A DNA stretch of 64,000 nt from Cellulomonas sp. S1-8 (lineage in GTDB: Bacteria > Actinomycetota > Actinomycetes > Actinomycetales > Cellulomonadaceae). Below, piece after piece: positions 1 through 64,000 of this stretch; position 1 is the first letter of the stretch, and the number at the start of each line of letters is the position of its first letter. The position numbers and the translations under genes were made by a program. Below the pieces are notes generated by a model. The model searched no databases, was not told the DNA's origin, and saw only the letters and a list, made by a program, of their open reading frames with translations. The DNA lies in contig NZ_CP110806.1 of assembly GCF_026184235.1 (NCBI RefSeq), forward strand, positions 992,001 through 1,056,000, in the 5' to 3' direction.

Positions 1-1112
1 TGCCGAAGGGGACCAGGCTGCCGCGGGCCGTCGACCTCGGCGTGCCCGGCGACCACAGCCAGGCGCAGCACATCAGCGACACCGGCGTCGTCGTCGGGAT
101 CACGTCCACCGAGGACGAGGTGCAGGTGTTCCGGTGGCGCGGCGGTGTGTCGAGCCTCCTGGAGGTCGAGGGCAGCAGCGTCGAGGCCCGGGACGTGAAC
201 CGGCAGGGCCAGGCTCTCGTCAACGTGTACCAGGCGGGCCTGTCGCGCGTGCTGCTGTGGGAGCCGGACGGGACGCTCACGCCGGTCTCTGCCGACGGGG
301 TCTGGTCGTCGGGGACGGACCTCAGCGACGACGGCGCGGTCTCGGGGATCGTCGCGACGGACGACGGACAGCAGCGCGCGGTGGTGTGGCGTGGCGGGCA
401 GGTGCAGGACCTCGGCGACCTGGGCTTCGGGTACGTGTACGCGTCGTCGATCAACAACCGTGGTCTGGTCGCCGGGACCGCGACGCTGGCCGACTGGTCC
501 GACCGTGCGTTCGTGTGGCAGGACGGCACCCTGACCGAGCTGCCGCTGCCCGACGGGATGTCGTCGAGCGTCGCGTACACGGTCAACGAGCGGGGCGACG
601 TGCTGGGCAAGGTCGACGGCGAGGGCGCACCCCCCGGGGGCCGTGCGGTGGTCTGGGACCGCGGGACGACGGTGCGGTACCTCGGGACCGACGGTGTGCG
701 GGCGAACGACATGAACGGCTCCGGCGTGGTCGTCGGGTCCCTCGAGCGGGAGCCTCAGGGGGTGTCCGACGCGGCGGTGATCGACCGGCGCGGAGTCACG
801 CCGCTGCGCACGCCGCGCGGCATGGCGAGCGAGGCTCGCGCCGTCAACGACCTGGGCATCGCCGTCGGGTACGAGATGCAGCCGCCGGGAGAGGGCGGCA
901 GCCAGGCGCTGGCCTGGGTGCTGGGCGTCCCGGTGCAGCTCGCGGGCCCGTCGAGCACGTCGACCGTCTACGGCTCGTACGCGGTCGACGTCAACGGGCG
1001 CGGGCAGGCCGCCGGGACGGTGACGTACACGGTCGCCCCGGGGCAGACCGTGGACCGGGCCGTCATCTGGGACCTGCTGAAGTTCAGCGGCCGGATCGTG
1101 TCGTCGCAGTGA
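1..1112 (+). CDS. HAF-repeat protein, 5' end cut by window
   Basis: The reading frame is open from base 3 to the TGA at 1110-1112, so the real start lies before the window. The protein is built of repeated units of about 45 residues with the pattern hydrophobic-N-(x)-G-V-V-V-G followed by a W/F-R-x-G-G turn (FRWRGG, VVWRGG, FVWQDG, VVWDRG), which fits the HAF repeat family of presumed extracellular beta-propeller proteins. The visible part begins PRAVDLGVPG, matching residues about 50-60 of the complete paralogue at 32363-33616, so roughly 50-60 residues including the expected signal peptide are missing. The last four bases overlap the arr start (GTGA). No enzymatic motif is visible and the function is unknown. 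Confidence 0.75.
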   Translation, partial: PKGTRLPRAVDLGVPGDHSQAQHISDTGVVVGITSTEDEVQVFRWRGGVSSLLEVEGSSVEARDVNRQGQALVNVYQAGLSRVLLWEPDGTLTPVSADGVWSSGTDLSDDGAVSGIVATDDGQQRAVVWRGGQVQDLGDLGFGYVYASSINNRGLVAGTATLADWSDRAFVWQDGTLTELPLPDGMSSSVAYTVNERGDVLGKVDGEGAPPGGRAVVWDRGTTVRYLGTDGVRANDMNGSGVVVGSLEREPQGVSDAAVIDRRGVTPLRTPRGMASEARAVNDLGIAVGYEMQPPGEGGSQALAWVLGVPVQLAGPSSTSTVYGSYAVDVNGRGQAAGTVTYTVAPGQTVDRAVIWDLLKFSGRIVSSQ

Positions 1113-1534
1113 CGGCGGACGGGACGGCCGGCGTCGACGACGCGGGCCCCTTCTTCCACGGCACGAAGGCGGAGCTGGCGGTCGGGGACGTGCTGACCCC
1201 CGGCCGCAGCTCCAACTACGGGTCGCGCCGCGCGGCGAACCACGTGTACCTGTCGGCGACGCTCGACGCCGCGACGTGGGGTGCCGAGCTCGCGGTCGGC
1301 CCGGGGCCCGGGCGCATCTTCCGCGTCGAGCCGGACGGTCCGATCGAGAACGACCCGAACCTCACCGACCAGCGGTTCCCCGGCAACCCGACCCGCTCCT
1401 ACCGGACGCGGCACCCCGTCCGGGTCGTCGGGGAGGTCCTGGACTGGCAGCCGCACCCGCCCGAGGTGCTGCAGCAGATGCGGGACCACGTGGCCGAGCT
1501 CGCGCGGCAGGGTGTCGAGGCCGTCGACGACTGA
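1109..1534 (+). CDS. arr: Rifampin ADP-ribosyltransferase (Arr)
   Basis: The 141-residue protein has the usual Arr length and its whole length matches the family, which transfers ADP-ribose from NAD+ to the C23 hydroxyl of rifamycins and inactivates them in the cytoplasm. Visible signatures are FFHGTK (His17), HVYLSA (Tyr47), WGAELA, and IENDPNLTDQRFPGNPT with Asp82; His, Tyr and Asp correspond to the catalytic triad of Mycobacterium smegmatis Arr. The GTG start at 1109 overlaps the stop of the HAF-repeat gene by 4 bases, so translation is probably coupled. Coupling of arr to an exported propeller protein is unusual. Chromosomal arr genes are common in actinobacteria and need not mark transfer. 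Confidence 0.93.
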   Translation: MTADGTAGVDDAGPFFHGTKAELAVGDVLTPGRSSNYGSRRAANHVYLSATLDAATWGAELAVGPGPGRIFRVEPDGPIENDPNLTDQRFPGNPTRSYRTRHPVRVVGEVLDWQPHPPEVLQQMRDHVAELARQGVEAVDD

Positions 1535-1596
1535 GCGCGTTGGGCCGTCCGGGCAGCGTGGTGGTGGGAGCCCCGCACGTCCCGCATCCTTGAGGC

Positions 1597-2478
1597 GTGA
1601 CCACCAGGATGCGGGCCCGCGCGCGAGTCGCCGTCGCGTCGTGCGTCGTGGTGCTCGCCGCGGGCTGCGCGCCGGCCCCCGCCGGGCCGCCGCCCGTGGT
1701 CGTCGTGCGGGCGTCCGTGGCCGTGCCCAAGGCGGCCGTACCGGCGCCGCCGGCGATCGCACCGGTCGACCTGGCGACGCTGCCGGTCGCCGAGCCGCGC
1801 AACCTCGTCCCGGGCCTGCCGGGGACGGACGGGCTCGAGCAGCGCCGCAACGACGACCCCGCGCTGGGCACGTGGCAGACGGCGACCGTCGTGCGGGACA
1901 CCGCCGGGTACGACGCGCTGCACGGCCGACCCGTCGCCACCGTCCCCGCCGAGACGCTCGACGTGCCGACCGTCCTGCCCGTGCTCGACCGGCGCGGCGG
2001 GTGGCTGCGCGTCCTCGTCGCGACCCGCAGCGCGCTGCCCAGCCAGGACGTGGCGCAGGTCAACGGCCGCTCGGTGTGGATCCGCGCGCAGGACACCACC
2101 CCCTCCGGGACGGACTGGCGGCTGCACCTCGACCTCACGGCGCTCACGCTCACCATCGACGACGGCGGGACGACCAGCACGGTCCCCGTCAAGGCCGTGG
2201 GGGCACCGGGGACGCCGACGCCCGCCGTGGCGCAGTTCGTCGTCGGGTCGCAGTGGGAGCAGCCGGGCACGTACACCCCGCGGGTGCTGCTGCTGTCGAG
2301 CCAGAGCGAGGCCATCGACGTCTACGACACGGCGACGGGGACGTCGGCGACCGCGATCCACACCAGCCCGTTCGCGCGCACCGGCCCGATCTCCAACGGG
2401 TGCATCCGCGTGAGCGACGAGGTGCTCGACCTGCTGTGGGGCAAGGTCCCGCCGGGCACGCTGCTCACGGTCGCCTGA
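1597..2478 (+). CDS. L,D-transpeptidase (YkuD) lipoprotein
   Basis: The 293-residue protein starts at GTG 1597 with an Arg-rich n-region, a hydrophobic stretch and the lipobox LAAGC (Cys at about residue 24), so it is predicted to be a lipoprotein on the outer face of the membrane. The C-terminal third is a YkuD domain with the motif H-x(n)-SNGCIR; Cys269 is the likely nucleophile. The family forms 3-3 cross-links in peptidoglycan by L,D-transpeptidation. The middle part (residues about 85-160) resembles a small beta-rich domain without a clear name. It faces the convergent Uma2 gene, 18 bases away. Confidence 0.85.
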   Translation: MTTRMRARARVAVASCVVVLAAGCAPAPAGPPPVVVVRASVAVPKAAVPAPPAIAPVDLATLPVAEPRNLVPGLPGTDGLEQRRNDDPALGTWQTATVVRDTAGYDALHGRPVATVPAETLDVPTVLPVLDRRGGWLRVLVATRSALPSQDVAQVNGRSVWIRAQDTTPSGTDWRLHLDLTALTLTIDDGGTTSTVPVKAVGAPGTPTPAVAQFVVGSQWEQPGTYTPRVLLLSSQSEAIDVYDTATGTSATAIHTSPFARTGPISNGCIRVSDEVLDLLWGKVPPGTLLTVA

Positions 2479-2496
2479 GGACGTCGGTCCGGCGGA

Positions 2497-3033
2497 TCAG
2501 GAGAGCAACGCGTCCACGTCCACGTCGACGGGACCCGCCGGGGTGTCGATCGACACCCGGCCGGCGCCACGCTCGTACACGACCGGCTCGCTCCACGCCT
2601 CGCGCGCGCGGTGCAGCACGGTCAGCGACGGGGCGTCCGGGTCGATCAGCCAGTACGAGCCGGCGCCGTAGATCGCGTACTCGACGGTCTTGGTGAGCTC
2701 GTCCGTCGCGCGCGTCGTCGGGGAGAGCACCTCGACGACCACCTGCGGCGGGACGGTCACGTAGGTGTCGGCCTGCGGTGCGGGCAGCACGGACACGTCG
2801 GGGATGCGCAGCAGACCGTCGCGCAGCAGCCAGTTGTGGCCCGGCAGGACGCGGTCGGCGCCGAAGGCACCGGCCAGGAGGAACGCCGTGCGGCTCACGA
2901 ACGTCTGGTGACGGGCGCCGGCCAGGGGAGTCACGTGCACCGTCCCGTCGAGGTACTCGCTGCGGGACCCGTCCTCGGGCAGCGCCAGGTACTGCTCCCA
3001 CGGGAGCCTGGTGCGCTCAGGCGTGACCGTCAC
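2497..3033 (-). CDS. Uma2 family protein (DUF820, restriction-endonuclease fold)
   Basis: The protein has 178 residues, starting at GTG 3031-3033 (VTVTPERTRLPWEQYLALPE). It carries the core of the Uma2/DUF820 family: an acidic start SRSEYLDGTVH, then IPDVSVL and VVVEVLSPTT, the D...ExL arrangement of a PD-(D/E)XK nuclease fold. Biological roles of this family are not settled, although it is common in cyanobacteria and actinobacteria. A more distal in-frame start exists upstream but would run through the intergenic region and is unlikely. Confidence 0.78.
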   Translation of the reverse strand: MTVTPERTRLPWEQYLALPEDGSRSEYLDGTVHVTPLAGARHQTFVSRTAFLLAGAFGADRVLPGHNWLLRDGLLRIPDVSVLPAPQADTYVTVPPQVVVEVLSPTTRATDELTKTVEYAIYGAGSYWLIDPDAPSLTVLHRAREAWSEPVVYERGAGRVSIDTPAGPVDVDVDALLS

Positions 3034-3211
3034 CCCGCCAGGATACGCGCGCGCCCCCGCCGGGGGGAGGGTCGCAGAGCGTGAAGGGTTGTTGCCGGGA
3101 TCCGGCAACAACCCATCACACTTCGGCGCGGCACGTCGGTGCGGCGCCACCGGTTGCGGGGGGTCGTCGGCCACCGCACGCTGACGGCACAGGCGAACCC
3201 AGGAGGCAACC

Positions 3212-3346
3212 GTGAGCGACACGGACGACGGCACCACGGGCACCGACGCGCAGGACCTGTCCGACGACGGCGTCGGCGGGACCGCGACGGACGAGCCGAG
3301 CACGTTCGAGCCGGAGGAGGACCCCGACGCCACGGCGAAGGGCTGA
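3212..3346 (+). CDS. Small acidic ORF, possibly the N-terminus of the LigD protein
   Basis: The 44-codon frame starts at GTG 3212, five bases after a perfect AGGAGG at 3201-3206. The product is strongly acidic and low complexity (DLSDDG, FEPEEDPDA). It stops at TGA 3344-3346 in the context GGC-TGA-C, 88 bases before the LigD ATG. A +1 shift at this stop enters the LigD frame, which stays open from here through an ATDP-rich stretch. The ribosome-binding site is much stronger than anything before the LigD ATG at 3435, so this may be either a separate small gene or the first exon-like part of one longer protein read by +1 frameshift, or a sequencing indel. Confidence 0.5.
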   Translation: MSDTDDGTTGTDAQDLSDDGVGGTATDEPSTFEPEEDPDATAKG

Positions 3347-3356
3347 CACCGAGGGC

Positions 3357-3404
3357 GCGACCGACCCCGCGACCGACCGCGCGACCGACCCCGCGACCGA
3401 CCCC
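3357..3404. repeat. Four 12-bp tandem repeats before ligD
   Basis: Four copies of GCGACCGACCCC (the second with GC at the end) lie head to tail between the small acidic ORF and the LigD ATG. In the LigD frame they read ATDP/ATDR units, so they would encode a flexible linker if translation comes from upstream. Confidence 0.8.
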
Positions 3405-3434
3405 GCGCACGCCGACGCGTCGGACGCGCTGGGC

Positions 3435-5027
3435 ATGTACCGGTCGATGCGCGACTTCACGCGCACGTCCGAGCCTGCGGGCGCACCACCGGACGCGGGT
3501 GACGGGCCCGCGCGGCGCTTCGTCGTCCAGCGTCACCGCGCCCGCCGCCTGCACTACGACCTGCGGTTCGAGATCGACGGCGTCCTGGCGAGCTGGGCCG
3601 TGCCGAAGGGCCCGACGCTCGACCCGGCGGCGCGGCGCATGGCCGTGCACGTCGAGGACCACCCGCTGGAGTACGCGGGGTTCGAGGGCGTGATCCCGCA
3701 CGGGGAGTACGGCGGCGGCGACGTCATCGTGTGGGACCACGGCACGTGGCACCCCTACAAGTCCGACGACCCGGCGGCGGAGATCCGTGGCGGGCAGCTG
3801 CACGCCGAGCTGCACGGCGAGCGCCTGCGCGGCAAGTTCCTGCTGGTCCGCCGCGACGGGCGCGACGGCAGCCGCGACAACGGCAAGGAGCAGTGGCTCC
3901 TGCTGCACAAGCGCGACGAGCACGCCGTGCCCGGCTGGGACGCGGAGGACCACCCGACGTCCGTGGTGTCCGGGCGGACCAACGACGAGGTCGCGGCGGC
4001 CCCGCAGCGGTTGTGGCGCTCGGGGGTCCCGGCCGCGCAGGCCGAGGTGGCGGCGCACCCGCCCGTCCCGGACGTCGCCGGCCCGTCCGACGACGAGCTG
4101 GCGGCCCTCGACGACCTGGGCGCGTCGGGCACGTGGGACGTCCTGGGGCGCCGGCTGCGGGTGACCAACCTCGACAAGGTGCTGTTCGGTGGCCGCGACG
4201 ACGAGCCGCCCGTCACCAAGCGTGAGCTGCTGCGCTACACGGCGCGCATCGCGCCCGTCGTGCTGCCGTACCTGACGGGCCGTGCGCTCAACATGCACCG
4301 GTTCCCGCAGGGCGCGGGCACCGCGGGCTTCTGGCACAAGCAGCTGCCGGACCACGCGCCGGACTGGGTGCCGCGCTGGGACAACCCGGCCGCCGACCCG
4401 GGGGAGACGTCGACGTACCTCGTCGTCGACGAGCCCGCGGCGCTGGTGTGGGCGGCCAACTTCGGTGCCCTGGAGTGGCACGCGTGGACGTCTCGGACGG
4501 CAGCCCCGGACCTGCCGACGTACGCCCTGATCGACCTCGACCCCGGTCCGGCGACCCCGTGGGAGGACCTGGTGCTGCTCGCGCGGCTGCACCGCGACGC
4601 GTTCGAGCACGTCGGCGTGCAGGCGTTCCCCAAGCTCACCGGGCGGCGCGGCATCCAGGTCTGGGTGCCGATCGCCCTCGGCCCGACGTTCGACGAGACG
4701 CGCGCGTGGGTCGAGCGGCTGTCACGCACCGTCGGCAAGGTCGTGCCGGACCTGGTGAGCTGGCGCTGGGAGGTCCGCGAGCGCGGCGGCCAGGCGCGCC
4801 TGGACTACACGCAGAACGCGGTGAACAAGACGCTCGTCGCGCCGTACAGCCCGCGTGCGGCGCCCGGCGCGCCCGTCTCGACGCCGATCACCTGGGACGA
4901 GCTCGACGAGCCGTGGCTGCGACCCGACGCGTTCACGATCCGCACCGTGCTGGACCGGCTCGCCGAGCACGGCGACCCGTTCCGCGGCGCGCTCGCGGGC
5001 GACCAGGTGCTCCCGCCGCTGCGCTGA
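3435..5027 (+). CDS. ligD: LigD-type 3'-phosphoesterase - polymerase protein (no ligase domain)
   Basis: The 530-residue protein joins two modules of the bacterial non-homologous end-joining enzyme LigD. Residues about 20-175 are the phosphoesterase (PE) domain, with FVVQRHRARRLHYDLRFE (His and Asp of the metal site), HVEDHPLEY and GVIPHGEYGGG. Residues about 230-520 are the primase-polymerase (POL) domain, with ALIDLDPGP (catalytic Asp pair), LTGRRGIQVWVP and RLDYTQN. The ATP-dependent ligase domain is absent, and the order PE-POL is the reverse of the start of M. tuberculosis LigD (POL-PE-LIG). The ligase would have to come from another gene, and Ku is not in the window. No Shine-Dalgarno sequence precedes ATG 3435; see the small ORF at 3212. 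Confidence 0.88.
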   Translation: MYRSMRDFTRTSEPAGAPPDAGDGPARRFVVQRHRARRLHYDLRFEIDGVLASWAVPKGPTLDPAARRMAVHVEDHPLEYAGFEGVIPHGEYGGGDVIVWDHGTWHPYKSDDPAAEIRGGQLHAELHGERLRGKFLLVRRDGRDGSRDNGKEQWLLLHKRDEHAVPGWDAEDHPTSVVSGRTNDEVAAAPQRLWRSGVPAAQAEVAAHPPVPDVAGPSDDELAALDDLGASGTWDVLGRRLRVTNLDKVLFGGRDDEPPVTKRELLRYTARIAPVVLPYLTGRALNMHRFPQGAGTAGFWHKQLPDHAPDWVPRWDNPAADPGETSTYLVVDEPAALVWAANFGALEWHAWTSRTAAPDLPTYALIDLDPGPATPWEDLVLLARLHRDAFEHVGVQAFPKLTGRRGIQVWVPIALGPTFDETRAWVERLSRTVGKVVPDLVSWRWEVRERGGQARLDYTQNAVNKTLVAPYSPRAAPGAPVSTPITWDELDEPWLRPDAFTIRTVLDRLAEHGDPFRGALAGDQVLPPLR

Positions 5028-5045
5028 GTCCTCGGCGAGGGGCCG

Positions 5046-6149
5046 TCAGTCCGAGGCCTCGGCGTCGTCCTTGCGCCGCGTCGCGGACTCACGCAGCTGA
5101 CGCCCCCGCTCGACGTCCTCCTCGAGCTTGTCGTGCCGCTTCTTGCTGGCGCTGGTGTCGCGGGGCGGGAGCTGGATGCTGCGCTCGGCCTCGATGCCGG
5201 CCTGCAGCTGGCGGCCGCGCTCGAGCTCGGCGTCCAGCTCGGCACCGAACAGCAGCGCCAGGTTCGTCAGCCACAGCCACAGCAGGAGCACGATGACGCC
5301 GGCGAGCGACCCGTACGTCTCGTCATAGCTGGCGAACGTCGTGACGTACAGCCCCAGCCCCGCGGTCGCCGTGACCCACACGATCAGGGCGAGCAGCGCG
5401 CCCAGGCTCAGCCACCGGAACTTCGGCTGCCGCACGTTCGGCGTCCAGTGGTACAGCACGGCGATCCCCGCCACGACGAGCCCCACGACGACGGGCCACT
5501 TGACGACCTGCCACACGGACACGACGGTCGAGCTCAGCCCGATCGCGGCGCCGACGCTCTCCGCGACCGGCCCGGACAGCACGAGCAGCGCCACGACGAG
5601 CACGGCGATGACGACGAGCACGGCGGTGAGCAGCAGCAGGATCGGTCGCAGCTTCCAGATCGGGCGCCCCTCGTCGACCTCGTAGATGCGGTTCATGCCG
5701 CGGCTGAACGCGGCGACGTACCCGGAGGCGGACCACAGCGCGATGACGAGGCCGACGACGAGCGCCACGCCCGCCGCCGGCGACTCGCTGAGGTTCTCGA
5801 GCACGGGACGGAAACCCTCGACCTGCTCGCCGGCACCGGCACCGCTCGCCAGGTCGACGATGCCGTCGATCACCTCGTCGGGCTGGTCGACGAGCGACAG
5901 CAGGGAGACCACCGCGAGCAGCGCCGGCGCGAGCGCGAGCACCGCGTAGTACGTCAGGGCGGCGGCGAGGTCGGTGCACTGGTCGCCGAGGAACTCGCGG
6001 AGCGTGGTGCGCAGCACGTACCGCCAGGACCGTCGGTGCAGGTCCGTGGGGGAGTCGGGCTTGCGCGGGTCGTCCGGGGCGGGTGCGTCCTCCTTGTGGG
6101 CGGCAGCGCCGGGGGCGTCGTCGTGCGGAGGTCTGGTCGTGGCGCTCAT
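5046..6149 (-). CDS. YihY/BrkB family integral membrane protein
   Basis: The 367-residue protein has a polar N-terminus of about 45 residues, then LTYYAVLALAPALLAVVSL and five further hydrophobic segments, the six-helix pattern of the YihY/virulence factor BrkB family. The signature ALWSASGYVAAFSRGMNRIYEV is clearly present. The C-terminal 70 residues are charged and probably cytoplasmic. Members were once annotated as RNase BN, which is no longer accepted; transport or membrane stress roles are only guesses. It converges on ligD with 18 bases between stops. Confidence 0.85.
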   Translation of the reverse strand: MSATTRPPHDDAPGAAAHKEDAPAPDDPRKPDSPTDLHRRSWRYVLRTTLREFLGDQCTDLAAALTYYAVLALAPALLAVVSLLSLVDQPDEVIDGIVDLASGAGAGEQVEGFRPVLENLSESPAAGVALVVGLVIALWSASGYVAAFSRGMNRIYEVDEGRPIWKLRPILLLLTAVLVVIAVLVVALLVLSGPVAESVGAAIGLSSTVVSVWQVVKWPVVVGLVVAGIAVLYHWTPNVRQPKFRWLSLGALLALIVWVTATAGLGLYVTTFASYDETYGSLAGVIVLLLWLWLTNLALLFGAELDAELERGRQLQAGIEAERSIQLPPRDTSASKKRHDKLEEDVERGRQLRESATRRKDDAEASD

Positions 6150-6259
6150 GGTCGGTCCCGGTCCGGTCGAGAGGGCTGGTCACCCGCCAGCATGCGGCGA
6201 GCGCGGCCGGCCCGCACGGGGAGGCGGGGCAGCGGCCCTGGGCAGTCAGGCCGGCGGGG

Positions 6260-7297
6260 TCAGGCCGGCGGCGCGGTGGACTCCCGGACGACGAGCGTGG
6301 TCGCCAGCTGGACGGACCAGGACGCGGGCTCGACGCCGGACGCCATGCCCAGGACGGTCTCGACCGCCATGCGTCCCATGCCGTCGAGCGGCTGGTGCAC
6401 CGACGTCAGGCGCGGGCTCGTCCAGCCGGCCTGCGGGGTGTCGTCGTACCCGACGACGCTGAGCCGGCCGGGCACGGGCACGTCGAGCTCGTGGGCGGCG
6501 GTCAGGACGCCGACGGCGATCTCGTCGTCGCCCGCGACGACGGCCGTCGGGGGGTCGGGCAGGCGGAGCAGCTCACGGGCGTGCCGCGTCCCGGTCTCGA
6601 CGGCGAACTCGTCGCTGCGCACGAGGGCGGGATCGGGCGGGACGCCCGCGGAGTCGAGGGCCGCGCGGTAGCCGTGCAGGCGCTCGCGGGCGGCCGTCGA
6701 CCCGGCGGGCCCCCCGATCCAGGCGATGCGCCGGTGGCCGAGGCCCAGCAGGTGCTCGGTGGCCGTGCGTCCGCCCGCCCAGTTGGTCGCGCCGATGCTG
6801 ACGACCCGCGCCTCCTGCGTGTCGACGGGGTCGACCATGACGAACGGCAGGCCCGCCTCCTGCGCCGCGAGCAGGAGCGCGTCGGGCTGCGCGAGCGTCA
6901 GGCCGACGACGCCGACGGCACCGGCGGCGCGCTGCCGCGCCACCCACGCCCGGGCGGCGGCGCGGGTCGTGCGCGCGTCCCGGTCGGGGGCGAGCCGGAC
7001 GAGCAGGTCGGTGTCGGCGGCCGTCGTGGCGGCGAGGATGCCGCCGAGCACGTGCGTCATGTACGGCGACTCGAGCACGTCCAGGACGGCGACCACGGCG
7101 CGCTCCGCGGCCGGCCGGCCGCGGTCGGTCGTGGCGCGGTACCCCATCGCCTCGACGGTCGCCAGGACGCGGTCCCGGGTGTCCGGCGCGATGTCGTCGC
7201 GGCCGTTGAGCGCCTTGGAGACGGTCGCCTTGGACACCCCGGCGCGTCGGGCGACGTCGTCCAGCGTGACGCGTCGAGGCGACGGTCGACCTGCCAT
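6260..7297 (-). CDS. LacI-family transcriptional repressor of the GH39 gene
   Basis: The protein has 345 residues from ATG 7295-7297, preceded by GAGGAG. It contains the LacI helix-turn-helix (TLDDVARRAGVSKATVSKALNG, residues about 12-33), a hinge helix region, and a periplasmic-binding-protein-like sensor domain (residues about 65-340) ending in the typical LTSVHQPLDGMG segment. It is transcribed away from the beta-xylosidase gene, and identical palindromes of LacI type lie in front of both genes. The likely effector is a xylo-oligosaccharide or another plant-wall sugar; this is inferred from the neighbour only. The longer frame back to 7369 crosses the operator and is rejected. Confidence 0.88.
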   Translation of the reverse strand: MAGRPSPRRVTLDDVARRAGVSKATVSKALNGRDDIAPDTRDRVLATVEAMGYRATTDRGRPAAERAVVAVLDVLESPYMTHVLGGILAATTAADTDLLVRLAPDRDARTTRAAARAWVARQRAAGAVGVVGLTLAQPDALLLAAQEAGLPFVMVDPVDTQEARVVSIGATNWAGGRTATEHLLGLGHRRIAWIGGPAGSTAARERLHGYRAALDSAGVPPDPALVRSDEFAVETGTRHARELLRLPDPPTAVVAGDDEIAVGVLTAAHELDVPVPGRLSVVGYDDTPQAGWTSPRLTSVHQPLDGMGRMAVETVLGMASGVEPASWSVQLATTLVVRESTAPPA

Positions 7298-7313
7298 GGC
7301 TGCTCCTCGGGGA

Positions 7314-7327
7314 CGAAACTGTTTCGA
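7314..7327. promoter_or_regulatory. LacI-type operator 1 (regulator side)
   Basis: The sequence CGAAACTGTTTCGA contains two perfect 6-base arms (CGAAAC and GTTTCG) around one central base. It lies just downstream of the predicted -10 box of the LacI-type gene and would cause autoregulation. An identical 14-base copy is at 7423-7436. Confidence 0.75.
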
Positions 7328-7355
7328 GCCTAGACGGCGCGGCAGCTCCCGACAA
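7327..7355 (-). promoter_or_regulatory. Promoter of the LacI-type gene
   Basis: On the minus strand a -35 box TTGTCG (7350-7355) and a -10 box TAGGCT (7327-7332) are 17 bases apart. Operator 1 begins directly after the -10 box, over the expected start of transcription. Confidence 0.5.
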
Positions 7356-7372
7356 GGCGCTGTCAGCACCGA

Positions 7373-7401
7373 TTGACCGGCTCGGATCGTCTCCGTACAG
7401 T
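7373..7401 (+). promoter_or_regulatory. Promoter of the GH39 beta-xylosidase gene
   Basis: A -35 box TTGACC (7373-7378) and a -10 box TACAGT (7396-7401) are separated by exactly 17 bases. The expected start of transcription near 7408 lies before operator 2, which would act as a downstream block. Confidence 0.65.
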
Positions 7402-7422
7402 GGCAGTCGCCACCAGGCGTTG

Positions 7423-7436
7423 CGAAACTGTTTCGA
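7423..7436. promoter_or_regulatory. LacI-type operator 2 (xylosidase side)
   Basis: This is an exact copy of operator 1 (CGAAACTGTTTCGA), 109 bases away and in the 5' untranslated region of the GH39 gene. Two identical sites allow repression of both genes and possibly looping by a LacI-type dimer pair. Confidence 0.75.
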
Positions 7437-7455
7437 CTCTCGACGAGGAGACGTC

Positions 7456-9120
7456 ATGCCGTCCGGGACCTCCGCCACCGCCCGCGCGCTCACGGTCGAC
7501 GGCGTGCCCGCGGACGGTCGGACGCTGCGTCACGTGTGGAACGAGTGCGTCGGTGCCGGCCGTGCCAACGAGGCCCTGCGCGCCGACTGGCAGGCGCACT
7601 TCCGCGAGGCCGTCGACGTGCTCGGCGCCCGGTACGTGCGCTTCCACGGGCTGTTCCACGACGACATGTTCGTCTACCGCGGCGACGACGGCGGGGGCGG
7701 GGGCTTCGGGCCGCCCACCCCGCTGGCCGAGCCGGTCCACACGTTCAGCTACGTCGACAAGGTCTTCGACTTCATCCTGTCGACCGGCGCCCGGCCCTTC
7801 GTCGAGCTCGGGTTCATGCCCCGCGCCCTGGCGACGCAGACCGAGACGCTGTTCTGGTGGAAGGCGCACTGCAGCCCGCCCACCGACATGGGCCGCTGGG
7901 CCGACCTCGTCACCGCGACCGTGCGCCACTGGGTCGAGCGCTACGGGCTCGACGAGGTCCGGCAGTGGCGGTTCGAGGTGTGGAACGAGCCCAACCTCGT
8001 CCCGCTGTTCTGGACCGGCACCCGCACGCAGTACTTCGAGCTCTACGAGGCCACGGTCCGCGCGATCAAGGCGATCGACGCCGGCCTGCTCGTCGGCGGC
8101 CCGTCCACCAGCGTGTTCGTCCCCGACGCCCGGTACGCCGGCGAGACCGAGGACCGCACCGCGTCGATCGCGACGGGTCAGGCCGAGAACCCCGACGCCC
8201 TCGACTGGCGTCCGGTGTGGATCGAGGAGTTCATCGCGTGGTGCGCGCAGCGCGACCTCCCCGTCGACTTCCTCACCGCCCACCTGTACCCGACGGACTA
8301 CGCCGCCACGCCCGCCGGGGGCCACAAGGAGATCAGCCGCTACGTCGACGCGACGTACGACGACCTCACGCTGCTGCGCTCGATCGTCGCCGCCTCCCCG
8401 TACCCCGACGCCGAGGTCCACATCACCGAGTGGTCGACGTCGCCGTCGAGCCGCGACCGCAGCCACGACACGCTGTTCGCCGCCACCTACATCACGCGCG
8501 CCTACCTGCGCTGCGCGGGGCTCGCGGACTCCATCGCGTACTGGACGTTCACCGACGTCTTCGAGGAGGGCGGCGCGGGCCTCGGCCCGTTCCACGGCGG
8601 CTTCGGGATGGTCAACGAGCAGGGCCTGCACAAGCCGACGTTCCACGCGTTCGCGATGCTCGCGCAGCTCGGCGACGAGGTCCTCGCGGACCTGCCGCAC
8701 GGCGTGCTCACGCGCGACCGCGCCACCGGACGGGTCGCGGGGGTCCTGCACCACTACCCCGACGAGATGGGCGGGCGGTCGGTCCGCGCGGAGAGCACCT
8801 ACGACGACGCCCGGCGCCTCGCCGACGTCGGTACGCGACGCACCGTGCGGCACACCGTCGCCGGGTTGCCCGCGGGCGCGACGTTCGACCTCGTCCAGCT
8901 CGACGGGGAGCACGGCAACGTCGCCGAGGCGTGGCACGCCATGGGCCAGCCGATCAACCTGACCCTGCAGCAGACCGCGGACCTGCGCGCGGCCGCCGAC
9001 GCGCTGCTGCGCCGCACCCTGACCGCGTCCGACGACGGCGTGCTGCAGATCGACCTCGACCTGCCCCCGTGGGCGGTCGTCGGCCTCTTCCAGACGTCAC
9101 CGGCCGCGGTGGGAGCCTGA
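7456..9120 (+). CDS. GH39 beta-xylosidase, cytoplasmic
   Basis: The 554-residue protein starts at ATG 7456, five bases after GAGGAG. It belongs to glycoside hydrolase family 39: FEVWNEPN carries the acid/base Glu178, and HITEWSTS carries the nucleophile Glu325 of the retaining mechanism. The (beta/alpha)8 barrel spans about residues 25-390 and a beta-sandwich follows. No signal peptide is present, so it probably cleaves imported xylo-oligosaccharides inside the cell. It is paired with the divergent LacI-type repressor. A hairpin at 9139-9186 ends the unit. Confidence 0.88.
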   Translation: MPSGTSATARALTVDGVPADGRTLRHVWNECVGAGRANEALRADWQAHFREAVDVLGARYVRFHGLFHDDMFVYRGDDGGGGGFGPPTPLAEPVHTFSYVDKVFDFILSTGARPFVELGFMPRALATQTETLFWWKAHCSPPTDMGRWADLVTATVRHWVERYGLDEVRQWRFEVWNEPNLVPLFWTGTRTQYFELYEATVRAIKAIDAGLLVGGPSTSVFVPDARYAGETEDRTASIATGQAENPDALDWRPVWIEEFIAWCAQRDLPVDFLTAHLYPTDYAATPAGGHKEISRYVDATYDDLTLLRSIVAASPYPDAEVHITEWSTSPSSRDRSHDTLFAATYITRAYLRCAGLADSIAYWTFTDVFEEGGAGLGPFHGGFGMVNEQGLHKPTFHAFAMLAQLGDEVLADLPHGVLTRDRATGRVAGVLHHYPDEMGGRSVRAESTYDDARRLADVGTRRTVRHTVAGLPAGATFDLVQLDGEHGNVAEAWHAMGQPINLTLQQTADLRAAADALLRRTLTASDDGVLQIDLDLPPWAVVGLFQTSPAAVGA

Positions 9121-9138
9121 CCCGCGGACCCACCAGCT

Positions 9139-9186
9139 GCGGCCGTGCCCGTCGTCCTCGTCGTCGTCCTCGACGGGCACGGCCGC
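9139..9186. terminator. Bidirectional hairpin between convergent genes
   Basis: A perfect 16-bp stem (9139-9154 with 9171-9186) encloses a 16-base CT-rich loop. It lies between the convergent xylosidase and sensor-kinase genes. There is no T-run, which is usual in this group. Confidence 0.65.
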
Positions 9187-9197
9187 GTCACCCCGGG

Positions 9198-10508
9198 TCA
9201 CGCCCGACCGTCCGGTCCGGCCGCCCAGGGGAGCCAGGCGTGCACCGCGAACGTGCCGTCCGGACGGCGCTGCGCGTCGAGCTCGCCGCCCGCGAGCCGG
9301 AGACGCTCGGCGAGGACGGTCAGTCCCCGGCCCGACGTGGGCAGCGGCGTGGCTGGGGCGCCGTCCGGCACGGGGTTGGTGACCTCCAGGCAGACGCGCT
9401 CGCCGGGCGCACCGTGCAGGCGCACCCGGACAGGTGCCGCCGGCGCGTGCTTGTGCGCGTTGGTCAGGGCCTCCTGCACGACGCGGTAGAGGTGGCGGCT
9501 GGTCGACAGGGGCAGCCGCGCGATGTCGTCCTCGCGCACGCGGTCCCGCACCACGGTCACGGGTGACCCGGCGGCGCGCGTCCCCTCGACGAGCTCGCCG
9601 ACCTGCGCGAACGTGGGCTGCGGCCGCGAGTGCTCGTCGGTGGCGGTCGTGTCGCGCAGCAGGCCCAGGACCTCGCGCAGCTCGCCGAGGGCCTCGTGCG
9701 CGCTCTGGCGCACCACCGCGGCGCTCTCCCGGACCTGGCCGGGCTCGAGCCCGGCGCGGTGCTCCAGCGCCCCGGCGTGCAGCGCGACGAGCGACAGCCG
9801 GTGGGCGAGTACGTCGTGCATCTCGTGGGCGATGCGGTTGCGCTCCGCGGCGCGGGCGCTCTCGTCGCGCGCGTCGGCCTCGCGTCGCGCGATCGCCGCC
9901 TGGTCCCGCAGCGAGGCGACGAGCGTCCGACGCCCACCGATGACCAGGCCGGTCAGGACGACGAGCGCCAGGACGACGAGGTGGCCGAGCACGGCCCGCA
10001 CGTCGTGCAGGACCGGCGCGTCGGCCCGATGGACCACGAACGTGCCGAAGGCGCGGTCGGAGACCATCTCCGCGCCCAGCCACAGCAGGCAGACGGGCCC
10101 GATCTCCACCCAGCGCCGGCGGGTCGCCAACGAGACGACGGCGAGCAGCACGACGCCGGTGGCGGCCTGCGAGAACGAGCCGACCGTGACGACCAGGCCC
10201 GTCACGACGAGCGGCGCCGCGTGGCGGAACACGTACAGCACGACGCACACCAGCAGGCACAGCACCTCGACGGCGTAGAACCACCTCATGGCGCTCTCCC
10301 GCGCCGCCATGCCCGGGTCGGCCTCCAGGCTGACGCCGAAGACCGCGACGGTCAGGACGAGCCCGACGGCCAGGGCGACGAGCAGACGCCAGGTGTGCGA
10401 CCACGCTCGACGCCCACGGCTCGGCGTGGCGGGCCCGGCGACCTCGGGCACCGCGCGGTACCCGAGGGGCGCCTCGGTCGCGAGGACCGGTCGCGGGGAC
10501 GAGGTCAC
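9198..10508 (-). CDS. Sensor histidine kinase (HisKA_3/NarL type), third gene of a two-kinase operon
   Basis: The 436-residue protein starts at GTG 10506-10508, overlapping the response regulator stop by 4 bases. Residues about 40-190 contain five or so hydrophobic segments with no large extracellular loop. The dimerisation/phosphoacceptor region RNRIAHEMHDVLAHRLSLVALHAGALE carries the phosphorylated His of the HisKA_3 class, and the ATPase domain contains HLYRVVQEALTNAHKHA and SGRGLTVLAERLRLAGG. The signal is unknown. It is about 65-70% identical by eye to the first kinase of the operon at 11197-12450, so the two arose by duplication. Confidence 0.88.
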   Translation of the reverse strand: MTSSPRPVLATEAPLGYRAVPEVAGPATPSRGRRAWSHTWRLLVALAVGLVLTVAVFGVSLEADPGMAARESAMRWFYAVEVLCLLVCVVLYVFRHAAPLVVTGLVVTVGSFSQAATGVVLLAVVSLATRRRWVEIGPVCLLWLGAEMVSDRAFGTFVVHRADAPVLHDVRAVLGHLVVLALVVLTGLVIGGRRTLVASLRDQAAIARREADARDESARAAERNRIAHEMHDVLAHRLSLVALHAGALEHRAGLEPGQVRESAAVVRQSAHEALGELREVLGLLRDTTATDEHSRPQPTFAQVGELVEGTRAAGSPVTVVRDRVREDDIARLPLSTSRHLYRVVQEALTNAHKHAPAAPVRVRLHGAPGERVCLEVTNPVPDGAPATPLPTSGRGLTVLAERLRLAGGELDAQRRPDGTFAVHAWLPWAAGPDGRA

Positions 10509-11200
10509 ACGTCGCCCGCCTCGTGCACGCAGATGGCGATGTGCGTGCGGTTGTCCGCCGGCATCTTCTCCAGGATCCGGCTGATGTGCGTCTTCACGGT
10601 CGCGACCGTGATGAACAGCTCCGCTGCGAGCTCGGCGTTCGACAGGCCCCGACCGATGGCGCGGGCGACGTCCCGCTCGCGCTCCGTCAGCCGGTCGAGG
10701 TGCTCGCGGGCCACGGTCCGGCGCTCGTCGCGGGGCTGGTGCGTCACCGACGCGATGAGGCGGTCCGTCACCGACGGCGACAGCGTCGTGCGGCCCGCGC
10801 CCGCGTCGAGGACGTGCCGGACGATCTCCGCCGGCGGGGTGTCCTTCAGCAGGAACCCCGCGGCACCCAGCCGCAGGGCGCCCAGCACCATCTCGTCGGT
10901 GTCGAACGTCGTGAGGATGACGACCCGGGCGTCGGGCTGCCCGGCGAGCAGGCGCTCGGTCGCGGCCAGCCCGTCCAGGCGCGGCATGCGGATGTCCATG
11001 AGCACGACGTCGGGGGACGTCCGCTGCACCACGTCGAGCGCCTCGAGCCCGTCGGCGGCCTCGCCGACCACCTCGATGGCGGGGTCCGCCCCGAGGATGA
11101 GCCGCAGCCCCACGCGGACCAGCGTCTCGTCGTCGACCAGCACCACCCGCACCGTCGGACCCACGGACCGTCCCACCCCCGGCTCCGCCGTCGTCGTCAT
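10505..11200 (-). CDS. NarL/FixJ-type response regulator
   Basis: The protein has 231 residues from ATG 11198-11200, overlapping the upstream kinase stop by 4 bases (ATGA). The receiver domain (residues about 18-135) shows VDDE near the start, the phosphoacceptor Asp in VVLMDIRMP, and FLLKDTPP with the conserved Lys. The C-terminal LuxR-type helix-turn-helix is LTERERDVARAIGRGLSNAELA...VKTHISRILEKM. It is the only response regulator between two paralogous kinases and probably receives phosphate from both. An upstream in-frame start at 11236 would overlap the kinase gene and is less likely. Confidence 0.9.
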   Translation of the reverse strand: MTTTAEPGVGRSVGPTVRVVLVDDETLVRVGLRLILGADPAIEVVGEAADGLEALDVVQRTSPDVVLMDIRMPRLDGLAATERLLAGQPDARVVILTTFDTDEMVLGALRLGAAGFLLKDTPPAEIVRHVLDAGAGRTTLSPSVTDRLIASVTHQPRDERRTVAREHLDRLTERERDVARAIGRGLSNAELAAELFITVATVKTHISRILEKMPADNRTHIAICVHEAGDV

Positions 11201-12450
11201 GCCTGACCCTCCGTCCCGGCCGCCCACGGCAGCCACGCCTGCACCACGAACGTCCCGTCGCGCCGCTGGACGTCCAGCCCGCCACCCGTCAGCCGCAGCC
11301 GCTCGGACAGGCCCGTCAGCCCCCAGCCCGACGTGGGCAGGGGAGCGCTCGGCGGGTGCTCCGGCATCGGGTTGATGACCTCCACGCCGACGCGCTCGCC
11401 CGGGGACCCGTGCATCCGCACCTGCACCGGGGTGCCCGGCGCGTGCTTGCGCGCGTTCGTCAGCGCCTCCTGCACGACGCGGTACAGGTGCCGGCTCGTC
11501 GACAGGGGCAGCTGCGCCAGGTCGTCCTCCGCGACGTGGTCCAGCACGAACGTCACGGGTGAGCCTGCTGCACGCGTCCCGTCGACGAGGTCACCGACCT
11601 GCGCGAACGTGGGCTGCGGTCGTGAGTGCTCCTCGGCCGCGCTCGGGTCCCGCAGCAGGCCGAGCACCTCGCGCAGCTCACCGAGCGCCTCGTGCGCGTT
11701 CTCCCGTACCACCGCCGCGGTCTCCTGGACCTGCTCCGGCTCCAGGTCCGCGCGGTACTCCAGCGCCCCGGCGTGCAGCGCGACGAGCGACAGGCGGTGG
11801 GCGAGCACGTCGTGCATCTCCCGCGCGATGCGGTTGCGCTCGCCCGCACGGGCGCTGTCGCTCCGGGCGTCGGCCTCGCGTCGCGCGATCGCCGCCTGCT
11901 CGCGCAGGGACGCGACCAGCGCCCGCCGCCCGCCGATGAACATGCCGGTGACGACGACGAGCGCGGTGAACACGAGCTGGGCGGCGACCGCCCACACCTC
12001 GGCGGAGGGGAACGTCTCGGCCGGCATCACCCACGCGCTGAACGCGCGCTCGCTGACCAGCGTGGCACCGCACCACAGCGCGGCCACCGCCACGATCTCC
12101 GACCACCGTCGTCGCGTCGCGAGCGACACCACCGCGAAGACGACCAGGCCGGCCGAGAAGAGCGAGAACGACCCCAGGACCACGATCGCGCCGGTGAGCA
12201 CCAGCGGCGCGCGGTGCCGCACCACGTACATCGGGAGGCACACGGCCAGGAGCGCCAGGTCCACGAAGAACCACACGGGCGCGGACGGGAGCAGCGCGAA
12301 CTGGGGGTTCCCCTGCAGGCCCAACCCGTAGACCACGACACCCGCCGAGCCGCCGACGCCGACCGCCAGCAGCAGCCGCCAGGTGTGCGCCCACACGCGG
12401 CCGGCCCGGCTCGGCGCAGGCGCCGCGTCGGGGTCGGGCGTCGTGGTCAC
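11197..12450 (-). CDS. Sensor histidine kinase (HisKA_3/NarL type), first gene of a two-kinase operon
   Basis: The 417-residue protein starts at GTG 12448-12450. It has an N-terminal membrane region with about five hydrophobic segments, then RNRIAREMHDVLAHRLSLVALHAG with the phosphoacceptor His, and the ATPase segment VVQEALTNARKHAPG...SGWGLTGLSERLRL. The paralogue at 9198-10508 has the same architecture; differences cluster in the membrane half, which suggests that the two kinases sense different signals and share the regulator between them. Confidence 0.88.
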   Translation of the reverse strand: MTTTPDPDAAPAPSRAGRVWAHTWRLLLAVGVGGSAGVVVYGLGLQGNPQFALLPSAPVWFFVDLALLAVCLPMYVVRHRAPLVLTGAIVVLGSFSLFSAGLVVFAVVSLATRRRWSEIVAVAALWCGATLVSERAFSAWVMPAETFPSAEVWAVAAQLVFTALVVVTGMFIGGRRALVASLREQAAIARREADARSDSARAGERNRIAREMHDVLAHRLSLVALHAGALEYRADLEPEQVQETAAVVRENAHEALGELREVLGLLRDPSAAEEHSRPQPTFAQVGDLVDGTRAAGSPVTFVLDHVAEDDLAQLPLSTSRHLYRVVQEALTNARKHAPGTPVQVRMHGSPGERVGVEVINPMPEHPPSAPLPTSGWGLTGLSERLRLTGGGLDVQRRDGTFVVQAWLPWAAGTEGQA

Positions 12451-12554
12451 GTCGTGATGCTAGGCCGCGCGGCGGGGGCGCCGGATCGATCGCAGGGACG
12501 ACCCGGGAGGTGGCGTGCCGCGCACGACGCCGGCCGCACCCCGGGACGGCCGGT

Positions 12555-12953
12555 TCAGCGACCCCGGTCGGGGTCGAACGTGAACGGGTCCCCCGTGAAG
12601 GGCGCCAGGGCGGCGGGCGCGGGGAACGGCAGCCGGTAGGTCACCAGGCCCGTGCCGGCCTCGCCGCCCAGGGCGTCCAGGTCGTCGGCCTTCACGACGA
12701 CCCGCGCCGGGCTCACCTCGACCAGCCGGACCCGCACGACCGTGCCGTCCTCGCGGGTCAGCTGCCAGAGGTCCGCGAGCCAGTGCAGGCCGCGCTCGTC
12801 CAGCGCAGCCTCGGCGTCGGTCCACCCGACCACGCCCGTCACGTCGCGCCCCAGCCGGTCGACGGCGACGTAGCCGTCACCCGACGGGCGCACCCAGCCC
12901 AGCCGCTCGCGGTCCCCGCTGCGGCGGTGCTCGACCCAGGTCTCGTCCGGCAT
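12555..12953 (-). CDS. Hypothetical protein, 132 residues
   Basis: The product (from ATG 12951-12953, MPDETWVEHRRSGDRERLGW) is soluble and has an alternation of charged and beta-forming segments: LGWVRPSGDGYVAVDRLGRDV, GWTDAEAALDERGLHWLADLW, VRVRLVEVSPARVVVKADD. I do not recognise a named family. GTG starts up to 12974 would add seven residues (VAYRRG). It stands alone between the kinase operon and the divergent CPBP gene. Confidence 0.65.
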   Translation of the reverse strand: MPDETWVEHRRSGDRERLGWVRPSGDGYVAVDRLGRDVTGVVGWTDAEAALDERGLHWLADLWQLTREDGTVVRVRLVEVSPARVVVKADDLDALGGEAGTGLVTYRLPFPAPAALAPFTGDPFTFDPDRGR

Positions 12954-13069
12954 CCCGCGACGGTAGGCCACCACCCCACCGTGCCGGCAGCGATTTCCGC
13001 CGAGTGGGCTCCGTGCAGCTCGGTCGCGCGGACGATGCGCCGGGGCTCGCGGCGGGCGAGCATGGTGCC

Positions 13070-14104
13070 GTGAGCCACCCGCACGTCGTCGTCGACCCGC
13101 ACGAGGTCCCGGGGACGTACGCGTACCACCGGTTGCCGCGCACGAGCCCCCGCACGCGCTGGTGGCGGCCGCTGCTCGTGGGGCTCGTCGGGGTCGCGGT
13201 GTTCGTCGCGCTCCTGGCCGTCGGGGCGGTCGTCGTGCTCCTGACGGCGCTGGCCTCCGGGCCCGGCGGCCTGGACGCGCTCGGCACCCTCGACATCGCC
13301 GACCTGGGGGACCCGCTCGCGTTCACGCTCGCGATGCTGAGCATCATCGCGATGCTCCCCGCGGCCGTGCTGGCGACGTGGCTGCTCGGCGCCCGGCCCG
13401 TCGGGCTGCTCGCGTCGGTCGCCGGGCGGGTCCGGTGGGGCTGGGCCGCGCGCTGCCTGGCGCTGTCCGCCGCGCTCGCGCTCGTCGTCACCGGCGGCGA
13501 CCTCGCCCTCGCCGCGCTGCAGGGCGAGGCGTGGCAGCCGCGCGTCGACGCGACGTCCTGGCTGATGATCGGGCTCGTCGTGCTGCTCGTGCCCGCGCAG
13601 TGCCTCGCGGAGGAGGTCGTGTTCCGCGGCTACCTGGTCCAGACGGTCGGGACGTGGCTCCGGCATCCGGTGTTCGCGCTCGTGCTGCCCGTCCCGTTGT
13701 TCGTGCTCGGGCACGCGTACGTCAACCTCGCGATGGTCGACACCGCCGTGTGGGCGCTCGCGATGGGCTGGCTGGTGTGGCGAACGGGTGGTCTCGAGGC
13801 CGCGACCGCGTCACACGTCGTCAACAACGTCCTCGTCTTCAGCCTGGGGGCCGTCGACCTGGCCGACCTGGACCTGGTCGACATCGGCCCGGTCGCCCTC
13901 GGGGTGTCGACCGCGTCGACGCTGGCGTACCTGGGCCTGGTCGAGGTGCTGGTCCGGCGCACGGGCGTCGCCACCCGGAGGCTCGTCGCCGCCCCGCCCC
14001 CGCCGGACGCCCCGCCCGCCGCGGCGGTCGACGCGGGCGGGCCCGTGGTCGTCCCCGGGCCGCTCGCCGACCCGTCCCGCAGCAGGACGTCACCGCGTTC
14101 GTGA
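13070..14104 (+). CDS. CPBP family intramembrane metalloprotease (Abi-type)
   Basis: The 344-residue protein starts at GTG 13070 and has about eight membrane segments. The CPBP/CAAX-protease motifs are in order: AEEVVFRGY with Glu181-Glu182 and Arg, FVLGHAYVN with the metal-binding His, and ASHVVNNV with the last His and Asn. Homologues include Rce1-like prenyl proteases and bacterial immunity proteins; the substrate here is unknown. The last 50 residues are Pro/Ala rich and probably unstructured. Confidence 0.85.
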   Translation: MSHPHVVVDPHEVPGTYAYHRLPRTSPRTRWWRPLLVGLVGVAVFVALLAVGAVVVLLTALASGPGGLDALGTLDIADLGDPLAFTLAMLSIIAMLPAAVLATWLLGARPVGLLASVAGRVRWGWAARCLALSAALALVVTGGDLALAALQGEAWQPRVDATSWLMIGLVVLLVPAQCLAEEVVFRGYLVQTVGTWLRHPVFALVLPVPLFVLGHAYVNLAMVDTAVWALAMGWLVWRTGGLEAATASHVVNNVLVFSLGAVDLADLDLVDIGPVALGVSTASTLAYLGLVEVLVRRTGVATRRLVAAPPPPDAPPAAAVDAGGPVVVPGPLADPSRSRTSPRS

Positions 14105-14148
14105 CAGCAGTCCCGGTGACCCCCCTTCCGTGCAGCCGGGTGGATGCC

Positions 14149-14154
14149 TATCGT
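14149..14154 (+). promoter_or_regulatory. -10 box, leaderless promoter of the HTH-TPR regulator
   Basis: TATCGT lies seven bases before GTG 14162, with TTCCGT (14126-14131) 17 bases further upstream as a weak -35. No Shine-Dalgarno sequence separates box and start, so the transcript probably begins at the start codon. Confidence 0.5.
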
Positions 14155-14161
14155 GAGAGCC

Positions 14162-15457
14162 GTGCATCCTGTCAGTGAACGTATCCGTGACGCCCGTGAG
14201 CGCAGCGGCCTGTCCCAGGCCGATCTCGCACGAGCGGCGTTCATGCACCCCAGCTACGTCTCGCACCTCGAGCGCGGCGTGCGTGGCCCGGGCGACGGCG
14301 CCCTCGAGCGGCTCGCACGCGCCCTGGGAGTCACGACCACGTACCTGGAGGAGGGCGAGCGCTCGCCCGCCTACCGGGCGTCCGAGGCGGCCGTCGTGCG
14401 GGCGCGCCAGCTCGTGCGCTCCGGCCGGGCGACCGAGGCCGTCACCGAGCTCGAGCAGGTCGCGCTCGACTCCCTGGACGTCGACCAGAGCGCGCGGGTC
14501 CTGCTCGCCCACGCCGAGGCCCTGGACCTCGCGGGGGACCTCGAGAGGTCGGCCCGGGTCCTCGAGGACACGACGCATCGGCTCGTCCAGGGCCACCGCC
14601 CGCAGCGCGCCGCCTACGCCGCCATGCGCCTCGTCATGGCGCTGACCGAGGCCGGTGACCTGCACGGCGCGGTGCGCGCGGGCGAGCAGAACCTGGCCGT
14701 GCTCGCCACCACCGCGGCCGGCACGGACGAGCTGATCCGCCTCGAGTCGACGCTCGTGTGGGCGTACGTCGCGCGCGGCGACGTCACGTACGCGCGGGTG
14801 CGCGGCGCCGAGCTGCTGACCCGCGCGCTGGTGCACGGGTCCGCGCGCGCGATCTGGTCGGTGCACTGGAACCTCGCGTTCGTCGACGACGCGGCCGGCG
14901 ACGCCGACGACGCGCTCGCCCACCTGCGCGCGGCGCTGTCGATCGCCGGCGGCGAGGAGGCCGAGCGTGACATGCCGCGCCTGCGCCTCGACCTCGCCCA
15001 GCTGCTGCTGGCGGTCACGCCGGCCCGCCCGCGGGAGGCGCTGGCGGAGCTCGACGCCGCCTCGACGGCCCTGGAGGTCGGCGAGTCGCAGGTCGAGCAC
15101 GCGCGCGCCGCGACCATCCGCTCGCGTGCGTCCCTCGTCCTCGGGCAGAACCGCGCCGCGCTGGTGCACGCCGCCCGCGCCGTCGACCTGCTGTCCACCG
15201 GCGAGCGCCGCGACGCCGCGGCCGCGCACGAGGCGCTGGGCGACGCGCTGCTCGCCTCAGGCGAGCGGACCGCCGCCGTCAAGGCGTACCGGCAGGTCGC
15301 CGACCGGCTCGACCTCACCCCGGCGGGCCGCACGTCGGCCGTCGCGTGGCGGCGTCTGGGGGACCGGTTGCGCGCCGCGGGCGACGACCGCGCGCGTGTC
15401 GCGGAGGCGTACCGGCGCGCGCTGGACGCCGCGGGCGTGGGGACGACGCGCCCCTGA
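14162..15457 (+). CDS. HTH-TPR transcriptional regulator (RRNPP-like architecture)
   Basis: The 431-residue protein begins at GTG 14162 (VHPVSERIRDARERSGLSQ). Residues 5-65 are an XRE-type helix-turn-helix (LSQADLARAAFMHPSYVSHLERG). The remaining 360 residues are Ala/Leu-rich paired helices of tetratricopeptide type (for example AVTELEQVALDSLD, ALAHLRAALSIAGG, AAAHEALGDALLASGERTAAVKAYRQVADRL). This is the layout of the Rgg/PlcR/PrgX/NprR receptors that bind short imported peptides in Firmicutes, but sequence-level membership is not proven and other HTH-TPR regulators exist. A gene for a small secreted peptide lies 182 bases downstream in the same orientation. Confidence 0.8.
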   Translation: MHPVSERIRDARERSGLSQADLARAAFMHPSYVSHLERGVRGPGDGALERLARALGVTTTYLEEGERSPAYRASEAAVVRARQLVRSGRATEAVTELEQVALDSLDVDQSARVLLAHAEALDLAGDLERSARVLEDTTHRLVQGHRPQRAAYAAMRLVMALTEAGDLHGAVRAGEQNLAVLATTAAGTDELIRLESTLVWAYVARGDVTYARVRGAELLTRALVHGSARAIWSVHWNLAFVDDAAGDADDALAHLRAALSIAGGEEAERDMPRLRLDLAQLLLAVTPARPREALAELDAASTALEVGESQVEHARAATIRSRASLVLGQNRAALVHAARAVDLLSTGERRDAAAAHEALGDALLASGERTAAVKAYRQVADRLDLTPAGRTSAVAWRRLGDRLRAAGDDRARVAEAYRRALDAAGVGTTRP

Positions 15458-15506
15458 CGACCCCCTGCCGCACCCCCTGAGGACCTGCGCGGACGCCACC
15501 GCGGGC

Positions 15507-15540
15507 GACACGCCCGGGTGACGGCCGACATGGGCGTGTC
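15507..15540. terminator. Inverted repeat between regulator and peptide gene
   Basis: GACACGCCC (15507-15515) is matched by GGGCGTGTC (15532-15540), a perfect 9-bp stem with a 16-base loop. It may end the regulator transcript or serve as an operator; no T-run follows. Confidence 0.35.
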
Positions 15541-15600
15541 TACCCCGGTGTCGCCTTAGTCATTGCGGTCACGACATCCCCGTAGGGACCATGCCGGAGT

Positions 15601-15615
15601 GCCGGACAGTCCGGC
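15601..15615. promoter_or_regulatory. Palindrome before the peptide gene, candidate operator
   Basis: GCCGGAC-A-GTCCGGC is a perfect 7+7 palindrome around one base, ending 24 bases before the peptide start codon. Its place and symmetry suit a dimeric HTH regulator, with the upstream HTH-TPR protein as the obvious candidate. It could also be a short RNA hairpin in the leader. Confidence 0.45.
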
Positions 15616-15639
15616 GCGTCGTTCCGAAGGGGTCCCATC

Positions 15640-15759
15640 ATGAACAAGCTCACCGTTGCCGCCGTCGCCATCCTCGTTGCACTCGGCGGTCTCCTCGGCG
15701 CCTCCGCTGCCTCGGCTACCCCCGTGGTCGTCGCCGCTCCCTGCTGCAAGGCCATCTGA
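15640..15759 (+). CDS. Small secreted peptide precursor, 39 residues, Cys-Cys motif
   Basis: The gene starts at ATG 15640, seven bases after AAGGGG (15627-15632). The product has a complete Sec signal peptide: MNK, a hydrophobic core LTVAAVAILVALGGLLG, and ASAASA before the expected cut. Cleavage leaves only 13 residues, TPVVVAAPCCKAI. The adjacent cysteines near the C-terminus are striking for so short a product. Codons ending in T or A (GTT, GCT, GCA, GGT) are clearly more frequent than in the neighbours. It follows the HTH-TPR regulator and could be a signalling peptide, but a redox-active, antimicrobial or non-functional leader peptide is also possible. Confidence 0.65.
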   Translation: MNKLTVAAVAILVALGGLLGASAASATPVVVAAPCCKAI

Positions 15760-15857
15760 GGGAGCGTTCCCGCAATGCGTCGACCGCTCGCGCCGCCGGA
15801 CCGTCGGACCGCCCCGGTCCCGGTCCGGCGTCGCGAGCCTGGGGGCCCGCGCCGGTG

Positions 15858-16082
15858 CTACCGGCCGGGCACACCCCTCACCAGCAGCACGGACTCGACG
15901 GCGTCGATGCGGATGCAGGGCGCCGCACCCGAGGGGCCGACGAAGATGACGTTGCCGGACAGCAGGCAGGACAGGGGGCCGACGTACTCGCCGCCCGACA
16001 GGGTCCGCACGGCCACCTCGCACCCGTCGAGGTGGCTGAGATAGGCGCGCACGCCGGCGAGCGCGGGGTCGAGCGGTTCCAT
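15858..16082 (-). CDS. Small LSm-like beta-rich protein, 74 residues
   Basis: The product contains a short helix-like start (LDPALAGVRAYLSHLDG) and then alternating beta segments: CEVAVRTLSGGEYVGPLSC, GNVIFVGPSG, APCIRIDAVESVLLV. The order helix, strand, G-containing turn, strand, and a final I-x-x-V-E-x-V segment recalls the Sm/LSm fold, although I cannot prove membership. The start ATG 16080-16082 is preceded on the minus strand by GGATAGGTT at a distance that suits a leaderless transcript. It is 90 bases downstream of the MFS gene and converges on the peptide gene. Confidence 0.6.
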   Translation of the reverse strand: MEPLDPALAGVRAYLSHLDGCEVAVRTLSGGEYVGPLSCLLSGNVIFVGPSGAAPCIRIDAVESVLLVRGVPGR

Positions 16083-16172
16083 CGAGCGAACCTATCCCGC
16101 GTGACCCGGGTGCGGCGTCGCCCGTCCCGGTGGCGTCAGGTGGTCAAGGGTGGAGCACGTGCGTCCCGGCGA

Positions 16173-17465
16173 TCACGACGCGCGCCGACGTCGCCAGACG
16201 TCACGCAGCGGCGGCACCGGTGTGCCGGCGGCGGTCAGCGCGGCCCGTGTCCGACGCCGGCTGTGGAGAACGCCGACGACGCCGACGAGCCACGGCACGA
16301 GCAGCACGGCGAACGCGGCCCGGTACGCGTCGAGCGTGTAGGTCGTCGCGCCGGCGGGGGACACGAGCTGCAGCACGACGCCGACCGCGAGCACCCCCGC
16401 GATCGTCGAGACGAAGCCGCCGGTGTTGACGAACCCGGTCGCGGTGCCGAGCGTGTCGACGGGGGAGAACGTGCGGGCGTAGTCGAGGCCGACGAGCGAC
16501 ACCGGGCCCCCGGCGCCGATGACGACCGCGAACACCACCAGCTGCTCCAGCGGCCGCGGGGTGCTCGGCACCAGCAGCCACACCCACGCCGCCAGGGTCG
16601 CCGCGGCGGACGCGAGGACGACCCACGAGCGGCGCAGCGGGTGCAGCGACGTCCACCGGCCCACCAGCGGGCCGGCCGTCATGGCGGCCAGGGTCATCGC
16701 GGTGAGCAGCAGGCCGGCCTCCGCCGGGGTGCGGCCCTGCGCGGTGACGAAGAAGGGGACGCCCCACAGCATCGCGACGACGTTGGAGGAGAAGGGCGTG
16801 ACGAAGTGCGACCAGAACCCGAGCCGCGTCCCGGCGGGCAGCGAGGCGGCGCGGACGGCGTGCACGAAGCGGTCGCGGCGCGCGTCCCCGACGGGCCGCG
16901 CCGGTCCGGGTGCGAGGCCGAGCGCCGCGGCCAGCGTGACGACGACGCCCGCGGCCGCGAGCGCGCCGAAGGTCCAGCCCCAGCCGCGGGCGTGCAGCAC
17001 CGCGGCCACGACCACGGCGGACACGATCTGCCCGGACTGGCCGACGAGCCCGGTGACCTGCACCATCACCGGGATCCGGCGGGGTGGGAACCACTCGGCG
17101 ATGAGGCGGCACGCGCTGATGAAGATCGCGGCGTCGCCCGCGCCGAGGAGCACGCGGGCGACGAGGGCCGTCGGGACGTCGTCGGCGAGCGCGAGGACCA
17201 GCTGGCCGACGGCCATGACGGCCGAGCCGGTCGTGATGAGCGCGCGTGCGCCGAACCGGTCGAGGGCGCGGCCCGCGGGGATCTGCAGGATCGCGTAGAC
17301 CGCGAGCTGCAGGACGGAGAACGAGGCGAGGCCCGTGGCACTGAGGGTGAACCGCTCGATCGCCTCGACGCCGGCGACCCCGAGCGCCGTGCGGTGGACG
17401 ACCGCCACCAGGTACGCGGCAGCGGCGACCGCCCAGACGGCGGCCGCGCTCGGGCGCCCGCGCAT
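16173..17465 (-). CDS. MFS transporter
   Basis: The 430-residue protein has twelve hydrophobic segments in two sets of six, with ALDRFGARALITTGSAVMAVGQ as the loop 2-3 signature (DRxGxR) of the major facilitator superfamily, a hydrophilic central loop (residues about 195-225) and a second-half counterpart at about VGRWTSLHPLRR. Helix five contains a glycine-rich stretch. Substrate cannot be read from sequence; the GlpT/hexuronate-like MFS branch is a possible relative. Confidence 0.82.
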   Translation of the reverse strand: MRGRPSAAAVWAVAAAAYLVAVVHRTALGVAGVEAIERFTLSATGLASFSVLQLAVYAILQIPAGRALDRFGARALITTGSAVMAVGQLVLALADDVPTALVARVLLGAGDAAIFISACRLIAEWFPPRRIPVMVQVTGLVGQSGQIVSAVVVAAVLHARGWGWTFGALAAAGVVVTLAAALGLAPGPARPVGDARRDRFVHAVRAASLPAGTRLGFWSHFVTPFSSNVVAMLWGVPFFVTAQGRTPAEAGLLLTAMTLAAMTAGPLVGRWTSLHPLRRSWVVLASAAATLAAWVWLLVPSTPRPLEQLVVFAVVIGAGGPVSLVGLDYARTFSPVDTLGTATGFVNTGGFVSTIAGVLAVGVVLQLVSPAGATTYTLDAYRAAFAVLLVPWLVGVVGVLHSRRRTRAALTAAGTPVPPLRDVWRRRRAS

Positions 17466-17602
17466 CGGGTCCTCCGTCCGTCGTCCGGGTCCAGGGTAGG
17501 CGTCGCGGACACGTCGTCCGGACGTCAGCTCTGTGAACTTTCACCTTCCGGGTGAGGCCTGGACAGTTGACCAACACCGCCGGATGTCGCACACTTGAAC
17601 CC

Positions 17603-17690
17603 GACGGTGCGTATCGCCTGCCCCCTGCGCGGTGCGCACCGTCTCATACTTCAGCATCGACGGGACGGGCCCCTGCGGCCCGTCCCGTCG
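17603..17690 (+). ncRNA. Candidate two-hairpin small RNA with C-rich loops
   Basis: Hairpin 1 pairs GACGGTGCG (17603-17611) with CGCACCGTC (17635-17643) around a loop containing CCCCCTGCG. Hairpin 2 pairs 17658-17669 with 17679-17690 (12 bp) around CCCCTGCGG and could serve as terminator. A promoter-like TTGACC - 17 - CACACT would start transcription right at hairpin 1. Two successive hairpins with C-rich loops are the hallmark of the actinobacterial 6C RNA, but the loops here have five and four consecutive Cs instead of six, so the assignment is tentative. Confidence 0.35.
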
Positions 17691-17810
17691 GTCGTTCCAC
17701 CCGCATGATTCCGGCGAAGTGCGCCCCGTTCCCCGCCCCCGCCGCCACCCGTCCGGACGCAACCCGCACGGGCACGGCGTGGCCGCCCGGGGATCCGCCC
17801 GTCCCGCGGT

Positions 17811-17816
17811 TACCGT
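17811..17816 (+). promoter_or_regulatory. -10 box, leaderless promoter of the helicase-like gene
   Basis: TACCGT ends six bases before GTG 17823, and no ribosome-binding site lies in between. Confidence 0.45.
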
Positions 17817-17822
17817 GCCAAG

Positions 17823-20800
17823 GTGACCGCTCCTGCACGCACCCCCGGCACGGGGACGCCCCCTGCCGGGACCACGCCGTCCCCCGAGGGCGACGTCGCC
17901 GCGCCGGACCGGCCCGCGACCGCGGACGGCCCGCCCGTGGCGCTCGTCGAGCCGCCGTCGCCCGCCGAGATGCTCGAGGGCGCCGTCGTCACGTGGCGCG
18001 CCGCGCTCGTCGAGGCCGCCGGCGCCTCCACGCTCGCCGACGTCGACCAGCTCGGTGACGCCGCGCTCGACCTGTCGTCCGCGCACCCGTCGGGCATGGC
18101 CCAGCTGTTCGCCGGCCGGCCCACCCGGCTGTCCAACCTCGTGCGCGAGCCCGGTGCGCTCTCCGGCGCCCGGCGTCGCGCCCGCGCCGTCAGTGCCCGC
18201 GCCGCCGGCTACACCCAGCGTTACGGCATCGCCTCGACGTCCCTGGCGATCGGCGTGGCGACCTGGACCGACCGGTCCAGCGCGGACCTCGCGTCCGACG
18301 ACGTCGGCGCGCTCGCGCACGTCACCCGCCACCCCCGCACGCCCAGCGGCCGGCCCGCCGGGTCCGACGGCCACGACACCGCCGTGCGGACCGTGCGCGC
18401 ACCGGTGCTGCTGCGGCCCGTCGGCCTGCGCGCCCGCGGCACCGGCGAGGGCGACTACGAGATCGAGCTCGAGCCCGCGATCGAGGTCAACCCCGTGCTG
18501 GCCCGTGCGCTGCGCGGCCACGGCGCCCTGCTCGACCCCGCGGCCGTCGCGCGGGGCACGTTCACCGCCTCCGGGTTCGACCCGCGCGGCGCGCTGCAGC
18601 GGCTCGCGTCGCTCGGCGAGGCCGTGCTGGAGGACTTCACGCTCGTCGAGCGCGTCGTCGTCGGCACGTTCGTCCACCCCGGGCAGGTCATCGTCGACGA
18701 CCTCGACCAGCTCGCGGGGACGCTCGAGCGGCACGACGTGATCCGCGCCCTCGCAGGTCTCGACGACGCCCGCGCGACGCTCGACGTGCCGCTCCCGCAG
18801 CCCGTCACGGGCGACCGGGACCCCGCCACGGAACGGGGCGTCGGCGACCTCGACCCCGCGCAGCAGCACGTGCTCGACGTCGTCGCGACCGGCGCCCACG
18901 TCTTCGTCGACGCCCCGACCGGCTCGGATGTCACCGGCACGCTCGCCGCGGTCGTCGCCGACGCCGCCGCCGAGGGGCGCACCGTCCTGTACGTGCCCGG
19001 GCACCGCCGCGCCGCCGTGTCGCTCGTCGACCGGCTGCGCCGCCTCGGCCTCGGGGAGATCGTGCTCGACGTCGAGCCGCACGCCGGCTGGAGGACCGCC
19101 GCCGCGCGTCGGCTGCTCGGCGCGATGACCCTCGAGCCGCCCGTCGTCGACACCGACGCCGTGCAGGCCGTGCGCGGCCCGCTGCTCGAGCACCGCGAGC
19201 GGCTGCGCGGGTACGTCGACGCGCTGCACGTGCCGCGCGAGCCGTGGGGCGTGTCCGCGTACGACGCGCTGCAGGAGCTGGCGCGCCTCACCGCGACCCG
19301 CCCGATGCCGGCGACGACCGTGCGTCTGACCCCCGACGTCGCGCGCACGCTCGACGCGGGACGCCGCACGCGGCTCGCGGCCGAGCTCGTGCGCGCCGGT
19401 GAGCTCGGCGCGTTCGCGCTGCGCCCGCAGGACACTCCCTGGTACGGCGCCGACGTGCGCACGTCCGCCGACGCGCAGGTCGTGCGCCGCCGCCTGGACC
19501 GGCTGCTCGACGTGACGCTGCCGCTGCTCGTCGAGCGCGTCGCGCAGGTCGCCGGTGAGACGGGCCTGACCCAGGCGACGACCCTCGACCAGTGGGCCGA
19601 GCAGCTGCGCATGCTCGACGGCGTGCGCGCCTCGCTCGACGTGTTCCAGCCGCTGGTCTTCGAGCGCACCGCCGCCGACCTCGTCGCCGCGACCGCCACG
19701 AAGCAGTGGCGCGAGGCGAACGACGTGCCCATGGGGTTCTGGGTGCGGCGCCGCCTGCGCAAGCAGGCCAAGGACATGCTGCGCCCCGGCAGGCCCGTCG
19801 CCGACCTGCACGGCGCGCTCATCGCGGTGCAGGAGCGCCGCAGCGTGTGGCAGGCGCACTGCCCCGCCGGCGGCTGGCCGCGCCTGCCCGAGAGCCTCGA
19901 GGTCATCGAGGACGAGCACCACGCGGTGCGGCAGGACGTCGAGGGCGTCGCCGAGGTGCTGACCTCGACACCCCTGGGCGGGCAGCTGACCTCCACGCCG
20001 TTCGACGTGCTGCGCGAGCGGCTGGCGCGGCTGCGCTCCGGCGCGTCCGCGCTGGACACGCTGCCCGAGCGGACGACCCTGCTGCACGGCCTGCGCGCCG
20101 CGGGACTCGGCGACCTCGTCGACGAGCTCGCGTCCCGTCGCGTCGAGGCCGCACAGGCGCCCGCCGAGCTCGACCTCGCGTGGTGGAGCACCGTCTTCGA
20201 GCACGTCCTGGCCGCCGACCCCGCGCTCGCCGGGTACGACGGCGCAGCGCTCGGTGAGCTGTCCGCGCGGTACGCCGTGCTCGACCGCCGGCACGTCGTC
20301 AGCCGGACCGCGCCCGTGCTCGCCACCGCCGTGGGACGCATCGCCGCAGCCGTCCGCTCGCACCGGGACCAGGCCGAGGGCTTGTTCGCCGAGCTCGTCG
20401 AGGACCGCATGACGTCGCTGCGGGACACCGTCTCGCGGTACCCCGACCTCGCGCGCCGGCTGCGTCCCGTGCTCGTCGCCGGGCCGATGCTCGTCGCGCA
20501 GGTCCTCCCCGCGTCGCGCACCGTCGACCTCGTCGTCATCGACGCCGCCGCGCACCTGCCGATCGAGGCCGCGCTGCCCGCCATCGCGCGCGGCCGCCAG
20601 GTCGTCGTCGTCGGCGACGCACGCTGCGCGTCCGGCAGCGCCGTCCGCGACCTCGCGCGCGTCCTGCCGTCCGTCGCGCTGCACGCCGACGCCTCACGCC
20701 GCGACCCGTACCTGACGCGGTTCCTCGCCGAGCACGGCTACGAGGGCGTGCTCGTCCCGACGCCGCTGCCCGCGTCGCACCCGCTGGTCACCCTCGAGAC

Positions 20801-22379
20801 CGTCGACGGCACCGGCATGCCCGACCCGGCGACCAGCATGGTCGACTCCACGGCCGTCGAGGTCGAGCGGGTCCTCGAGCTCGTCGTCGAGCACGTCCTG
20901 CAGCACCCCGAGGAGTCGCTCGCCGTCGTCACCCTGACCCCCCGGCACGCCGACGCCGTCCGCGAGACGGTCCTGGCCGAGGTGCGCGACAACCCCGCGC
21001 TCGCCGCGTTCTTCGACGCCGCACGGCCCGACCCGTTCCTCGTCGTCGACGTCGCGAACGTCGGCGGCCTGCGACGCGACGCCGTCATCCTGTCCGTCGG
21101 CCTGGGACGCACCCCGCACCGGCGCGTCCTGCACACGTTCGGCCCCGTCAGCCGGCCCGGCGGGGACGCGCTGCTGCTCGACGCCCTGGGCTCGACCCGG
21201 CACCGGCTGACCGTCGTCGCGGCCTTCGGCGCCGACGACCTCGACCCCGAGCGCCTGCGCGGCCCCGGCCCGCTGCTGCTGACCGACGTCCTGCGGTTCG
21301 CGGCCGAGCGCGGCGCGCAGGCCGCCGGCCACGCCGCGACCGAGCGCCCGACCGGCGGCCCCGACCCCGACCGTCTCGTGCTGGACCTCGCCGAGCGGCT
21401 GTGGCGCCACGGCCTCGTCGTCGACGTCGACCACGGCGTGACCGGCGGTGCCCGCATCCCGCTCGTCGTGGGCCACCCCGACCTCCCCGACGAGATGCTC
21501 GTCGCGGTGCTCACGGACGACGCCGCGTACGTCGGTGAACCGAGCGTGCGCGTGCGCGACCGCCTCGTCGGCGACCGGCTCGCGCAGCTGGGCTGGTCGG
21601 TCGTGCGGGTGTGGTCCGCCGCCGCGTTCCTCGACCCCCAGGCGGAGGTCGACCGCATCCGCCGCACCGTGCACGAGGCGCTCGTGCAGCGGCTGCCCGA
21701 CGCCGCCGCACCGGCGCCCTCCACCGTGACGGCCGTGCCGGTGCACGTCGACGACGACGAGGAGAGCGCACCGGTGCGCCCCTACGTCGCGCAGCGTCCC
21801 CTGACCGGCGCCGTGCCGGTGGTGCGTCCCGCGACCGGCGCCGTGCCGGTGGCGGGGGGTGCGAGCGGTGGTGCCGCGGTGGTGCGGACCCCGACGGGAG
21901 CCGTGCCCGTGGTCCGGACCCCGACGGAGCCCCAGGTGCGTCCGGCGACCGGGGCCGTGCCGGTGGTGCGGACGCCCACGGGCGTGACGCCCGTCGTCGC
22001 GACCGGGGCGGCGCGCGCGCCGCAGACGGGCGCGACGCCGGTGGCCCCGACCCCGGTGGCCCCGACGAGCGGACCGACCGCGGCCGGGCCGTCGGCCGGT
22101 CCGGTGCAGACCGAGGCGTTCATGGACACCCCCGCGTCGGGCGAGCAGCTCGCGCTGCCCGTGCGGACCGCGACCCGCCCCGACGTGCGGGCCGGGCTGC
22201 CGATCAACGCGTACAGCGACGACCAGCTGGACGACCTGGTGCGGTGGCTGCGGTCCGACGGCGCCGAGCACACCCGGGACCAGCTGGCCGACGACCTGCG
22301 CGCGGAGCTGGGCATCACGCGTCGGAGCCACCGCGTCGACTCGGCGGTCCGTGCCGCGGTCATGCGCGCCTTCAGCTGA
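17823..22379 (+). CDS. Large helicase-like protein with degenerate SF1 motifs and C-terminal nuclease-like fold
   Basis: The 1518-residue protein resembles the DUF4011-type superfamily 1 helicases fused to a restriction-endonuclease-like domain. Residues about 130-330 match the N-terminal region, the ATPase core runs from about 340 to 1160, and the nuclease-like part is at about 1190-1290 (VRVRDRLVGDRLAQLGWSVVRVWS). The key motifs are altered: the Walker A position reads DAPTGSDVTGT (no Lys, about residue 360), the Walker B position reads VVIDAAAHLP (DEAS-type Glu missing, about 902), and the QGDERD and NVAxTRA motifs near 1080-1140 are lost. Residues about 1330-1410 are TGAVPVVR-type repeats, and the C-terminal 55 residues look like a small helical domain. 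It is probably not an active helicase and may be a scaffold. Confidence 0.78.
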   Translation: MTAPARTPGTGTPPAGTTPSPEGDVAAPDRPATADGPPVALVEPPSPAEMLEGAVVTWRAALVEAAGASTLADVDQLGDAALDLSSAHPSGMAQLFAGRPTRLSNLVREPGALSGARRRARAVSARAAGYTQRYGIASTSLAIGVATWTDRSSADLASDDVGALAHVTRHPRTPSGRPAGSDGHDTAVRTVRAPVLLRPVGLRARGTGEGDYEIELEPAIEVNPVLARALRGHGALLDPAAVARGTFTASGFDPRGALQRLASLGEAVLEDFTLVERVVVGTFVHPGQVIVDDLDQLAGTLERHDVIRALAGLDDARATLDVPLPQPVTGDRDPATERGVGDLDPAQQHVLDVVATGAHVFVDAPTGSDVTGTLAAVVADAAAEGRTVLYVPGHRRAAVSLVDRLRRLGLGEIVLDVEPHAGWRTAAARRLLGAMTLEPPVVDTDAVQAVRGPLLEHRERLRGYVDALHVPREPWGVSAYDALQELARLTATRPMPATTVRLTPDVARTLDAGRRTRLAAELVRAGELGAFALRPQDTPWYGADVRTSADAQVVRRRLDRLLDVTLPLLVERVAQVAGETGLTQATTLDQWAEQLRMLDGVRASLDVFQPLVFERTAADLVAATATKQWREANDVPMGFWVRRRLRKQAKDMLRPGRPVADLHGALIAVQERRSVWQAHCPAGGWPRLPESLEVIEDEHHAVRQDVEGVAEVLTSTPLGGQLTSTPFDVLRERLARLRSGASALDTLPERTTLLHGLRAAGLGDLVDELASRRVEAAQAPAELDLAWWSTVFEHVLAADPALAGYDGAALGELSARYAVLDRRHVVSRTAPVLATAVGRIAAAVRSHRDQAEGLFAELVEDRMTSLRDTVSRYPDLARRLRPVLVAGPMLVAQVLPASRTVDLVVIDAAAHLPIEAALPAIARGRQVVVVGDARCASGSAVRDLARVLPSVALHADASRRDPYLTRFLAEHGYEGVLVPTPLPASHPLVTLETVDGTGMPDPATSMVDSTAVEVERVLELVVEHVLQHPEESLAVVTLTPRHADAVRETVLAEVRDNPALAAFFDAARPDPFLVVDVANVGGLRRDAVILSVGLGRTPHRRVLHTFGPVSRPGGDALLLDALGSTRHRLTVVAAFGADDLDPERLRGPGPLLLTDVLRFAAERGAQAAGHAATERPTGGPDPDRLVLDLAERLWRHGLVVDVDHGVTGGARIPLVVGHPDLPDEMLVAVLTDDAAYVGEPSVRVRDRLVGDRLAQLGWSVVRVWSAAAFLDPQAEVDRIRRTVHEALVQRLPDAAAPAPSTVTAVPVHVDDDEESAPVRPYVAQRPLTGAVPVVRPATGAVPVAGGASGGAAVVRTPTGAVPVVRTPTEPQVRPATGAVPVVRTPTGVTPVVATGAARAPQTGATPVAPTPVAPTSGPTAAGPSAGPVQTEAFMDTPASGEQLALPVRTATRPDVRAGLPINAYSDDQLDDLVRWLRSDGAEHTRDQLADDLRAELGITRRSHRVDSAVRAAVMRAFS
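21807..22060 (+). repeat. Imperfect repeats encoding TGAVPVVR-type units
   Basis: Within the helicase-like gene about six imperfect copies of a 24-30-bp unit encode (P/T)-TGAVPVVRTP. The segment is Pro/Thr/Val-rich and is expected to be an unstructured linker before the small C-terminal domain. Confidence 0.7.
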
Positions 22380-22494
22380 CCGACGGCTCGGCTCACGTCG
22401 AGCACGTCGCGGATGGCATCCTTCGACCCGCGACGGCGTCCCGTGTCCACGGTGCGGGATGCGGTGCCGTCGAGATCGGCCCTGGGCACCGATA

Positions 22495-22561
22495 CGGCGG
22501 TCGTCCGGTGACTCAGCCCGGTCTCGCCGACGAGCCGTCCCACCGACGGGGACGACCGCCG
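22495..22561. repeat. 12-bp inverted repeat, wide loop
   Basis: CGGCGGTCGTCC (22495-22506) pairs with GGACGACCGCCG (22550-22561), 43 bases apart. It lies between the helicase-like gene and the next small gene and may help end transcription or contain a regulatory site. Confidence 0.35.
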
Positions 22562-22608
22562 GGGGAGCGGTGGCACCGGGGCGGTGGCGGGTGCGCGAGG
22601 ATCGGTGC

Positions 22609-22932
22609 ATGAGCAGTGCACCGCGTCGGCCGCGTCGGGCCGTGCGACCGCCCGGGACGGTCGGCAGCGACGAGTCGGTGCTGCGGTCGGTGCTGCCGTC
22701 CGCACCGACCGTGATCCCGGCTGAGCCAGCGACGAGACCGGCCGGCCCGGACGAGCCGCTCGGTGCGGACCCGGGGTCGACCGGTTCGCGACCGGCCTCG
22801 GCCGGACCCGACGCGGTCGACGACCCGTGGCAGGCGATGCGGTCCGCCGACGACACCGACGGTGGCTGGGGTCGCGAGGAGCCCACGTCGGACGACGACC
22901 GCCTGCGACGCGAGAAGCCGCCGCACTGGTGA
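22609..22932 (+). CDS. Hypothetical disordered protein, 107 residues
   Basis: The product from ATG 22609 is rich in Pro, Ala, Asp and Arg and has no hydrophobic core. A short conserved-looking motif, DDPWQAMRSADDTDGGWGREEP, sits at residues about 70-92, the end is KPPHW. I do not recognise it. Its stop codon lies in the loop of a hairpin shared with the convergent mscL gene. Confidence 0.6.
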   Translation: MSSAPRRPRRAVRPPGTVGSDESVLRSVLPSAPTVIPAEPATRPAGPDEPLGADPGSTGSRPASAGPDAVDDPWQAMRSADDTDGGWGREEPTSDDDRLRREKPPHW

Positions 22933-22948
22933 GTGCGACGGCTTCTCG
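22911..22948. terminator. Bidirectional terminator hairpin
   Basis: A 10-bp outer stem (22911-22920 with 22939-22948), one mismatch, and a 5-bp inner stem (22922-22926 with 22933-22937) enclose a 6-base loop that holds the TGA of the upstream small gene. It serves the convergent pair hypothetical gene and mscL. Confidence 0.7.
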
Positions 22949-22968
22949 ACGACGGTGGAGCCTGTGAC

Positions 22969-23628
22969 TCAGCCGCCGGGCGGGATGCTCGGTGGCGCAC
23001 CGGGCGTCGGCGGTGTCCCGGGAGTCCGCGGCGGACCGGCCGCCGGCGACGTGCTCGTCCCGGGCACGGTGCTGCCCTGGCCGCCGGTGGTCGGCGTCGT
23101 GTCGTTGAGGATCGCCGGCGAGGGCCGCTGCGCGAGCAGGTCGCGGATCTCCTGGAGCAGCAGGATGTCCTCGGACGGGGCGGCGGGCTCGTCCTCCTCG
23201 CCCTTCTTGCGGCGGGCGGCGAGCGCGTTGAGCGGCAGCACGATCAGGAAGTAGATGGCCGCGGCGGTGATGAGGAACTGCAGGAGCGCGTTGAGGATGA
23301 CACCGACCTGGATCGCGGCGACGGGGTCCTCGCCCGGACCCGGGTCGCGCCACGTGTAGGGCCCGATGTTCCAGACGTTCTCGAGGTCCGGCTTGCCGAA
23401 GATCCAGCCGATCAGCGGGCTGATCAGCCCGTTCTGGATCGCGGCGATGACCTGGGTGAACGCCGCACCGACGACCACGCCGACCGCCAGCTCGATGGCG
23501 TTGCCGCGCGAGACGAAGTCCTTGAACCCCTGCAGCACCTTCGCCATGCCCGTGACCTGGGGGCTGCCGCCCACGGCCCTGATCCGTTCGCCTGCGCCAC
23601 GCAGACCACCGCGCACGTCGTCCGACAT
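22969..23628 (-). CDS. mscL: Large-conductance mechanosensitive channel MscL
   Basis: The protein has 219 residues from ATG 23626-23628, preceded by GGAGGT. The MscL core begins at MAKVLQGFKDFVSRGNAIELAVGVVVGAAFTQVI (first helix) and continues to the second membrane helix ALLQFLITAAAIYFLIVLPLNAL, and a cytoplasmic helix EDILLLQEIRDLL follows. MscL is a homopentameric safety valve opened by membrane tension during osmotic downshock. The N-terminal 27 residues before MAKV and the Pro/Thr-rich 45-residue tail exceed the usual length of about 136; MAKV is an alternative start. Confidence 0.9.
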   Translation of the reverse strand: MSDDVRGGLRGAGERIRAVGGSPQVTGMAKVLQGFKDFVSRGNAIELAVGVVVGAAFTQVIAAIQNGLISPLIGWIFGKPDLENVWNIGPYTWRDPGPGEDPVAAIQVGVILNALLQFLITAAAIYFLIVLPLNALAARRKKGEEDEPAAPSEDILLLQEIRDLLAQRPSPAILNDTTPTTGGQGSTVPGTSTSPAAGPPRTPGTPPTPGAPPSIPPGG

Positions 23629-23674
23629 CCGACCTCCCGCATCAGGGCACACCGCTTCGACGACCTCGCGCAGA

Positions 23675-24385
23675 TCATGGCACGACCACGGCGACCAGCC
23701 GGGAGGACACGGACGCCTCCGCGATCCGCACGGCCTCGGCCGGCGTGACGGCGACGAGCACGGGTGGGCCGTCGTCCGCGGCGGCACCACCGCTCAGCAG
23801 GCCGGCCGTCGTCGACGTGTCCGCCGGGGCGGGGCGGACCAGCGCCCGGCGGGCCACGGTCTCGCCCGGGCCGCCCTCGAGCCGCGCGGCGACGAGGTCG
23901 AGGTGCAGTCCGGGCTCGAGCAGGTCCGCGACCGCGGCGTCGTCGAGACGGACCGCGACGACGACCGTGCCGGGCGGCCCGGTGAGGGTGGAGTCGGCCA
24001 GCAGGGCGGGCGTCAGCGGCAGACGGGCCGGCAGGTCGACCGCGGTGACCCGACCGGCCGCGTCGCCGGTCCGCGGCAGCGCACCGGCGGGTGCCACGCC
24101 CGGAGGGACGTCGACGACCTCCAGGTCGGCGGCGACCAGAGCGGACCCGGCCGCCACGTCCCGCGCGAGGACGACCACCGGCACGCTCGCCGCGGGCGGT
24201 GGCCGGAGCGTGTGGACGGTGACCCCGGCGGCGATCCCCAGGAACAGCGCCGCGACAGCGAACCGCGTCCGCCAGGCGAGCGCCCGCACACGCAGCCGCG
24301 TCGGCGGCCGGCCGTGCGGCAGCGGCGGGGGGCGTGAGGCGGCGGCGTCGTGCCGCGGTGACACCGCAGCGGTCAGGAGGGCCAT
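23675..24385 (-). CDS. SAF-domain protein (CpaB/RcpC-like)
   Basis: The 236-residue protein has a basic N-terminus, one membrane helix (FAVAALFLGIAAGVTVHTL, residues about 43-61) and a SAF domain in the outer part (VVVLARDVAAGSALVAADLEVVDVPPGVAP). The family includes CpaB/RcpC of Flp pilus assembly and simple SAF proteins of actinobacteria; no pilus genes are near. Its position just upstream of mscL, 46 bases apart, is the usual actinobacterial arrangement. Confidence 0.72.
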   Translation of the reverse strand: MALLTAAVSPRHDAAASRPPPLPHGRPPTRLRVRALAWRTRFAVAALFLGIAAGVTVHTLRPPPAASVPVVVLARDVAAGSALVAADLEVVDVPPGVAPAGALPRTGDAAGRVTAVDLPARLPLTPALLADSTLTGPPGTVVVAVRLDDAAVADLLEPGLHLDLVAARLEGGPGETVARRALVRPAPADTSTTAGLLSGGAAADDGPPVLVAVTPAEAVRIAEASVSSRLVAVVVP

Positions 24386-24508
24386 GCCGCGACGCTAGGC
24401 GCGCGGCGGGCCGGCCGTGGGGGTGCGCGTCAGACCTGTGGACGCACCCGACGTGCGGTGGTGCTGTGGGCGGCTCGCGTCAGGAGGTGCCGCGGGCGCC
24501 GTCGCGCG

Positions 24509-24967
24509 TCAGGAGGACGCGGCGGGCGCCGACGCGGGTGACGAGGTGCTCGAGCCACCCGACGAGGAGCTGCCCGACGACGTGCTCGACGACCCGCTGC
24601 TCGACGAACCACTGCCCGACGACCCGCCCGAGGACGACCCCCCGGACGACGACCCACCGTCCGACGACCCACCCGACGACGACCCGCCACCCGACGAATC
24701 CGAGGCCGACGACGTGCTCGACGACCCCGACGAACCGTCCGACGACCCGCTCGACGCGCCCGCCGTGACGGACTTCTTCGTCGACGTCGACGCCCGCGCG
24801 TCGTTGCGGTAGAAGCCGGAGCCCTTGAACACGACGCCCACGGACGAGAAGACCTTGCGCAGGCGACCCTCGCACGCGGGGCAGACCGTCAGGGCGTCGT
24901 CGGTGAACGACTGCTGGGCCTCGAGGGTGTGCTCGCAGGCCGTGCAGCGGTAGGCATAGGTGGGCAA
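24509..24967 (-). CDS. FmdB-type zinc-ribbon protein, Ruc-like redox chaperone candidate
   Basis: The 152-residue protein starts at TTG 24965-24967 (MPTYAYRC), after GGGAG. The zinc ribbon uses Cys8-Cys11 and Cys29-Cys32, and VVFKGSGFYRND (residues about 49-60) is the family hallmark. Then about 85 residues of almost only Ser and Gly follow. M. tuberculosis Rv0991c has the same layout and neighbourhood and has been described as a redox-regulated chaperone (Ruc) belonging to the heat-shock response. A CIRCE-type operator overlaps the predicted promoter of this gene, which supports heat-shock control here. Its own role remains inferred. Confidence 0.85.
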   Translation of the reverse strand: MPTYAYRCTACEHTLEAQQSFTDDALTVCPACEGRLRKVFSSVGVVFKGSGFYRNDARASTSTKKSVTAGASSGSSDGSSGSSSTSSASDSSGGGSSSGGSSDGGSSSGGSSSGGSSGSGSSSSGSSSTSSGSSSSGGSSTSSPASAPAASS

Positions 24968-25122
24968 CGTGACTCCCGATCGTCGTCGCCGGGCGTCCCC
25001 GGCGGTCCTCGCAGATGGTGCCGGAGGGTGCCGCGGCGCTCGCCGCACGGGCCCGCGGACGGACCGAGTCGATCGACGTGCAGCTCTCGTCGACCTCAGG
25101 TTCGCGTGCGGCCCGGCCGTCG

Positions 25123-25149
25123 TTGGCACTCTCAGGATCCGAGTGCCAA
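25123..25149. promoter_or_regulatory. CIRCE element (HrcA operator)
   Basis: TTGGCACTC - 9 bases - GAGTGCCAA is a perfect inverted repeat that differs from the CIRCE consensus TTAGCACTC-N9-GAGTGCTAA at one position per arm. It starts right after the -10 box of the minus-strand promoter, covering its transcription start, so HrcA would repress the fmdB-type gene. It also lies 44-70 bases before the divergent penicillin-acylase gene. Confidence 0.8.
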
Positions 25150-25177
25150 CTCTAACGCCACCGTCAAGCGCCCTCAC
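25149..25177 (-). promoter_or_regulatory. Promoter of the fmdB-type gene
   Basis: On the minus strand GTGAGG (25172-25177) and TAGAGT (25149-25154) are 17 bases apart; the CIRCE element follows directly. Confidence 0.5.
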
Positions 25178-25180
25178 GGG

Positions 25181-25186
25181 TACCCT
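25181..25186 (+). promoter_or_regulatory. -10 box, leaderless promoter of the penicillin acylase gene
   Basis: TACCCT ends six bases before GTG 25193, with no Shine-Dalgarno sequence between. Confidence 0.4.
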
Positions 25187-25192
25187 GCGACC

Positions 25193-27772
25193 GTGCCCCG
25201 TCGTCACCGCCTGCGTACCGCGCTCGTCGTCATCGCCGTCGTCGTCGTGCTCGCCCTGGTGGTCACGACGCTCGTCCTCGCGCTCGTCGTGCGGCGCCCG
25301 CTGCCGGACGTGCAGGGCACGCAGACCCTCGAGGGCCTGGGTGCGGAGGTCGAGGTCACGCGCGACGCCCGCGGCGTGCCGACGATCGTCGCCGAGACGT
25401 CGCGCGACCTGTTCGTCGCGCAGGGGTACGTCGCCGCGCAGGACCGGTTCTTCCAGATGGACTACCGGCGCCACGTGGCGTCGGGCCGGCTCGCGGAGCT
25501 CGTCGGACCGGACGAGGCCGCCATCGAGGCGGACACGGTGATCCGCACCCTCGGCTGGCGCCGCGTGGCCGAGCAGGAGTGGAGCCTGCTGTCCGAGGAG
25601 ACGCGCGACCACCTGCAGGCCTACGCCGACGGCGTCAACGCGTACCTCGCGGACCGCGACCCCGGCGCGCTCGCGATGGAGTACACCGTCCTGGGGCTGC
25701 GCGTGCCGCAGCAGGCACCGGAGCCGTGGGACCCGATCGACTCGCTCGCGTGGCTCAAGGCCATGGCGTGGGACCTGCGTGCGAACTACGACCGTGAGCT
25801 GTCGCGAGCGATGACGTACCGGTTCGTGCAGGACGTCGCGCGCGTCGAGGAGCTGTTCCCCGCCTACCCGCAGGACCGCAACGTGCCCGTGGTCACGGCC
25901 GCGGACGTGACCGGCGGCGCGTACCTGACGTCCGCGCAGGTCGGGCAGGACGCCCTGGACCTGGGGGACGGCGCCGTGCAGGACGCGCTGGCGTCCGTCG
26001 ACCGGGCGCTCGCGGCCGTGCCGCACCTGATCGGCGACGGCGACGGCATCGGGTCGAACTCGTGGGTCGTGGCCGGCGAGCACACGGCCTCCGGCAGCCC
26101 GGTCCTGGCCAACGACCCGCACATGGGCATCTCCGCCCCGGGCGTCTGGTCGCAGGTCGGCCTGCGCTGCGCGGACGTGTCCGACGCGTGCCCGTTCGAC
26201 GTCACCGGCTTCGCGCTCGCGGGGCTGCCGGGCGTCGTCATCGGCCACAACGGCGACCTCGCGTGGGGCCTGACCAACATGGGCGCCGACGTCACCGACT
26301 TCTTCCTCGAGCGCATCGAGGACGGCGAGGTGCTGGTCGACGGCGAGCGGGTGCCCCTCGAGGTGCGCACCGAGACCATCGAGGTCGCGGGCGCCGACGA
26401 CGTCGAGATCGAGGTGCGCACGACGCGGCACGGGCCGATCGTCTCGGACGTGCTCGACCTGGCCGAGGTGCAGCGCGCGCCCGTCCCCGAGGACGCGCCC
26501 GGCCTGCGGTTCGACGTCGCGCTCAGCTGGACGGCGCTGACGCCCGGCCGCACCGGCGACGCGATCTTCGCGCTGATGACCGCGCAGGACGCCGACGACG
26601 TCGCCGCGGCCGCCACGCTGTTCGAGGTGCCGGCGCAGAACATCGTCTTTGCGACGACCGACGGGCACATCGGCTACCAGGCGCCCGGGCGCATCCCGCA
26701 GCGCAACGCGGTCGCCGGCCCCGTCCCGTCGGACGGCACGTGGCCGCGGCCCGGCTGGGACTCGCGCTACGACTGGCAGGGCTGGGTCGACCCGTCCGCG
26801 ATGCCCCGGGTGCTCGACCCCGCCGAGGGCTTCGTGGTCGCCGCGAACCAGGCCGTGACGCCCGTGGGCGTCGGCCCGTTCCTCGCGGAGGACACCGACT
26901 ACGGGTACCGCAGCCAGCGCATCCGCGACCTGCTCACGGAGCGCATCGCGTCGGGCGAGCCCGTCGACGTCGCGTCGATGGCGGAGGTCCAGGGCGACCG
27001 GCACAGCCCGTACGCGGAGGCGCTCGTCCCCGCGCTGCTGCAGGTCGACCTGGAGGACGAGTTCGACGCCGCGGGGCAGGACCTGCTGCGCGACTGGGAC
27101 CGGTCGATGGACGCGGACTCGGCGGCCGCGATGTACTTCGCGGCCGTGTGGGCCGACGTCCTGACGCTGACCTTCGCCGACGACCTGCCCGAGGGGCACT
27201 CCCCGACGGGCGACTCACGCTGGCTCGAGGTCGTGCGCGTCCTGCTCGAGAACCCCACGTCGATGTGGTGGGACGACCGCTCGACCCCCGGTGTCGTCGA
27301 GGGTCGCGACGACGTGCTCGCGCGGGCCCTGGTGTCGGCCCGCCGCGAGCTCACCGCGCAGATCGGCGGACGGACCGACGACTGGGCGTGGGGCCTGCTG
27401 CACGTCGCGGCGCCCCGGCACCCCGTGCTGGGCGGCGAGGGCGTGCCCGCCGCGCTGCACACGCTGGTCAACCCCACGCCGCAGCGCGTCGGCGGAGGGT
27501 CGTCGATCGTCGACGCCACCGGCTGGGACGCGTCGACCGGGTCGTTCGAGGTGACGTCGGCGGCGACGATGCGGATGGTCGTCGACCTGGGCGACCTCGA
27601 CTCCTCGACGTGGGTGAACCTCACCGGCACGTCGGGCCACCCGGCGAGCGTCCACTACGACGACCAGCTCGAGGCGTGGGCGCAGGGCCGGCAGTTCCCG
27701 TGGCCGTACTCCGCGGCCGCCGTCGAGGCCGACGCGGGGGACCGTCAGACGCTGGCGCCCCCGGAGGACTGA
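25193..27772 (+). CDS. Penicillin acylase family N-terminal nucleophile hydrolase
   Basis: The 859-residue protein starts at GTG 25193 with RRHRLR and one membrane helix (ALVVIAVVVVLALVVTTLVLALVV), a signal anchor or uncleaved signal. The alpha part follows (EGLGAEVEVTRDARGVPTI, FVAQGYVAAQDRFFQMD). The autocatalytic junction is GIGSNSWVV, with Ser290 becoming the N-terminal nucleophile of the beta chain, and VLANDPHM is the usual next motif. Family members cleave amide bonds of beta-lactams or acyl-homoserine lactones; the true substrate is unknown. Its placement between fmdB and the cyclo-ligase gene is a conserved actinobacterial one. Confidence 0.9.
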   Translation: MPRRHRLRTALVVIAVVVVLALVVTTLVLALVVRRPLPDVQGTQTLEGLGAEVEVTRDARGVPTIVAETSRDLFVAQGYVAAQDRFFQMDYRRHVASGRLAELVGPDEAAIEADTVIRTLGWRRVAEQEWSLLSEETRDHLQAYADGVNAYLADRDPGALAMEYTVLGLRVPQQAPEPWDPIDSLAWLKAMAWDLRANYDRELSRAMTYRFVQDVARVEELFPAYPQDRNVPVVTAADVTGGAYLTSAQVGQDALDLGDGAVQDALASVDRALAAVPHLIGDGDGIGSNSWVVAGEHTASGSPVLANDPHMGISAPGVWSQVGLRCADVSDACPFDVTGFALAGLPGVVIGHNGDLAWGLTNMGADVTDFFLERIEDGEVLVDGERVPLEVRTETIEVAGADDVEIEVRTTRHGPIVSDVLDLAEVQRAPVPEDAPGLRFDVALSWTALTPGRTGDAIFALMTAQDADDVAAAATLFEVPAQNIVFATTDGHIGYQAPGRIPQRNAVAGPVPSDGTWPRPGWDSRYDWQGWVDPSAMPRVLDPAEGFVVAANQAVTPVGVGPFLAEDTDYGYRSQRIRDLLTERIASGEPVDVASMAEVQGDRHSPYAEALVPALLQVDLEDEFDAAGQDLLRDWDRSMDADSAAAMYFAAVWADVLTLTFADDLPEGHSPTGDSRWLEVVRVLLENPTSMWWDDRSTPGVVEGRDDVLARALVSARRELTAQIGGRTDDWAWGLLHVAAPRHPVLGGEGVPAALHTLVNPTPQRVGGGSSIVDATGWDASTGSFEVTSAATMRMVVDLGDLDSSTWVNLTGTSGHPASVHYDDQLEAWAQGRQFPWPYSAAAVEADAGDRQTLAPPED

Positions 27773-27839
27773 CAGGCCCGAGGCCCGAGGGGTCCGCGGA
27801 CCGACCCTGCCGCAGGCGAGCCCGCGACGACCGTCCAGG

Positions 27840-28505
27840 TCAGCCCTCGGTCGCCAGGGCGGCGCCGATGCGGCGCCAGCCGTCCGGTGTGGCGACGGCC
27901 GTCACCGTCAGGTCGTGGGACTCGCGCGGGACCGTGTCGAGGACCTCGTCCTCGTGGACGAGCGCGACGACGGGCACGTCGGGACGGGCGTGCGCGAGCA
28001 CGCGGTCGTACCAGCCGCCGCCCTGCCCGAGCCGGGCACCCGAGGCGTCCACGGCGAGCGCGGGGACGAGCACGACGTCGGCGTCGGCGAGCGCCGCGAC
28101 CCCCAACGGGGCGCCGCTGGGCTCCGGCGGGCGGCCGGGGGCGCGCTCGCGCAGGTCGTCCGCGCCGGTGTACTCGGCCCAGTCGCGCTGCAGGCCCGTG
28201 CCCAGGACGGGCAGCAGCAGCCGGACGCCGCGCGCCGCGAGCGCCTCGATGAGCGGACCCGTGCCCGGCTCGGTGGGTCGCGACGCGTACACGCTCACGC
28301 AGCGCGCGGCGGCGACCTCCGGGATCGTGAGGACGACCTCGACGAGCCGCTGCGCCGCCTCGGCGCGTCGGCGGGCCGAGCGGTGCGTCCGGCGGGCCCG
28401 TACCTGACGTCGCAGGTGGTCCTTCTCCTCGGAGGTGTCACGAGGTCGCGAGCGTCGTGCGGTGCCCTCGTCGGTGTGCCAGGGGGGCTGGGCGACGGCG
28501 CTCAT
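27840..28505 (-). CDS. 5-formyltetrahydrofolate cyclo-ligase
   Basis: The 221-residue protein (ATG 28503-28505) converts 5-formyl-THF to 5,10-methenyl-THF with ATP in the cytoplasm. Visible motifs are EEKDHLRRQVRARR with the substrate-binding Arg/Lys start, the ATP-binding loop LGQGGGWYDR, and the end HDLTVTAVATPDGW. The first 25 residues before EEKD are an unusual polar extension. The gene is transcribed away from moeA. Confidence 0.9.
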   Translation of the reverse strand: MSAVAQPPWHTDEGTARRSRPRDTSEEKDHLRRQVRARRTHRSARRRAEAAQRLVEVVLTIPEVAAARCVSVYASRPTEPGTGPLIEALAARGVRLLLPVLGTGLQRDWAEYTGADDLRERAPGRPPEPSGAPLGVAALADADVVLVPALAVDASGARLGQGGGWYDRVLAHARPDVPVVALVHEDEVLDTVPRESHDLTVTAVATPDGWRRIGAALATEG

Positions 28506-28627
28506 GGCATCAGTGTGGCGGAAGCCGGGCCCGGCAGGGGACGCCGGGGCCCGATGTCGCACGTCGGACCGGTCGTCCGGGGCGCGGCGCGCGACCCGGC
28601 GGGGGACCCAACGGGCACAATGCGCCC

Positions 28628-29863
28628 ATGAGATCGGTCCAGGACCACCTTGCCGCGGTGCTCGCCGCGGCGGGCCCGGTGTCGCCGCTCGAGGTGATGC
28701 TGCACGACGCGTCGGGGTGCATCCTCGCGGCGGACGTCGTCGCGCCGGTCGACGTGCCCGCGATCGCCGTCGCCGCGCGCGACGGGTACGCGGTGAACGC
28801 GGACGACACGCAGGCGCCCGGCCGCGACCTGCCGGTCGCCCACGACCTGCACGCGGGCAGCGCCGCAGGCCTGCGGCACGTCGCGGGCACCGCCGTGCGG
28901 GTCGCGTCGGGTGCGCCGCTGCCGCTGGGTGCCGACGCGGTCGTGCCCGTCGAGGAGACCGACCGCGGTCAGGCGCGCGTCGCGTTCCAGCGGGTCGCGG
29001 CGCCCGGGCAGCACGTGCGGTTCGCCGGTGCGGACGTCCGCGCGGGCGAGGTCGTCCTGACGGCCGGCACGCGCCTGGGGGCCCGGCAGATCGCGCTGGC
29101 CGCCGCGATGGGCCGGGGCCGGCTGCCGGTGCACCCGACGCCCCGCGTCGTGCTGCTGTCGGTGGGCAGCGAGCTCGTCGAGCCGACGACCGCCGCCCGC
29201 CCCGGCAAGGTCTTCGAGGTCGACGGGCACGCGCTCGAGGCCGCGGTGCGCGACGCGGGCGCGACGCCCGTGCGCGTCGGCATCGTCCCGGACGAGCGCG
29301 CGGCGCTGCGCGAGGCGCTCGAGGACCAGCTGGTTCGGGCGGACCTCGTGGTCCTCACGGGCGGGCTGTCCGAGCTGGCGCACGACACCGTCAAGGACGT
29401 CCTGGCGCCGCTGGGCACGGTGCGGCTCGACCAGGTCGCCATGACGCCCGGCCTGCGGCACGGGTTCGGGCTCGTCGGCGCGCACGGCCTGGACGTGGGG
29501 GAGCCGGGCGGCCGGACCGTCCCGCTGTTCGCGCTGCAGGGGCATCCCGTCGCCGCGCAGGTGTCGTTCGAGGTGTTCGTGCGGCCGGCGCTGCGTGCGA
29601 TGGCGGGGCACACCGAGCTGTTCCGCCCGTCCGTCGCGGCCGCCGCGACCCACGGCTGGGTGTCCCCGGCGGGCCTGCGGCAGTTCGTCCCCGCGGCGGT
29701 CCTCGGCTCCCCCGACGAGGGGTACCGGGCGACCCCGATCGGTGACCCGTCCGCCCCCTCGGTGACCGCCCTCGCCCAGGCCAACGCCCTCGCGGTCGTC
29801 GGCGAGGGCGACCGGACGGTGCACCCGGGGCAGGTCGTCCACTGCCTGGTGCTGGAGGGGTGA
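28628..29863 (+). CDS. moeA: MoeA/gephyrin-like protein (Glp type)
   Basis: The 411-residue protein covers the complete MoeA fold: AARDGYAVNADD near residue 53 (mDGYA motif), the central molybdopterin-binding domain with LLSVGSELVE and VLTGGLSELAHDTVKDVL, and the C-terminal domain from about 330. MoeA inserts molybdate into molybdopterin. Followed by rimJ and a GLPR/SepX-like gene, as here, the actinobacterial homologue has been reported in Corynebacterium glutamicum as Glp, an FtsZ-binding divisome protein. The missing Met before DGYA and SELA in place of SVGD make a division role at least as likely as classical cofactor synthesis. Confidence 0.88.
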   Translation: MRSVQDHLAAVLAAAGPVSPLEVMLHDASGCILAADVVAPVDVPAIAVAARDGYAVNADDTQAPGRDLPVAHDLHAGSAAGLRHVAGTAVRVASGAPLPLGADAVVPVEETDRGQARVAFQRVAAPGQHVRFAGADVRAGEVVLTAGTRLGARQIALAAAMGRGRLPVHPTPRVVLLSVGSELVEPTTAARPGKVFEVDGHALEAAVRDAGATPVRVGIVPDERAALREALEDQLVRADLVVLTGGLSELAHDTVKDVLAPLGTVRLDQVAMTPGLRHGFGLVGAHGLDVGEPGGRTVPLFALQGHPVAAQVSFEVFVRPALRAMAGHTELFRPSVAAAATHGWVSPAGLRQFVPAAVLGSPDEGYRATPIGDPSAPSVTALAQANALAVVGEGDRTVHPGQVVHCLVLEG

Positions 29864-30126
29864 CGTGGAGCGGAGCGGACGGTGCGGGACCGCGGAGCGT
29901 CACGCGCCGGGAGCGCAGCGCAGCGGCGCCCCGACCGTGAGTCCGAGGGGTGACGTGGAGCGGAGCGGACGGTGCGGGACCGCGGAGCGTCACGCGCCGG
30001 GAGCGCAGCGCAGCGGCGCCCCGATCATGAGTCCGAGGGGTGACGTGGAGCGGAGCGGACGGTGCGGGACCGCGGAGCGTCACGCGCCGGGAGCGCAGCG
30101 CAGCGGCGCCCCGATCATGAGCCCGG
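29861..30126. repeat. Three 90-bp tandem repeats
   Basis: Units begin at 29861, 29951 and 30041 (TGACGTGGAGCGGAGCGGAC...). Copies two and three are nearly identical, copy one differs by about three bases near its end, and the third ends in CCCGGGGGA before the rimJ-type gene. The unit starts inside the moeA stop codon (TGA 29861-29863). Although its length is a multiple of three, the encoded Arg/Gly/Ser-rich peptide has no protein-like features. Internal short inverted stretches (GTGACG with CGTCAC) suggest an intergenic repeat with RNA structure. Confidence 0.9.
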
Positions 30127-30136
30127 GGGAGTGAGC

Positions 30137-30739
30137 GTGGCTGTCGGATGGCCGGTCGTGCTGGTCGACGGAGACGTGCGCCTGCGGCCGCTGCGGCGTC
30201 GGGACGCCGACGCGTGGATGGCGTTGCGGGCGCGCAACCTCGGCTGGTTGGAGCCGTGGGACGCGACGAGCCCGGAGCCGGTGCGCGGGCCGCGGCCGAC
30301 GTTCGGGCAGTTCGTGCGGGCGCTCGCGGCGCAGGCGCGCGAGGGGTCGGCGCTGCCGTTCGCGGTCGACCGTGACGGCGAGCTCGTGGGGCAGCTGACG
30401 GTGTCGTCGATCCAGTACGGGTCGCTGCGGTCGGCGGCGATCGGGTACTGGGTGTCGCAGCACGTCGCGGGGCAGGGGATCACGCCGACGGCGGTGGCGC
30501 TGGCCACGGACCACTGCTTCGGTGTCCTGGGCCTGCACCGTGTCGAGGTGAACATCCGCCCCGAGAACGGCCCGTCGTTGCGCGTCGTCGAGAAGCTGGG
30601 GTTCCGCGACGAGGGCCTGCGCGAGCGGTACCTGCACATCCGGGGGCAGTGGTGCGACCACCGGACGTTCGCGCTGACGGTGGAGGACGTGCCGGAGGGT
30701 CTCGTCGAGCGGTGGCACCGCCGCCGCGCCGGCGGGTGA
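30137..30739 (+). CDS. rimJ: GNAT acetyltransferase, RimJ/RimL type
   Basis: The 200-residue protein starts at GTG 30137, six bases after GGGGGA. It is a GNAT-fold N-acetyltransferase: VRLRPLRRRDADAWMALR, IGYWVSQHVAGQGITPTAVALATDHCF (acetyl-CoA loop) and VNIRPENGPSLRVVEKLGF are the RimJ/RimL signatures. The annotated target in E. coli is the N-terminus of ribosomal proteins; the actual target here is unknown. It sits between moeA and the GLPR/SepX-like gene as in mycobacteria. An alternative GTG lies six bases upstream. Confidence 0.9.
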   Translation: MAVGWPVVLVDGDVRLRPLRRRDADAWMALRARNLGWLEPWDATSPEPVRGPRPTFGQFVRALAAQAREGSALPFAVDRDGELVGQLTVSSIQYGSLRSAAIGYWVSQHVAGQGITPTAVALATDHCFGVLGLHRVEVNIRPENGPSLRVVEKLGFRDEGLRERYLHIRGQWCDHRTFALTVEDVPEGLVERWHRRRAGG

Positions 30740-30824
30740 GGTCGAGCGGCCCTTAGCACCGCCCCATGGGGGGACGTCGACGCGACACGCCGCGCCGGTG
30801 CGGCGTCGTGGGCGTGCCGCCCCC

Positions 30825-30830
30825 TACCGT
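30825..30830 (+). promoter_or_regulatory. -10 box, leaderless promoter of the GLPR-like gene
   Basis: TACCGT ends six bases before GTG 30837; no Shine-Dalgarno sequence is present. Confidence 0.45.
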
Positions 30831-30836
30831 CGTGAC

Positions 30837-31979
30837 GTGAATGGTCTCGCAGGTCCCGCAGCGCTCGCGCTCGTGGTCCTGTGGGTCGCGTATCTGGTGC
30901 CGCACCACCTGCGGCACCGCCAGCGGTTGTTGGAGGCCCGGGCCGACGACCGGTTCTCCGCGGGGCTGCGTGTCGTGGCGGTGGCGAGCAGCACGCGCCG
31001 CCGGCTGGGACGCAGGGCCGCAGCGGCCGGGATGTGGGGTCCGAGCACGTCGGCGCTGCTGACCCCGGGGACGGGGGTGCCGGCGGCGTACGCCGGCACG
31101 CTGACAGGAGGCACCATCGTGGACCGACCGCACGCCACACCCGAGCGCATCTCCGCGGAGGCCGCGCGCCGGCTCGCGCAGGCGCGCGCCGCCCGAGCCG
31201 CGTCCGCGGCCCGGCGCGGTGCTGCCGCGCGCCGTCGCGGTCTGCTGGCGGCCGTCCTGGTCGTGGCGTCCGTCGTCGGCTGGGTCGTCGCCGGCGTCGC
31301 GCCGGCCGCGACGTGGCTCGTCGGCGCCGTGCCGACGGCCCTGTTCGCGTCCGTCGTCGTGCTGGGGCGCCGCGCGGTGCTCGCCGGTCACGTCGCGGAC
31401 GCCGAGTGGGTCGCGACCATCGAGCGCGAGGAGCGCCTCGCGGCGAGCCCGCGCACGGGTGCCACGCCCGTCGTCCGGGCGCGCACCGGCGCGACGCCGG
31501 CGGTGCGCGTCGACGCGGAGCCGGGGGTGCCGGTGCCGCTGGTGACGGGCCACGCGGTGCGCCCGTCGGACGCGCGCACCGAGGTCTTCGAGCGGATCGT
31601 GGCGGACCGCGGCGAGTCCGCGGGTCCGGCGCGGCACGCGACGGGCCAGGTGCCGACGGTGCGACGGGCGGCGACGCACGACGCCGCGACCGCGCAGGAC
31701 GTCGTACCGGCCGAGGAGCGCGACGGCGAGTGGTCGCCGGTGCGCGTCCCGAAGCCGACGTACGCGATGAAGGCCGCGGCTCCGCGCCGCACGCCCGCAC
31801 CCCTCGAGGAGTCCGACGCGGAGGCGTCGACCGTCCGCCGCCCCGCGGACGCGACGGCCACGAGCGACGTCGCGACGGCGTCGCCGACCGATGGTGCACG
31901 GGTCGAGCCGCCCGCCGCGACGACGGGAAGCATCGACCTGAACGCGGTTCTCGCACGCCGCCGCGCGGCCGGTCAGTAG
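30837..31979 (+). CDS. GLPR/SepX-like divisome membrane protein
   Basis: The 380-residue protein has a first membrane helix at residues 2-20 (GLAGPAALALVVLWVAYLVP), an Arg-rich cytoplasmic loop, and two further helices at about 138-180 (LLAAVLVVASVVGWVVAGVA, WLVGAVPTALFASVVVLG). The rest is a long unstructured tail with TGATPVVRARTGATPAVR repeats and an Ala/Thr-rich end. This topology and the order moeA - rimJ - this gene match GLPR of Corynebacterium and SepX of Streptomyces, membrane partners of Glp/FtsZ in division. Assignment is by synteny and topology. Confidence 0.68.
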   Translation: MNGLAGPAALALVVLWVAYLVPHHLRHRQRLLEARADDRFSAGLRVVAVASSTRRRLGRRAAAAGMWGPSTSALLTPGTGVPAAYAGTLTGGTIVDRPHATPERISAEAARRLAQARAARAASAARRGAAARRRGLLAAVLVVASVVGWVVAGVAPAATWLVGAVPTALFASVVVLGRRAVLAGHVADAEWVATIEREERLAASPRTGATPVVRARTGATPAVRVDAEPGVPVPLVTGHAVRPSDARTEVFERIVADRGESAGPARHATGQVPTVRRAATHDAATAQDVVPAEERDGEWSPVRVPKPTYAMKAAAPRRTPAPLEESDAEASTVRRPADATATSDVATASPTDGARVEPPAATTGSIDLNAVLARRRAAGQ

Positions 31980-32101
31980 CCGACGCGCCGGCTGCGGAGG
32001 CGGTCCGGCACCCGGTGTGACGTGCACCGCAGCGAGACGTGGGAGCCCGACACGGGTTTCATCCCGTGGCCGCGGTGGTGCTAGTGTGATCCCCGCTTCA
32101 C

Positions 32102-32176
<75 letters not shown>

Positions 32177-32203
32177 CACGTGATGTCGCAGGGCATCGAC
32201 ACC

Positions 32204-32229
32204 AGGCCGGACCCTCAGGGGTCCGGCCT
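32204..32229 (+). terminator. Terminator of the tRNA-Ala gene
   Basis: A perfect 11-bp stem (32204-32214 with 32219-32229) closes a TCAG tetraloop 30 bases after the tRNA end. Confidence 0.8.
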
Positions 32230-32362
32230 GATGTGTTGCGGGGGTCCGTCGTCTGCGAAACCGGGTGACATCGGTACGAACCCGTCGACGCGCTCGGTCG
32301 CCGCGCCCTACCGTCGACACAGCACGGTCCGCGCCCGTCGGACGTGCCTGGGGGGCACAGCC

Positions 32363-33616
32363 ATGGGGAGATTCCGCGCGACCACGTCCTGCACCTCGGC
32401 ACGCCGGGTGGTGATCGGCCTGCTCGCCTCGGTGCTGGTCGCGACGTCGACATCGGCCACCGCGGCGGCGACGTCGAGCACCGCGGGAGAGACCAGCCGT
32501 GTCGACCTCGGCCGCCTGCTCGTGCCCCGCCTGGTCGATCTCGGTGTGCCCGCGGCGACCAGCTCCGCCTCCTACGTCACCGAGTCCGGGTTCGTCGTCG
32601 GGACCTCGGCCGACCACGGCGCGTCCCCGCGGATCTTCCGCTGGAAGGGGGGACGGACCACCTTCCTGCCGGGCGACGTGGTGTGGCACCACCTCGTGGA
32701 CGTCAACGAGCGCGGCCAGGTCCTGGTCGACGGCAGCCGCGACGGCCGCCACGTCGCCCTGCTGTGGCAGCCCGACGGTACCGTGGTCGACCTCTTCCCG
32801 GACCTCGAGTGGGCGTCCGGCCGCGACCTGAACAACCTCGGCGTGGTGGCCGCCGGCGTCAGCGTCGACGGGGAGCAGCGGGCCATGACCTGGGACGACG
32901 GCCGTGTGCGCGACCTCGGCGCCGTGGGCCCGGGGACGGACGTGTCGAAGGTCAACGACGCAGGCGTCGTGATCGGCAGCGCCTACCTGCCGGACCGGAG
33001 CTCACGCGCGTACGTCTGGCGTGACGGTGCGCTCTCGCTCCTGCCGGTGCCGGACGGGGTGACCTCGACCGCGTTCCTGGTCAACGAGCGCGGTGACGTC
33101 GTCGGCAGCGTCGACGGCCTGTCGCCGGACCACGGGCGCTTCCCCCAGAACGTCGTCTGGGAGCGCGGCGAGACGCTCCGGGACCTGGCCACGCCCGGGC
33201 TCAGCGTCGTCGCCCTCAACGAACGCGGCGTCATGGCGGGGTACCGGAACCGGGCGCTGACCGAGGACGCACCGCACCACCCCGTGGTCGTCGACCACCG
33301 GGGCGTCACCGACCTCCGGACACCACGCGGCGGGCCCGGTGCGGCGACGGCCCTCAACGACCTGGGCGTCGTCGTCGGCTCCGAGGTGCGCGGGACCGAT
33401 CGGTCCCAGGCGGTCGCGTGGGTCCTCGGCTTCCCGATCGAGCTGGGCGGCCCGACGGGGCGACCCCTGCCGCGCTGGTCCTCGGTGGCGGACGTCACCA
33501 ACCGGGGGCGCGCGGTGGGAGCAGCGGAGCTGCCGACGGACGGCGGCACCTCACTCCGTGCCGTGATGTGGGACCTCGTGCCCACCAAGAAGCAGATCGA
33601 GGCAGTGCTGCCCTGA
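32363..33616 (+). CDS. HAF-repeat protein, exported
   Basis: The 417-residue protein (ATG 32363) has a signal peptide (RRVVIGLLASVLVATSTSATA, cut near ATAAA) and then about eight repeats of the HAF type, each with V-N-(E/D/N)-x-G-x-V-V-G and an FRWKGG/VWRDG turn; a beta-propeller is expected. It is the complete paralogue of the truncated gene at 1-1112, sharing LVDLGVP, GYRN/GYEM and QAVAWVLGFPIELGGP in the same order. It lies between tRNA-Ala and the DUF4132 operon. Function is unknown. Confidence 0.78.
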   Translation: MGRFRATTSCTSARRVVIGLLASVLVATSTSATAAATSSTAGETSRVDLGRLLVPRLVDLGVPAATSSASYVTESGFVVGTSADHGASPRIFRWKGGRTTFLPGDVVWHHLVDVNERGQVLVDGSRDGRHVALLWQPDGTVVDLFPDLEWASGRDLNNLGVVAAGVSVDGEQRAMTWDDGRVRDLGAVGPGTDVSKVNDAGVVIGSAYLPDRSSRAYVWRDGALSLLPVPDGVTSTAFLVNERGDVVGSVDGLSPDHGRFPQNVVWERGETLRDLATPGLSVVALNERGVMAGYRNRALTEDAPHHPVVVDHRGVTDLRTPRGGPGAATALNDLGVVVGSEVRGTDRSQAVAWVLGFPIELGGPTGRPLPRWSSVADVTNRGRAVGAAELPTDGGTSLRAVMWDLVPTKKQIEAVLP

Positions 33617-33729
33617 GCGACCGTGCCGCTTCCTCTGACCACGAGGCAGCAGCAGCAGCCCTCGGCGTCCCGCCGCGAGCACCACCCGTTCGCCGTGGCG
33701 GACCGGACCTGCGTGTCGGCGGCCGCCGC

Positions 33730-33735
33730 TACGCT
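33730..33735 (+). promoter_or_regulatory. -10 box before the DUF4132-MoxR-SWIM operon
   Basis: TACGCT lies 29 bases before ATG 33765. A clear -35 box is not visible. GGGGAG (33753-33758) is the ribosome-binding site of the first gene. No other promoter-like gap exists up to 47736. Confidence 0.35.
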
Positions 33736-33764
33736 CGCGAGGGATCGACACCGGGGAGCTGACG

Positions 33765-36700
33765 ATGGCGTTGTTCGGGATCGGACGACGTCCGGAGGCT
33801 GACGACGGGCCCGGGCGCGCGTGGTCGAAGGCCCTGGGAAACGTGGTCGCACCGCTCCCGGACGCGCGCGGGATCGCGGACTACGTGCTGACGGGACGCG
33901 ACCCCGCCCCCCTGGTCGGGCTGCGGGCCGCCACCAGCACCATGCTGCCCTCGTGGCTGCAGTCCCCGCTGACCCAGCCGGGTGTCGACCCGGCGGCGCT
34001 GCGGACCCTGTACGGCGGGTTCGGCGGGGTCGACGCGAGCGTCCTGCGGCGATGGGGGCACGTGCTCGACGCGATCCAGGGCAGCCTGGGGGCCTGGGGG
34101 ACGACGACCGCGCCGGTCGCCGGCGCGTACTGGGCCGACCTGATGATCGCCCACATGATCGCCGCCACCCCCGTCGGCGGGCCCCTGCCTGCCACCCTCG
34201 CCGACCTCGCCCGCATCGCCGCCGTGGACGGGGTCGGCCCGCGCGACGTCGTCGCCGCGCTGCTCACGGCCCCCACCGAGGTGCGCTACCACCGCTGGTC
34301 GTGCGCCACGCTGGGTCGGCTGCCCGGCCTCGGCGACGCGCTGCTCGAGCACCGCGACCTGGTCACGACGCCCCTGACGACGGGGCAGGTCGACGAGCGG
34401 CTCTGGCTGCTGGACATCGTCGGAGCGGCGCTGCCGGACGACCGGCTCGACGCCGTCGCCGACGCGCTCGCACAGGCGGCGGCGACGGCGAGCGCCCCGG
34501 TCCGGGAGCGGGCCGAGCAGGTCCTGGTGCGCGCGCCCGGGGCGGCCGCCGCTCTGCGGACCGTCGCGCTGGAGGGCGACGCCCCGTCACGCGGCCGAGC
34601 CCTCGAGCTGCTCGCGCAGCAGCCCGACCAGCTCGGGTGGGCCCGCACGACTGCCCTGGCCGACCGCGCCGCGCGCGTGCGGGGCCTCGTCGCACAGTGG
34701 GACGAGGCGGCGGCCGCCGCCCACCTGCCGGACGACGACCTGGTGCTCGACCCGCTGCCACCGATCCGCTGGGCGGTACCCCGGCCGGCCGCCGAGGCGT
34801 GCGCACGGCGCCTGGTCGACGACCTGGTCGCCGTGATCAGCGCCGAGAACGAGCGCCGGCTCGCGCACCAGCAGCAGGGGCACGGGCAGGCGTACAGGGA
34901 GCCGGGGCCCCCCGCGCGGACGTACCGGGACGTCGTCTCCCTCCTCGTCTCCGACGCGCCGCCCCCGACGACCCCGAGCGTGACGGTGCTGTTCTGGACC
35001 GCGACGCGCGCACTCGAGAAGCTGGCGGCCGACGGGGCGCTCGACGCCGTGAGCGCGGTCAAGCTGGTCGCGGCGCTCGACCTGCTCGACAAGAACCACG
35101 GGAACGGCGGGGGCGGTCTGGTCGTCGCGGCCGTGCACGCCAGGACCGGTGCGCCGGACCTGCGCACCCTGCGGGCGATGTACGACCAGATGGGTCTGGA
35201 CGGGCGCGCGGTCGTCTGGCGCGCCTACTCCCGCTCCTTCGGGTCGCGCGTGGGTCGCACCTGGGACGACGCGGACGTCTGGCCGTTCGTCGCCGAGAAC
35301 GTCGACTGGATCATGGGCGACGCGTCCAGCAGCTGGGACGTCGACGACCTCGCGCGGTTCCGCGCCGTGGCGATCCTGCCGCGCCTGCCGGCGCGGCTCG
35401 TCGAGCACCTCCTGACGCTCGCCCTCGGCACCCGCAAGACCCTGCGTGGCCCGGCGCAGGAGGCCCTGGCCGGTACCCCGGAGCTCGCGCTGCGGGCCGC
35501 CACGGGCCTCGTCGACGGTCGGACCGAGACCCGGCTGGTGGCGGCGCAGTGGCTGACGCGGCTCGCGGACGCGTCGGCTCTGCCCGCCCTGCAGGCCGCG
35601 TGGGCGAAGGAGCGGCAGGACGTGGTCCGCGGCGCCCTGCTCGACGCGCTCCTCGCCGTCGGTGAGCGCGCGGAGACCTACCTCGACCCGCGGGCCACGA
35701 GCGTGACCGCCGCGAGGGCGGTCGCCAAGGGGCTGCCGGCCGCGCTGGCGTGGTGCGCGTGGGACACCGTCCCCGAGGTCCGGTGGGCGTCGTCGGGCCA
35801 GGCCGTGCCGCGCGAGGTCGTGCAGTGGCTCTGCGCGACCGCGGTCAAGGCGAAGTCACCCGAGCCGGACGCGGTGCTGCGGCAGTACGCGTCGCTGTTC
35901 GACACCGCGGACCGGGAACGCCTCGCGCACCACCTGCTCACCGGGTGGCTGCGCGCCGACACCCTGCCGCACCCCCCGGCCGAGGCCGAGGACCGTGCCC
36001 GCCAGGAGGCCGCGGGCGGCCATCGGTGGCTGACGGACCCCCACGGCCCGTACCCGGGCCTGACGGTCGAGCAGCTCACCGCGGCCCTCCTGCCCGGGTA
36101 CCTGCGTCAGCCCGCGGGCTCGGAGATCGCGAGCAAGGGGGTGCTCGCGGTGGTCGCCGCGTGCGGGGGTCGCGACGTCGTCGCCCCGGTCGAGCGGTAC
36201 CTGCGCGAGTGGTACGGCCAACGCGCCGCCCAGGGCAGGGCCCTGATCGCGATGCTGGCGTGGGTCGAGGACCCGTCGGCCACCCAGCTCGTCCTGGCGA
36301 TCGGCTCGCGGTTCCGCACCCGGAGCTTCCAGGAGGAGGCCGTCGCTCAGGCCGCCGCGCTGGCCGAGCGCAAGGGCTGGACGGTCGACGAGCTCGCCGA
36401 CCGGACCATCCCGACCGGCGGGTTCGACGACGACGGCGTGCTCGAGCTGCCCTACGGGCCGCGGACGTTCGTGGCCCGGCTGCTGCCCGACCTGACGGTG
36501 GAGGTGCGCGACCCCGACGGCAAGGCGGTCAAGACGTTGCCGCCACCACGTCATTCGGACGACGCCGACCAGGCCAAGGAGTCCCGCAAGGCGCTCACCG
36601 CGGCGAAGAAGGACGTGCGGACGATCGCCGACCTGCAGCAGCGGCGGCTCTACGAGGCCCTGTGCACCGAACGGTCCTGGTCCGCCGAGGACTGGCGGCG

Positions 36701-37367
36701 CTACCTGTGCGCGCACCCCGTGCTCGGGCCCGCCGTCCGACGGCTCGTCTGGGTGGCGAGCATCGAGGGCGCGGACCCGGTCGTGTTCCGTCCCCTCGAC
36801 GACGGCACCCTCACCGACGTCGACGACGAGCCGGTGACCCTGCCGGCCGGGGCGCGGGTGCGTCTCGCGCACGACAGCGTCCTGACACCCGACCAGGTGA
36901 CCGCGTGGACCGCGCACCTGGCCGACTACGAGATCTCGCCGCTCTTCCCGCAGCTCGGTCGAGGGCTGCGCGCCGTGACCGAGCAGGACCGGGTGCGCCG
37001 CGAGCTCGACGACGTCGAGGGACACCTGCTCGGGTCGTACGCCCTGCGGGGCCGCGCCACGCGGCTCGGCTACACGCGGGGACCCACGGAGGACGCGGGC
37101 TGGTTCTACTCCTACGTCAAGCGGTTCCCGACGCTCGCGATCGACGCCGAGATCGGGTTCACGGGGAGCTTCCTGCCGGAGCAGGACCGCACGGTGGCCC
37201 TGCGCGCGCTCTCGTTCCACCGTCCGGGGCCCGACGGCCGAGCCGAGCCGCTCACCCTCGGCGACGTGCCGGCGGTCCTGGTCTCCGAGTGCTGGCACGA
37301 CCTCGCCCAGCTGGCCGCGCAGGGCACCGGGTTCGACCCGGACTGGCAGAAGAAGACGGAGTACTGA
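33765..37367 (+). CDS. DUF4132 protein, copy A (YehI/MolR-like)
   Basis: The 1200-residue protein is helical and Ala/Leu-rich over most of its length (HEAT-like repeats, for example RAVLEL-type pairs at residues 250-330 and 580-650). The DUF4132 domain occupies about residues 935-1090: LYEALCTERSWSAEDWRRYLCAHPVLGPAVRRLVW, VFRPLDDGTLTDVDDEPVTL, AWTAHLADYEISPLFPQLGRGL. No catalytic motif is evident. E. coli YehI (once MolR) carries the same domain and adjoins yehL-M-P-Q. It is probably a large scaffold or adaptor of the AAA+ machine encoded downstream. Confidence 0.85.
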   Translation: MALFGIGRRPEADDGPGRAWSKALGNVVAPLPDARGIADYVLTGRDPAPLVGLRAATSTMLPSWLQSPLTQPGVDPAALRTLYGGFGGVDASVLRRWGHVLDAIQGSLGAWGTTTAPVAGAYWADLMIAHMIAATPVGGPLPATLADLARIAAVDGVGPRDVVAALLTAPTEVRYHRWSCATLGRLPGLGDALLEHRDLVTTPLTTGQVDERLWLLDIVGAALPDDRLDAVADALAQAAATASAPVRERAEQVLVRAPGAAAALRTVALEGDAPSRGRALELLAQQPDQLGWARTTALADRAARVRGLVAQWDEAAAAAHLPDDDLVLDPLPPIRWAVPRPAAEACARRLVDDLVAVISAENERRLAHQQQGHGQAYREPGPPARTYRDVVSLLVSDAPPPTTPSVTVLFWTATRALEKLAADGALDAVSAVKLVAALDLLDKNHGNGGGGLVVAAVHARTGAPDLRTLRAMYDQMGLDGRAVVWRAYSRSFGSRVGRTWDDADVWPFVAENVDWIMGDASSSWDVDDLARFRAVAILPRLPARLVEHLLTLALGTRKTLRGPAQEALAGTPELALRAATGLVDGRTETRLVAAQWLTRLADASALPALQAAWAKERQDVVRGALLDALLAVGERAETYLDPRATSVTAARAVAKGLPAALAWCAWDTVPEVRWASSGQAVPREVVQWLCATAVKAKSPEPDAVLRQYASLFDTADRERLAHHLLTGWLRADTLPHPPAEAEDRARQEAAGGHRWLTDPHGPYPGLTVEQLTAALLPGYLRQPAGSEIASKGVLAVVAACGGRDVVAPVERYLREWYGQRAAQGRALIAMLAWVEDPSATQLVLAIGSRFRTRSFQEEAVAQAAALAERKGWTVDELADRTIPTGGFDDDGVLELPYGPRTFVARLLPDLTVEVRDPDGKAVKTLPPPRHSDDADQAKESRKALTAAKKDVRTIADLQQRRLYEALCTERSWSAEDWRRYLCAHPVLGPAVRRLVWVASIEGADPVVFRPLDDGTLTDVDDEPVTLPAGARVRLAHDSVLTPDQVTAWTAHLADYEISPLFPQLGRGLRAVTEQDRVRRELDDVEGHLLGSYALRGRATRLGYTRGPTEDAGWFYSYVKRFPTLAIDAEIGFTGSFLPEQDRTVALRALSFHRPGPDGRAEPLTLGDVPAVLVSECWHDLAQLAAQGTGFDPDWQKKTEY
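36363..36457 (+). repeat. 95-bp segment identical to one in copy B
   Basis: This segment (from GCCGAGCGCAAGGGCTGG to CTACGG, encoding ERKGWTVDELADRTIPTGGF and the following residues) is identical at every base to 39974-40068, although the flanks of the two genes differ at many synonymous sites. Confidence 0.9.
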
Positions 37368-37369
37368 CC

Positions 37370-40300
37370 GTGGGCATCTTCGGACGGGGTCGACGACGCC
37401 CGGACGCCGACGGGACGGCCCCGGGAACGTGGGTCCGGGACCTGCGGTCGGTCGTCTCAGCGCTCCCCGACGCGCGCGGCGTCGCGGACTACGTGCTGAC
37501 CGGGGGTGACCCCGGGCCCGTGACGGCGCTGACGCGGCCGCCGGGCGTCCCGCACGAGGCGTGGGTCCCGAACCCGTACCGCACGGACGGCCCCGTCGAC
37601 CTGGCCGCCCTGCGGTCCCTGTACGCGGGGTTCGCCGGCGTCGACGCCGCGGTCCTGCGCCGCTGGGCCCACGTCCTGGACGCGCTCCGGGCCCCGATGC
37701 CGGGCTGGCGGAGCACGGTGGCGCCGCTGGCCGGCGAGCAGTGGCACGACCTGGTGCTCATGCACGTGGTCGCGGTCACCCCCGGCACCGAGCCGCTGCC
37801 CGTGACCTTCGCCGCCCTGGCCCGCGTCGCCGCGGTGGACGCGACGACCCCTCGCGACCTCGTCACCGCGCTGCTGTCGCCCACCGAGCCGGCGCGCTAC
37901 TTCCACCGGTACGACGCCGTGCACGTCGGCCGGCTGCCCGGGCTCGGCGATGTGCTCGTCGAGCACCACGACCTGGTCGCGGCCGCCCTGACCACGCGAG
38001 AGGTCGACACCCGGGTCGTGCTCCTCGAGATCGTCGACAGCGCGCTGACGGACGACCGGCTCGCATCCGTCGTCGACGTCCTGGCGGACCTGGCGACCAT
38101 CTCGAACGCGCGACTCCGGGAACGCGCCGAGCCGATGCTCGCGCGCGCGCCCGGGGCGGCCGGCGCGCTCCGGACCGTCGCGGTGGAGGGCAGCCCCGGA
38201 TCGCGCGCCCGCGCGCTCGAGCTGCTGGCCCAGCAGCCGGACCAGCGCGAGTGGGCCCGTGGCACCGCGCTGGCCGACCGTGCGGCGAGCGTGCAGGACC
38301 TGGTCGTGCGGTGGGACGCCGCGGCCACGCTCGCGGACCTCACGCAGGACGACGTGCACCCCGGCCCGCTGGCCGCGATCGTGTGGGCCGTCCCCCCGGA
38401 GTCGGCGCAGGCGTGCGCCCGGCGTCTGGTCGACGACCTCACGGAGGTGATCGCGCACCAGAACCACGTGCGACGCTCGAACCCCCGGTACGGCGGGACG
38501 CCGCTGCAGACGCTGCCGACGGAGCGCACGTACCACGACCTCGTCGCCCTGCTCGTCGCCGACTCACCACCGTCGCCCGATCCGGTCGTCGCGGCGTGGC
38601 ACGGGACAGCGACGGACGCGCTTCAGGGGATGGCCCGGGACGGCCTGCTCGACGCCGCGAGCGCGGTCAAGCTCGCGGCCGCGCTCGACCTGATCACCCC
38701 CGGCTACGGGCGGGGCACGTGCGACACCACCTTCCACCTCGTGCACGCCCTGACCGGCGGACCGGACCTGCGCACGCTGCAGGCCATGCTCGACCAGTCG
38801 GGCGCCGACGGTCGCGCACTGATCTGGCGCTCCTACTGCAGCCGCTACGGGGTGCGACTGGGGCGCACGTGGGACCCGGCGGAGGTGTGGCCGTTCGTCG
38901 CGGACAACCTCGACTGGATCATGGCCGACACGTCCGGCGACGAGTGGGCCGTCGACGACCTCGCGCCGTTCGCCGCGTTCGCCACCCTGCCGCACCTGCC
39001 CGCGCGGCTCGTGGAGCACCTCCTCGGGCTCGCGGTCGGGACGCCCAAGGCGCGGCGCGCACCCGCGCAGGCGGCCTTGGTCGGCACCCCCGGCATCGCC
39101 GCGCGGGCGGCGGCCCGGCTGACGGACACCCGCGCCGACGTGCGGATCGCCACCGCGCACTGGCTGGCGCGCCTCGCGGACCCGACGGTGCTGCCCGCCC
39201 TGCAGGCGGCCTGGGCCAAGGAGCGGCAGGACGTGGTGCGCGGTGCCCTGCTCGACGCGCTGGTCGCGGTCGGTGAGCGCGCCGAGACGTACCTCGACCC
39301 GCAGGCCACGAGCCGGACCGCCGCCAAGGCTCTCGCCAAGGGTCTGCCCGCGGCCCTGGCGTGGTGCGCGTGGGAGGCCGTCCCGCAGGTGCGGTGGGCG
39401 TCGTCGGGCGCGGTCGTGCCGCGGGAGGTCGTGCAGTGGCTGTGCGCGACGGCGGTCCGGTCGAGGTCGGCCGAGCCGGACGCGGTGCTGCGGCAGTACG
39501 CCGCCCTCTTCGACCGCGACGACCGGGAGCGGCTCGCGCACCACCTGCTGACGTCGTGGGTGCACGCGGACACCAGGACGCTCACCCCGGCGGAGGCGGA
39601 GGACCAGGCGCGGGCGAGCGCGACCGTCCACCACGGGTGGATGACGGCGTCGGGCAGCCCGTACGCGGGCATGACGGTCGAGCAGCTCGCCGCCGCCACC
39701 CTGCCCGACCACCTGGGCCAACCGGCCGGGTCGCAGGCCGCGAGCAAGGGCGTCCTCGCCGTCGTCGCGGCGTGCGGCGGCCGGGAGGTCGTCGCCCCGG
39801 CCGAGCGGTACCTGCGGACCTGGTACGGCCGGCGTCCCGCCCAGGGCAAGGCCCTGATCGCGATGCTGGCCTGGGTCGACGACCCCTCGGCCACCCAGCT
39901 CGTGCTCGCGATGGGTTCACGGTTCCGCACCAGGAGCTTCCAGGACGAGGCGATCACCCAGGCCGCCGCCCTCGCCGAGCGCAAGGGCTGGACGGTCGAC
40001 GAGCTCGCCGACCGGACCATCCCGACCGGCGGGTTCGACGACGACGGCGTGCTCGAGCTGCCCTACGGCCCGCGGACCTTCGTCGCCCGGCTCCTGCCCG
40101 ACCTGACCGTCGACCTGCGCGACCCCGACGGCAAGCCGATCACGACCCTGCCGCCGCCGCGTCGGACGGACGACGAGGACCAGGCAAAGGAGTCGAGGAA
40201 GGCGCTCACGGCCGCGAAGAAGGACGTGAAGACGATCGCGGACCTCCAGCAGCGACGCCTGTACGAGGCGCTGTGCACGGAACGCTCCTGGTCGGTGGGG

Positions 40301-40990
40301 GACTGGCAGCGCTACCTGGCCGCCCACCCCGTGGTCGGGCCCGCGATCCGACGGGTGGTGTGGGTGGCCACCGACGCGGGAGCCGCGGACGGCACCGGGC
40401 CCGTCGTGTTCCGCCCGCTCGACGACGGCACGCTGACGGACGTCGACGACGAGCCGGTGACCCTGGCGCCCACGGCGCGGGTCCGTGTCGCGCACGACAG
40501 CATCCTGACCGGCGACCAGGTCACGGCGTGGACCGCGCACCTGGCGGACTACCAGATCACCCCGCTCTTCGCGCAGCTGGGCCGCGGGGTGCACACCGTG
40601 GACGAGCAGGACCTCACGCGGGACGTGCTGAGGGACTTCGAGGGCCACGTGCTCGGGGCGTTCGCGTTGCGACGGCACGCACTGCGCCTCGGGTACGCCC
40701 GCGGCCCGGCGGAGGACGGTGCGTGGTTCGCGTCCTACACCAAGCGGTTCCCGACGCTCGGGATCGTCGCGCACCTCGACTTCAGCGGGAACGACCTGCC
40801 GGAGCAGGACCGGGCGGTGGCGCTGCGGGCGCTGGGGTTCTCCCGCCAGCGTCCCGGCGCCGATCTCGAGCCCCTCACCCTCGGCGACGTGCCGACGGTC
40901 CTGCTCTCCGAGTGCTGGCACGACCTGCGCGACCTGGCCGCGCAGGGCACCGGGTTCGACCCGGACTGGGCGACGAAGACGGAGTTCTGA
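37370..40990 (+). CDS. DUF4132 protein, copy B
   Basis: The 1206-residue paralogue of copy A starts at GTG 37370, two bases after the copy A stop. It keeps the whole layout: GIFGRGRRR start, DARGVADYVLTGGDPGP, the helical repeats, and the DUF4132 domain with LYEALCTERSWSVGDWQRYLAAHPVVGPAIRRVVW. Similarity is highest in the C-terminal 450 residues and lower in the N-terminal half, which suggests conserved contact with one partner and a changed one at the other end. Single DUF4132 genes are usual in this neighbourhood; a tandem pair is not. Confidence 0.85.
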   Translation: MGIFGRGRRRPDADGTAPGTWVRDLRSVVSALPDARGVADYVLTGGDPGPVTALTRPPGVPHEAWVPNPYRTDGPVDLAALRSLYAGFAGVDAAVLRRWAHVLDALRAPMPGWRSTVAPLAGEQWHDLVLMHVVAVTPGTEPLPVTFAALARVAAVDATTPRDLVTALLSPTEPARYFHRYDAVHVGRLPGLGDVLVEHHDLVAAALTTREVDTRVVLLEIVDSALTDDRLASVVDVLADLATISNARLRERAEPMLARAPGAAGALRTVAVEGSPGSRARALELLAQQPDQREWARGTALADRAASVQDLVVRWDAAATLADLTQDDVHPGPLAAIVWAVPPESAQACARRLVDDLTEVIAHQNHVRRSNPRYGGTPLQTLPTERTYHDLVALLVADSPPSPDPVVAAWHGTATDALQGMARDGLLDAASAVKLAAALDLITPGYGRGTCDTTFHLVHALTGGPDLRTLQAMLDQSGADGRALIWRSYCSRYGVRLGRTWDPAEVWPFVADNLDWIMADTSGDEWAVDDLAPFAAFATLPHLPARLVEHLLGLAVGTPKARRAPAQAALVGTPGIAARAAARLTDTRADVRIATAHWLARLADPTVLPALQAAWAKERQDVVRGALLDALVAVGERAETYLDPQATSRTAAKALAKGLPAALAWCAWEAVPQVRWASSGAVVPREVVQWLCATAVRSRSAEPDAVLRQYAALFDRDDRERLAHHLLTSWVHADTRTLTPAEAEDQARASATVHHGWMTASGSPYAGMTVEQLAAATLPDHLGQPAGSQAASKGVLAVVAACGGREVVAPAERYLRTWYGRRPAQGKALIAMLAWVDDPSATQLVLAMGSRFRTRSFQDEAITQAAALAERKGWTVDELADRTIPTGGFDDDGVLELPYGPRTFVARLLPDLTVDLRDPDGKPITTLPPPRRTDDEDQAKESRKALTAAKKDVKTIADLQQRRLYEALCTERSWSVGDWQRYLAAHPVVGPAIRRVVWVATDAGAADGTGPVVFRPLDDGTLTDVDDEPVTLAPTARVRVAHDSILTGDQVTAWTAHLADYQITPLFAQLGRGVHTVDEQDLTRDVLRDFEGHVLGAFALRRHALRLGYARGPAEDGAWFASYTKRFPTLGIVAHLDFSGNDLPEQDRAVALRALGFSRQRPGADLEPLTLGDVPTVLLSECWHDLRDLAAQGTGFDPDWATKTEF
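39974..40068 (+). repeat. 95-bp segment identical to one in copy A
   Basis: This is the partner of 36363-36457, 3611 bases downstream and in the same orientation. Confidence 0.9.
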
Positions 40991-40992
40991 CC

Positions 40993-42096
40993 ATGACCGC
41001 CGACCCGACCACCCCCGTCCTGCGCGCACCGGCCGAGGTGCAGTTCGCCGCCGAGCTCGCGGCCCTCGCCACCGCCGACACCGGCAGCCGACCCGCCGGG
41101 TGGCGCCTGACGCCGCGCGCCGTCCGCGCCTTCGTCGTCGGGGACCGGGCGCTCGGGGTGACCCGCAAGTTCTACGGCGACGACGCGCTCGTCGACCGGT
41201 GCGTCGTCACGCTCATGAGCAGCCGGGGGCTGCTGCTGGTCGGTGAGCCCGGGACGGCCAAGTCGATGCTGTCCGAGCTGTTCGCCGCCGCGGTCTCCGG
41301 CGACTCGACCTGCACGGTGCAGGGCAGCTCCGGCACGACCGACGACCAGATCACCTACTCCTGGAACTACGCGCTGCTGCTCGCCGAGGGCCCCACGCCC
41401 CGCGCCCTGGTCCGCGGGCCGCTGCACCGGGCCATGACCGACGGTGCCGTGTGCCGCTTCGAGGAGGTCACGCGCGTCCAGCCGGAGATCCAGGACGTCC
41501 TCATCGGCGTGATGTCGGACAAGGTGCTGCACGTCCCCGAGCTGGGCGGCCCCGAGGCCGTCGTGTTCGCCGCCCGCGGGTTCAACATCCTGGCCACCGC
41601 GAACCTGCGCGACCGCGGCGTCCACGAGATGTCGAGCGCGCTGAAGCGCCGGTTCAACTTCGAGACCGTGCGCCCCATCCGCGACCGGGACCTCGAACGC
41701 CGGCTCATCCTGGAGCAGACGGCCGAGCTGCTCGCGCACGCCGACATCGACACCCGGCTGACCCCGGACGTCGTGGACCTGCTGGTCACGGCCTTCCACG
41801 ACCTGCGCGACGGGGTCACGGCCGACGGGGTCGCGGTCGAGCGGCCGACCGCCGTGATGAGCTCCGCCGAGGCGGTCGCCGTCGGGTACGCCGCGGCGTT
41901 GGACGCCCACTGGTTCGGGGACGGCGATGTCGGCGGCGCGCACGTCGCGCGGCAGCTCATCGGCACCGTGCTCAAGGACAACCCCGAGGACGGCACGAAG
42001 CTGCAGCACTACTTCGACGTCGTCGTGCGACCGCGCGCGAAGAAGGACCGGCGCTGGAGGTCAGTCCTGGAGACCCGCGGAGAGCTCGACCGTTGA
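40993..42096 (+). CDS. MoxR-type AAA+ ATPase (YehL-like)
   Basis: The 367-residue protein starts at ATG 40993, two bases after the DUF4132 stop. Walker A is GEPGTAKS (Gly84-Ser91, Lys90). The Walker B position reads VCRFEEVTRVQPEIQ (Glu157-Glu158), and ILATANLRDRGVHEMSSALKRRFNF supplies sensor 1 and the arginine finger region. MoxR ATPases remodel partner proteins together with VWA proteins, as in MoxR/CoxE or RavA/ViaA; the VWA partner here is two genes downstream. The VWA-MoxR pairing is well known; its target in this cluster is not. Confidence 0.9.
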   Translation: MTADPTTPVLRAPAEVQFAAELAALATADTGSRPAGWRLTPRAVRAFVVGDRALGVTRKFYGDDALVDRCVVTLMSSRGLLLVGEPGTAKSMLSELFAAAVSGDSTCTVQGSSGTTDDQITYSWNYALLLAEGPTPRALVRGPLHRAMTDGAVCRFEEVTRVQPEIQDVLIGVMSDKVLHVPELGGPEAVVFAARGFNILATANLRDRGVHEMSSALKRRFNFETVRPIRDRDLERRLILEQTAELLAHADIDTRLTPDVVDLLVTAFHDLRDGVTADGVAVERPTAVMSSAEAVAVGYAAALDAHWFGDGDVGGAHVARQLIGTVLKDNPEDGTKLQHYFDVVVRPRAKKDRRWRSVLETRGELDR

Positions 42097-44549
42097 CCAG
42101 CCGGCCGACCGACGCGCTGCCGACCGGCGCGGACGTGCGGGCGCTGGCCGCCCGGCTCGTGACCGACGACGTCGTCGTGGTCCCCGTGCGGCACCACAGC
42201 CCCGCCTGCGCGCGGGCGGTCGCCGCGGCGTTCGCGCGCTTCGCCCCGTCGCACGTGCTCATCGAGGGACCGCGCAGCCTCACCAGCCTGGTCGACCTGC
42301 TCTGCCACCCCGAGGCGCGCTACCCGCTCGCCGTGTACGCGTGGTCCCGGCCGGCCGGGCGTGCCACCGCCCCCGGGGAGGGGCACGGCGGGTACTACCC
42401 GTTCTGCGACTACTCCCCGGAGCTCGTCGCCGCCCGGCTGGGGCACGCAGCCGGCGTGCCCGTCACGTTCTGCGACCTCGAGGTCGGCGAGCAGGCCGCC
42501 GCGGCGGCCGGCGCGGTGCTCCCCGGGGCCGGGTCGCTGCAGCGCGAGGAGTACGCCCACAGCCGGTCCCTGACCGCGCTCGCCGAGCGCCTGGGCTGCC
42601 GCGACCACGAGGACCTGTGGGAGCTGCTGTTCGAGTCGGGCCCCGAGGACGGCCCCGAGGACGGCCTGGACGCGCACCTCGCGGCGATGACGGCGTACTG
42701 CCTGCTCGCGCGGCACGACAGCACCGAGGCGGAGCTGGACCGCGAGGGCACGCGGCAGCGCGAGGCGGAGATGGTGTGGCACGTGCAGCAGGCCGTGGCC
42801 GGACGGGCCCCGGGCGCGGGTCCGGTCATGGTCGTCGTCGGGGGCTTCCACGCCGTCGCGCTGCCGGACCTGCTCGCGTCCCCACCCGCCCGACCGGTGG
42901 TGGACGTGGGGGACGTCGAGGAAGGGCACGCGCTCGTCCGCTACGGCTTCGACCGCCTCGACCGGTTGGCCGGGTACGCCAGCGGGATGACGTCGCCGGG
43001 GTGGCACCAGCGCATCTGGGACGAGCACCTGCGCGGCAGCCTCCCCGACGCAGCCCGCAGCAGCGCGACGCTCACCACGCTCCTCGACCTCGCGGACGAG
43101 CTGCGGACCCGCCACCGCACGCCCGTCGCGACACCGACGCTGGTCGCCGCGCACCGGCAGACGCTCCTGCTCGCCGACCTGCGGGGACGCCCGGCGCCGC
43201 TGCGCAGCGACCTCGTCGACGCGGTGACGAGCTGCCTGGTGCAGGGCGACGCCGACGTCGAGGGCGTCGTCGTGGCGTCGGCGACGCGACGCGTGCTCAC
43301 GGGCGACCGCGTGGGCCGCGTCCCCCCGGGCACCGGCACCCCGCCGCTGGTCCGGGACACCCTCGCGCGCCTGCGCGACCTGCACCTCGACACCGACGCG
43401 ACTGAGCCACGCACGCTGGCGCTCGACCTGTACCGCAACGCCGGGCACCGGCGCACCAGCCGGGTGCTGCACGGCCTGGTCATGCTCGGGGTCCCGTTCG
43501 CGCAGCGCGTCGCCGGGCCGGACTTCGTGCGCGGGACGGGCCTGACCCGGCTGCAGGAGCGGTGGACCTACCTGTGGAGCCCCTCGACCGAGGGGGTGCT
43601 CGCGGAGGTCTCGATGCTCGGGTCCACGCTGGACGAGGCTGTGGAGGCGCGGTTCGCCGCGCTGGTCGCCGAGGTGACGCGGGACGGCGCGACGCCGCCG
43701 AGCGGGCGGGCTGTCTCCCTGCTCGCCCAGGGTGCCGTCGTCGGGCTGCACGAGCGGACGGCGCCGGTGGTGCGGCTGGTGCGCGAGGCGGTGGGCGCCG
43801 AGACCTCGTTCGTCGACGCGGTGCACGCGGCCGGCGCACTGGCGCTGCTGGCGGACGGCAGGGAGGCCGTGGAGTCGGCGCGGCTCGTCGGGCTGGCGGG
43901 CCTGGTGACGCACGCGTACGCGCGGTGCCTGTACCTGGGCGGGCAGCTCCAGGGCGACGAGGAGCCCCCGGACGGGGTGGCGTCCGCGCTGTCCCGCCTG
44001 CGCGAGCTGCTCGCCTCCCCCGGCGGGCAGGACCTCGACGCGCAACCGTTCTGGGAGCTCGTCGACCGCCTGCGCCACACGCACGACCGGGCGATGGTGC
44101 GGGGCGCCGCGGCAGGGCTGGCCTCCACCGCGGGCCGGCTCGACGCCGAGGGTCTGGCACGGGACGTCGCCGGCCACCTGGCCGGGTCGATCGACGCGCA
44201 CGAGGCGGTCGGGTTCGTCCGCGGGCTGTTCGCGACTGCGCGCGAGACGGTGTGGCAGGAGTCCGGTGTGGTGACGGCCCTGGACTCGCGGCTCGTCGAC
44301 TGGGACCAGCCGACGTTCCTGTCGACGCTGCCGGACCTGCGCCTCGCCTTCGCCGGCCTGACACCGCGCGAGTCGGACCGCGTCGCCGAGCGCGTGGCGG
44401 CGCTGCACGGCGGGGAGCGACCCGACGCCGCGGTGCGCCGCGACGTCGACGCGGGCACCGTCCAGGCCCTCGCGGAGCTGTCCCACCAGCTCCTCGACGT
44501 GCTCGAGCGCGACGGCCTGGGTGCCTGGGCGGGCCGGGCGCAGCCGTGA
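42093..44549 (+). CDS. DUF5682 protein (YehM-like)
   Basis: The 818-residue protein probably starts at TTG 42093, overlapping the ATPase stop by 4 bases (TTGA). The N-terminal region has VVPVRHHSPACARAV (Arg33-His34-His35) and VLIEGPRSL, then GGYYPFCDYSPE and ALPDLLASPP-type segments that resemble the TraB/ChaN-type fold. The C-terminal 400 residues are helical. It belongs to DUF5682, which accompanies MoxR, VWA and SWIM genes in many bacteria (YehM in E. coli). Conserved paired His and Glu suggest a metal site, which is inference. Confidence 0.85.
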   Translation: MTSRPTDALPTGADVRALAARLVTDDVVVVPVRHHSPACARAVAAAFARFAPSHVLIEGPRSLTSLVDLLCHPEARYPLAVYAWSRPAGRATAPGEGHGGYYPFCDYSPELVAARLGHAAGVPVTFCDLEVGEQAAAAAGAVLPGAGSLQREEYAHSRSLTALAERLGCRDHEDLWELLFESGPEDGPEDGLDAHLAAMTAYCLLARHDSTEAELDREGTRQREAEMVWHVQQAVAGRAPGAGPVMVVVGGFHAVALPDLLASPPARPVVDVGDVEEGHALVRYGFDRLDRLAGYASGMTSPGWHQRIWDEHLRGSLPDAARSSATLTTLLDLADELRTRHRTPVATPTLVAAHRQTLLLADLRGRPAPLRSDLVDAVTSCLVQGDADVEGVVVASATRRVLTGDRVGRVPPGTGTPPLVRDTLARLRDLHLDTDATEPRTLALDLYRNAGHRRTSRVLHGLVMLGVPFAQRVAGPDFVRGTGLTRLQERWTYLWSPSTEGVLAEVSMLGSTLDEAVEARFAALVAEVTRDGATPPSGRAVSLLAQGAVVGLHERTAPVVRLVREAVGAETSFVDAVHAAGALALLADGREAVESARLVGLAGLVTHAYARCLYLGGQLQGDEEPPDGVASALSRLRELLASPGGQDLDAQPFWELVDRLRHTHDRAMVRGAAAGLASTAGRLDAEGLARDVAGHLAGSIDAHEAVGFVRGLFATARETVWQESGVVTALDSRLVDWDQPTFLSTLPDLRLAFAGLTPRESDRVAERVAALHGGERPDAAVRRDVDAGTVQALAELSHQLLDVLERDGLGAWAGRAQP

Positions 44550-45685
44550 GACCGACCGACCGGTGGCGCCTCGTCCTGGGCCGGTACGCCGAGGACCGAC
44601 TGCCTCCCCCGCAGGACCCGCGCGGGTCCCGGTACGAGGCCGCCCTGGACTACCTGTACGGCCGGGAGTACGCCGGTCGCGGGGGTCGGGGCGACGACGG
44701 GCCGGGCGACCAGGCGGTTCCCGGCCCGGGCTCCCTCGACCCGTCCGCACCGTCCGTCGTCGACTGGCTGGGCGAGGTGCGCGAGCTGTTCCCGCGGGAG
44801 AGCGTCGAGACGATCGAGCGGCACGCGCTGGACCGGTACGGCCTGACCGAGCTGGTCACCGACCCCGAGGTGCTCGCCCGGATCGAGCCCAGCGAGGCGC
44901 TCCTCAGGACGCTGCTGTCGTTGAAGGGCCAGCTCGACCCGGCGGTGCTGGGCGAGGTGCGCCGGATCGTCCGCGCGGTCGTCGAGGACCTGCGCCGCCG
45001 CCTCGCGCAGGAGATCCACCAGGCGCTGACCGGCCGGGTCAGCCAGCACCGGCACTCCCCGCACGCCGTCGCCGCCAACTTCGACCCGCGCGGGACCATC
45101 CGCGCGAACCTGCGGCACTGGGACGCGGCCGGCGGGCGCCTCGTCGTCGAGCGCCCCCTGTTCTTCCAGCGCAACACCCGCCGGATCCCGTGGGAGGTCG
45201 TCCTGCTGGTCGACCAGAGCGGGTCGATGGTCGGGTCCGTCATCCACAGCGCGGTGATGGCCGGGATCCTGTCCGGGCTGCCGGCCTACCGGCTGCGGCT
45301 CGTCGTCTTCGACACCAGCGTCGTCGACCTCACCGACCTCGCCGGTGACCCCGTCGAGCTGCTCATGACCGTGCAGCTCGGCGGCGGCACGAACATCGCG
45401 CGGGCGGTCACGTACGCCGGGCAGGCCATCGACAACCCGGCGCGGGCCGTCGTGGTGCTGGTGAGCGACTTCTGCGAGGGTGGTCCGCCGTCGCAGCTGG
45501 TCGCGGCCGTGCGGCGCCTCGTCGAGGCGCGGGTGACGACGATCGGTCTGGCCGCCCTCGACGGGACCGCGCACCCGGCGTACGACCGCGCGATGGCCCA
45601 GCAGCTCGCCGACGTCGGGATGCCGGTCGCCGCCCTCACCCCGGGAAAGCTCGCGGAGTGGCTCGCGGAGGTGACTGCGCGATGA
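44546..45685 (+). CDS. VWA-domain protein (CoxE/YehP-like)
   Basis: The 379-residue protein starts at GTG 44546, overlapping the DUF5682 stop by 4 bases. Residues about 215-375 are a von Willebrand A domain with the MIDAS motif DQSGSM (Asp223, Ser225, Ser227), GGGTNIARAV (Thr of MIDAS) and VVLVSDFCEGG (Asp). The N-terminal half is helical and charged. It is the expected adaptor between the MoxR-type ATPase and its client. Confidence 0.9.
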   Translation: MRPTDRWRLVLGRYAEDRLPPPQDPRGSRYEAALDYLYGREYAGRGGRGDDGPGDQAVPGPGSLDPSAPSVVDWLGEVRELFPRESVETIERHALDRYGLTELVTDPEVLARIEPSEALLRTLLSLKGQLDPAVLGEVRRIVRAVVEDLRRRLAQEIHQALTGRVSQHRHSPHAVAANFDPRGTIRANLRHWDAAGGRLVVERPLFFQRNTRRIPWEVVLLVDQSGSMVGSVIHSAVMAGILSGLPAYRLRLVVFDTSVVDLTDLAGDPVELLMTVQLGGGTNIARAVTYAGQAIDNPARAVVVLVSDFCEGGPPSQLVAAVRRLVEARVTTIGLAALDGTAHPAYDRAMAQQLADVGMPVAALTPGKLAEWLAEVTAR

Positions 45686-47736
45686 GCGTCCGCGCCGACG
45701 TCGTGGCCGTGCTGGCCCGGTACGACGAGGACGCGTGGGTGGCCCTGGCGAACCGCGGCCTGCTGCGGCGCGCGCGCAAGGACCTGGAGTCGGCGCAGGT
45801 GCGCGTCGTCGCGGAGGACGACGTGGCCGTCGAGGTGGCCGTCGGGGACCTGGTGGTGCGGATCGGGGTGGCCGGCCCGGGCGACGCCACCTGCACGTGC
45901 CCCAGCCCCGTGACGTGCCAGCACGTCCTGACGGCGGGCCTGTACCTGGCCGCTGCCGATGTCGACGCTGCTGCCGACGTCGTCGAGGGGCAGGACGGTG
46001 CGTCGGGCGAGCAGGGGGCGACGGCAGCGGACGACCTGCACGCCGAGCTCATGGCGCTCGACGCCGCGACCCTCACCGCGTCCGCGGGGGTGCCCGGGTT
46101 CCGCTGGGCGTGCCGGCTGCTCGACGACGCGGACGAGCCGCCCGTCCTGACGCGGAACGGCTACCTGACCGTGACGTTCCCGCGCCGCGGCCTGACCGCC
46201 CGGTACCTGGGCGGTGGGCTCGACGCGCTGGTGCTCGACCAGACGGTGCCGCACGTCGAGCGTTTCCGTGTCGCCGTCGTCCTCGCGTGGCAGCGGGCGC
46301 ACGGCCTCGTCCTCGAGCCGCCGCCGCCGCGCGGGTCGCGCACCGCGGTGCCGAGCGAGTCGGCGCTCTCGCGCACCGCCTCCCGGCAGCGCCTGCGGAG
46401 CACGGTCGCGGCGGTGCTGCGGGACACGGTCCGGGTGGGGGTGTCGCACCTGTCGCCCGCGGTCCACGAGCGCCTGGTGACGTCGGCGGTGTGGGCGCAG
46501 GGCGTCGAGTACCACCGGCTCGCGCTGCTGCTGCGCCGAATCTCCGACGAGGTCGAGCTGCTGCTCGTGCGCTCCGCCCGCGCGGACGACCTGGCCCTGC
46601 TCGACGACGTCGCCGTCGCGCACGCGCTGGTCTGCGCGCTGGAGGCCACGGCCGGCCGGGAACCGGCCACCCTGGTCGGCCGGGCGCGCACGGCGTACGA
46701 CCCGGTGCGCCGGCTCGACCTGATCGGCCTCGGGGGCCGTCCGTGGCGGACGGGGTCGGGCTATCACGGGCTCACCTGCCTGTTCTGGGATGCCGCCGGT
46801 GGACGCATGCTCACGTGGACGGACGCGCGCCCGGAGTCGCTCGCGGGATTCGACCCCCGCGCCCGGTGGCGGCAGTCGGCGCCCTGGCCCGGCCTGTCCG
46901 CGCCCGCGGCAGCGACCGGCCGGGGCGTCGTCCTCACGCATGCCCAGGTCAGCCCGGACGGACGGCTCTCGGGGGTCGAGTCCACGACGGCTGCCGTCGG
47001 TGGGGTGGGCGGCGCGGACCTGCTGGGTGCGCTGCCGGTGCGCGACGTGTGGGGCGACCTGGCGCCACGGCGCGTCACCGGGCTGCTCGACGTCGTCGAC
47101 CAGAACGCGCTGTGGACCGTCCTGCGGCCGGCCGGCGCGCTGCCGGCGCAGTGGGACGCCGTGGAGCAGGTGCTGCGCCTGCCCCTGCTGGACGCCGCCG
47201 GCGACGTCCTCGTGCTGGAGGTGCCGTGGTCGCGGCTGCACGCGCACGCCATCGCACGCCTCGAGGCCCTCGGCGTGGACCTGCCTCCCGGGGCGTGTGT
47301 CGTGGCCCGCGTGCAGCGGGTGCGGGGTCAGCTGGTGGGGGAGCCGCTCAGCATCGTCCTGCCCGACCGGGCCGACCGCGCGGTCGACGCGCTGCACTTC
47401 GACCCGGGCCCCCGGTCCGGGGACCCCTCGGCCCTCGTCGCGGACCTGCTGGCCGCCGGTGCGGCGGACCGACCCACGTCCGAGGGTCCGGACGACGACC
47501 CGGGCGTCGTGCCCGGACCTGTGTCGGCCCTGCGCACGGTCGTCGAGCAGGCGGCGCAGCGCGGCTGCGGCGGGACGATCCCGGGGGACGTCCACCGCCG
47601 CCTGGCGCAGGCCCACGCGGCCGCCCGGGCCGTCGGGCTGTCGGTGCTCACCGAGCCCGACCCGACCCTCGACCCCGCCGAGCTCCTCCTGCGGTCGTCG
47701 TACCTGGTGCAGCAGGTGGAGCGGGCGCTGGGCTGA
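45682..47736 (+). CDS. SWIM zinc-finger protein (YehQ-like)
   Basis: The 684-residue protein starts at ATG 45682, overlapping the VWA stop by 4 bases (ATGA). The SWIM finger CTCPSPVTCQH (Cys71, Cys73, Cys79, His81) lies near the N-terminus, preceded by the beta strands VRIGVAGPGDATC. SWIM domains bind zinc and occur in proteins that contact DNA or other proteins. The remaining 590 residues have no named domain; a later region has LEVPWSRLHAHAIARLEAL. It is the last gene of the operon. Confidence 0.88.
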   Translation: MSVRADVVAVLARYDEDAWVALANRGLLRRARKDLESAQVRVVAEDDVAVEVAVGDLVVRIGVAGPGDATCTCPSPVTCQHVLTAGLYLAAADVDAAADVVEGQDGASGEQGATAADDLHAELMALDAATLTASAGVPGFRWACRLLDDADEPPVLTRNGYLTVTFPRRGLTARYLGGGLDALVLDQTVPHVERFRVAVVLAWQRAHGLVLEPPPPRGSRTAVPSESALSRTASRQRLRSTVAAVLRDTVRVGVSHLSPAVHERLVTSAVWAQGVEYHRLALLLRRISDEVELLLVRSARADDLALLDDVAVAHALVCALEATAGREPATLVGRARTAYDPVRRLDLIGLGGRPWRTGSGYHGLTCLFWDAAGGRMLTWTDARPESLAGFDPRARWRQSAPWPGLSAPAAATGRGVVLTHAQVSPDGRLSGVESTTAAVGGVGGADLLGALPVRDVWGDLAPRRVTGLLDVVDQNALWTVLRPAGALPAQWDAVEQVLRLPLLDAAGDVLVLEVPWSRLHAHAIARLEALGVDLPPGACVVARVQRVRGQLVGEPLSIVLPDRADRAVDALHFDPGPRSGDPSALVADLLAAGAADRPTSEGPDDDPGVVPGPVSALRTVVEQAAQRGCGGTIPGDVHRRLAQAHAAARAVGLSVLTEPDPTLDPAELLLRSSYLVQQVERALG

Positions 47737-47750
47737 GTGTCGGACCCCGG

Positions 47751-47769
47751 CTTCATCGAACCTTGACGC
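47751..47769 (+). promoter_or_regulatory. Direct-repeat site A, candidate response-regulator binding site
   Basis: CTTCATCGAACCTTGACGC contains TTCATCG (47752-47758) and TTGACGC (47763-47769) 11 bases apart, the spacing of tandem OmpR/PhoB-type half-sites on one face of DNA. It lies 128 bases before the F510_1955-type gene. Confidence 0.45.
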
Positions 47770-47896
47770 GACCACAACCGGCGATCCGGTCCGGGCAGCG
47801 AGGCTGACGGGCGAGGCGCGCCCGCGTGCTCTCACCGATCCGCTGCCCTCGCCGCGACTCCCGTCCCGGCCGGGCGCACCCACGTCAGGAGATCCC

Positions 47897-48796
47897 ATGA
47901 ACCGCGCTCCACGGCGCGTCACCGCGACGGCGGCCGCACTCGGTCTGTCCCTCGCGGTCGCCGCGTGCTCGCCGGCCGACGGCCCAGGGACCGTGCCGGG
48001 CCCGTCGTCGGCCGGCACCTCGGACGCGGGGACCACCCAGGCGGGTGGGGCGTTGCCCGGTGCGCACGTCCACGGCGTCGGGATCGACCCGGAGGACGGG
48101 CTGGTCCACCTCGCCACCCATGAGGGGTTGTTCCGCTACGACGCGTCGGGGCCCACCCGCGTGGGACCCGTGATCGACCTGATGGGCTTCACCGTCGCCG
48201 GACCCGGTCACTTCTACGCGTCCGGCCATCCCGGGGCCGGCACCGATCTGCCCGACCCGGTCGGGCTGATCGAGTCCACGGACGGTGGCGAGACGTGGAC
48301 GGCGCTCTCGCGCCAGGGCGAGTCGGACTTCCACGCCCTGACCGCGTCCGGCGCGCGGGTCGTCGCGTTCGACGGCGCCGCGCTGCAGAGCACCGACGAC
48401 GGCAAGGTCTGGCGCGACCTGGTCGCACCCGTGGCGCCGTTCGCGATGGACGTGTCCCCCGACGGCAGCACGATCGTGGTGACCCATCAGGCGGGCCCGG
48501 TCCGGTCCACCGACGCGGGCGGGACCTGGGACCCGGTCGCCGACGCCCCGCTGCTGCAGATCGTCGACTGGGCGGACGACCGGACGGTCGTCGGCGTGAC
48601 CCCGGACGGGGTGGTCGCCGTCAGCGCGGACGCCGGCGCGACGTGGGACGAGGCGGCGCGCGTCGAGGGCGCCCCGCACGCGGTGGCGGCTCATCGCCGG
48701 GCCGGCGGGTCCCTGCGCGTGGTCGTCGTGACCGAGGACGCCGTCCTCGACTCCGTGGACCTCGCGGACGGCTTCGCCCCGCTCGCCGGCTCCTGA
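47897..48796 (+). CDS. BNR/sialidase-like propeller lipoprotein (F510_1955 type)
   Basis: The 299-residue protein (ATG 47897, AGGAG before it) has a signal with lipobox LAVAAC (Cys at about 24). Asp-box repeats STDGGETW, STDDGKVW, STDAGGTW and SADAGATW mark a five- or six-bladed BNR-like beta-propeller, and ALPGAHVHGVGIDPEDG is typical of the F510_1955 family. Despite the name glycosylhydrolase, no catalytic residues are known. It may work at the outer face of the membrane with the following propeller lipoprotein. Confidence 0.8.
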   Translation: MNRAPRRVTATAAALGLSLAVAACSPADGPGTVPGPSSAGTSDAGTTQAGGALPGAHVHGVGIDPEDGLVHLATHEGLFRYDASGPTRVGPVIDLMGFTVAGPGHFYASGHPGAGTDLPDPVGLIESTDGGETWTALSRQGESDFHALTASGARVVAFDGAALQSTDDGKVWRDLVAPVAPFAMDVSPDGSTIVVTHQAGPVRSTDAGGTWDPVADAPLLQIVDWADDRTVVGVTPDGVVAVSADAGATWDEAARVEGAPHAVAAHRRAGGSLRVVVVTEDAVLDSVDLADGFAPLAGS

Positions 48797-48833
48797 CTCG
48801 CCGGCGGCCGAACCGCCGGAAGTCAACGGGATC

Positions 48834-48851
48834 TTCATCGGACGGCGAGCG
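48834..48851 (+). promoter_or_regulatory. Direct-repeat site B, candidate response-regulator binding site
   Basis: TTCATCG (48834-48840) is followed at 11-base spacing by the weaker GCGAGCG (48845-48851). It lies 71 bases before the YVTN-propeller gene. Confidence 0.35.
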
Positions 48852-48922
48852 TGCGCGCGGGGAGCGGGACCCAGAGTCAGGAGCGAGAGGTCCGGACCCC
48901 TGAACCCGTGTGGAGAGTGCCG

Positions 48923-50488
48923 ATGTCGTCCCCTGCCCGCCGCCCGATCGTCGGCCTCGTCGCCGCCGCGAGCACCCTGCTCCTCGCGGCGTGCGGCTCC
49001 ACTGCCGGCCCCGCGTCCCCGCCCCCTGCCAGCGCGGCGGCCGAGCCTGCCGGGGCCGGTGCGGTGGCGGGGACGGTGTGGGTCGCGAACGAGGGTGACG
49101 GCACGCTGACGGCGATCGACGCGGCGAGCGGTGAGGTCGTGACCACCGTCTCCGGGATCCCCTCGCCGCACAACGTGCAGGCCAGCCCGGACGGCGCCAC
49201 GGTCTGGGCGGTCAGCGGGGAGAACCGCGCCGTCGCGGTCCTGGACGCCGCGACGTTCGAGCTGCTCGGCACGGCGCCGACGGGGGCGAGCCCCGCCCAC
49301 GTGGTCCTGTCGCCCGACAGCGCGAGCGTCTACGTCACCAGCGCCGGTGAGGACACGCTGGCGCGGTACGACGCGGCCGGCCCGACGCCCACCGGCACGG
49401 TGGCTCTCGGTGCCGGACCCCACGGCCTGCGCCTCGGCGCCGACGGGACGGTCCTCGTCGTGGCGAACACCTCGGCGGGAACGATCGACGTCGTCGACCC
49501 CGTCACGTTGACGCGCACCGCGACGATCGCCGTCGGCAGCTCCCCGGTGCAGGTCGCGGTGTCCGCGGACGGGCGCCTCGCGTACGTCAGCCTCGCCGGG
49601 CAGAGCGCCGTGGTCGAGGTCGACCTCACGGCCCAGGAGGTGCTCCGTAGCGTCACCGTCCCGTCGCCACCGGTCCAGCTGTACCTGACCCCGGACGGGT
49701 CACGCCTGCTGTCGGCCGACCAGGGCAGCACCGACGCCCCCGGCAGCACCGTGTCCGTCATCGACACGGCGACGATGTCCGTGTCGGAGACGGTCCGCAC
49801 CGGCTCCGGCCCGCACGGCGTCGTGATCGACCCGAGCGGCGTGGTCGCGTGGGTGACCAACCTCTACGACGACACGGTCTCGGTCCTCGACCTGACCACC
49901 GCCACCGTCACCGCCACCGTCGAGGTGGGAGACCTGCCCAACGGCATCTCGTTCACCCCCCGCACCGCGTCCCGCCCGTCCACCCCACCGTCCCTCACGG
50001 TGCCCGACTACAGCGGGCCCGACGACGGCGGCGGCACCGGGTCCGACCACGGGGACGACGGGCACGCTCACACCGCGGCGTTCACCGACCCGCCCGCGGC
50101 CCCCGCCGCCACGTTCCCCGCGTCGCCGGGGGACCACGACCACATCGAGGGCGAGGACGGCCACGACGACCACGGCACCGAGCCGTCGCAGGAGAACCAC
50201 ACCGTCCACGGTGCCGGCCCGGCGCAGGAGGACCACACCCAGCACGGCGCCGACCCGGCGCAGGAGGACAGCAGCCACGCGGGTGCCGGGAGCACCGGTG
50301 ACGACGGGCACGACGACGGGCACGGTGCGCCGGCCGGGCCCGCCCCGGAGCGTCCCCGGGTCGCGGTCCTGGCGACGTTCGCGGGCGTCAACGGCGCGGT
50401 GCTCGTCGCCGCGGCCGTCCTGCGTCGCCGTGACCGGGACCGTCCGCGTCACCGTCCCCGCGCGGGCGCCACACCGTCCCCCGCCTGA
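48923..50488 (+). CDS. YVTN-repeat propeller lipoprotein with His/Asp-rich tail
   Basis: The 521-residue protein (ATG 48923, GGAG before it) has the lipobox LLAAC at about residue 27. Seven YVTN-type repeats (VWVANEGDGTLTAID, VYVTSAGEDTLARYD, AWVTNLYDDTVSVLD) make a YncE-like beta-propeller over residues about 55-355. Residues about 365-485 are rich in His, Asp and Glu (GDHDHIEGEDGHDDHG, QEDHTQHG in near repeats) and look like a metal-binding tail. A membrane helix and RRRDRDRPRHR close the protein. A role in metal handling is plausible from the tail alone. Confidence 0.82.
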   Translation: MSSPARRPIVGLVAAASTLLLAACGSTAGPASPPPASAAAEPAGAGAVAGTVWVANEGDGTLTAIDAASGEVVTTVSGIPSPHNVQASPDGATVWAVSGENRAVAVLDAATFELLGTAPTGASPAHVVLSPDSASVYVTSAGEDTLARYDAAGPTPTGTVALGAGPHGLRLGADGTVLVVANTSAGTIDVVDPVTLTRTATIAVGSSPVQVAVSADGRLAYVSLAGQSAVVEVDLTAQEVLRSVTVPSPPVQLYLTPDGSRLLSADQGSTDAPGSTVSVIDTATMSVSETVRTGSGPHGVVIDPSGVVAWVTNLYDDTVSVLDLTTATVTATVEVGDLPNGISFTPRTASRPSTPPSLTVPDYSGPDDGGGTGSDHGDDGHAHTAAFTDPPAAPAATFPASPGDHDHIEGEDGHDDHGTEPSQENHTVHGAGPAQEDHTQHGADPAQEDSSHAGAGSTGDDGHDDGHGAPAGPAPERPRVAVLATFAGVNGAVLVAAAVLRRRDRDRPRHRPRAGATPSPA

Positions 50489-50539
50489 CCCGCACACGCA
50501 CCCGAACCCGCGACCGCACCCGAACCCCAGGAACCCGCG

Positions 50540-51970
50540 ATGACGACCCCGACGCTCACCCCGCCGCCGCCTGCCGGGCCGACCGACCCCGACGTCAGCC
50601 CCGGTCCCGACCTGACCCCGCCCCCGGTGGGCCGCAACCTCATGACGATCCCCTGGGTCGCGCGGTCGTTGCGCTCCGGCTGGTACCCGAAGATCTTCCA
50701 GATCCCGATCGCGGCGGTGTTCGGGCTCGTGGCCTACCAGCTGCTCGCCGGTCCGGACTCGGCCCACGACAACGCCGGGACCGCGTTGATGTGGGTGCTG
50801 TGGTGGCCGGTCATCCCGATCGTGTTCGTGCTGCTCGGTCGGTTCTGGTGCGCGGTGTGCCCCTTCGGGGCACTGTCCGATGCGGTGCAGAAGCTCGTCG
50901 GGGTGAACCGCCCGGTCCCGGGCTTCCTGAAGCGCTACGGCATCTGGATCATCGACGCCTCGTTCCTCCTCATCACCTGGGCCGACCACGTGTGGGGCGT
51001 CGTCGAGTCCCCGTGGGGCTCCGGCATCCTGCTCCTGCTGCTCACCACCGCGGTCATCGCCTCCGGCGCGCTGTTCCAGCGGCGCACGTTCTGCCGGTAC
51101 CTGTGCTTCCTCGGCGGGCTGGCCGGCAACTACGCCCGCGTCGGGATGGTCGAGCTGCGCGCCGACAGCGCCGTCTGCACGACGTGCAGGTCCAGGGCCG
51201 TCTGCTACAACGGCAACGACAAGGTCGCCGGGTGCCCGCTGTTCACGTTCCCCCGGACCATGGAGGACAGCGCCAACTGCAACCTGTGCGCCAACTGCGT
51301 CAAGTCCTGCCCCAACGACGCGATCCAGATCCGCCTGCGCAAGCCCACCTCCGAGCTGTGGTTCGTCACCAAGCCGAAGATCGAGCAGTCGATGCTCGCC
51401 ATGGCGATCATGGGCATCGTCCTGATCCAGAACGTCACCATGCTCGAGGTCTGGGCCGACGTCCTCGCCTGGATCGAGGCCACCACCGGCATCACCAGCT
51501 ACCCGGTGATCTTCACCGTCGCGTTCGTCGTCGCCGTGTCGGTGCCAGTCGCCCTGCTGGCCGTCGCGTCGCGCGTCGCCGCCGCACGCAACCTCGAGGA
51601 CACCCGGCTCAACTTCACGCGCTTCGGGTACGCGCTGATCCCGCTCGACGTCGCCGGGCACCTCGCGCACAACCTGTTCCACCTGCTCGCCGAAGGCGGA
51701 TCGGTCTACTACACCGTGGCGAACGTCTTCGGCGCAGGCGTCAGCGGCGACCCGGCGCTCCTGAGCACCGGGACCATCCAGGTCCTGCAGTTCGCCCTGC
51801 TCGGCCTCGGCATCGCAGGCTCGATCTACACCGCGCGTCGCATCGCCCACCGCCGCCACCGCACCGGCGAGCGCCGCCGAGCGACGCTCACCCCGTACGT
51901 CGCGATCATCGCGCTGCTCGGGGCGATCAACGTGTGGATGTTCCTGCTGCCCATGGCGCACCGCATGTGA
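50540..51970 (+). CDS. NapH/NosR-like membrane ferredoxin
   Basis: The 476-residue protein has about seven membrane helices. Motifs in order are GRFWCAVCPFGAL (CxxCP of the NapH/NosR/CcoG class), FCRYLCFLGG, CTTCRSRAVC and the ferredoxin set CNLCANCVKSCP (first 4Fe-4S). It should pass electrons from quinol or cytoplasmic donors to an exported partner. No denitrification genes are near, so the acceptor is unknown; the propeller lipoproteins upstream are candidates. Confidence 0.85.
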   Translation: MTTPTLTPPPPAGPTDPDVSPGPDLTPPPVGRNLMTIPWVARSLRSGWYPKIFQIPIAAVFGLVAYQLLAGPDSAHDNAGTALMWVLWWPVIPIVFVLLGRFWCAVCPFGALSDAVQKLVGVNRPVPGFLKRYGIWIIDASFLLITWADHVWGVVESPWGSGILLLLLTTAVIASGALFQRRTFCRYLCFLGGLAGNYARVGMVELRADSAVCTTCRSRAVCYNGNDKVAGCPLFTFPRTMEDSANCNLCANCVKSCPNDAIQIRLRKPTSELWFVTKPKIEQSMLAMAIMGIVLIQNVTMLEVWADVLAWIEATTGITSYPVIFTVAFVVAVSVPVALLAVASRVAAARNLEDTRLNFTRFGYALIPLDVAGHLAHNLFHLLAEGGSVYYTVANVFGAGVSGDPALLSTGTIQVLQFALLGLGIAGSIYTARRIAHRRHRTGERRRATLTPYVAIIALLGAINVWMFLLPMAHRM

Positions 51971-51984
51971 CGCGGTGCGACGCG

Positions 51985-52009
51985 CCACCGGACGGACAGC
52001 GACCGGTGG
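51985..52009. terminator. Hairpin between convergent ferredoxin and heliorhodopsin genes
   Basis: CCACCGG (51985-51991) pairs with CCGGTGG (52003-52009) around an 11-base loop, filling the 40-base gap between two convergent stops. Confidence 0.5.
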
Positions 52010-52010
52010 G

Positions 52011-52814
52011 TCAGCTCGGGACCAGCGTGTTCGCGAAGATCTGCCACGCCAGGAGCGTCTTGGCGACGAGGCTGGCCGTGATGTACGCGCGCTCGCCCAG
52101 CAGGTAGTCCGAGAACCTGCCGACCGGCCGGTACTGCAGCCACTGGATGAGCGCGAAGACGTTGAAGAACAGGAAGATCGAGATGATGATCCCGTAGACG
52201 AACCCGGGCGGCTCGGCCGCGCTCGTGGATCCGGGCGAGACGACGTAGACCAGGATCGCGAGCCACGGGACCACGCCGGCGATGCAGCCGAAGACGAACG
52301 GCAGCCAGCCGCCGTCACCGGGGGTGTGGTACTTCTCCTGCAGCCACCCGAACAGGATCATCGAGGCGTTCACGCCGGCGATCCCGAGCAGCGCGGCGAC
52401 GTCGGTGATGCCGGTGATCTGCGCGATGAGCACGATCATCAACGTGCTCGACAGCGAGTACTCGACCCAGCGGAAGTAGTTGTGACCCTGCCGGAGACCC
52501 GCGGTGTAGCGGCCGAAGCCCCAGGGTGAGGCGACGATCGCGTGGAAGAGCGCCGAGAGCGCGAAGAACGCGGCCACGGCGGGCCCGAGGGGCAGGTCGA
52601 GGATCAGCACCGGCTCACCCGCGGGCGTCCCCGGCGGGCCCTCGAGGTAGCTGGCCGTGACGGGCAGCGCGAAGTCGTTGGACAGGGCGACCACGGCGGC
52701 GGCCTGGCTCGCGTGCGCGACGGCGGCGATCACGTTGTACCGGCGCAGCGAGCGGAACCGCGCGGTCAGGTCTGCCGCCGGTGTGGTCCCGGTCGGGGGG
52801 TTGGCCGTCGCCAT
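52011..52814 (-). CDS. Heliorhodopsin
   Basis: The 267-residue protein starts at ATG 52812-52814. It has seven membrane helices in the inverted orientation typical of heliorhodopsins, with the conserved NDFALPVTASYLEGPPG loop, FRWVEYSLSS (counterion Glu118), GVNASMILFGWLQEKY and SLVAKTLLAWQIF, where Lys252 would bind retinal. Many segments are nearly identical to metagenomic HeR 48C12. Heliorhodopsins have slow photocycles and no ion pumping; roles as light sensor or regulator of partner enzymes are debated. No retinal or carotenoid genes are in the window. Confidence 0.95.
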   Translation of the reverse strand: MATANPPTGTTPAADLTARFRSLRRYNVIAAVAHASQAAAVVALSNDFALPVTASYLEGPPGTPAGEPVLILDLPLGPAVAAFFALSALFHAIVASPWGFGRYTAGLRQGHNYFRWVEYSLSSTLMIVLIAQITGITDVAALLGIAGVNASMILFGWLQEKYHTPGDGGWLPFVFGCIAGVVPWLAILVYVVSPGSTSAAEPPGFVYGIIISIFLFFNVFALIQWLQYRPVGRFSDYLLGERAYITASLVAKTLLAWQIFANTLVPS

Positions 52815-52956
52815 GCGTGCGCTCCCTGGTCCGCCGCCACGCCGCGTCTCCCCGCGGCGCGCGCGGATCCCAACCTATCGACAGAGGGGCGACACCGCCC
52901 GCGGCCCGCAGGCTCACGACGGACCCGCCGGGACGACCGGGCCGGGACCCGACCGG

Positions 52957-54078
52957 TCACCCGCCGGGGAGGGTCACCGTGAAGGTGCTTCCGCCGCCCG
53001 GGCCCGGGCTGGCGCCGGTGAGCGTCCCGTCGTGGGCGTGCACGAGCGCGAGGCAGATCGCCAGGCCGATCCCTGACCCCCCGCGGGCGCGGTCCCGGGC
53101 GGTGTCGGCGCGGTAGAAGCGCTCGAACACGTGCGGCAGGTGCTCGGGTGCGATGCCCTCGCCGGTGTCGTGCACGCTCAGCGCTACCCGCCCGTCGCCC
53201 GCGAGGGCGGCGCGCAGCGTGACCGCGCCCCCGGCCGGGGTGTGCCGCAGCGCGTTGGCCACCAGGTTGTCCAGCACCTGCGCGAGCCGCAGCCGGTCCA
53301 CGTCGACGTCCGGCAGCCCGGCGGCGACGTCGTCGTCGAGGCGCACGCCGCGCTCGGCGGCGCGCTCGCGCGCAGCAGCCAGCGCGGCCGACACGAGGTC
53401 GCCCGGGCTGACGGGCCGACGGTCGAGGGCCAGGTCGCCGCTCTCCGCGCGGGTCACGGCCGCCAGGTCCTCGGACAGCCGGGTCAGGCGCGTGGCCTGG
53501 TCGCGCAGGAGCGCCACGGTGTCGGCGTCGAGGGCCTGCACCCCGTCCTCGACGGCCTCGAGGTAGGCCGTCATGGTCGCCACGGGCGTCCGGACCTCGT
53601 GCGCGACGTCGGCGAGGAGGCGGGTGCGCAGACGCTCGCCGTCCTGCAGCCGGGCGGCCATCTGGTTGAAGGCCTCCGCCAGGTCGTCGAACTCCCGGCC
53701 CATCGCGGGTGACGGGACGCGTGAGTCGTACCGGCCCGTGCCCAGGTCGGAGGCTGCGGCGGACAGCGACGCCAGGGAGTGACCGATCCGGCGGGTGAGG
53801 ACCAGCGACACCGCCAAGCTCGCCACGCCGGCCGCCGCGAGCGCGAACCCCAACGCCATGGTGCTCGCGGACCGGAACGCCTCCTCGGCGTGCAGGACGG
53901 CCTCGTCGTGGTCGTCGAGCCCGGCGCGGAGCATGTGCTCGTGGAAGACGGCCGGCCCCACCTGGGTGGCGACCGCCCAGGCGGTGATCGCCCCGGCGAG
54001 CATGACCAGGCCGATGCCCGCCAGGAGCCGCCCGGCCAGGCCCCATCGGGCCGGCTCGGCGGGCGTCGGACGCGTCAC
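52957..54078 (-). CDS. Sensor histidine kinase (HisKA/EnvZ type)
   Basis: The 373-residue protein starts at GTG 54076-54078, overlapping the response-regulator stop by 4 bases. Two membrane helices (LLAGIGLVMLAGAITAWAVA and MALGFALAAAGVASLAVSLVL) enclose a short sensor loop of about 40 residues with HEHMLRAGLDDHDEAVLH, rich in His and acidic residues. HAMP, the phosphoacceptor ADVAHEVRTPVATM and the ATPase boxes LVANALRHT and GSGIGLAICLALV follow. The His-rich loop would suit a metal signal. Confidence 0.9.
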   Translation of the reverse strand: MTRPTPAEPARWGLAGRLLAGIGLVMLAGAITAWAVATQVGPAVFHEHMLRAGLDDHDEAVLHAEEAFRSASTMALGFALAAAGVASLAVSLVLTRRIGHSLASLSAAASDLGTGRYDSRVPSPAMGREFDDLAEAFNQMAARLQDGERLRTRLLADVAHEVRTPVATMTAYLEAVEDGVQALDADTVALLRDQATRLTRLSEDLAAVTRAESGDLALDRRPVSPGDLVSAALAAARERAAERGVRLDDDVAAGLPDVDVDRLRLAQVLDNLVANALRHTPAGGAVTLRAALAGDGRVALSVHDTGEGIAPEHLPHVFERFYRADTARDRARGGSGIGLAICLALVHAHDGTLTGASPGPGGGSTFTVTLPGG

Positions 54079-54794
54079 CGGCCGGGGCCCATGCGGTAGC
54101 CGACGCCGCGCACGGTGCGGACGAACCGCTGCTGCTCGGCGCTGTCCCCGAGCTTCTGGCGCACGTGCAGCACGTGGACGTCCACGAGGTGCTCGTCCCC
54201 GACCCAGCCCGGCCCCCACACGGCCTCGATCAGCGCGGGCCTGCTGAAGACGAGGCCCGGCCGCGAGGCCAGGGCTGCGAGGACGTCGAACTCGGTGCGT
54301 GTCAGGGCGACCGGGTCGCCGTCGACGCACACCTCGCGGGCGGCCGGGTCGATCGTCAGCGACCCGACCGTCACCGCGGGCTCGGCCGCCGGTGGAGCGG
54401 CGGCCGGGGAGCGCCGCGGCCGCCGCATCAGCACCCCGATCCTGGCCATGAGCTCGCGAGGGCTGAAGGGCTTGGTCATGTAGTCGTCCGCGCCGACCGA
54501 CAGCCCGATGAGCGTGTCGACCTCCTCCGCCCGGGCCGTCAGCATGAGGACGTAGCAGTCGGAGAACGTGCGCAGCCGGCGGCACAGCTCGACGCCGTCG
54601 ACGCCCGGCAGCCCGAGGTCCAGGACGACGACGTCGGGGTCCACCTGGCGCAGCAGGTCCAGCGCCTCGGTCCCGTCGTGGCAGACGTGCACCTCGAACC
54701 CGTCCCGTTCGAGGTAGCCGGCGACCAGTCGGGCCAGGGCCTGCTCGTCGTCGACCACGACCGCGCGTCGGCCCACGGGCCCGGGGATGCTCAC
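54075..54794 (-). CDS. OmpR-type response regulator
   Basis: The 239-residue protein starts at GTG 54792-54794 after GAGGG. The receiver domain contains VVVDDEQALARLV, the phosphoacceptor Asp in VVVLDLGLPGVDG and MTKPFSPRELMARI; a Pro/Ala linker leads to the winged-helix domain (LTRTEFDVLAALASRPGLVFSRPALIEAVWG ... VRTVRGVGYRM). It heads the operon with the kinase and is divergent from the DUF305 gene; the direct-repeat site at 54846-54863 lies between them. Confidence 0.9.
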   Translation of the reverse strand: MSIPGPVGRRAVVVDDEQALARLVAGYLERDGFEVHVCHDGTEALDLLRQVDPDVVVLDLGLPGVDGVELCRRLRTFSDCYVLMLTARAEEVDTLIGLSVGADDYMTKPFSPRELMARIGVLMRRPRRSPAAAPPAAEPAVTVGSLTIDPAAREVCVDGDPVALTRTEFDVLAALASRPGLVFSRPALIEAVWGPGWVGDEHLVDVHVLHVRQKLGDSAEQQRFVRTVRGVGYRMGPGR

Positions 54795-54845
54795 GCCCTC
54801 ATTGTGTGGCGGAGCGTCGCAGCCGCAGCGCGTGCGATCGGCACC

Positions 54846-54863
54846 TTCATCGGATCTTGATCG
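54846..54863 (+). promoter_or_regulatory. Direct-repeat site C, candidate response-regulator binding site
   Basis: TTCATCG (54846-54852) and TTGATCG (54857-54863) are 11 bases apart and nearly identical, the best copy of the motif seen also at 47752 and 48834. It lies between the response-regulator and DUF305 genes and could control both. Confidence 0.55.
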
Positions 54864-54967
54864 AACGACGACGACGCGTTCAGCCGCACCCCGCACGCTG
54901 GGTCATGTCACCCGGACGGCGCACCACGCGTCGACGACCGCCGCATCCCCGACCCCTGGGAGCTCCC

Positions 54968-55570
54968 ATGTACCGCACGCGTCGACGTCTGGCCGCCGCT
55001 GCGGCCGCCCTCGCACTGGGGGCTGCCCTGACCGCGTGCGCCGGGCAGAGCGGGGCCTCGGCGCCGTCGGCGAGCGTCGGGGCAGGGTCCGAGGTCGCGG
55101 CGCACAACGACGCCGACACCGCGTTCGCGCAGATGATGATCGTGCATCACGAGGGCGCGATCGAGATGGCCGGCCTCGCGGTCGAGCGAGCGGACGACCC
55201 CGCCGTCCTCGCGCTGGCCGAGCGCATCGAGGCGGCCCAGTCCCCGGAGATCGAGCTGATGGCGGGCTGGCTCGAGGCGTGGGGCGAGGACGCGACACCG
55301 GTGGGTCACGAGGGCATGGACCACGGCGGCATGCAGATGGAGGGCATGGACCACGGCGAGGCCATGGGCGTGCTCGACGACCTCGAGGGCGACCCGTTCG
55401 ACCAGCGGTTCCTCGAGCTGATGATCGCCCACCACGAGGGCGCCGTCGTGATGTCCGAGAGTCAGCTCGAGGACGGCGAGAACCCCGACGCCCTGGACCT
55501 CGCCCAGCAGATCATCGACGCCCAGACCACCGAGATCGCCGAGATGCAGGCCCTCCGGACGGGCTCCTGA
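54968..55570 (+). CDS. DUF305 lipoprotein, Met/His-rich
   Basis: The 200-residue protein (ATG 54968, GGGAG before it) has the lipobox LTAC (Cys at about 24). Two halves carry the DUF305 motif: FAQMMIVHHEGAIEMAGLA and FLELMIAHHEGAVVMSESQL, each with paired His. The linker MDHGGMQMEGMDHGEAM (residues about 117-133) is a Met/His pattern typical of copper or silver binding. The fold is a ferritin-like helical bundle. It is expected on the outer face of the membrane and next to a two-component system, as in metal-responsive units. Confidence 0.88.
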   Translation: MYRTRRRLAAAAAALALGAALTACAGQSGASAPSASVGAGSEVAAHNDADTAFAQMMIVHHEGAIEMAGLAVERADDPAVLALAERIEAAQSPEIELMAGWLEAWGEDATPVGHEGMDHGGMQMEGMDHGEAMGVLDDLEGDPFDQRFLELMIAHHEGAVVMSESQLEDGENPDALDLAQQIIDAQTTEIAEMQALRTGS

Positions 55571-55605
55571 CCACCGGCCGAGCCCGCCCCGATCCACCCC
55601 GGAAC

Positions 55606-55654
55606 TGGTCGCACATGTGACCACTGCCCGGCCGCGACCGGGCAGATGCGACCA
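55606..55654. terminator. Bidirectional two-stage hairpin
   Basis: TGGTCGCA (55606-55613) pairs with TGCGACCA (55647-55654), and inside it CTGCCCGG (55624-55631) pairs with CCGGGCAG (55638-55645) around a 6-base loop. It separates the convergent DUF305 and oxidoreductase genes. Confidence 0.6.
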
Positions 55655-55694
55655 CTTCTGGGCCCGGCGGCCCGCCGCGCGTCCGATCGGGGGG

Positions 55695-56153
55695 CTACCG
55701 GTGCTCCAGGACGACGATCGCCGTCGGGCGGCTGCGTCGGGCGGCGTGCTGGGCGGTGCTCGCGTCGATCGCGAGGTACGCGGCCCAGAGGCGGTCGCGC
55801 TCGGCACCCTGCGCCGCGCGGGCCCGGACGTCGCGTCGGCCGTCCTTGAGGTCGACCGTCGCCTCCGGTGTCGCCTGCAGGTTCAGCCACCACGCGGGTT
55901 CGGGGTCGGCCCACCCGTTCATCGCCAGGGTGACGAGGTTCGGTCCGTCCTCGAGGTAGGCGAGGATCGCCGCGCGTTCGGCGCCGCTGCGCCGGCCCGT
56001 CGTGCGCAGGACGACCGTCCCCCACCGACCGGGGCGGGGCGTCCACAGCCCGAACCGCCCGCGGGAGACCCGGTACATCGCCCGGTGCACCACCCACGCC
56101 GTCCGGATGAACCAGCGGGGCGGGAGCTTCGGGGTCGGTGCGGCGGCGTCCAC
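55695..56153 (-). CDS. Nitroreductase-family deazaflavin (F420)-dependent oxidoreductase
   Basis: The 152-residue protein starts at GTG 56151-56153. The segment WGTVVLRTTGRRSGAERAAILAYLEDG followed by WADPEPAWWLNLQATPEATVDL is the split-barrel F420-binding signature of the DDN/DUF385 family of actinobacteria. Such enzymes reduce nitro compounds, quinones or other substrates with F420H2. The physiological substrate is not known. Confidence 0.85.
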   Translation of the reverse strand: MDAAAPTPKLPPRWFIRTAWVVHRAMYRVSRGRFGLWTPRPGRWGTVVLRTTGRRSGAERAAILAYLEDGPNLVTLAMNGWADPEPAWWLNLQATPEATVDLKDGRRDVRARAAQGAERDRLWAAYLAIDASTAQHAARRSRPTAIVVLEHR

Positions 56154-56382
56154 AGCAGGTTCCCTCCGGCCCGGGACGTCGGCGGGACGCGACGATCGCG
56201 ACACCCCTGCGACGGGCCACGCGCCAGCCTGTCCGACATCCGGACGGGCTGTCACCGGTCGAAAGGACGAGCCGCTGCGGCGCACGAGCGCGCTCGCAGG
56301 CCGTCATCGCCCCGTGGCGGCAGGTCGCTGCCGCGAGACCGGCCCGTGGTCGCCGACGCGGTGCGGTGGGCGATCTCCGCCC

Positions 56383-56401
56383 GCTCCCGCGGGGCGGGAG
56401 C
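56383..56401 (-). terminator. Hairpin after the SMP-30 gene
   Basis: GCTCCCGC (56383-56390) pairs with GCGGGAGC (56394-56401) around GGG, 29 bases past the stop of the minus-strand SMP-30 gene. The other 250 bases between the two genes show nothing that I can name. Confidence 0.4.
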
Positions 56402-56429
56402 CCCCCGGGAACGGGACGTCGACGGGGGC

Positions 56430-57269
56430 TCAGCCGCCGTACGGCAGCACCGCGCGCCCCGGCACGTCGACGCGGACGCGGAACAGCGCGCCCGCCTCCG
56501 GCTCGGGGTCGTCGAGGTGCTCGCGGGACGTCGTGATGTACAGGTCCCGCAGGTCCGGACCGCCCAGCGTGCAGGCCGTCACGAGGCGCACGGGCAGCTC
56601 GACCTCCGTGAGCACGTCGCCGGACGGGGACACGCAGCGGACGCGGCCGTCGCGGTTCATCGCGACCCACACGTTGCCGGCGGAGTCGACGACGAGCCCG
56701 TCGGGGCTCGCGTCCCGGCCCGTGACGAACGGCCGGCGGTGCGTCAGGCGCCCGTCGACCACGTCGAACACGTCGGTCCGGCCGGTCGCGGTGTCGTCGT
56801 AGTAGGCGAGCGTGCCGTCGGGGGAGAAGTCGATCCCGTTGGAGATCGTGACGTCGTCGAGGACGACCTCCACGTCGCCGTCCGGTGCGATCCGGTACAG
56901 CGCGGCACCGCCGGGCGTCACGTCGTAGGGCATCGACCCCGCGTACAGGTACCCCCACGGGTCGCAGCCGCCCTCGTTCATCCGCACACCGGGGTCGGAC
57001 CACAGCTCCGGCAGCGGCGTCGGGGCACCGTCCGGGGACTCCGCGAGCCCGATGCCGCGCGCGAGCCCCACGACGTAGCCGCCGCGGCTGCGCGGCCGCA
57101 CGAACGCGGCGATCTCCCCGACGTGCAGCCGGTCGACCGTGCCGTCGCGCAGCGTCAGCAGGTCGCCCGCGAGCAGGTCGACCCAGCGCAGCCCGCCCCA
57201 CGTCGGTGACCAGCACGGACCCTCGCCGTGGTAGGCGACGGCGTCGGTGACCTGCTCGGCTCGCAGCAC
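56430..57269 (-). CDS. SMP-30/gluconolactonase/LRE family protein
   Basis: The 279-residue protein starts at GTG 57267-57269 after GAGGAG. It shows the six-bladed propeller of sugar lactonases: GEGPCWSPTWGGLRWVDL (metal-binding Glu), MNEGGCDPWGYLYAGSM, TISNGIDFSPDGTLAYYDDT and SPDGLVVDSAGNVWVAM with the conserved Asn and Asp. The family hydrolyses sugar-acid lactones with a divalent metal ion. It stands alone; the substrate is unknown. Confidence 0.87.
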   Translation of the reverse strand: MLRAEQVTDAVAYHGEGPCWSPTWGGLRWVDLLAGDLLTLRDGTVDRLHVGEIAAFVRPRSRGGYVVGLARGIGLAESPDGAPTPLPELWSDPGVRMNEGGCDPWGYLYAGSMPYDVTPGGAALYRIAPDGDVEVVLDDVTISNGIDFSPDGTLAYYDDTATGRTDVFDVVDGRLTHRRPFVTGRDASPDGLVVDSAGNVWVAMNRDGRVRCVSPSGDVLTEVELPVRLVTACTLGGPDLRDLYITTSREHLDDPEPEAGALFRVRVDVPGRAVLPYGG

Positions 57270-57451
57270 GGTTGCTCCTCGGTGGTCGGGTGGTCCGAGC
57301 CTGACGCGCCCACCCCCGCGACGCACGTCGACACCCCGCCCGCTCGCGTCGAGCAGCCGTGGGTCGGGCCCTCCGGTGAGCGTCACGTGAACAACCGCCC
57401 CGTCGTGACCGATGTGACCGGATTCACCGGCTCGGGTGACCCGATGCCTCC

Positions 57452-57457
57452 TACAGT
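57452..57457 (+). promoter_or_regulatory. -10 box, leaderless promoter of the UDP-glucose pyrophosphorylase gene
   Basis: TACAGT ends six bases before ATG 57464, and no Shine-Dalgarno sequence lies between. Confidence 0.5.
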
Positions 57458-57463
57458 CGACGC

Positions 57464-58855
57464 ATGAACGGACTCGCCCTCGCCCAGCAGAAGATGCGTG
57501 ACGCCGGCGTGCCCGCGGCCGCCGTCGACGTGTTCACCCGGTTCCACGGACTCCTGGAGTCCGGCAGCACGGGCATCGTCCGGGAGGCGGACGTCGACCC
57601 GCTCACGGGCGTGCCGCACCTCGACGCCCTCGACGTCGACGACGCCGCGGCGGCCGACGCCCTCGCGCGCACCGCCGTCATCAAGCTCAACGGAGGTCTC
57701 GGGACGTCGATGGGCATGGACCGTGCCAAGTCGCTGCTGCCCGTGCGCGACGGCCGCACGTTCCTCGACGTCATCGCCGACCAGGTGCTCGCGGCCCGCG
57801 AGGCGACCGGGGCGCGGCTCCCGCTGGTGCTGATGAACTCGTTCCGCACGCGCGACGACAGCCTCGCGGCGCTGGCCGCCCACCCGGCGCTGGCCGTCGA
57901 CGGCGTCCCCCTGGACTTCCTGCAGAACCGCGAGCCCAAGCTGCTCGTCGACGGCCTGGCGCCCGTGACCTGGGAGGCCGACCCGACGCTCGAGTGGTGC
58001 CCGCCCGGGCACGGGGACCTGTACCCGGCGCTGTTCGCGTCCGGCGTCCTGACGGCCCTGCTCGACGCGGGCTTCCGGTACGCATCGGTCTCCAACTCCG
58101 ACAACCTCGGCGCCACCCCGGACGCGCGCGTCGCCGGCTGGTTCGCGGGCACGGGCGCACCGTTCGCCGCCGAGGTCGCGCGCCGCACGCCCGCCGACCG
58201 CAAGGGCGGTCACCTGGTGGTCCGTCGCAGCGACGGGCGGATCGTCCTGCGGGAGTCCGCGCAGACCGCGCCGCAGGACGCCGACGCCGCCGCGGACATC
58301 GCCACGCACGCCTACTTCAACACTAACAACCTGTGGCTGGACCTCGAGGCGCTGGCCGCCGAGCTCGAGCGCACCGGGGGCGTGCTCGACCTGCCGCTGA
58401 TCCGCAACGAGAAGCACGTCGACCCGACGGACAAGACCTCGCCCAAGGTGGTGCAGATCGAGTCCGCGATGGGCGCCGCGATCGAGGTGTTCGACGGCGC
58501 CGCGGTGCTCGAGGTCGGCCGCGAGCGGTTCCTGCCCGTCAAGACGACGAACGACCTGCTCGTCCTGCGGTCCGACGTGTACGACGAGGACCCCGCCCAC
58601 CGGCTCGTCGCCGTCGTCGACGCGCCCCTGGTCGACCTGGACCCGGCGCACTTCGCGCTCGTCGGGGACTTCGACGCGCACGTGCCGCACGTCCCGTCGC
58701 TGCGCGGGTCGACGTCCCTGACGGTGCGCGGGGACTGGACGTTCGGGCGCGACGTGCGGGTCGTCGGTGACGCGGCGCTGGTCGGTGACGGGGGCGTCGT
58801 GCCGGACGGCGCGACGCTCGACGCGCACGGTGCCGCCGCGGCGGCGCGCCCCTGA
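57464..58855 (+). CDS. UTP-glucose-1-phosphate uridylyltransferase, eukaryotic type (UDPGP)
   Basis: The 463-residue protein makes UDP-glucose from UTP and glucose 1-phosphate for glycan and trehalose synthesis. It belongs to the UDPGP family of eukaryotes, not to bacterial GalU: VIKLNGGLGTSMGMDRAKSLLPVR is the nucleotide-binding loop with the activating Lys, followed by PLVLMNSFRTRDDS, WCPPGHGDLYPAL, SNSDNLGA, and a C-terminal left-handed helix part. Bifidobacteria and some Micrococcales use this type. Confidence 0.9.
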   Translation: MNGLALAQQKMRDAGVPAAAVDVFTRFHGLLESGSTGIVREADVDPLTGVPHLDALDVDDAAAADALARTAVIKLNGGLGTSMGMDRAKSLLPVRDGRTFLDVIADQVLAAREATGARLPLVLMNSFRTRDDSLAALAAHPALAVDGVPLDFLQNREPKLLVDGLAPVTWEADPTLEWCPPGHGDLYPALFASGVLTALLDAGFRYASVSNSDNLGATPDARVAGWFAGTGAPFAAEVARRTPADRKGGHLVVRRSDGRIVLRESAQTAPQDADAAADIATHAYFNTNNLWLDLEALAAELERTGGVLDLPLIRNEKHVDPTDKTSPKVVQIESAMGAAIEVFDGAAVLEVGRERFLPVKTTNDLLVLRSDVYDEDPAHRLVAVVDAPLVDLDPAHFALVGDFDAHVPHVPSLRGSTSLTVRGDWTFGRDVRVVGDAALVGDGGVVPDGATLDAHGAAAAARP

Positions 58856-58904
58856 TCGGACGCGCGCAACCTCCAGGCCGGCCCGGCCCGGCCCTGCACA
58901 TGGC

Positions 58905-58946
58905 GAGGGCCGGCACCCAGGCGCGTGACGCCAGGTGCCGGCCCTC
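58905..58946. terminator. Bidirectional terminator hairpin
   Basis: GAGGGCCGGCACC (58905-58917) pairs perfectly with 58934-58946, a 13-bp stem with a 16-base loop between two convergent genes. Confidence 0.75.
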
Positions 58947-58958
58947 GGGTGCGTCGTC

Positions 58959-59228
58959 TCAGCGGCGGCGCTTGCCCGCGTAGCCCGCGTACAGCGACAC
59001 GAACAGGGCCGCGAGGATCACCTGGAAGAGGACCTCGATCCAGTCGATGCCGTCCGTGACGGCGACGCCCACCTGCTGTGCGAGCCACGTACCGATGATG
59101 GCCGCGACGATGCCGATGAGGATCGTCACCAGGATGGAGATGTGCTGACGGCCACGCACGACCAGGCGGCCGAGTGCGCCGATGATCGCGCCGACGATGA
59201 TGGCGCTGATGATTCCGCCGATACCCAT
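58959..59228 (-). CDS. GlsB/YeaQ/YmgE family stress membrane protein
   Basis: The 89-residue protein is almost entirely membrane-embedded: IGGIISAIIVGAIIGALGRLVVRG, ISILVTILIGIVAAIIGTWLAQQVG and WIEVLFQVILAALFVSLYAGY, ending KRRR. This three-helix Gly-rich pattern is the GlsB/YeaQ/YmgE (transglycosylase-associated) family, often induced by stress; the molecular role is unknown. GAGGAG precedes the ATG. Confidence 0.88.
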   Translation of the reverse strand: MGIGGIISAIIVGAIIGALGRLVVRGRQHISILVTILIGIVAAIIGTWLAQQVGVAVTDGIDWIEVLFQVILAALFVSLYAGYAGKRRR

Positions 59229-59422
59229 GTCACTCCTCAGAGGTCAGGACCGATAGTCGGTCTGGGAGGAAACTAGGGCAGGTCGGGCAACTTCGCCTGT
59301 CGAGAGCGTCGCGGACGCGCTTCGACGCGGGAGACGAGACTCCGACGAACCGGGCATGCGGTGTACGCCGGGCCGGTAGGTTGCCGTGCTGGGGGGGCCG
59401 TCCACCGTCCCTAGGGAGTCCC

Positions 59423-60892
59423 GTGTCCGACGCCTTCGCGGTCGTGCCCGCGCCGCTCGTCGTCCAGCCGTTGCCGCTCCAACCGTTCGTGATCACCCGC
59501 TCGACCATCGTCGTGGTCGACGCGGACGACGACCTCATGCCGATCGCCGTGCTCACCGCCGACCTGCTGGGCCGGGTCACCGGCCGCGCGGTCGAGATCC
59601 GCTACGCCGAGCTGGACGCGGCGGGCGTCGTGCGGATGCGGCTCGTCGAGGACCTGCCGCCGGGCCCGGAGACGTACCGGGTCGTCGTCGGCGCGGGACG
59701 GGTGCGCCTCGAGGCGCGCACCACGGAGGGCCTCGTCCACGCCGTCGTGACGCTGCGTCAGCTGGTGCGCGAGCGCCCCGACGGCGGCGTCGAGATCGAC
59801 GCGGTGCGCATCGAGGACTCCCCGCGGTACCCGTGGCGCGGCCTGTCCGTCGACGTCGCGCGGCACTTCGTCAGCGTGCCGGACCTCAAGGTCGTCATCG
59901 GGCTGATGGGCCACTACAAGCTCAACGTGCTGCACCTGCACCTGACCGACGACCAGGCGTGGCGCCTGGACCTGCCGTCACGGCCCGAGCTGGTGCGCCG
60001 CTCCAGCGCGCACTCGGTGGACGGCGACCCGGGCGGGCACTACTCGGCCGCCGACTGGGACGAGATCCTCGCGTACGCCCGTGCCCGCGCCATCCGCGTG
60101 GTCCCCGAGATCGACGTCCCCGGGCACGTGAACGCGGCCCTGCACGCCTACCGCGAGCTCAACCCGGACGGGGAGCCCGCCGCCGAGTACCTCGGCATCG
60201 ACGTCGGCTTCTCGCGCCTGTCCGACGACCTGCCCGCGACGCACGAGTTCCTCGCCGACGTCTTCGGGGACCTCGCCGACATGACGCCCGGCGGGTACCT
60301 GCACATCGGCGGCGACGAGGTCCTGACGATGGGGCACGAGGAGTACGAGCGGCTCGTCCGGGCCGCGTCGGCCGCGGTGACCGCGCACGGCAAGCGCGTC
60401 GTCGCGTGGCAGGAGGTCGCCTCCGTGCCGGACCTGCCGGAGGGGACCGTCGTGCAGTACTGGGACACGCGGGTGGACCCGGCACCGTTCGTCGCCGCCG
60501 CCCGGGACGGAGCGCAGATCCTGCTCTCCCCGGGGTCCCGGGTGTACCTCGACATGAAGTACACGCCGGACTTCCCCCTGGGGCTGCAGTGGGCCGGGTG
60601 CGTCGACCTGCGGGACGCCTACGACTGGGAGCCGGCGGACCTCGTCGCCGGGCTGCCGCCCGAGGCCGTCATCGGCGTCGAGGCCGCCCTGTGGACCGAG
60701 ACGCTGCGCACGCTCGAGGACCTGACGACCATGCTGCTGCCGCGGCTCGCGGCCGTCGCCGAGGTCGCGTGGAGCGCGCCCGGGCGCCGGGACTACGACG
60801 ACTTCGCGGCGCGGCTGCGCCGGCACGGCCGGCACTGGGACCGCATGGGCCTGGTGTGGCACCGCTCGGCGCAGGGCACCTGGGACGACTGA
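59423..60892 (+). CDS. GH20 beta-N-acetylhexosaminidase
   Basis: The 489-residue protein starts at GTG 59423 after GGGAG. Residues about 25-130 are the GH20b domain and the barrel begins at YPWRGLSVDVARHFVSV. HIGGDEV carries the catalytic pair Asp298-Glu299 of substrate-assisted hydrolysis, and LHLTDDQAWRLD and VPEIDVPGHVNAAL line the site. No signal peptide is present, so it should act on imported chitin or peptidoglycan fragments. TAGGTT at 59377-59382 is a likely -10 box. Confidence 0.9.
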   Translation: MSDAFAVVPAPLVVQPLPLQPFVITRSTIVVVDADDDLMPIAVLTADLLGRVTGRAVEIRYAELDAAGVVRMRLVEDLPPGPETYRVVVGAGRVRLEARTTEGLVHAVVTLRQLVRERPDGGVEIDAVRIEDSPRYPWRGLSVDVARHFVSVPDLKVVIGLMGHYKLNVLHLHLTDDQAWRLDLPSRPELVRRSSAHSVDGDPGGHYSAADWDEILAYARARAIRVVPEIDVPGHVNAALHAYRELNPDGEPAAEYLGIDVGFSRLSDDLPATHEFLADVFGDLADMTPGGYLHIGGDEVLTMGHEEYERLVRAASAAVTAHGKRVVAWQEVASVPDLPEGTVVQYWDTRVDPAPFVAAARDGAQILLSPGSRVYLDMKYTPDFPLGLQWAGCVDLRDAYDWEPADLVAGLPPEAVIGVEAALWTETLRTLEDLTTMLLPRLAAVAEVAWSAPGRRDYDDFAARLRRHGRHWDRMGLVWHRSAQGTWDD

Positions 60893-60917
60893 CGCCGGCC
60901 CGTCAGACCCCGGCCCG

Positions 60918-62789
60918 TCAGACCCAGGTCGGCAGCCACATCCGGATGTGCCACGCGTCCCACGGGATGACCCACGCCGCCCACACCGGGTAGAAGTACA
61001 GCCCCACGCCCGCGACGACGGCGACGAACACCCCCACCGCCACGACCGTCCAGCGCCGCGCGCGGCGCTCGCGCGCCGTGCCGTCGTCGCCGACCGCCGG
61101 CCCGACCAGCAGCCCCAGCACGTACACGAGGGTGAGCACGACCCACGGGACGAACGCGACCGTGTAGAACGTGAAGATCGTGCGGTGGGAGTACGCGAAC
61201 CACGGCACCCACCCGGCGAGCAGGCCGGACAGGACGGCCCCGGCGCGCCAGTCCCGGTACCGCAGCAGCCAGAACAGCGCGACGAGGATCGCGGCCGCGC
61301 CGCCCCACCACAGGACCGGGTTGCCGAGCGCGACGATCGCCTGCGAGCAGGACTCCGCACCGCACGCCTGCTGCGCGGCGTCGCCCGTCAGGCCCGAGAC
61401 CTCCGGCGGGTAGAAGAACGACGTGGGACGCCACTGCACGATCCAGCCGAGCGGGCCGGCGGCGTAGCCGTGCGGCGTCTCGAGGCCGTTGTGGAACCGC
61501 CACATGTCCTGGTGGTAGGCCCACAGCGACCGCAGCGGCGCGGGCAGCCACAGCAGGCCCTGCTCGGGGTTGTCCCGCGCCCAGTTGCGGCTCCACGCGT
61601 TGTCCGACGCGAACCACCCGGCCCACGACGCCAGGTACGTCAGCAGGGCCGTGGGGACCATGACGAGGAACGCCAGGAGCGCGTCCTTGAGCAGCGTGGC
61701 CCGCACCCACGGCCGCACGCCGGCGGTGCGTCGGGCCGTGGCGTCCCACAGGACCGTGAGCAGGCCGAACACGGCGAGGAAGTACATGCCCGACCACTTG
61801 GTGCCGATCGCCAGGCCGAGCATCAGACCGGCCGCGAGCCGCCACCAGCGGAACCCCAGGCCCGGGCCCCACCGCAGCGGGTCGCCCGCGTCGAGGATCG
61901 CGGCCGTGCGCACGGCGAGGCGCCGCCGGGCCTGCTCGCGGTCGAGGATCAGGCAGCCGAACGCGGCGAGCGCGAAGAACATGAGGAACGGGTCGAGCAG
62001 GCTGATCCGGGACTGCACGATCGCCTGCCCGTCGAGCGCGAGGAACAGCCCCGCCGTGGTCCCCAGCGCGGTCGACGCGAACAGGCGCCGCGCGATCCGG
62101 GCGATCATCAGGACGGCGAGGGTCCCGCACACGGCCGCGGCGAACCGCCAGGCGAACGAGCTCTCGACCCCGCCTCCCAGCCGCATGCCGAGCGCGATCA
62201 TCCACTTGCCGACGGGCGGGTGGACGACGTACTCGGGGTCGGTGCCCAGCATGCTCGTGTCGCCGGCCTCGAACCGCGCGTTCGGCTCGTCGCCCCACGA
62301 CGCCTCGAAGCCGCGGACGAGCATCGAGTACGCCTGCTTGACGTAGTACGTCTCGTCGAAGACCAGGACGTGCGGGCGCCCCAGGTCCCACAGCCGCAGG
62401 AACCCGGCCAGTGCCGTGACGCCCAGCGCCCACAGCCAGCCGTGCAGACGGGCGCGCGGGGTCGCGTCGAGCTCGAGCGTCCCGGAGCCGAGCAGGCGGC
62501 GCAGCAGGCGCGGCCCGTGCGGTGCCGTGTCGGCGGCGGGCACGACGTCCTCGCCCGACGCGGCGGGATCGGGCACGGGGTCCGGCTCGGCCGCCGGTCC
62601 CACGTCCGGCTCGACGTCCGGTCCCACGTCCGGCTCGACGCCGGGCCGGACCTCGGGACCGGCGTGCGCGTCCGGGTCGGGCGGCGCGTCGTCGCTCACG
62701 GCCGTGGCTGGGAGCGCGCCCGCGGCGGTCGGCAGGGGAGTCCCCTGGCCGGCAGGCTGGCGCTCGGTGTCGTCTCCGTCGGTCGGCAC
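60918..62789 (-). CDS. Protein O-mannosyltransferase (PMT/GT39 family)
   Basis: The 623-residue protein starts at GTG 62787-62789. The first 100 residues are Pro/Asp/Glu-rich with VEPDVGPDVEPDVGP repeats and presumably cytoplasmic. The GT-C core follows with VFDETYYVKQAY (catalytic Asp-Glu of loop 1), about eleven membrane helices, HPPVGKWMIALG, and a C-terminal YFYPVWAAWVIPWDAWHIRMWLPTW of the PMT_4TMC type. It transfers mannose from polyprenyl-phosphate mannose to exported proteins during Sec translocation. It is divergent from rsmI, as in other actinobacteria. Confidence 0.9.
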   Translation of the reverse strand: MPTDGDDTERQPAGQGTPLPTAAGALPATAVSDDAPPDPDAHAGPEVRPGVEPDVGPDVEPDVGPAAEPDPVPDPAASGEDVVPAADTAPHGPRLLRRLLGSGTLELDATPRARLHGWLWALGVTALAGFLRLWDLGRPHVLVFDETYYVKQAYSMLVRGFEASWGDEPNARFEAGDTSMLGTDPEYVVHPPVGKWMIALGMRLGGGVESSFAWRFAAAVCGTLAVLMIARIARRLFASTALGTTAGLFLALDGQAIVQSRISLLDPFLMFFALAAFGCLILDREQARRRLAVRTAAILDAGDPLRWGPGLGFRWWRLAAGLMLGLAIGTKWSGMYFLAVFGLLTVLWDATARRTAGVRPWVRATLLKDALLAFLVMVPTALLTYLASWAGWFASDNAWSRNWARDNPEQGLLWLPAPLRSLWAYHQDMWRFHNGLETPHGYAAGPLGWIVQWRPTSFFYPPEVSGLTGDAAQQACGAESCSQAIVALGNPVLWWGGAAAILVALFWLLRYRDWRAGAVLSGLLAGWVPWFAYSHRTIFTFYTVAFVPWVVLTLVYVLGLLVGPAVGDDGTARERRARRWTVVAVGVFVAVVAGVGLYFYPVWAAWVIPWDAWHIRMWLPTWV

Positions 62790-62904
62790 CGGGCCATCGT
62801 AGAGGTACCGGACCGGGGCAATCCGGCAGTCCGCCGGCCGGTGCCCGACGGCCCCGGCGCGCGGCCCGGACGGGCGGCGACGGGCGCGGTGGCAGGCTGG
62901 GGCG

Positions 62905-63891
62905 GTGACCCCGACGCCCCCGGCCCTGCCCGGCCCCGACGCAGGTCCCGACGCGACGCCGGACGCGGCGTCCGACACGACGCCCGGCGCGGCGTCCCAC
63001 CCGGCCCAGGACGACGCCCCGGCCGCCCGCGTCCCGGCGGCGCGCTCGGTGCGCGGCGGTGCGCTGGTGCTGGCCGCGACGCCCATCGGGGACGCCGAGG
63101 ACGCGTCGGCGCGGCTGCGCCGGTTGCTGGCGCAGGCCGACGTGGTCGCGGCCGAGGACACCCGCCGGACGCGTGCGCTGGCGGCCCGCCTCGGCGTGAC
63201 GATCGGCGGCCGCGTCGTCAGCCACCACGAGCACAACGAGGCGGACCGCGCGGACGACCTGCTGGAGGTGGTCGCGGGCGGCGGCACGGTGCTGGTCGTG
63301 TCCGACGCGGGCATGCCGACCGTCTCGGACCCCGGGTTCCGCGTCGTGCAGGCGGCCGTGGCCGCCGGGCTGGCCGTGACGGTCGCGCCGGGACCGAGCG
63401 CGGTGCTGACGGCGCTCGCGCTGTCCGGCCTGCCGACGGACCGGTTCTGCTACGAGGGCTTCCTGCCGCGCCGGCCGGGGGACCGGGCGCGCGCGCTGGC
63501 CGCACTCGCCGCGGAGCGCCGCACGATCGTGCTGTTCGAGGCGCCCCACCGGGTGGCCGACGCGCTCGACGCGCTGGTCGTGGCGTTCGGCCCCGAGCGG
63601 CCGGCGGCGGTGTGCCGGGAGCTGACCAAGACGTACGAGGAGGTGCGGCGCGGGCCGCTGGCGGAGCTGGCGGCGTGGGCCCACGCGGACGAGGTGCGCG
63701 GCGAGGTCGTGCTGGTCGTCGGCGGCGCACCGGCGGACGGCCCGCGCGACGTCGCCGACCTGGTCCCCGAGGTGCTGGCCCGCGTCGACTCCGGTGAGCG
63801 GCTCAAGACGGTCGTCGCGGAGGTCGCCGAGGCCACCGGCGTCCCCAAGCGCGACCTGTACGCGGCGGCCCTGGCCTCCCGCACGACCTGA
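62905..63891 (+). CDS. rsmI: 16S rRNA (cytidine1402-2'-O)-methyltransferase RsmI
   Basis: The 328-residue protein starts at GTG 62905. The tetrapyrrole-methylase-like fold begins at GALVLAATPIGDAEDASARL, and VVAAEDTRRTRALAARLG, SHHEHNEADRADDLLE, VLVVSDAGMPTVSDPGFRVV and TVAPGPSAVLTALALSGLPTDRF are the RsmI signatures of SAM and rRNA binding. It methylates the ribose of C1402 in the decoding centre. The first 48 residues are an Ala/Pro/Asp-rich extension beyond the usual length; a later start is possible but no good one is visible. Confidence 0.92.
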   Translation: MTPTPPALPGPDAGPDATPDAASDTTPGAASHPAQDDAPAARVPAARSVRGGALVLAATPIGDAEDASARLRRLLAQADVVAAEDTRRTRALAARLGVTIGGRVVSHHEHNEADRADDLLEVVAGGGTVLVVSDAGMPTVSDPGFRVVQAAVAAGLAVTVAPGPSAVLTALALSGLPTDRFCYEGFLPRRPGDRARALAALAAERRTIVLFEAPHRVADALDALVVAFGPERPAAVCRELTKTYEEVRRGPLAELAAWAHADEVRGEVVLVVGGAPADGPRDVADLVPEVLARVDSGERLKTVVAEVAEATGVPKRDLYAAALASRTT

Positions 63892-63946
63892 CGCCCGGCC
63901 GGCCTCCCGGGCTGCGGTGCCCCCGGGCGCCGGGAAGAGTGGGGGC

Positions 63947-64000
63947 ATGGGACGCCGGACGGGGGACGCACGGGTGCAGGTCGGGGCTGCGCGAGGCGTC
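63947..64000 (+). CDS. Start of an unidentified gene, cut by window end
   Basis: ATG 63947 follows GGGGG at a suitable distance and the frame is open to the end of the window (MGRRTGDARVQVGAARGV). Only 18 residues are visible and no family can be named; it may be spurious. Confidence 0.3.
   Translation, partial: MGRRTGDARVQVGAARGV

Follow-up and report, generated by a model that had tools for sequence, protein, structure and literature searches.

The XRE-TPR regulator gene and the small gene downstream of it, which were studied within a window of 64 kb (the whole stretch of DNA analysed), probably form a minimal RRNPP-like peptide-signalling cassette. This cassette would consist of a receptor and an adjacent secreted peptide, and would belong to an apparently undescribed family of Actinomycetota. 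Comparison of the related loci showed a conserved gene pair, lineage-specific peptide ends, a conserved promoter block and a predicted HTH-TPR architecture. The preliminary description of this DNA had suggested a receptor-peptide pair in a high-GC actinobacterium. The suggestion was strengthened by the invariant PCCK found at all 27 orthologous loci and by the paralogs and homologs, most of which have a CC peptide of their own. The features of the locus are listed in Table 1.

Table 1. Positions of the features of the regulator-peptide locus in the window
Feature	Position	Strand	Remarks
XRE-TPR regulator, clade A	14162..15457	+	431 codons; GTG start at 14162, stop at 15455-15457
TGTCTA, conserved in first-peptide promoters	15537..15542	+	alignment of 27 upstream regions
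GTCATTGC-N6-GACA, proposed operator (GTC-N11-GAC)	15559..15576	+	proposed from conservation
Conserved TaGGGAccAT block, part of the promoter or 5'-UTR start	15583..15592	+	can pair with bases around the Shine-Dalgarno sequence in single-sequence folds
Palindrome/hairpin GTGCCGGACAGTCCGGCGC, probable 5'-UTR hairpin	15599..15617	+	core is the perfect 15-base palindrome GCCGGACAGTCCGGC (15601-15615)
Shine-Dalgarno sequence AAGGGG	15627..15632	+	AGG here in 27/27 aligned loci, AAGG in 24
39-aa secreted-peptide precursor MNKLTVAAVAILVALGGLLGASAASA/TPVVVAAPCCKAI, C-terminal PCCK	15640..15759	+	slash marks the predicted signal-peptidase cut, placed by eye

The regulator, the peptide gene and their neighbourhood

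The Pfam search assigned residues 7-61 of the regulator to HTH_3 (E 5e-14) and residues 74-283 to TPR_MalT (E 8e-8, a match that falls short of the family's curated cut-off). The AlphaFold2 model, built from an 18-sequence alignment, had a pLDDT of 91.4 and consisted of an HTH made of five N-terminal helices and, after it, an unbroken helical array. Both results agree with the N-terminal XRE domain and TPR-like helices noted earlier from the sequence. When the model, an HTH joined to a TPR superhelix, was compared with the PDB by Foldseek, the top matches were TPR superhelices such as LGN/Pins; the PlcR-PapR7-DNA complex (3u3w) stood at rank 27 and Rap-CSF (4gyo) at rank 48. A PlcR profile also matched positions 2-180 (E 2.4e-7), with designed or generic TPR and HTH proteins scoring higher, and Pfam and NCBIfam gave no match to a model of Rgg, PlcR, ComR, PrgX, NprR, AimR or Rap. 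We propose that this protein is an intracellular peptide receptor and transcription factor.

The peptide gene is an open reading frame of 39 codons that starts 182 bases past the regulator stop. The precursor has a basic n-region, a hydrophobic core, an AxA site and a 13-residue remainder; the cleavage site was set by eye, and signal peptides were called throughout by a crude rule only. It matched no model of Pfam (E<=0.01) or NCBIfam (E<=0.1). This was the one frame in the window that combined a ribosome-binding site, a signal-like N-terminus and CC in the last 15 residues. Thus the short secreted-peptide gene with a good ribosome-binding site that had been described at this distance was recovered with all of its parts. 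Peptide genes of this kind are tiny, so annotation may miss them.

Orthologs of the clade-A regulator, 58-100% identical, were found in 27 of the 81 genomes of the genus, the host genome itself being a single contig of 4.5 Mb. Among named loci, the 16 with full-length regulators 58-88% identical were all from Cellulomonas, and 25 more were distant, the majority of them matching the HTH part alone; the host therefore belongs to this genus or is very close to it. Cellulomonas iranensis NBRC 101100 and C. phragmiteti NBRC 110785 are among the carriers of the regulator. The preliminary description had advised looking for the peptide frame at orthologous loci, where its absence would speak against the pair, and for conservation of its C-terminal residues together with the regulator. 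No such absence was seen: each of the 27 clade-A loci carried one to five small downstream frames (43 genes in total) with a Shine-Dalgarno sequence, a signal-like N-terminus and PCCK near the C-terminus, and PCCK was invariant throughout. Tandem copies occurred five times in one locus, four times in two loci and twice in six loci; the copies within a locus have PCCK in common and diverge around it. In an alignment of 25 PCCK peptides, the invariant columns were M1, G17, P34, C35, C36 and K37.

Across the whole precursor, mean pN was 0.35 and mean pS 0.33; of 66 pairwise comparisons between 39-aa precursors, 26 had a pN lower than pS. No net purifying selection on the precursor is thus evident, and the only constraint to be seen lies in PCCK and in the general signal-peptide character. 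Because the length and the tail around PCCK vary, the active form need not be the unmodified 13-mer.

A profile of the PCCK peptides found clear members in 29 of the 81 genus genomes, namely the 27 regulator carriers and two orphans, as well as weak matches (E 0.004-0.01) within long open frames in six other genomes. The orphans (G048:C6:97244-97363 and G034:C170:683-799; L069 and L070) had no clade-A regulator match at E<=1e-20 and no promoter block, and from their translations they appeared by eye to adjoin HNH/DUF222-like and HxlR-like genes. They either speak against strict pairing or represent remnants or solo signals. The background sequence, about 607 kb lying more than 2 kb from regulators of the family, contained 76 signal-like small ORFs, of which three had CC, and two of these three were the PCCK orphans. 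A chance ORF was rejected on the strength of this low background together with the co-occurrence at all 27 loci.

The neighbourhood was examined with the regulator and seven other window genes in 26 clade-A loci, some of them from one and the same genome. Near the regulator, which was present in all 26, the large gene at 17823-22379 with a predicted REase domain was kept in 21 loci, the MFS gene in 11, the CPBP protease in 9 and the histidine kinase in 9 (and weakly in one more). The linkage of regulator and peptide therefore outlasts most, not all, of the local gene order, since most window neighbours change among these loci; the frequent presence of the large gene shows that gene-order conservation of the ordinary kind accounts for some of the linkage. 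The CPBP intramembrane protease (13004-14104) was considered as a dedicated processing enzyme and rejected as a member of the cassette, as the 9 of 26 loci that keep it are all close relatives. Among the window genes tested in the 26 loci, no conserved RiPP or lantibiotic modification enzyme and no dedicated export enzyme was found. The host genome encodes five SBP_bac_5 solute-binding proteins that could serve peptide uptake; no link between them and the PCCK peptide was seen.

Carriage by phages or plasmids was likewise rejected, since the plasmid, phage and viral-contig collections held no close match. The plasmid collection gave three distant records, the phages two weak partial records and the viral contigs one HTH-only match. 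A Nonomuraea replicon of 11.85 Mb, which is chromosome-sized though labelled a plasmid, carried a divergent peptide ending in GDAGCC, and on a Streptomyces plasmid (L255) the rule found no CC peptide. Elsewhere in the window, inspection by eye of the minus strand at 9198-12450 showed a response-regulator-like frame (10505-11236) flanked on either side by a histidine-kinase-like frame, the two being similar to each other. This arrangement looks like a tandem duplication.

Promoter block and leader hairpin

The 27 first-peptide promoters of clade A had GTCTA, GTCATTGC and a block resembling TaGGGAccAT in common, and after these came the palindrome and the Shine-Dalgarno sequence. GTCATTGC was present in all 27 and was followed by N6-GACA in 24. 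Many clade-B promoters contained GTCATgATcgtcGTGACAg, in which the GTC-N11-GAC spacing was identical by eye. In the host genome, GTCATTGC-N6-GACA with at most one mismatch occurred at two places, the clade-A promoter and a position 182 bp before the clade-B peptide gene, while a control with the reversed pattern gave one. The host site on the B side (GTCAT...GACA) overlaps the start codon of a divergent EAL gene.

When ten further genomes were searched in the same way, each had an exact match at its clade-A peptide promoter, and four (G010, G033, G036 and G079) also had a B-type site, which lay about 177-183 bp ahead of the B peptide. There were 17 other one-mismatch matches compared with 11 in the control. 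No regulon is claimed, because these other matches are near the control rate, and no target gene was found for clade A. In G079 there is a second exact copy of GTCATTGC-N6-GACA away from peptide genes (G079:C1:3349420-3349437), a possible regulatory target.

The preliminary description had pointed to the perfect 15-base palindrome before the peptide gene as a possible binding site of the regulator. The palindrome itself is there, and a role in the RNA now seems the better account of it. Over 24 loci its pairing was kept in 93% of cells; three pairs had both partners replaced, and U-G pairs occurred. The window leader folded with a z of -3.88, and the alignment consensus supported only the palindrome hairpin. 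An outer stem that would hide the Shine-Dalgarno sequence appeared in many single-sequence folds and was absent from that consensus. The palindrome is probably not an operator, because it lies just before the Shine-Dalgarno sequence, changes in one arm are partly compensated in the other and a good fold is predicted for the strand. The compensating arm changes, the G-U pairs, the fold z and the consensus hairpin thus disfavour it as an operator. It is probably a 5'-UTR element instead, and judging from conservation the upstream block is the better operator candidate. Rfam gave no match in 15400-15900, and no sigma-70-like promoter or terminator was found in 15430-15900.

Related pairs in the family, class and phylum

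A paralogous regulator, about 41% identical, is encoded in the host genome (G000:C1:2661940-2663205) and is widespread in the family. Its peptide gene lies upstream on the same strand. The precursor ends in ...NGGASGCCKDFV in the host and in ...QSGATGCCRTVA and similar sequences elsewhere, so that the clade-B end can be written as GCC[RK] with a short tail. Regulator matches at E<=1e-60 came from 81 family genomes; 80 of these also gave a profile match to the B peptide (E<=0.001), and in the remaining one (G001) the B-peptide ORF was found by script (L157). In 24 further genomes the peptide profile matched without a regulator match at that cut-off. They comprised G073, whose regulator (4e-59) is just above the cut, fourteen genomes of genus g2 and nine others, in which several of the matches were weak and lay in long frames.

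Of 20 clade-B or outgroup loci, 18 have an EAL-domain gene beside the regulator, two of the loci (L145 and L146) being without a CC peptide. In the host it is divergent from the peptide gene (L071:11728-12453, about G000:C1:2663728-2664453). This gene is a possible output of the clade-B system.

At the cut-offs used, homologs of the regulator profile were found in 23 of 396 genomes of the order, 81 of 374 of the class and 24 of 217 of the phylum. The class search examined 69 loci, 40 of which were drawn from a longer match list. For the survey of adjacent peptides, 114 of 181 regulators were kept; those dropped had a flank of less than 500 bp, were shorter than 330 aa or shared an exact 60-mer. 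When the non-redundant regulators were searched for a signal-like ORF with CC at no more than 1.2 kb, one was found for 68 of the 76 close regulators, for 5 of the 11 intermediate ones and for 2 of the 27 distant ones. The first figure consists of 65 loci called by the rule and three by eye (L150, L169 and L209), the CC of L169 sitting 30 residues from the end. The rule-called genes were found downstream on the same strand (21), upstream on the same strand (16), divergent (19) and convergent (9). The close homologs without a CC peptide within 1.2 kb were L145, L146, L212, L215, L220, L249, L255 and L217, the last of which has one 1.6 kb downstream of the regulator, outside the limit. Altogether there were 129 distinct CC precursors, and 11 of them have a TGT codon in the Cys pair.

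The C-termini of the peptides track the regulator lineage, with PCCK in clade A, GCC[RK] in clade B, and PGMCC, GDFCC and WCC elsewhere. Three polar residues of the TPR region, N236, R268 and R274, were conserved at 86-96% in 109 regulators with a CC peptide and at 30-34% in 47 without, a comparison in which redundant sequences were kept and phylogeny is a confounder. Four loci (L195, L198, L202 and L203) have two CC peptides each: an upstream one in divergent orientation and a downstream one encoded on the opposite strand, the latter ending in GGSDFCC, GGSDYCC or GGSLYCC.

Outside the class, 17 of 18 loci were examined, with one at a contig end (L278) left out. In twelve of the 17, a signal-like peptide with [WFY]P close to its end was recognised by eye beside the regulator in divergent orientation, for example ...ANWPHH, ...AKWPWG and ...GWPRH, and ten of these twelve had an RBS-like match at the listed start. 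Two of the twelve also had CC (...APWPHCC and ...APFPGCCG). Furthermore, three more distant MAG loci had peptides of 25-26 residues ending in TPWW, TPWG and PIWP. None of 35 background ORFs of 25-45 aa had [WFY]P in the last ten residues. In Streptomyces-like loci the peptide candidates were less clear.

Some single loci deserve mention. Two distant regulators (L262 and L264) are followed 15-16 bp downstream by a same-strand peptide ending in WSDGH or WSDGHL, possibly another peptide code. At the class level, the divergent peptide of L236 contains DIGWP[TV]P as a repeat and may be a single precursor that carries a double pheromone. The regulator matches in six genomes of family f35 (G596, G713, G802, G832, G722 and G779) contain one in-frame stop each, which could reflect match overrun or broken copies.

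Signalling model, alternatives and known systems

From the comparisons above we infer the following course of events. The precursor encoded at 15640-15759 would be exported by the Sec pathway, as its signal-like N-terminus suggests, and trimmed to a signal formed by its C-terminal part centred on Pro-Cys-Cys-Lys. The peptide would then be re-imported into the cell and bound by the TPR superhelix of the regulator (14162-15457), which would serve as the cytoplasmic receptor. The HTH would act on the promoter of the peptide gene itself; its likely site there, judging from conservation, is GTCATTGC-N6-GACA (15559-15576). The outcome would be autoregulation and a switch dependent on cell density or uptake, and the hairpin before the Shine-Dalgarno sequence would probably add a second control at the RNA level. 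Within the family, each regulator lineage appears to have its own adjacent peptide, PCCK downstream in clade A and GCC[RK] upstream in clade B. Other families would use CC at or near the end of an often divergent peptide, and more distant lineages aromatic-Pro motifs.

The alternative that survives best, which we nevertheless regard as unlikely, makes the peptide the output: an exported effector with an antimicrobial, cell-wall or metal- or thiol-binding function through its vicinal Cys residues, while the XRE-TPR regulator answers another cue. A pair of Cys residues is chemically reactive, the host block at one mismatch or less stands upstream of two peptide genes only, no other conserved clade-A target gene was found, and two orphan PCCK peptides exist without a regulator. 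Against this, regulator and peptide diversify jointly and in differing gene orders across families, and none of the eight window genes tested resembles a dedicated modification, immunity or transport gene kept with the pair. Moreover, the peptides of distant relatives are about 25-40 aa long and hydrophobic, with aromatic-Pro ends. Since these distant peptides are very short, hydrophobic and mostly without Cys-Cys, they are more easily understood as short pheromones than through a metal or redox function common to all.

It is considerably more doubtful that the pair is a redox or metal sensor, in which the Cys-Cys peptide would report the state of the envelope or the thiol pool and the regulator would read one oxidation or metal state. 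The adjacent Cys residues do recur in 68 of the 76 close-homolog loci although the remaining sequence varies, but the peptides of outgroup regulators mostly have no Cys-Cys, and there is no redox gene among the scanned window neighbours. This reading is compatible with peptide signalling and is not a clean rival to it. Finally, a leader peptide, a regulatory upstream ORF or a chance frame would agree with the hairpin near the Shine-Dalgarno sequence and with pN close to pS, but is hardly credible: 129 distinct precursors, placed in several gene orders, share the signal-like N-terminus, ribosome-binding site and CC end, the convergent and divergent ones among them cannot lead the regulator, the CC codons vary synonymously (11 of 129) and the background is near zero.

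The preferred reading, a peptide-signalling pair, has its closest likeness in the RRNPP/RRNPPA systems (PlcR-PapR, Rgg-SHP, ComR-ComS, PrgX, NprR, AimR and Rap-Phr), which likewise combine a TPR receptor, often with an N-terminal HTH, and an adjacent small propeptide gene. The present locus has the HTH and TPR-type receptor and the adjacent small signal-like propeptide gene conserved with it; a short C-terminal signal is proposed here, and PlcR-PapR7-DNA and Rap-CSF are among the structural matches. We call the pair RRNPP-like on account of its architecture and gene pairing, and membership in RRNPP would rest on binding. The RRNPP systems belong to Bacillota, whereas this pair is from Actinomycetota and its peptides carry Cys-Cys or aromatic-Pro, motifs that to our knowledge occur in no RRNPP pheromone. 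The ComS/XIP pheromones with their double Trp are short secreted signals with an invariant pair of identical residues. They share this trait with the present peptide, but their pair is Trp-Trp rather than Cys-Cys and they come from another phylum.

Tandem pheromone copies are known in RRNPP systems (abstract of PMC11343458). RRNPP systems have been described for Firmicutes/Bacillota (excerpts of PMC10075063, PMC9765709 and PMC11343458), and no actinobacterial terms were found in the excerpt of PMC9765709. The XRE-DUF397 pairs of Streptomyces also combine an XRE regulator with an adjacent gene for a small protein (PMC10364602, in part). The present pair differs from them in its 39-aa, signal-peptide-like peptide and in the long TPR array of its regulator. 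An XRE-DUF397 pair was rejected here, as the peptide matches no Pfam or NCBIfam model and its regulator's partner is therefore not DUF397.

The preliminary description had held that such pairs are hardly described in high-GC actinobacteria. In keeping with this, no description of a Cys-Cys peptide or an RRNPP-like pair in Actinomycetota was found in the literature searched, a body that leaves preprints and most subscription journals outside its coverage. Term look-ups for such a pair also gave nothing in the available parts of PMC10075063, PMC9765709, PMC13220807, PMC4748050, PMC13419125 and PMC11343458. Actinobacterial signals are typically small molecules made by enzymes, compared with the oligopeptides of Bacillota (PMC10075063, in part), and include gamma-butyrolactones and also cyclic or modified peptides (PMC4748050, in part). 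A further regulatory layer would be added in these bacteria by a widespread two-gene pair in which a linear peptide is exported and its receptor is cytoplasmic. Such a pair has a simple genomic signature, an XRE-TPR gene beside a small ORF that has a signal peptide and terminates in CC or aromatic-Pro.

A much broader idea, speculative and in our view improbable, is that of a phylum-wide, undescribed peptide language of Actinomycetota read by cytoplasmic XRE-TPR receptors. The C-terminal motif would serve as a code for the lineage: the class of Cellulomonas would use Cys-Cys and the rest aromatic-Pro, with PWPHCC bridging the two, and the Cys-Cys would make the signal redox- or metal-gated. 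If this were true, one small pair would measure both cell density and thiol chemistry.
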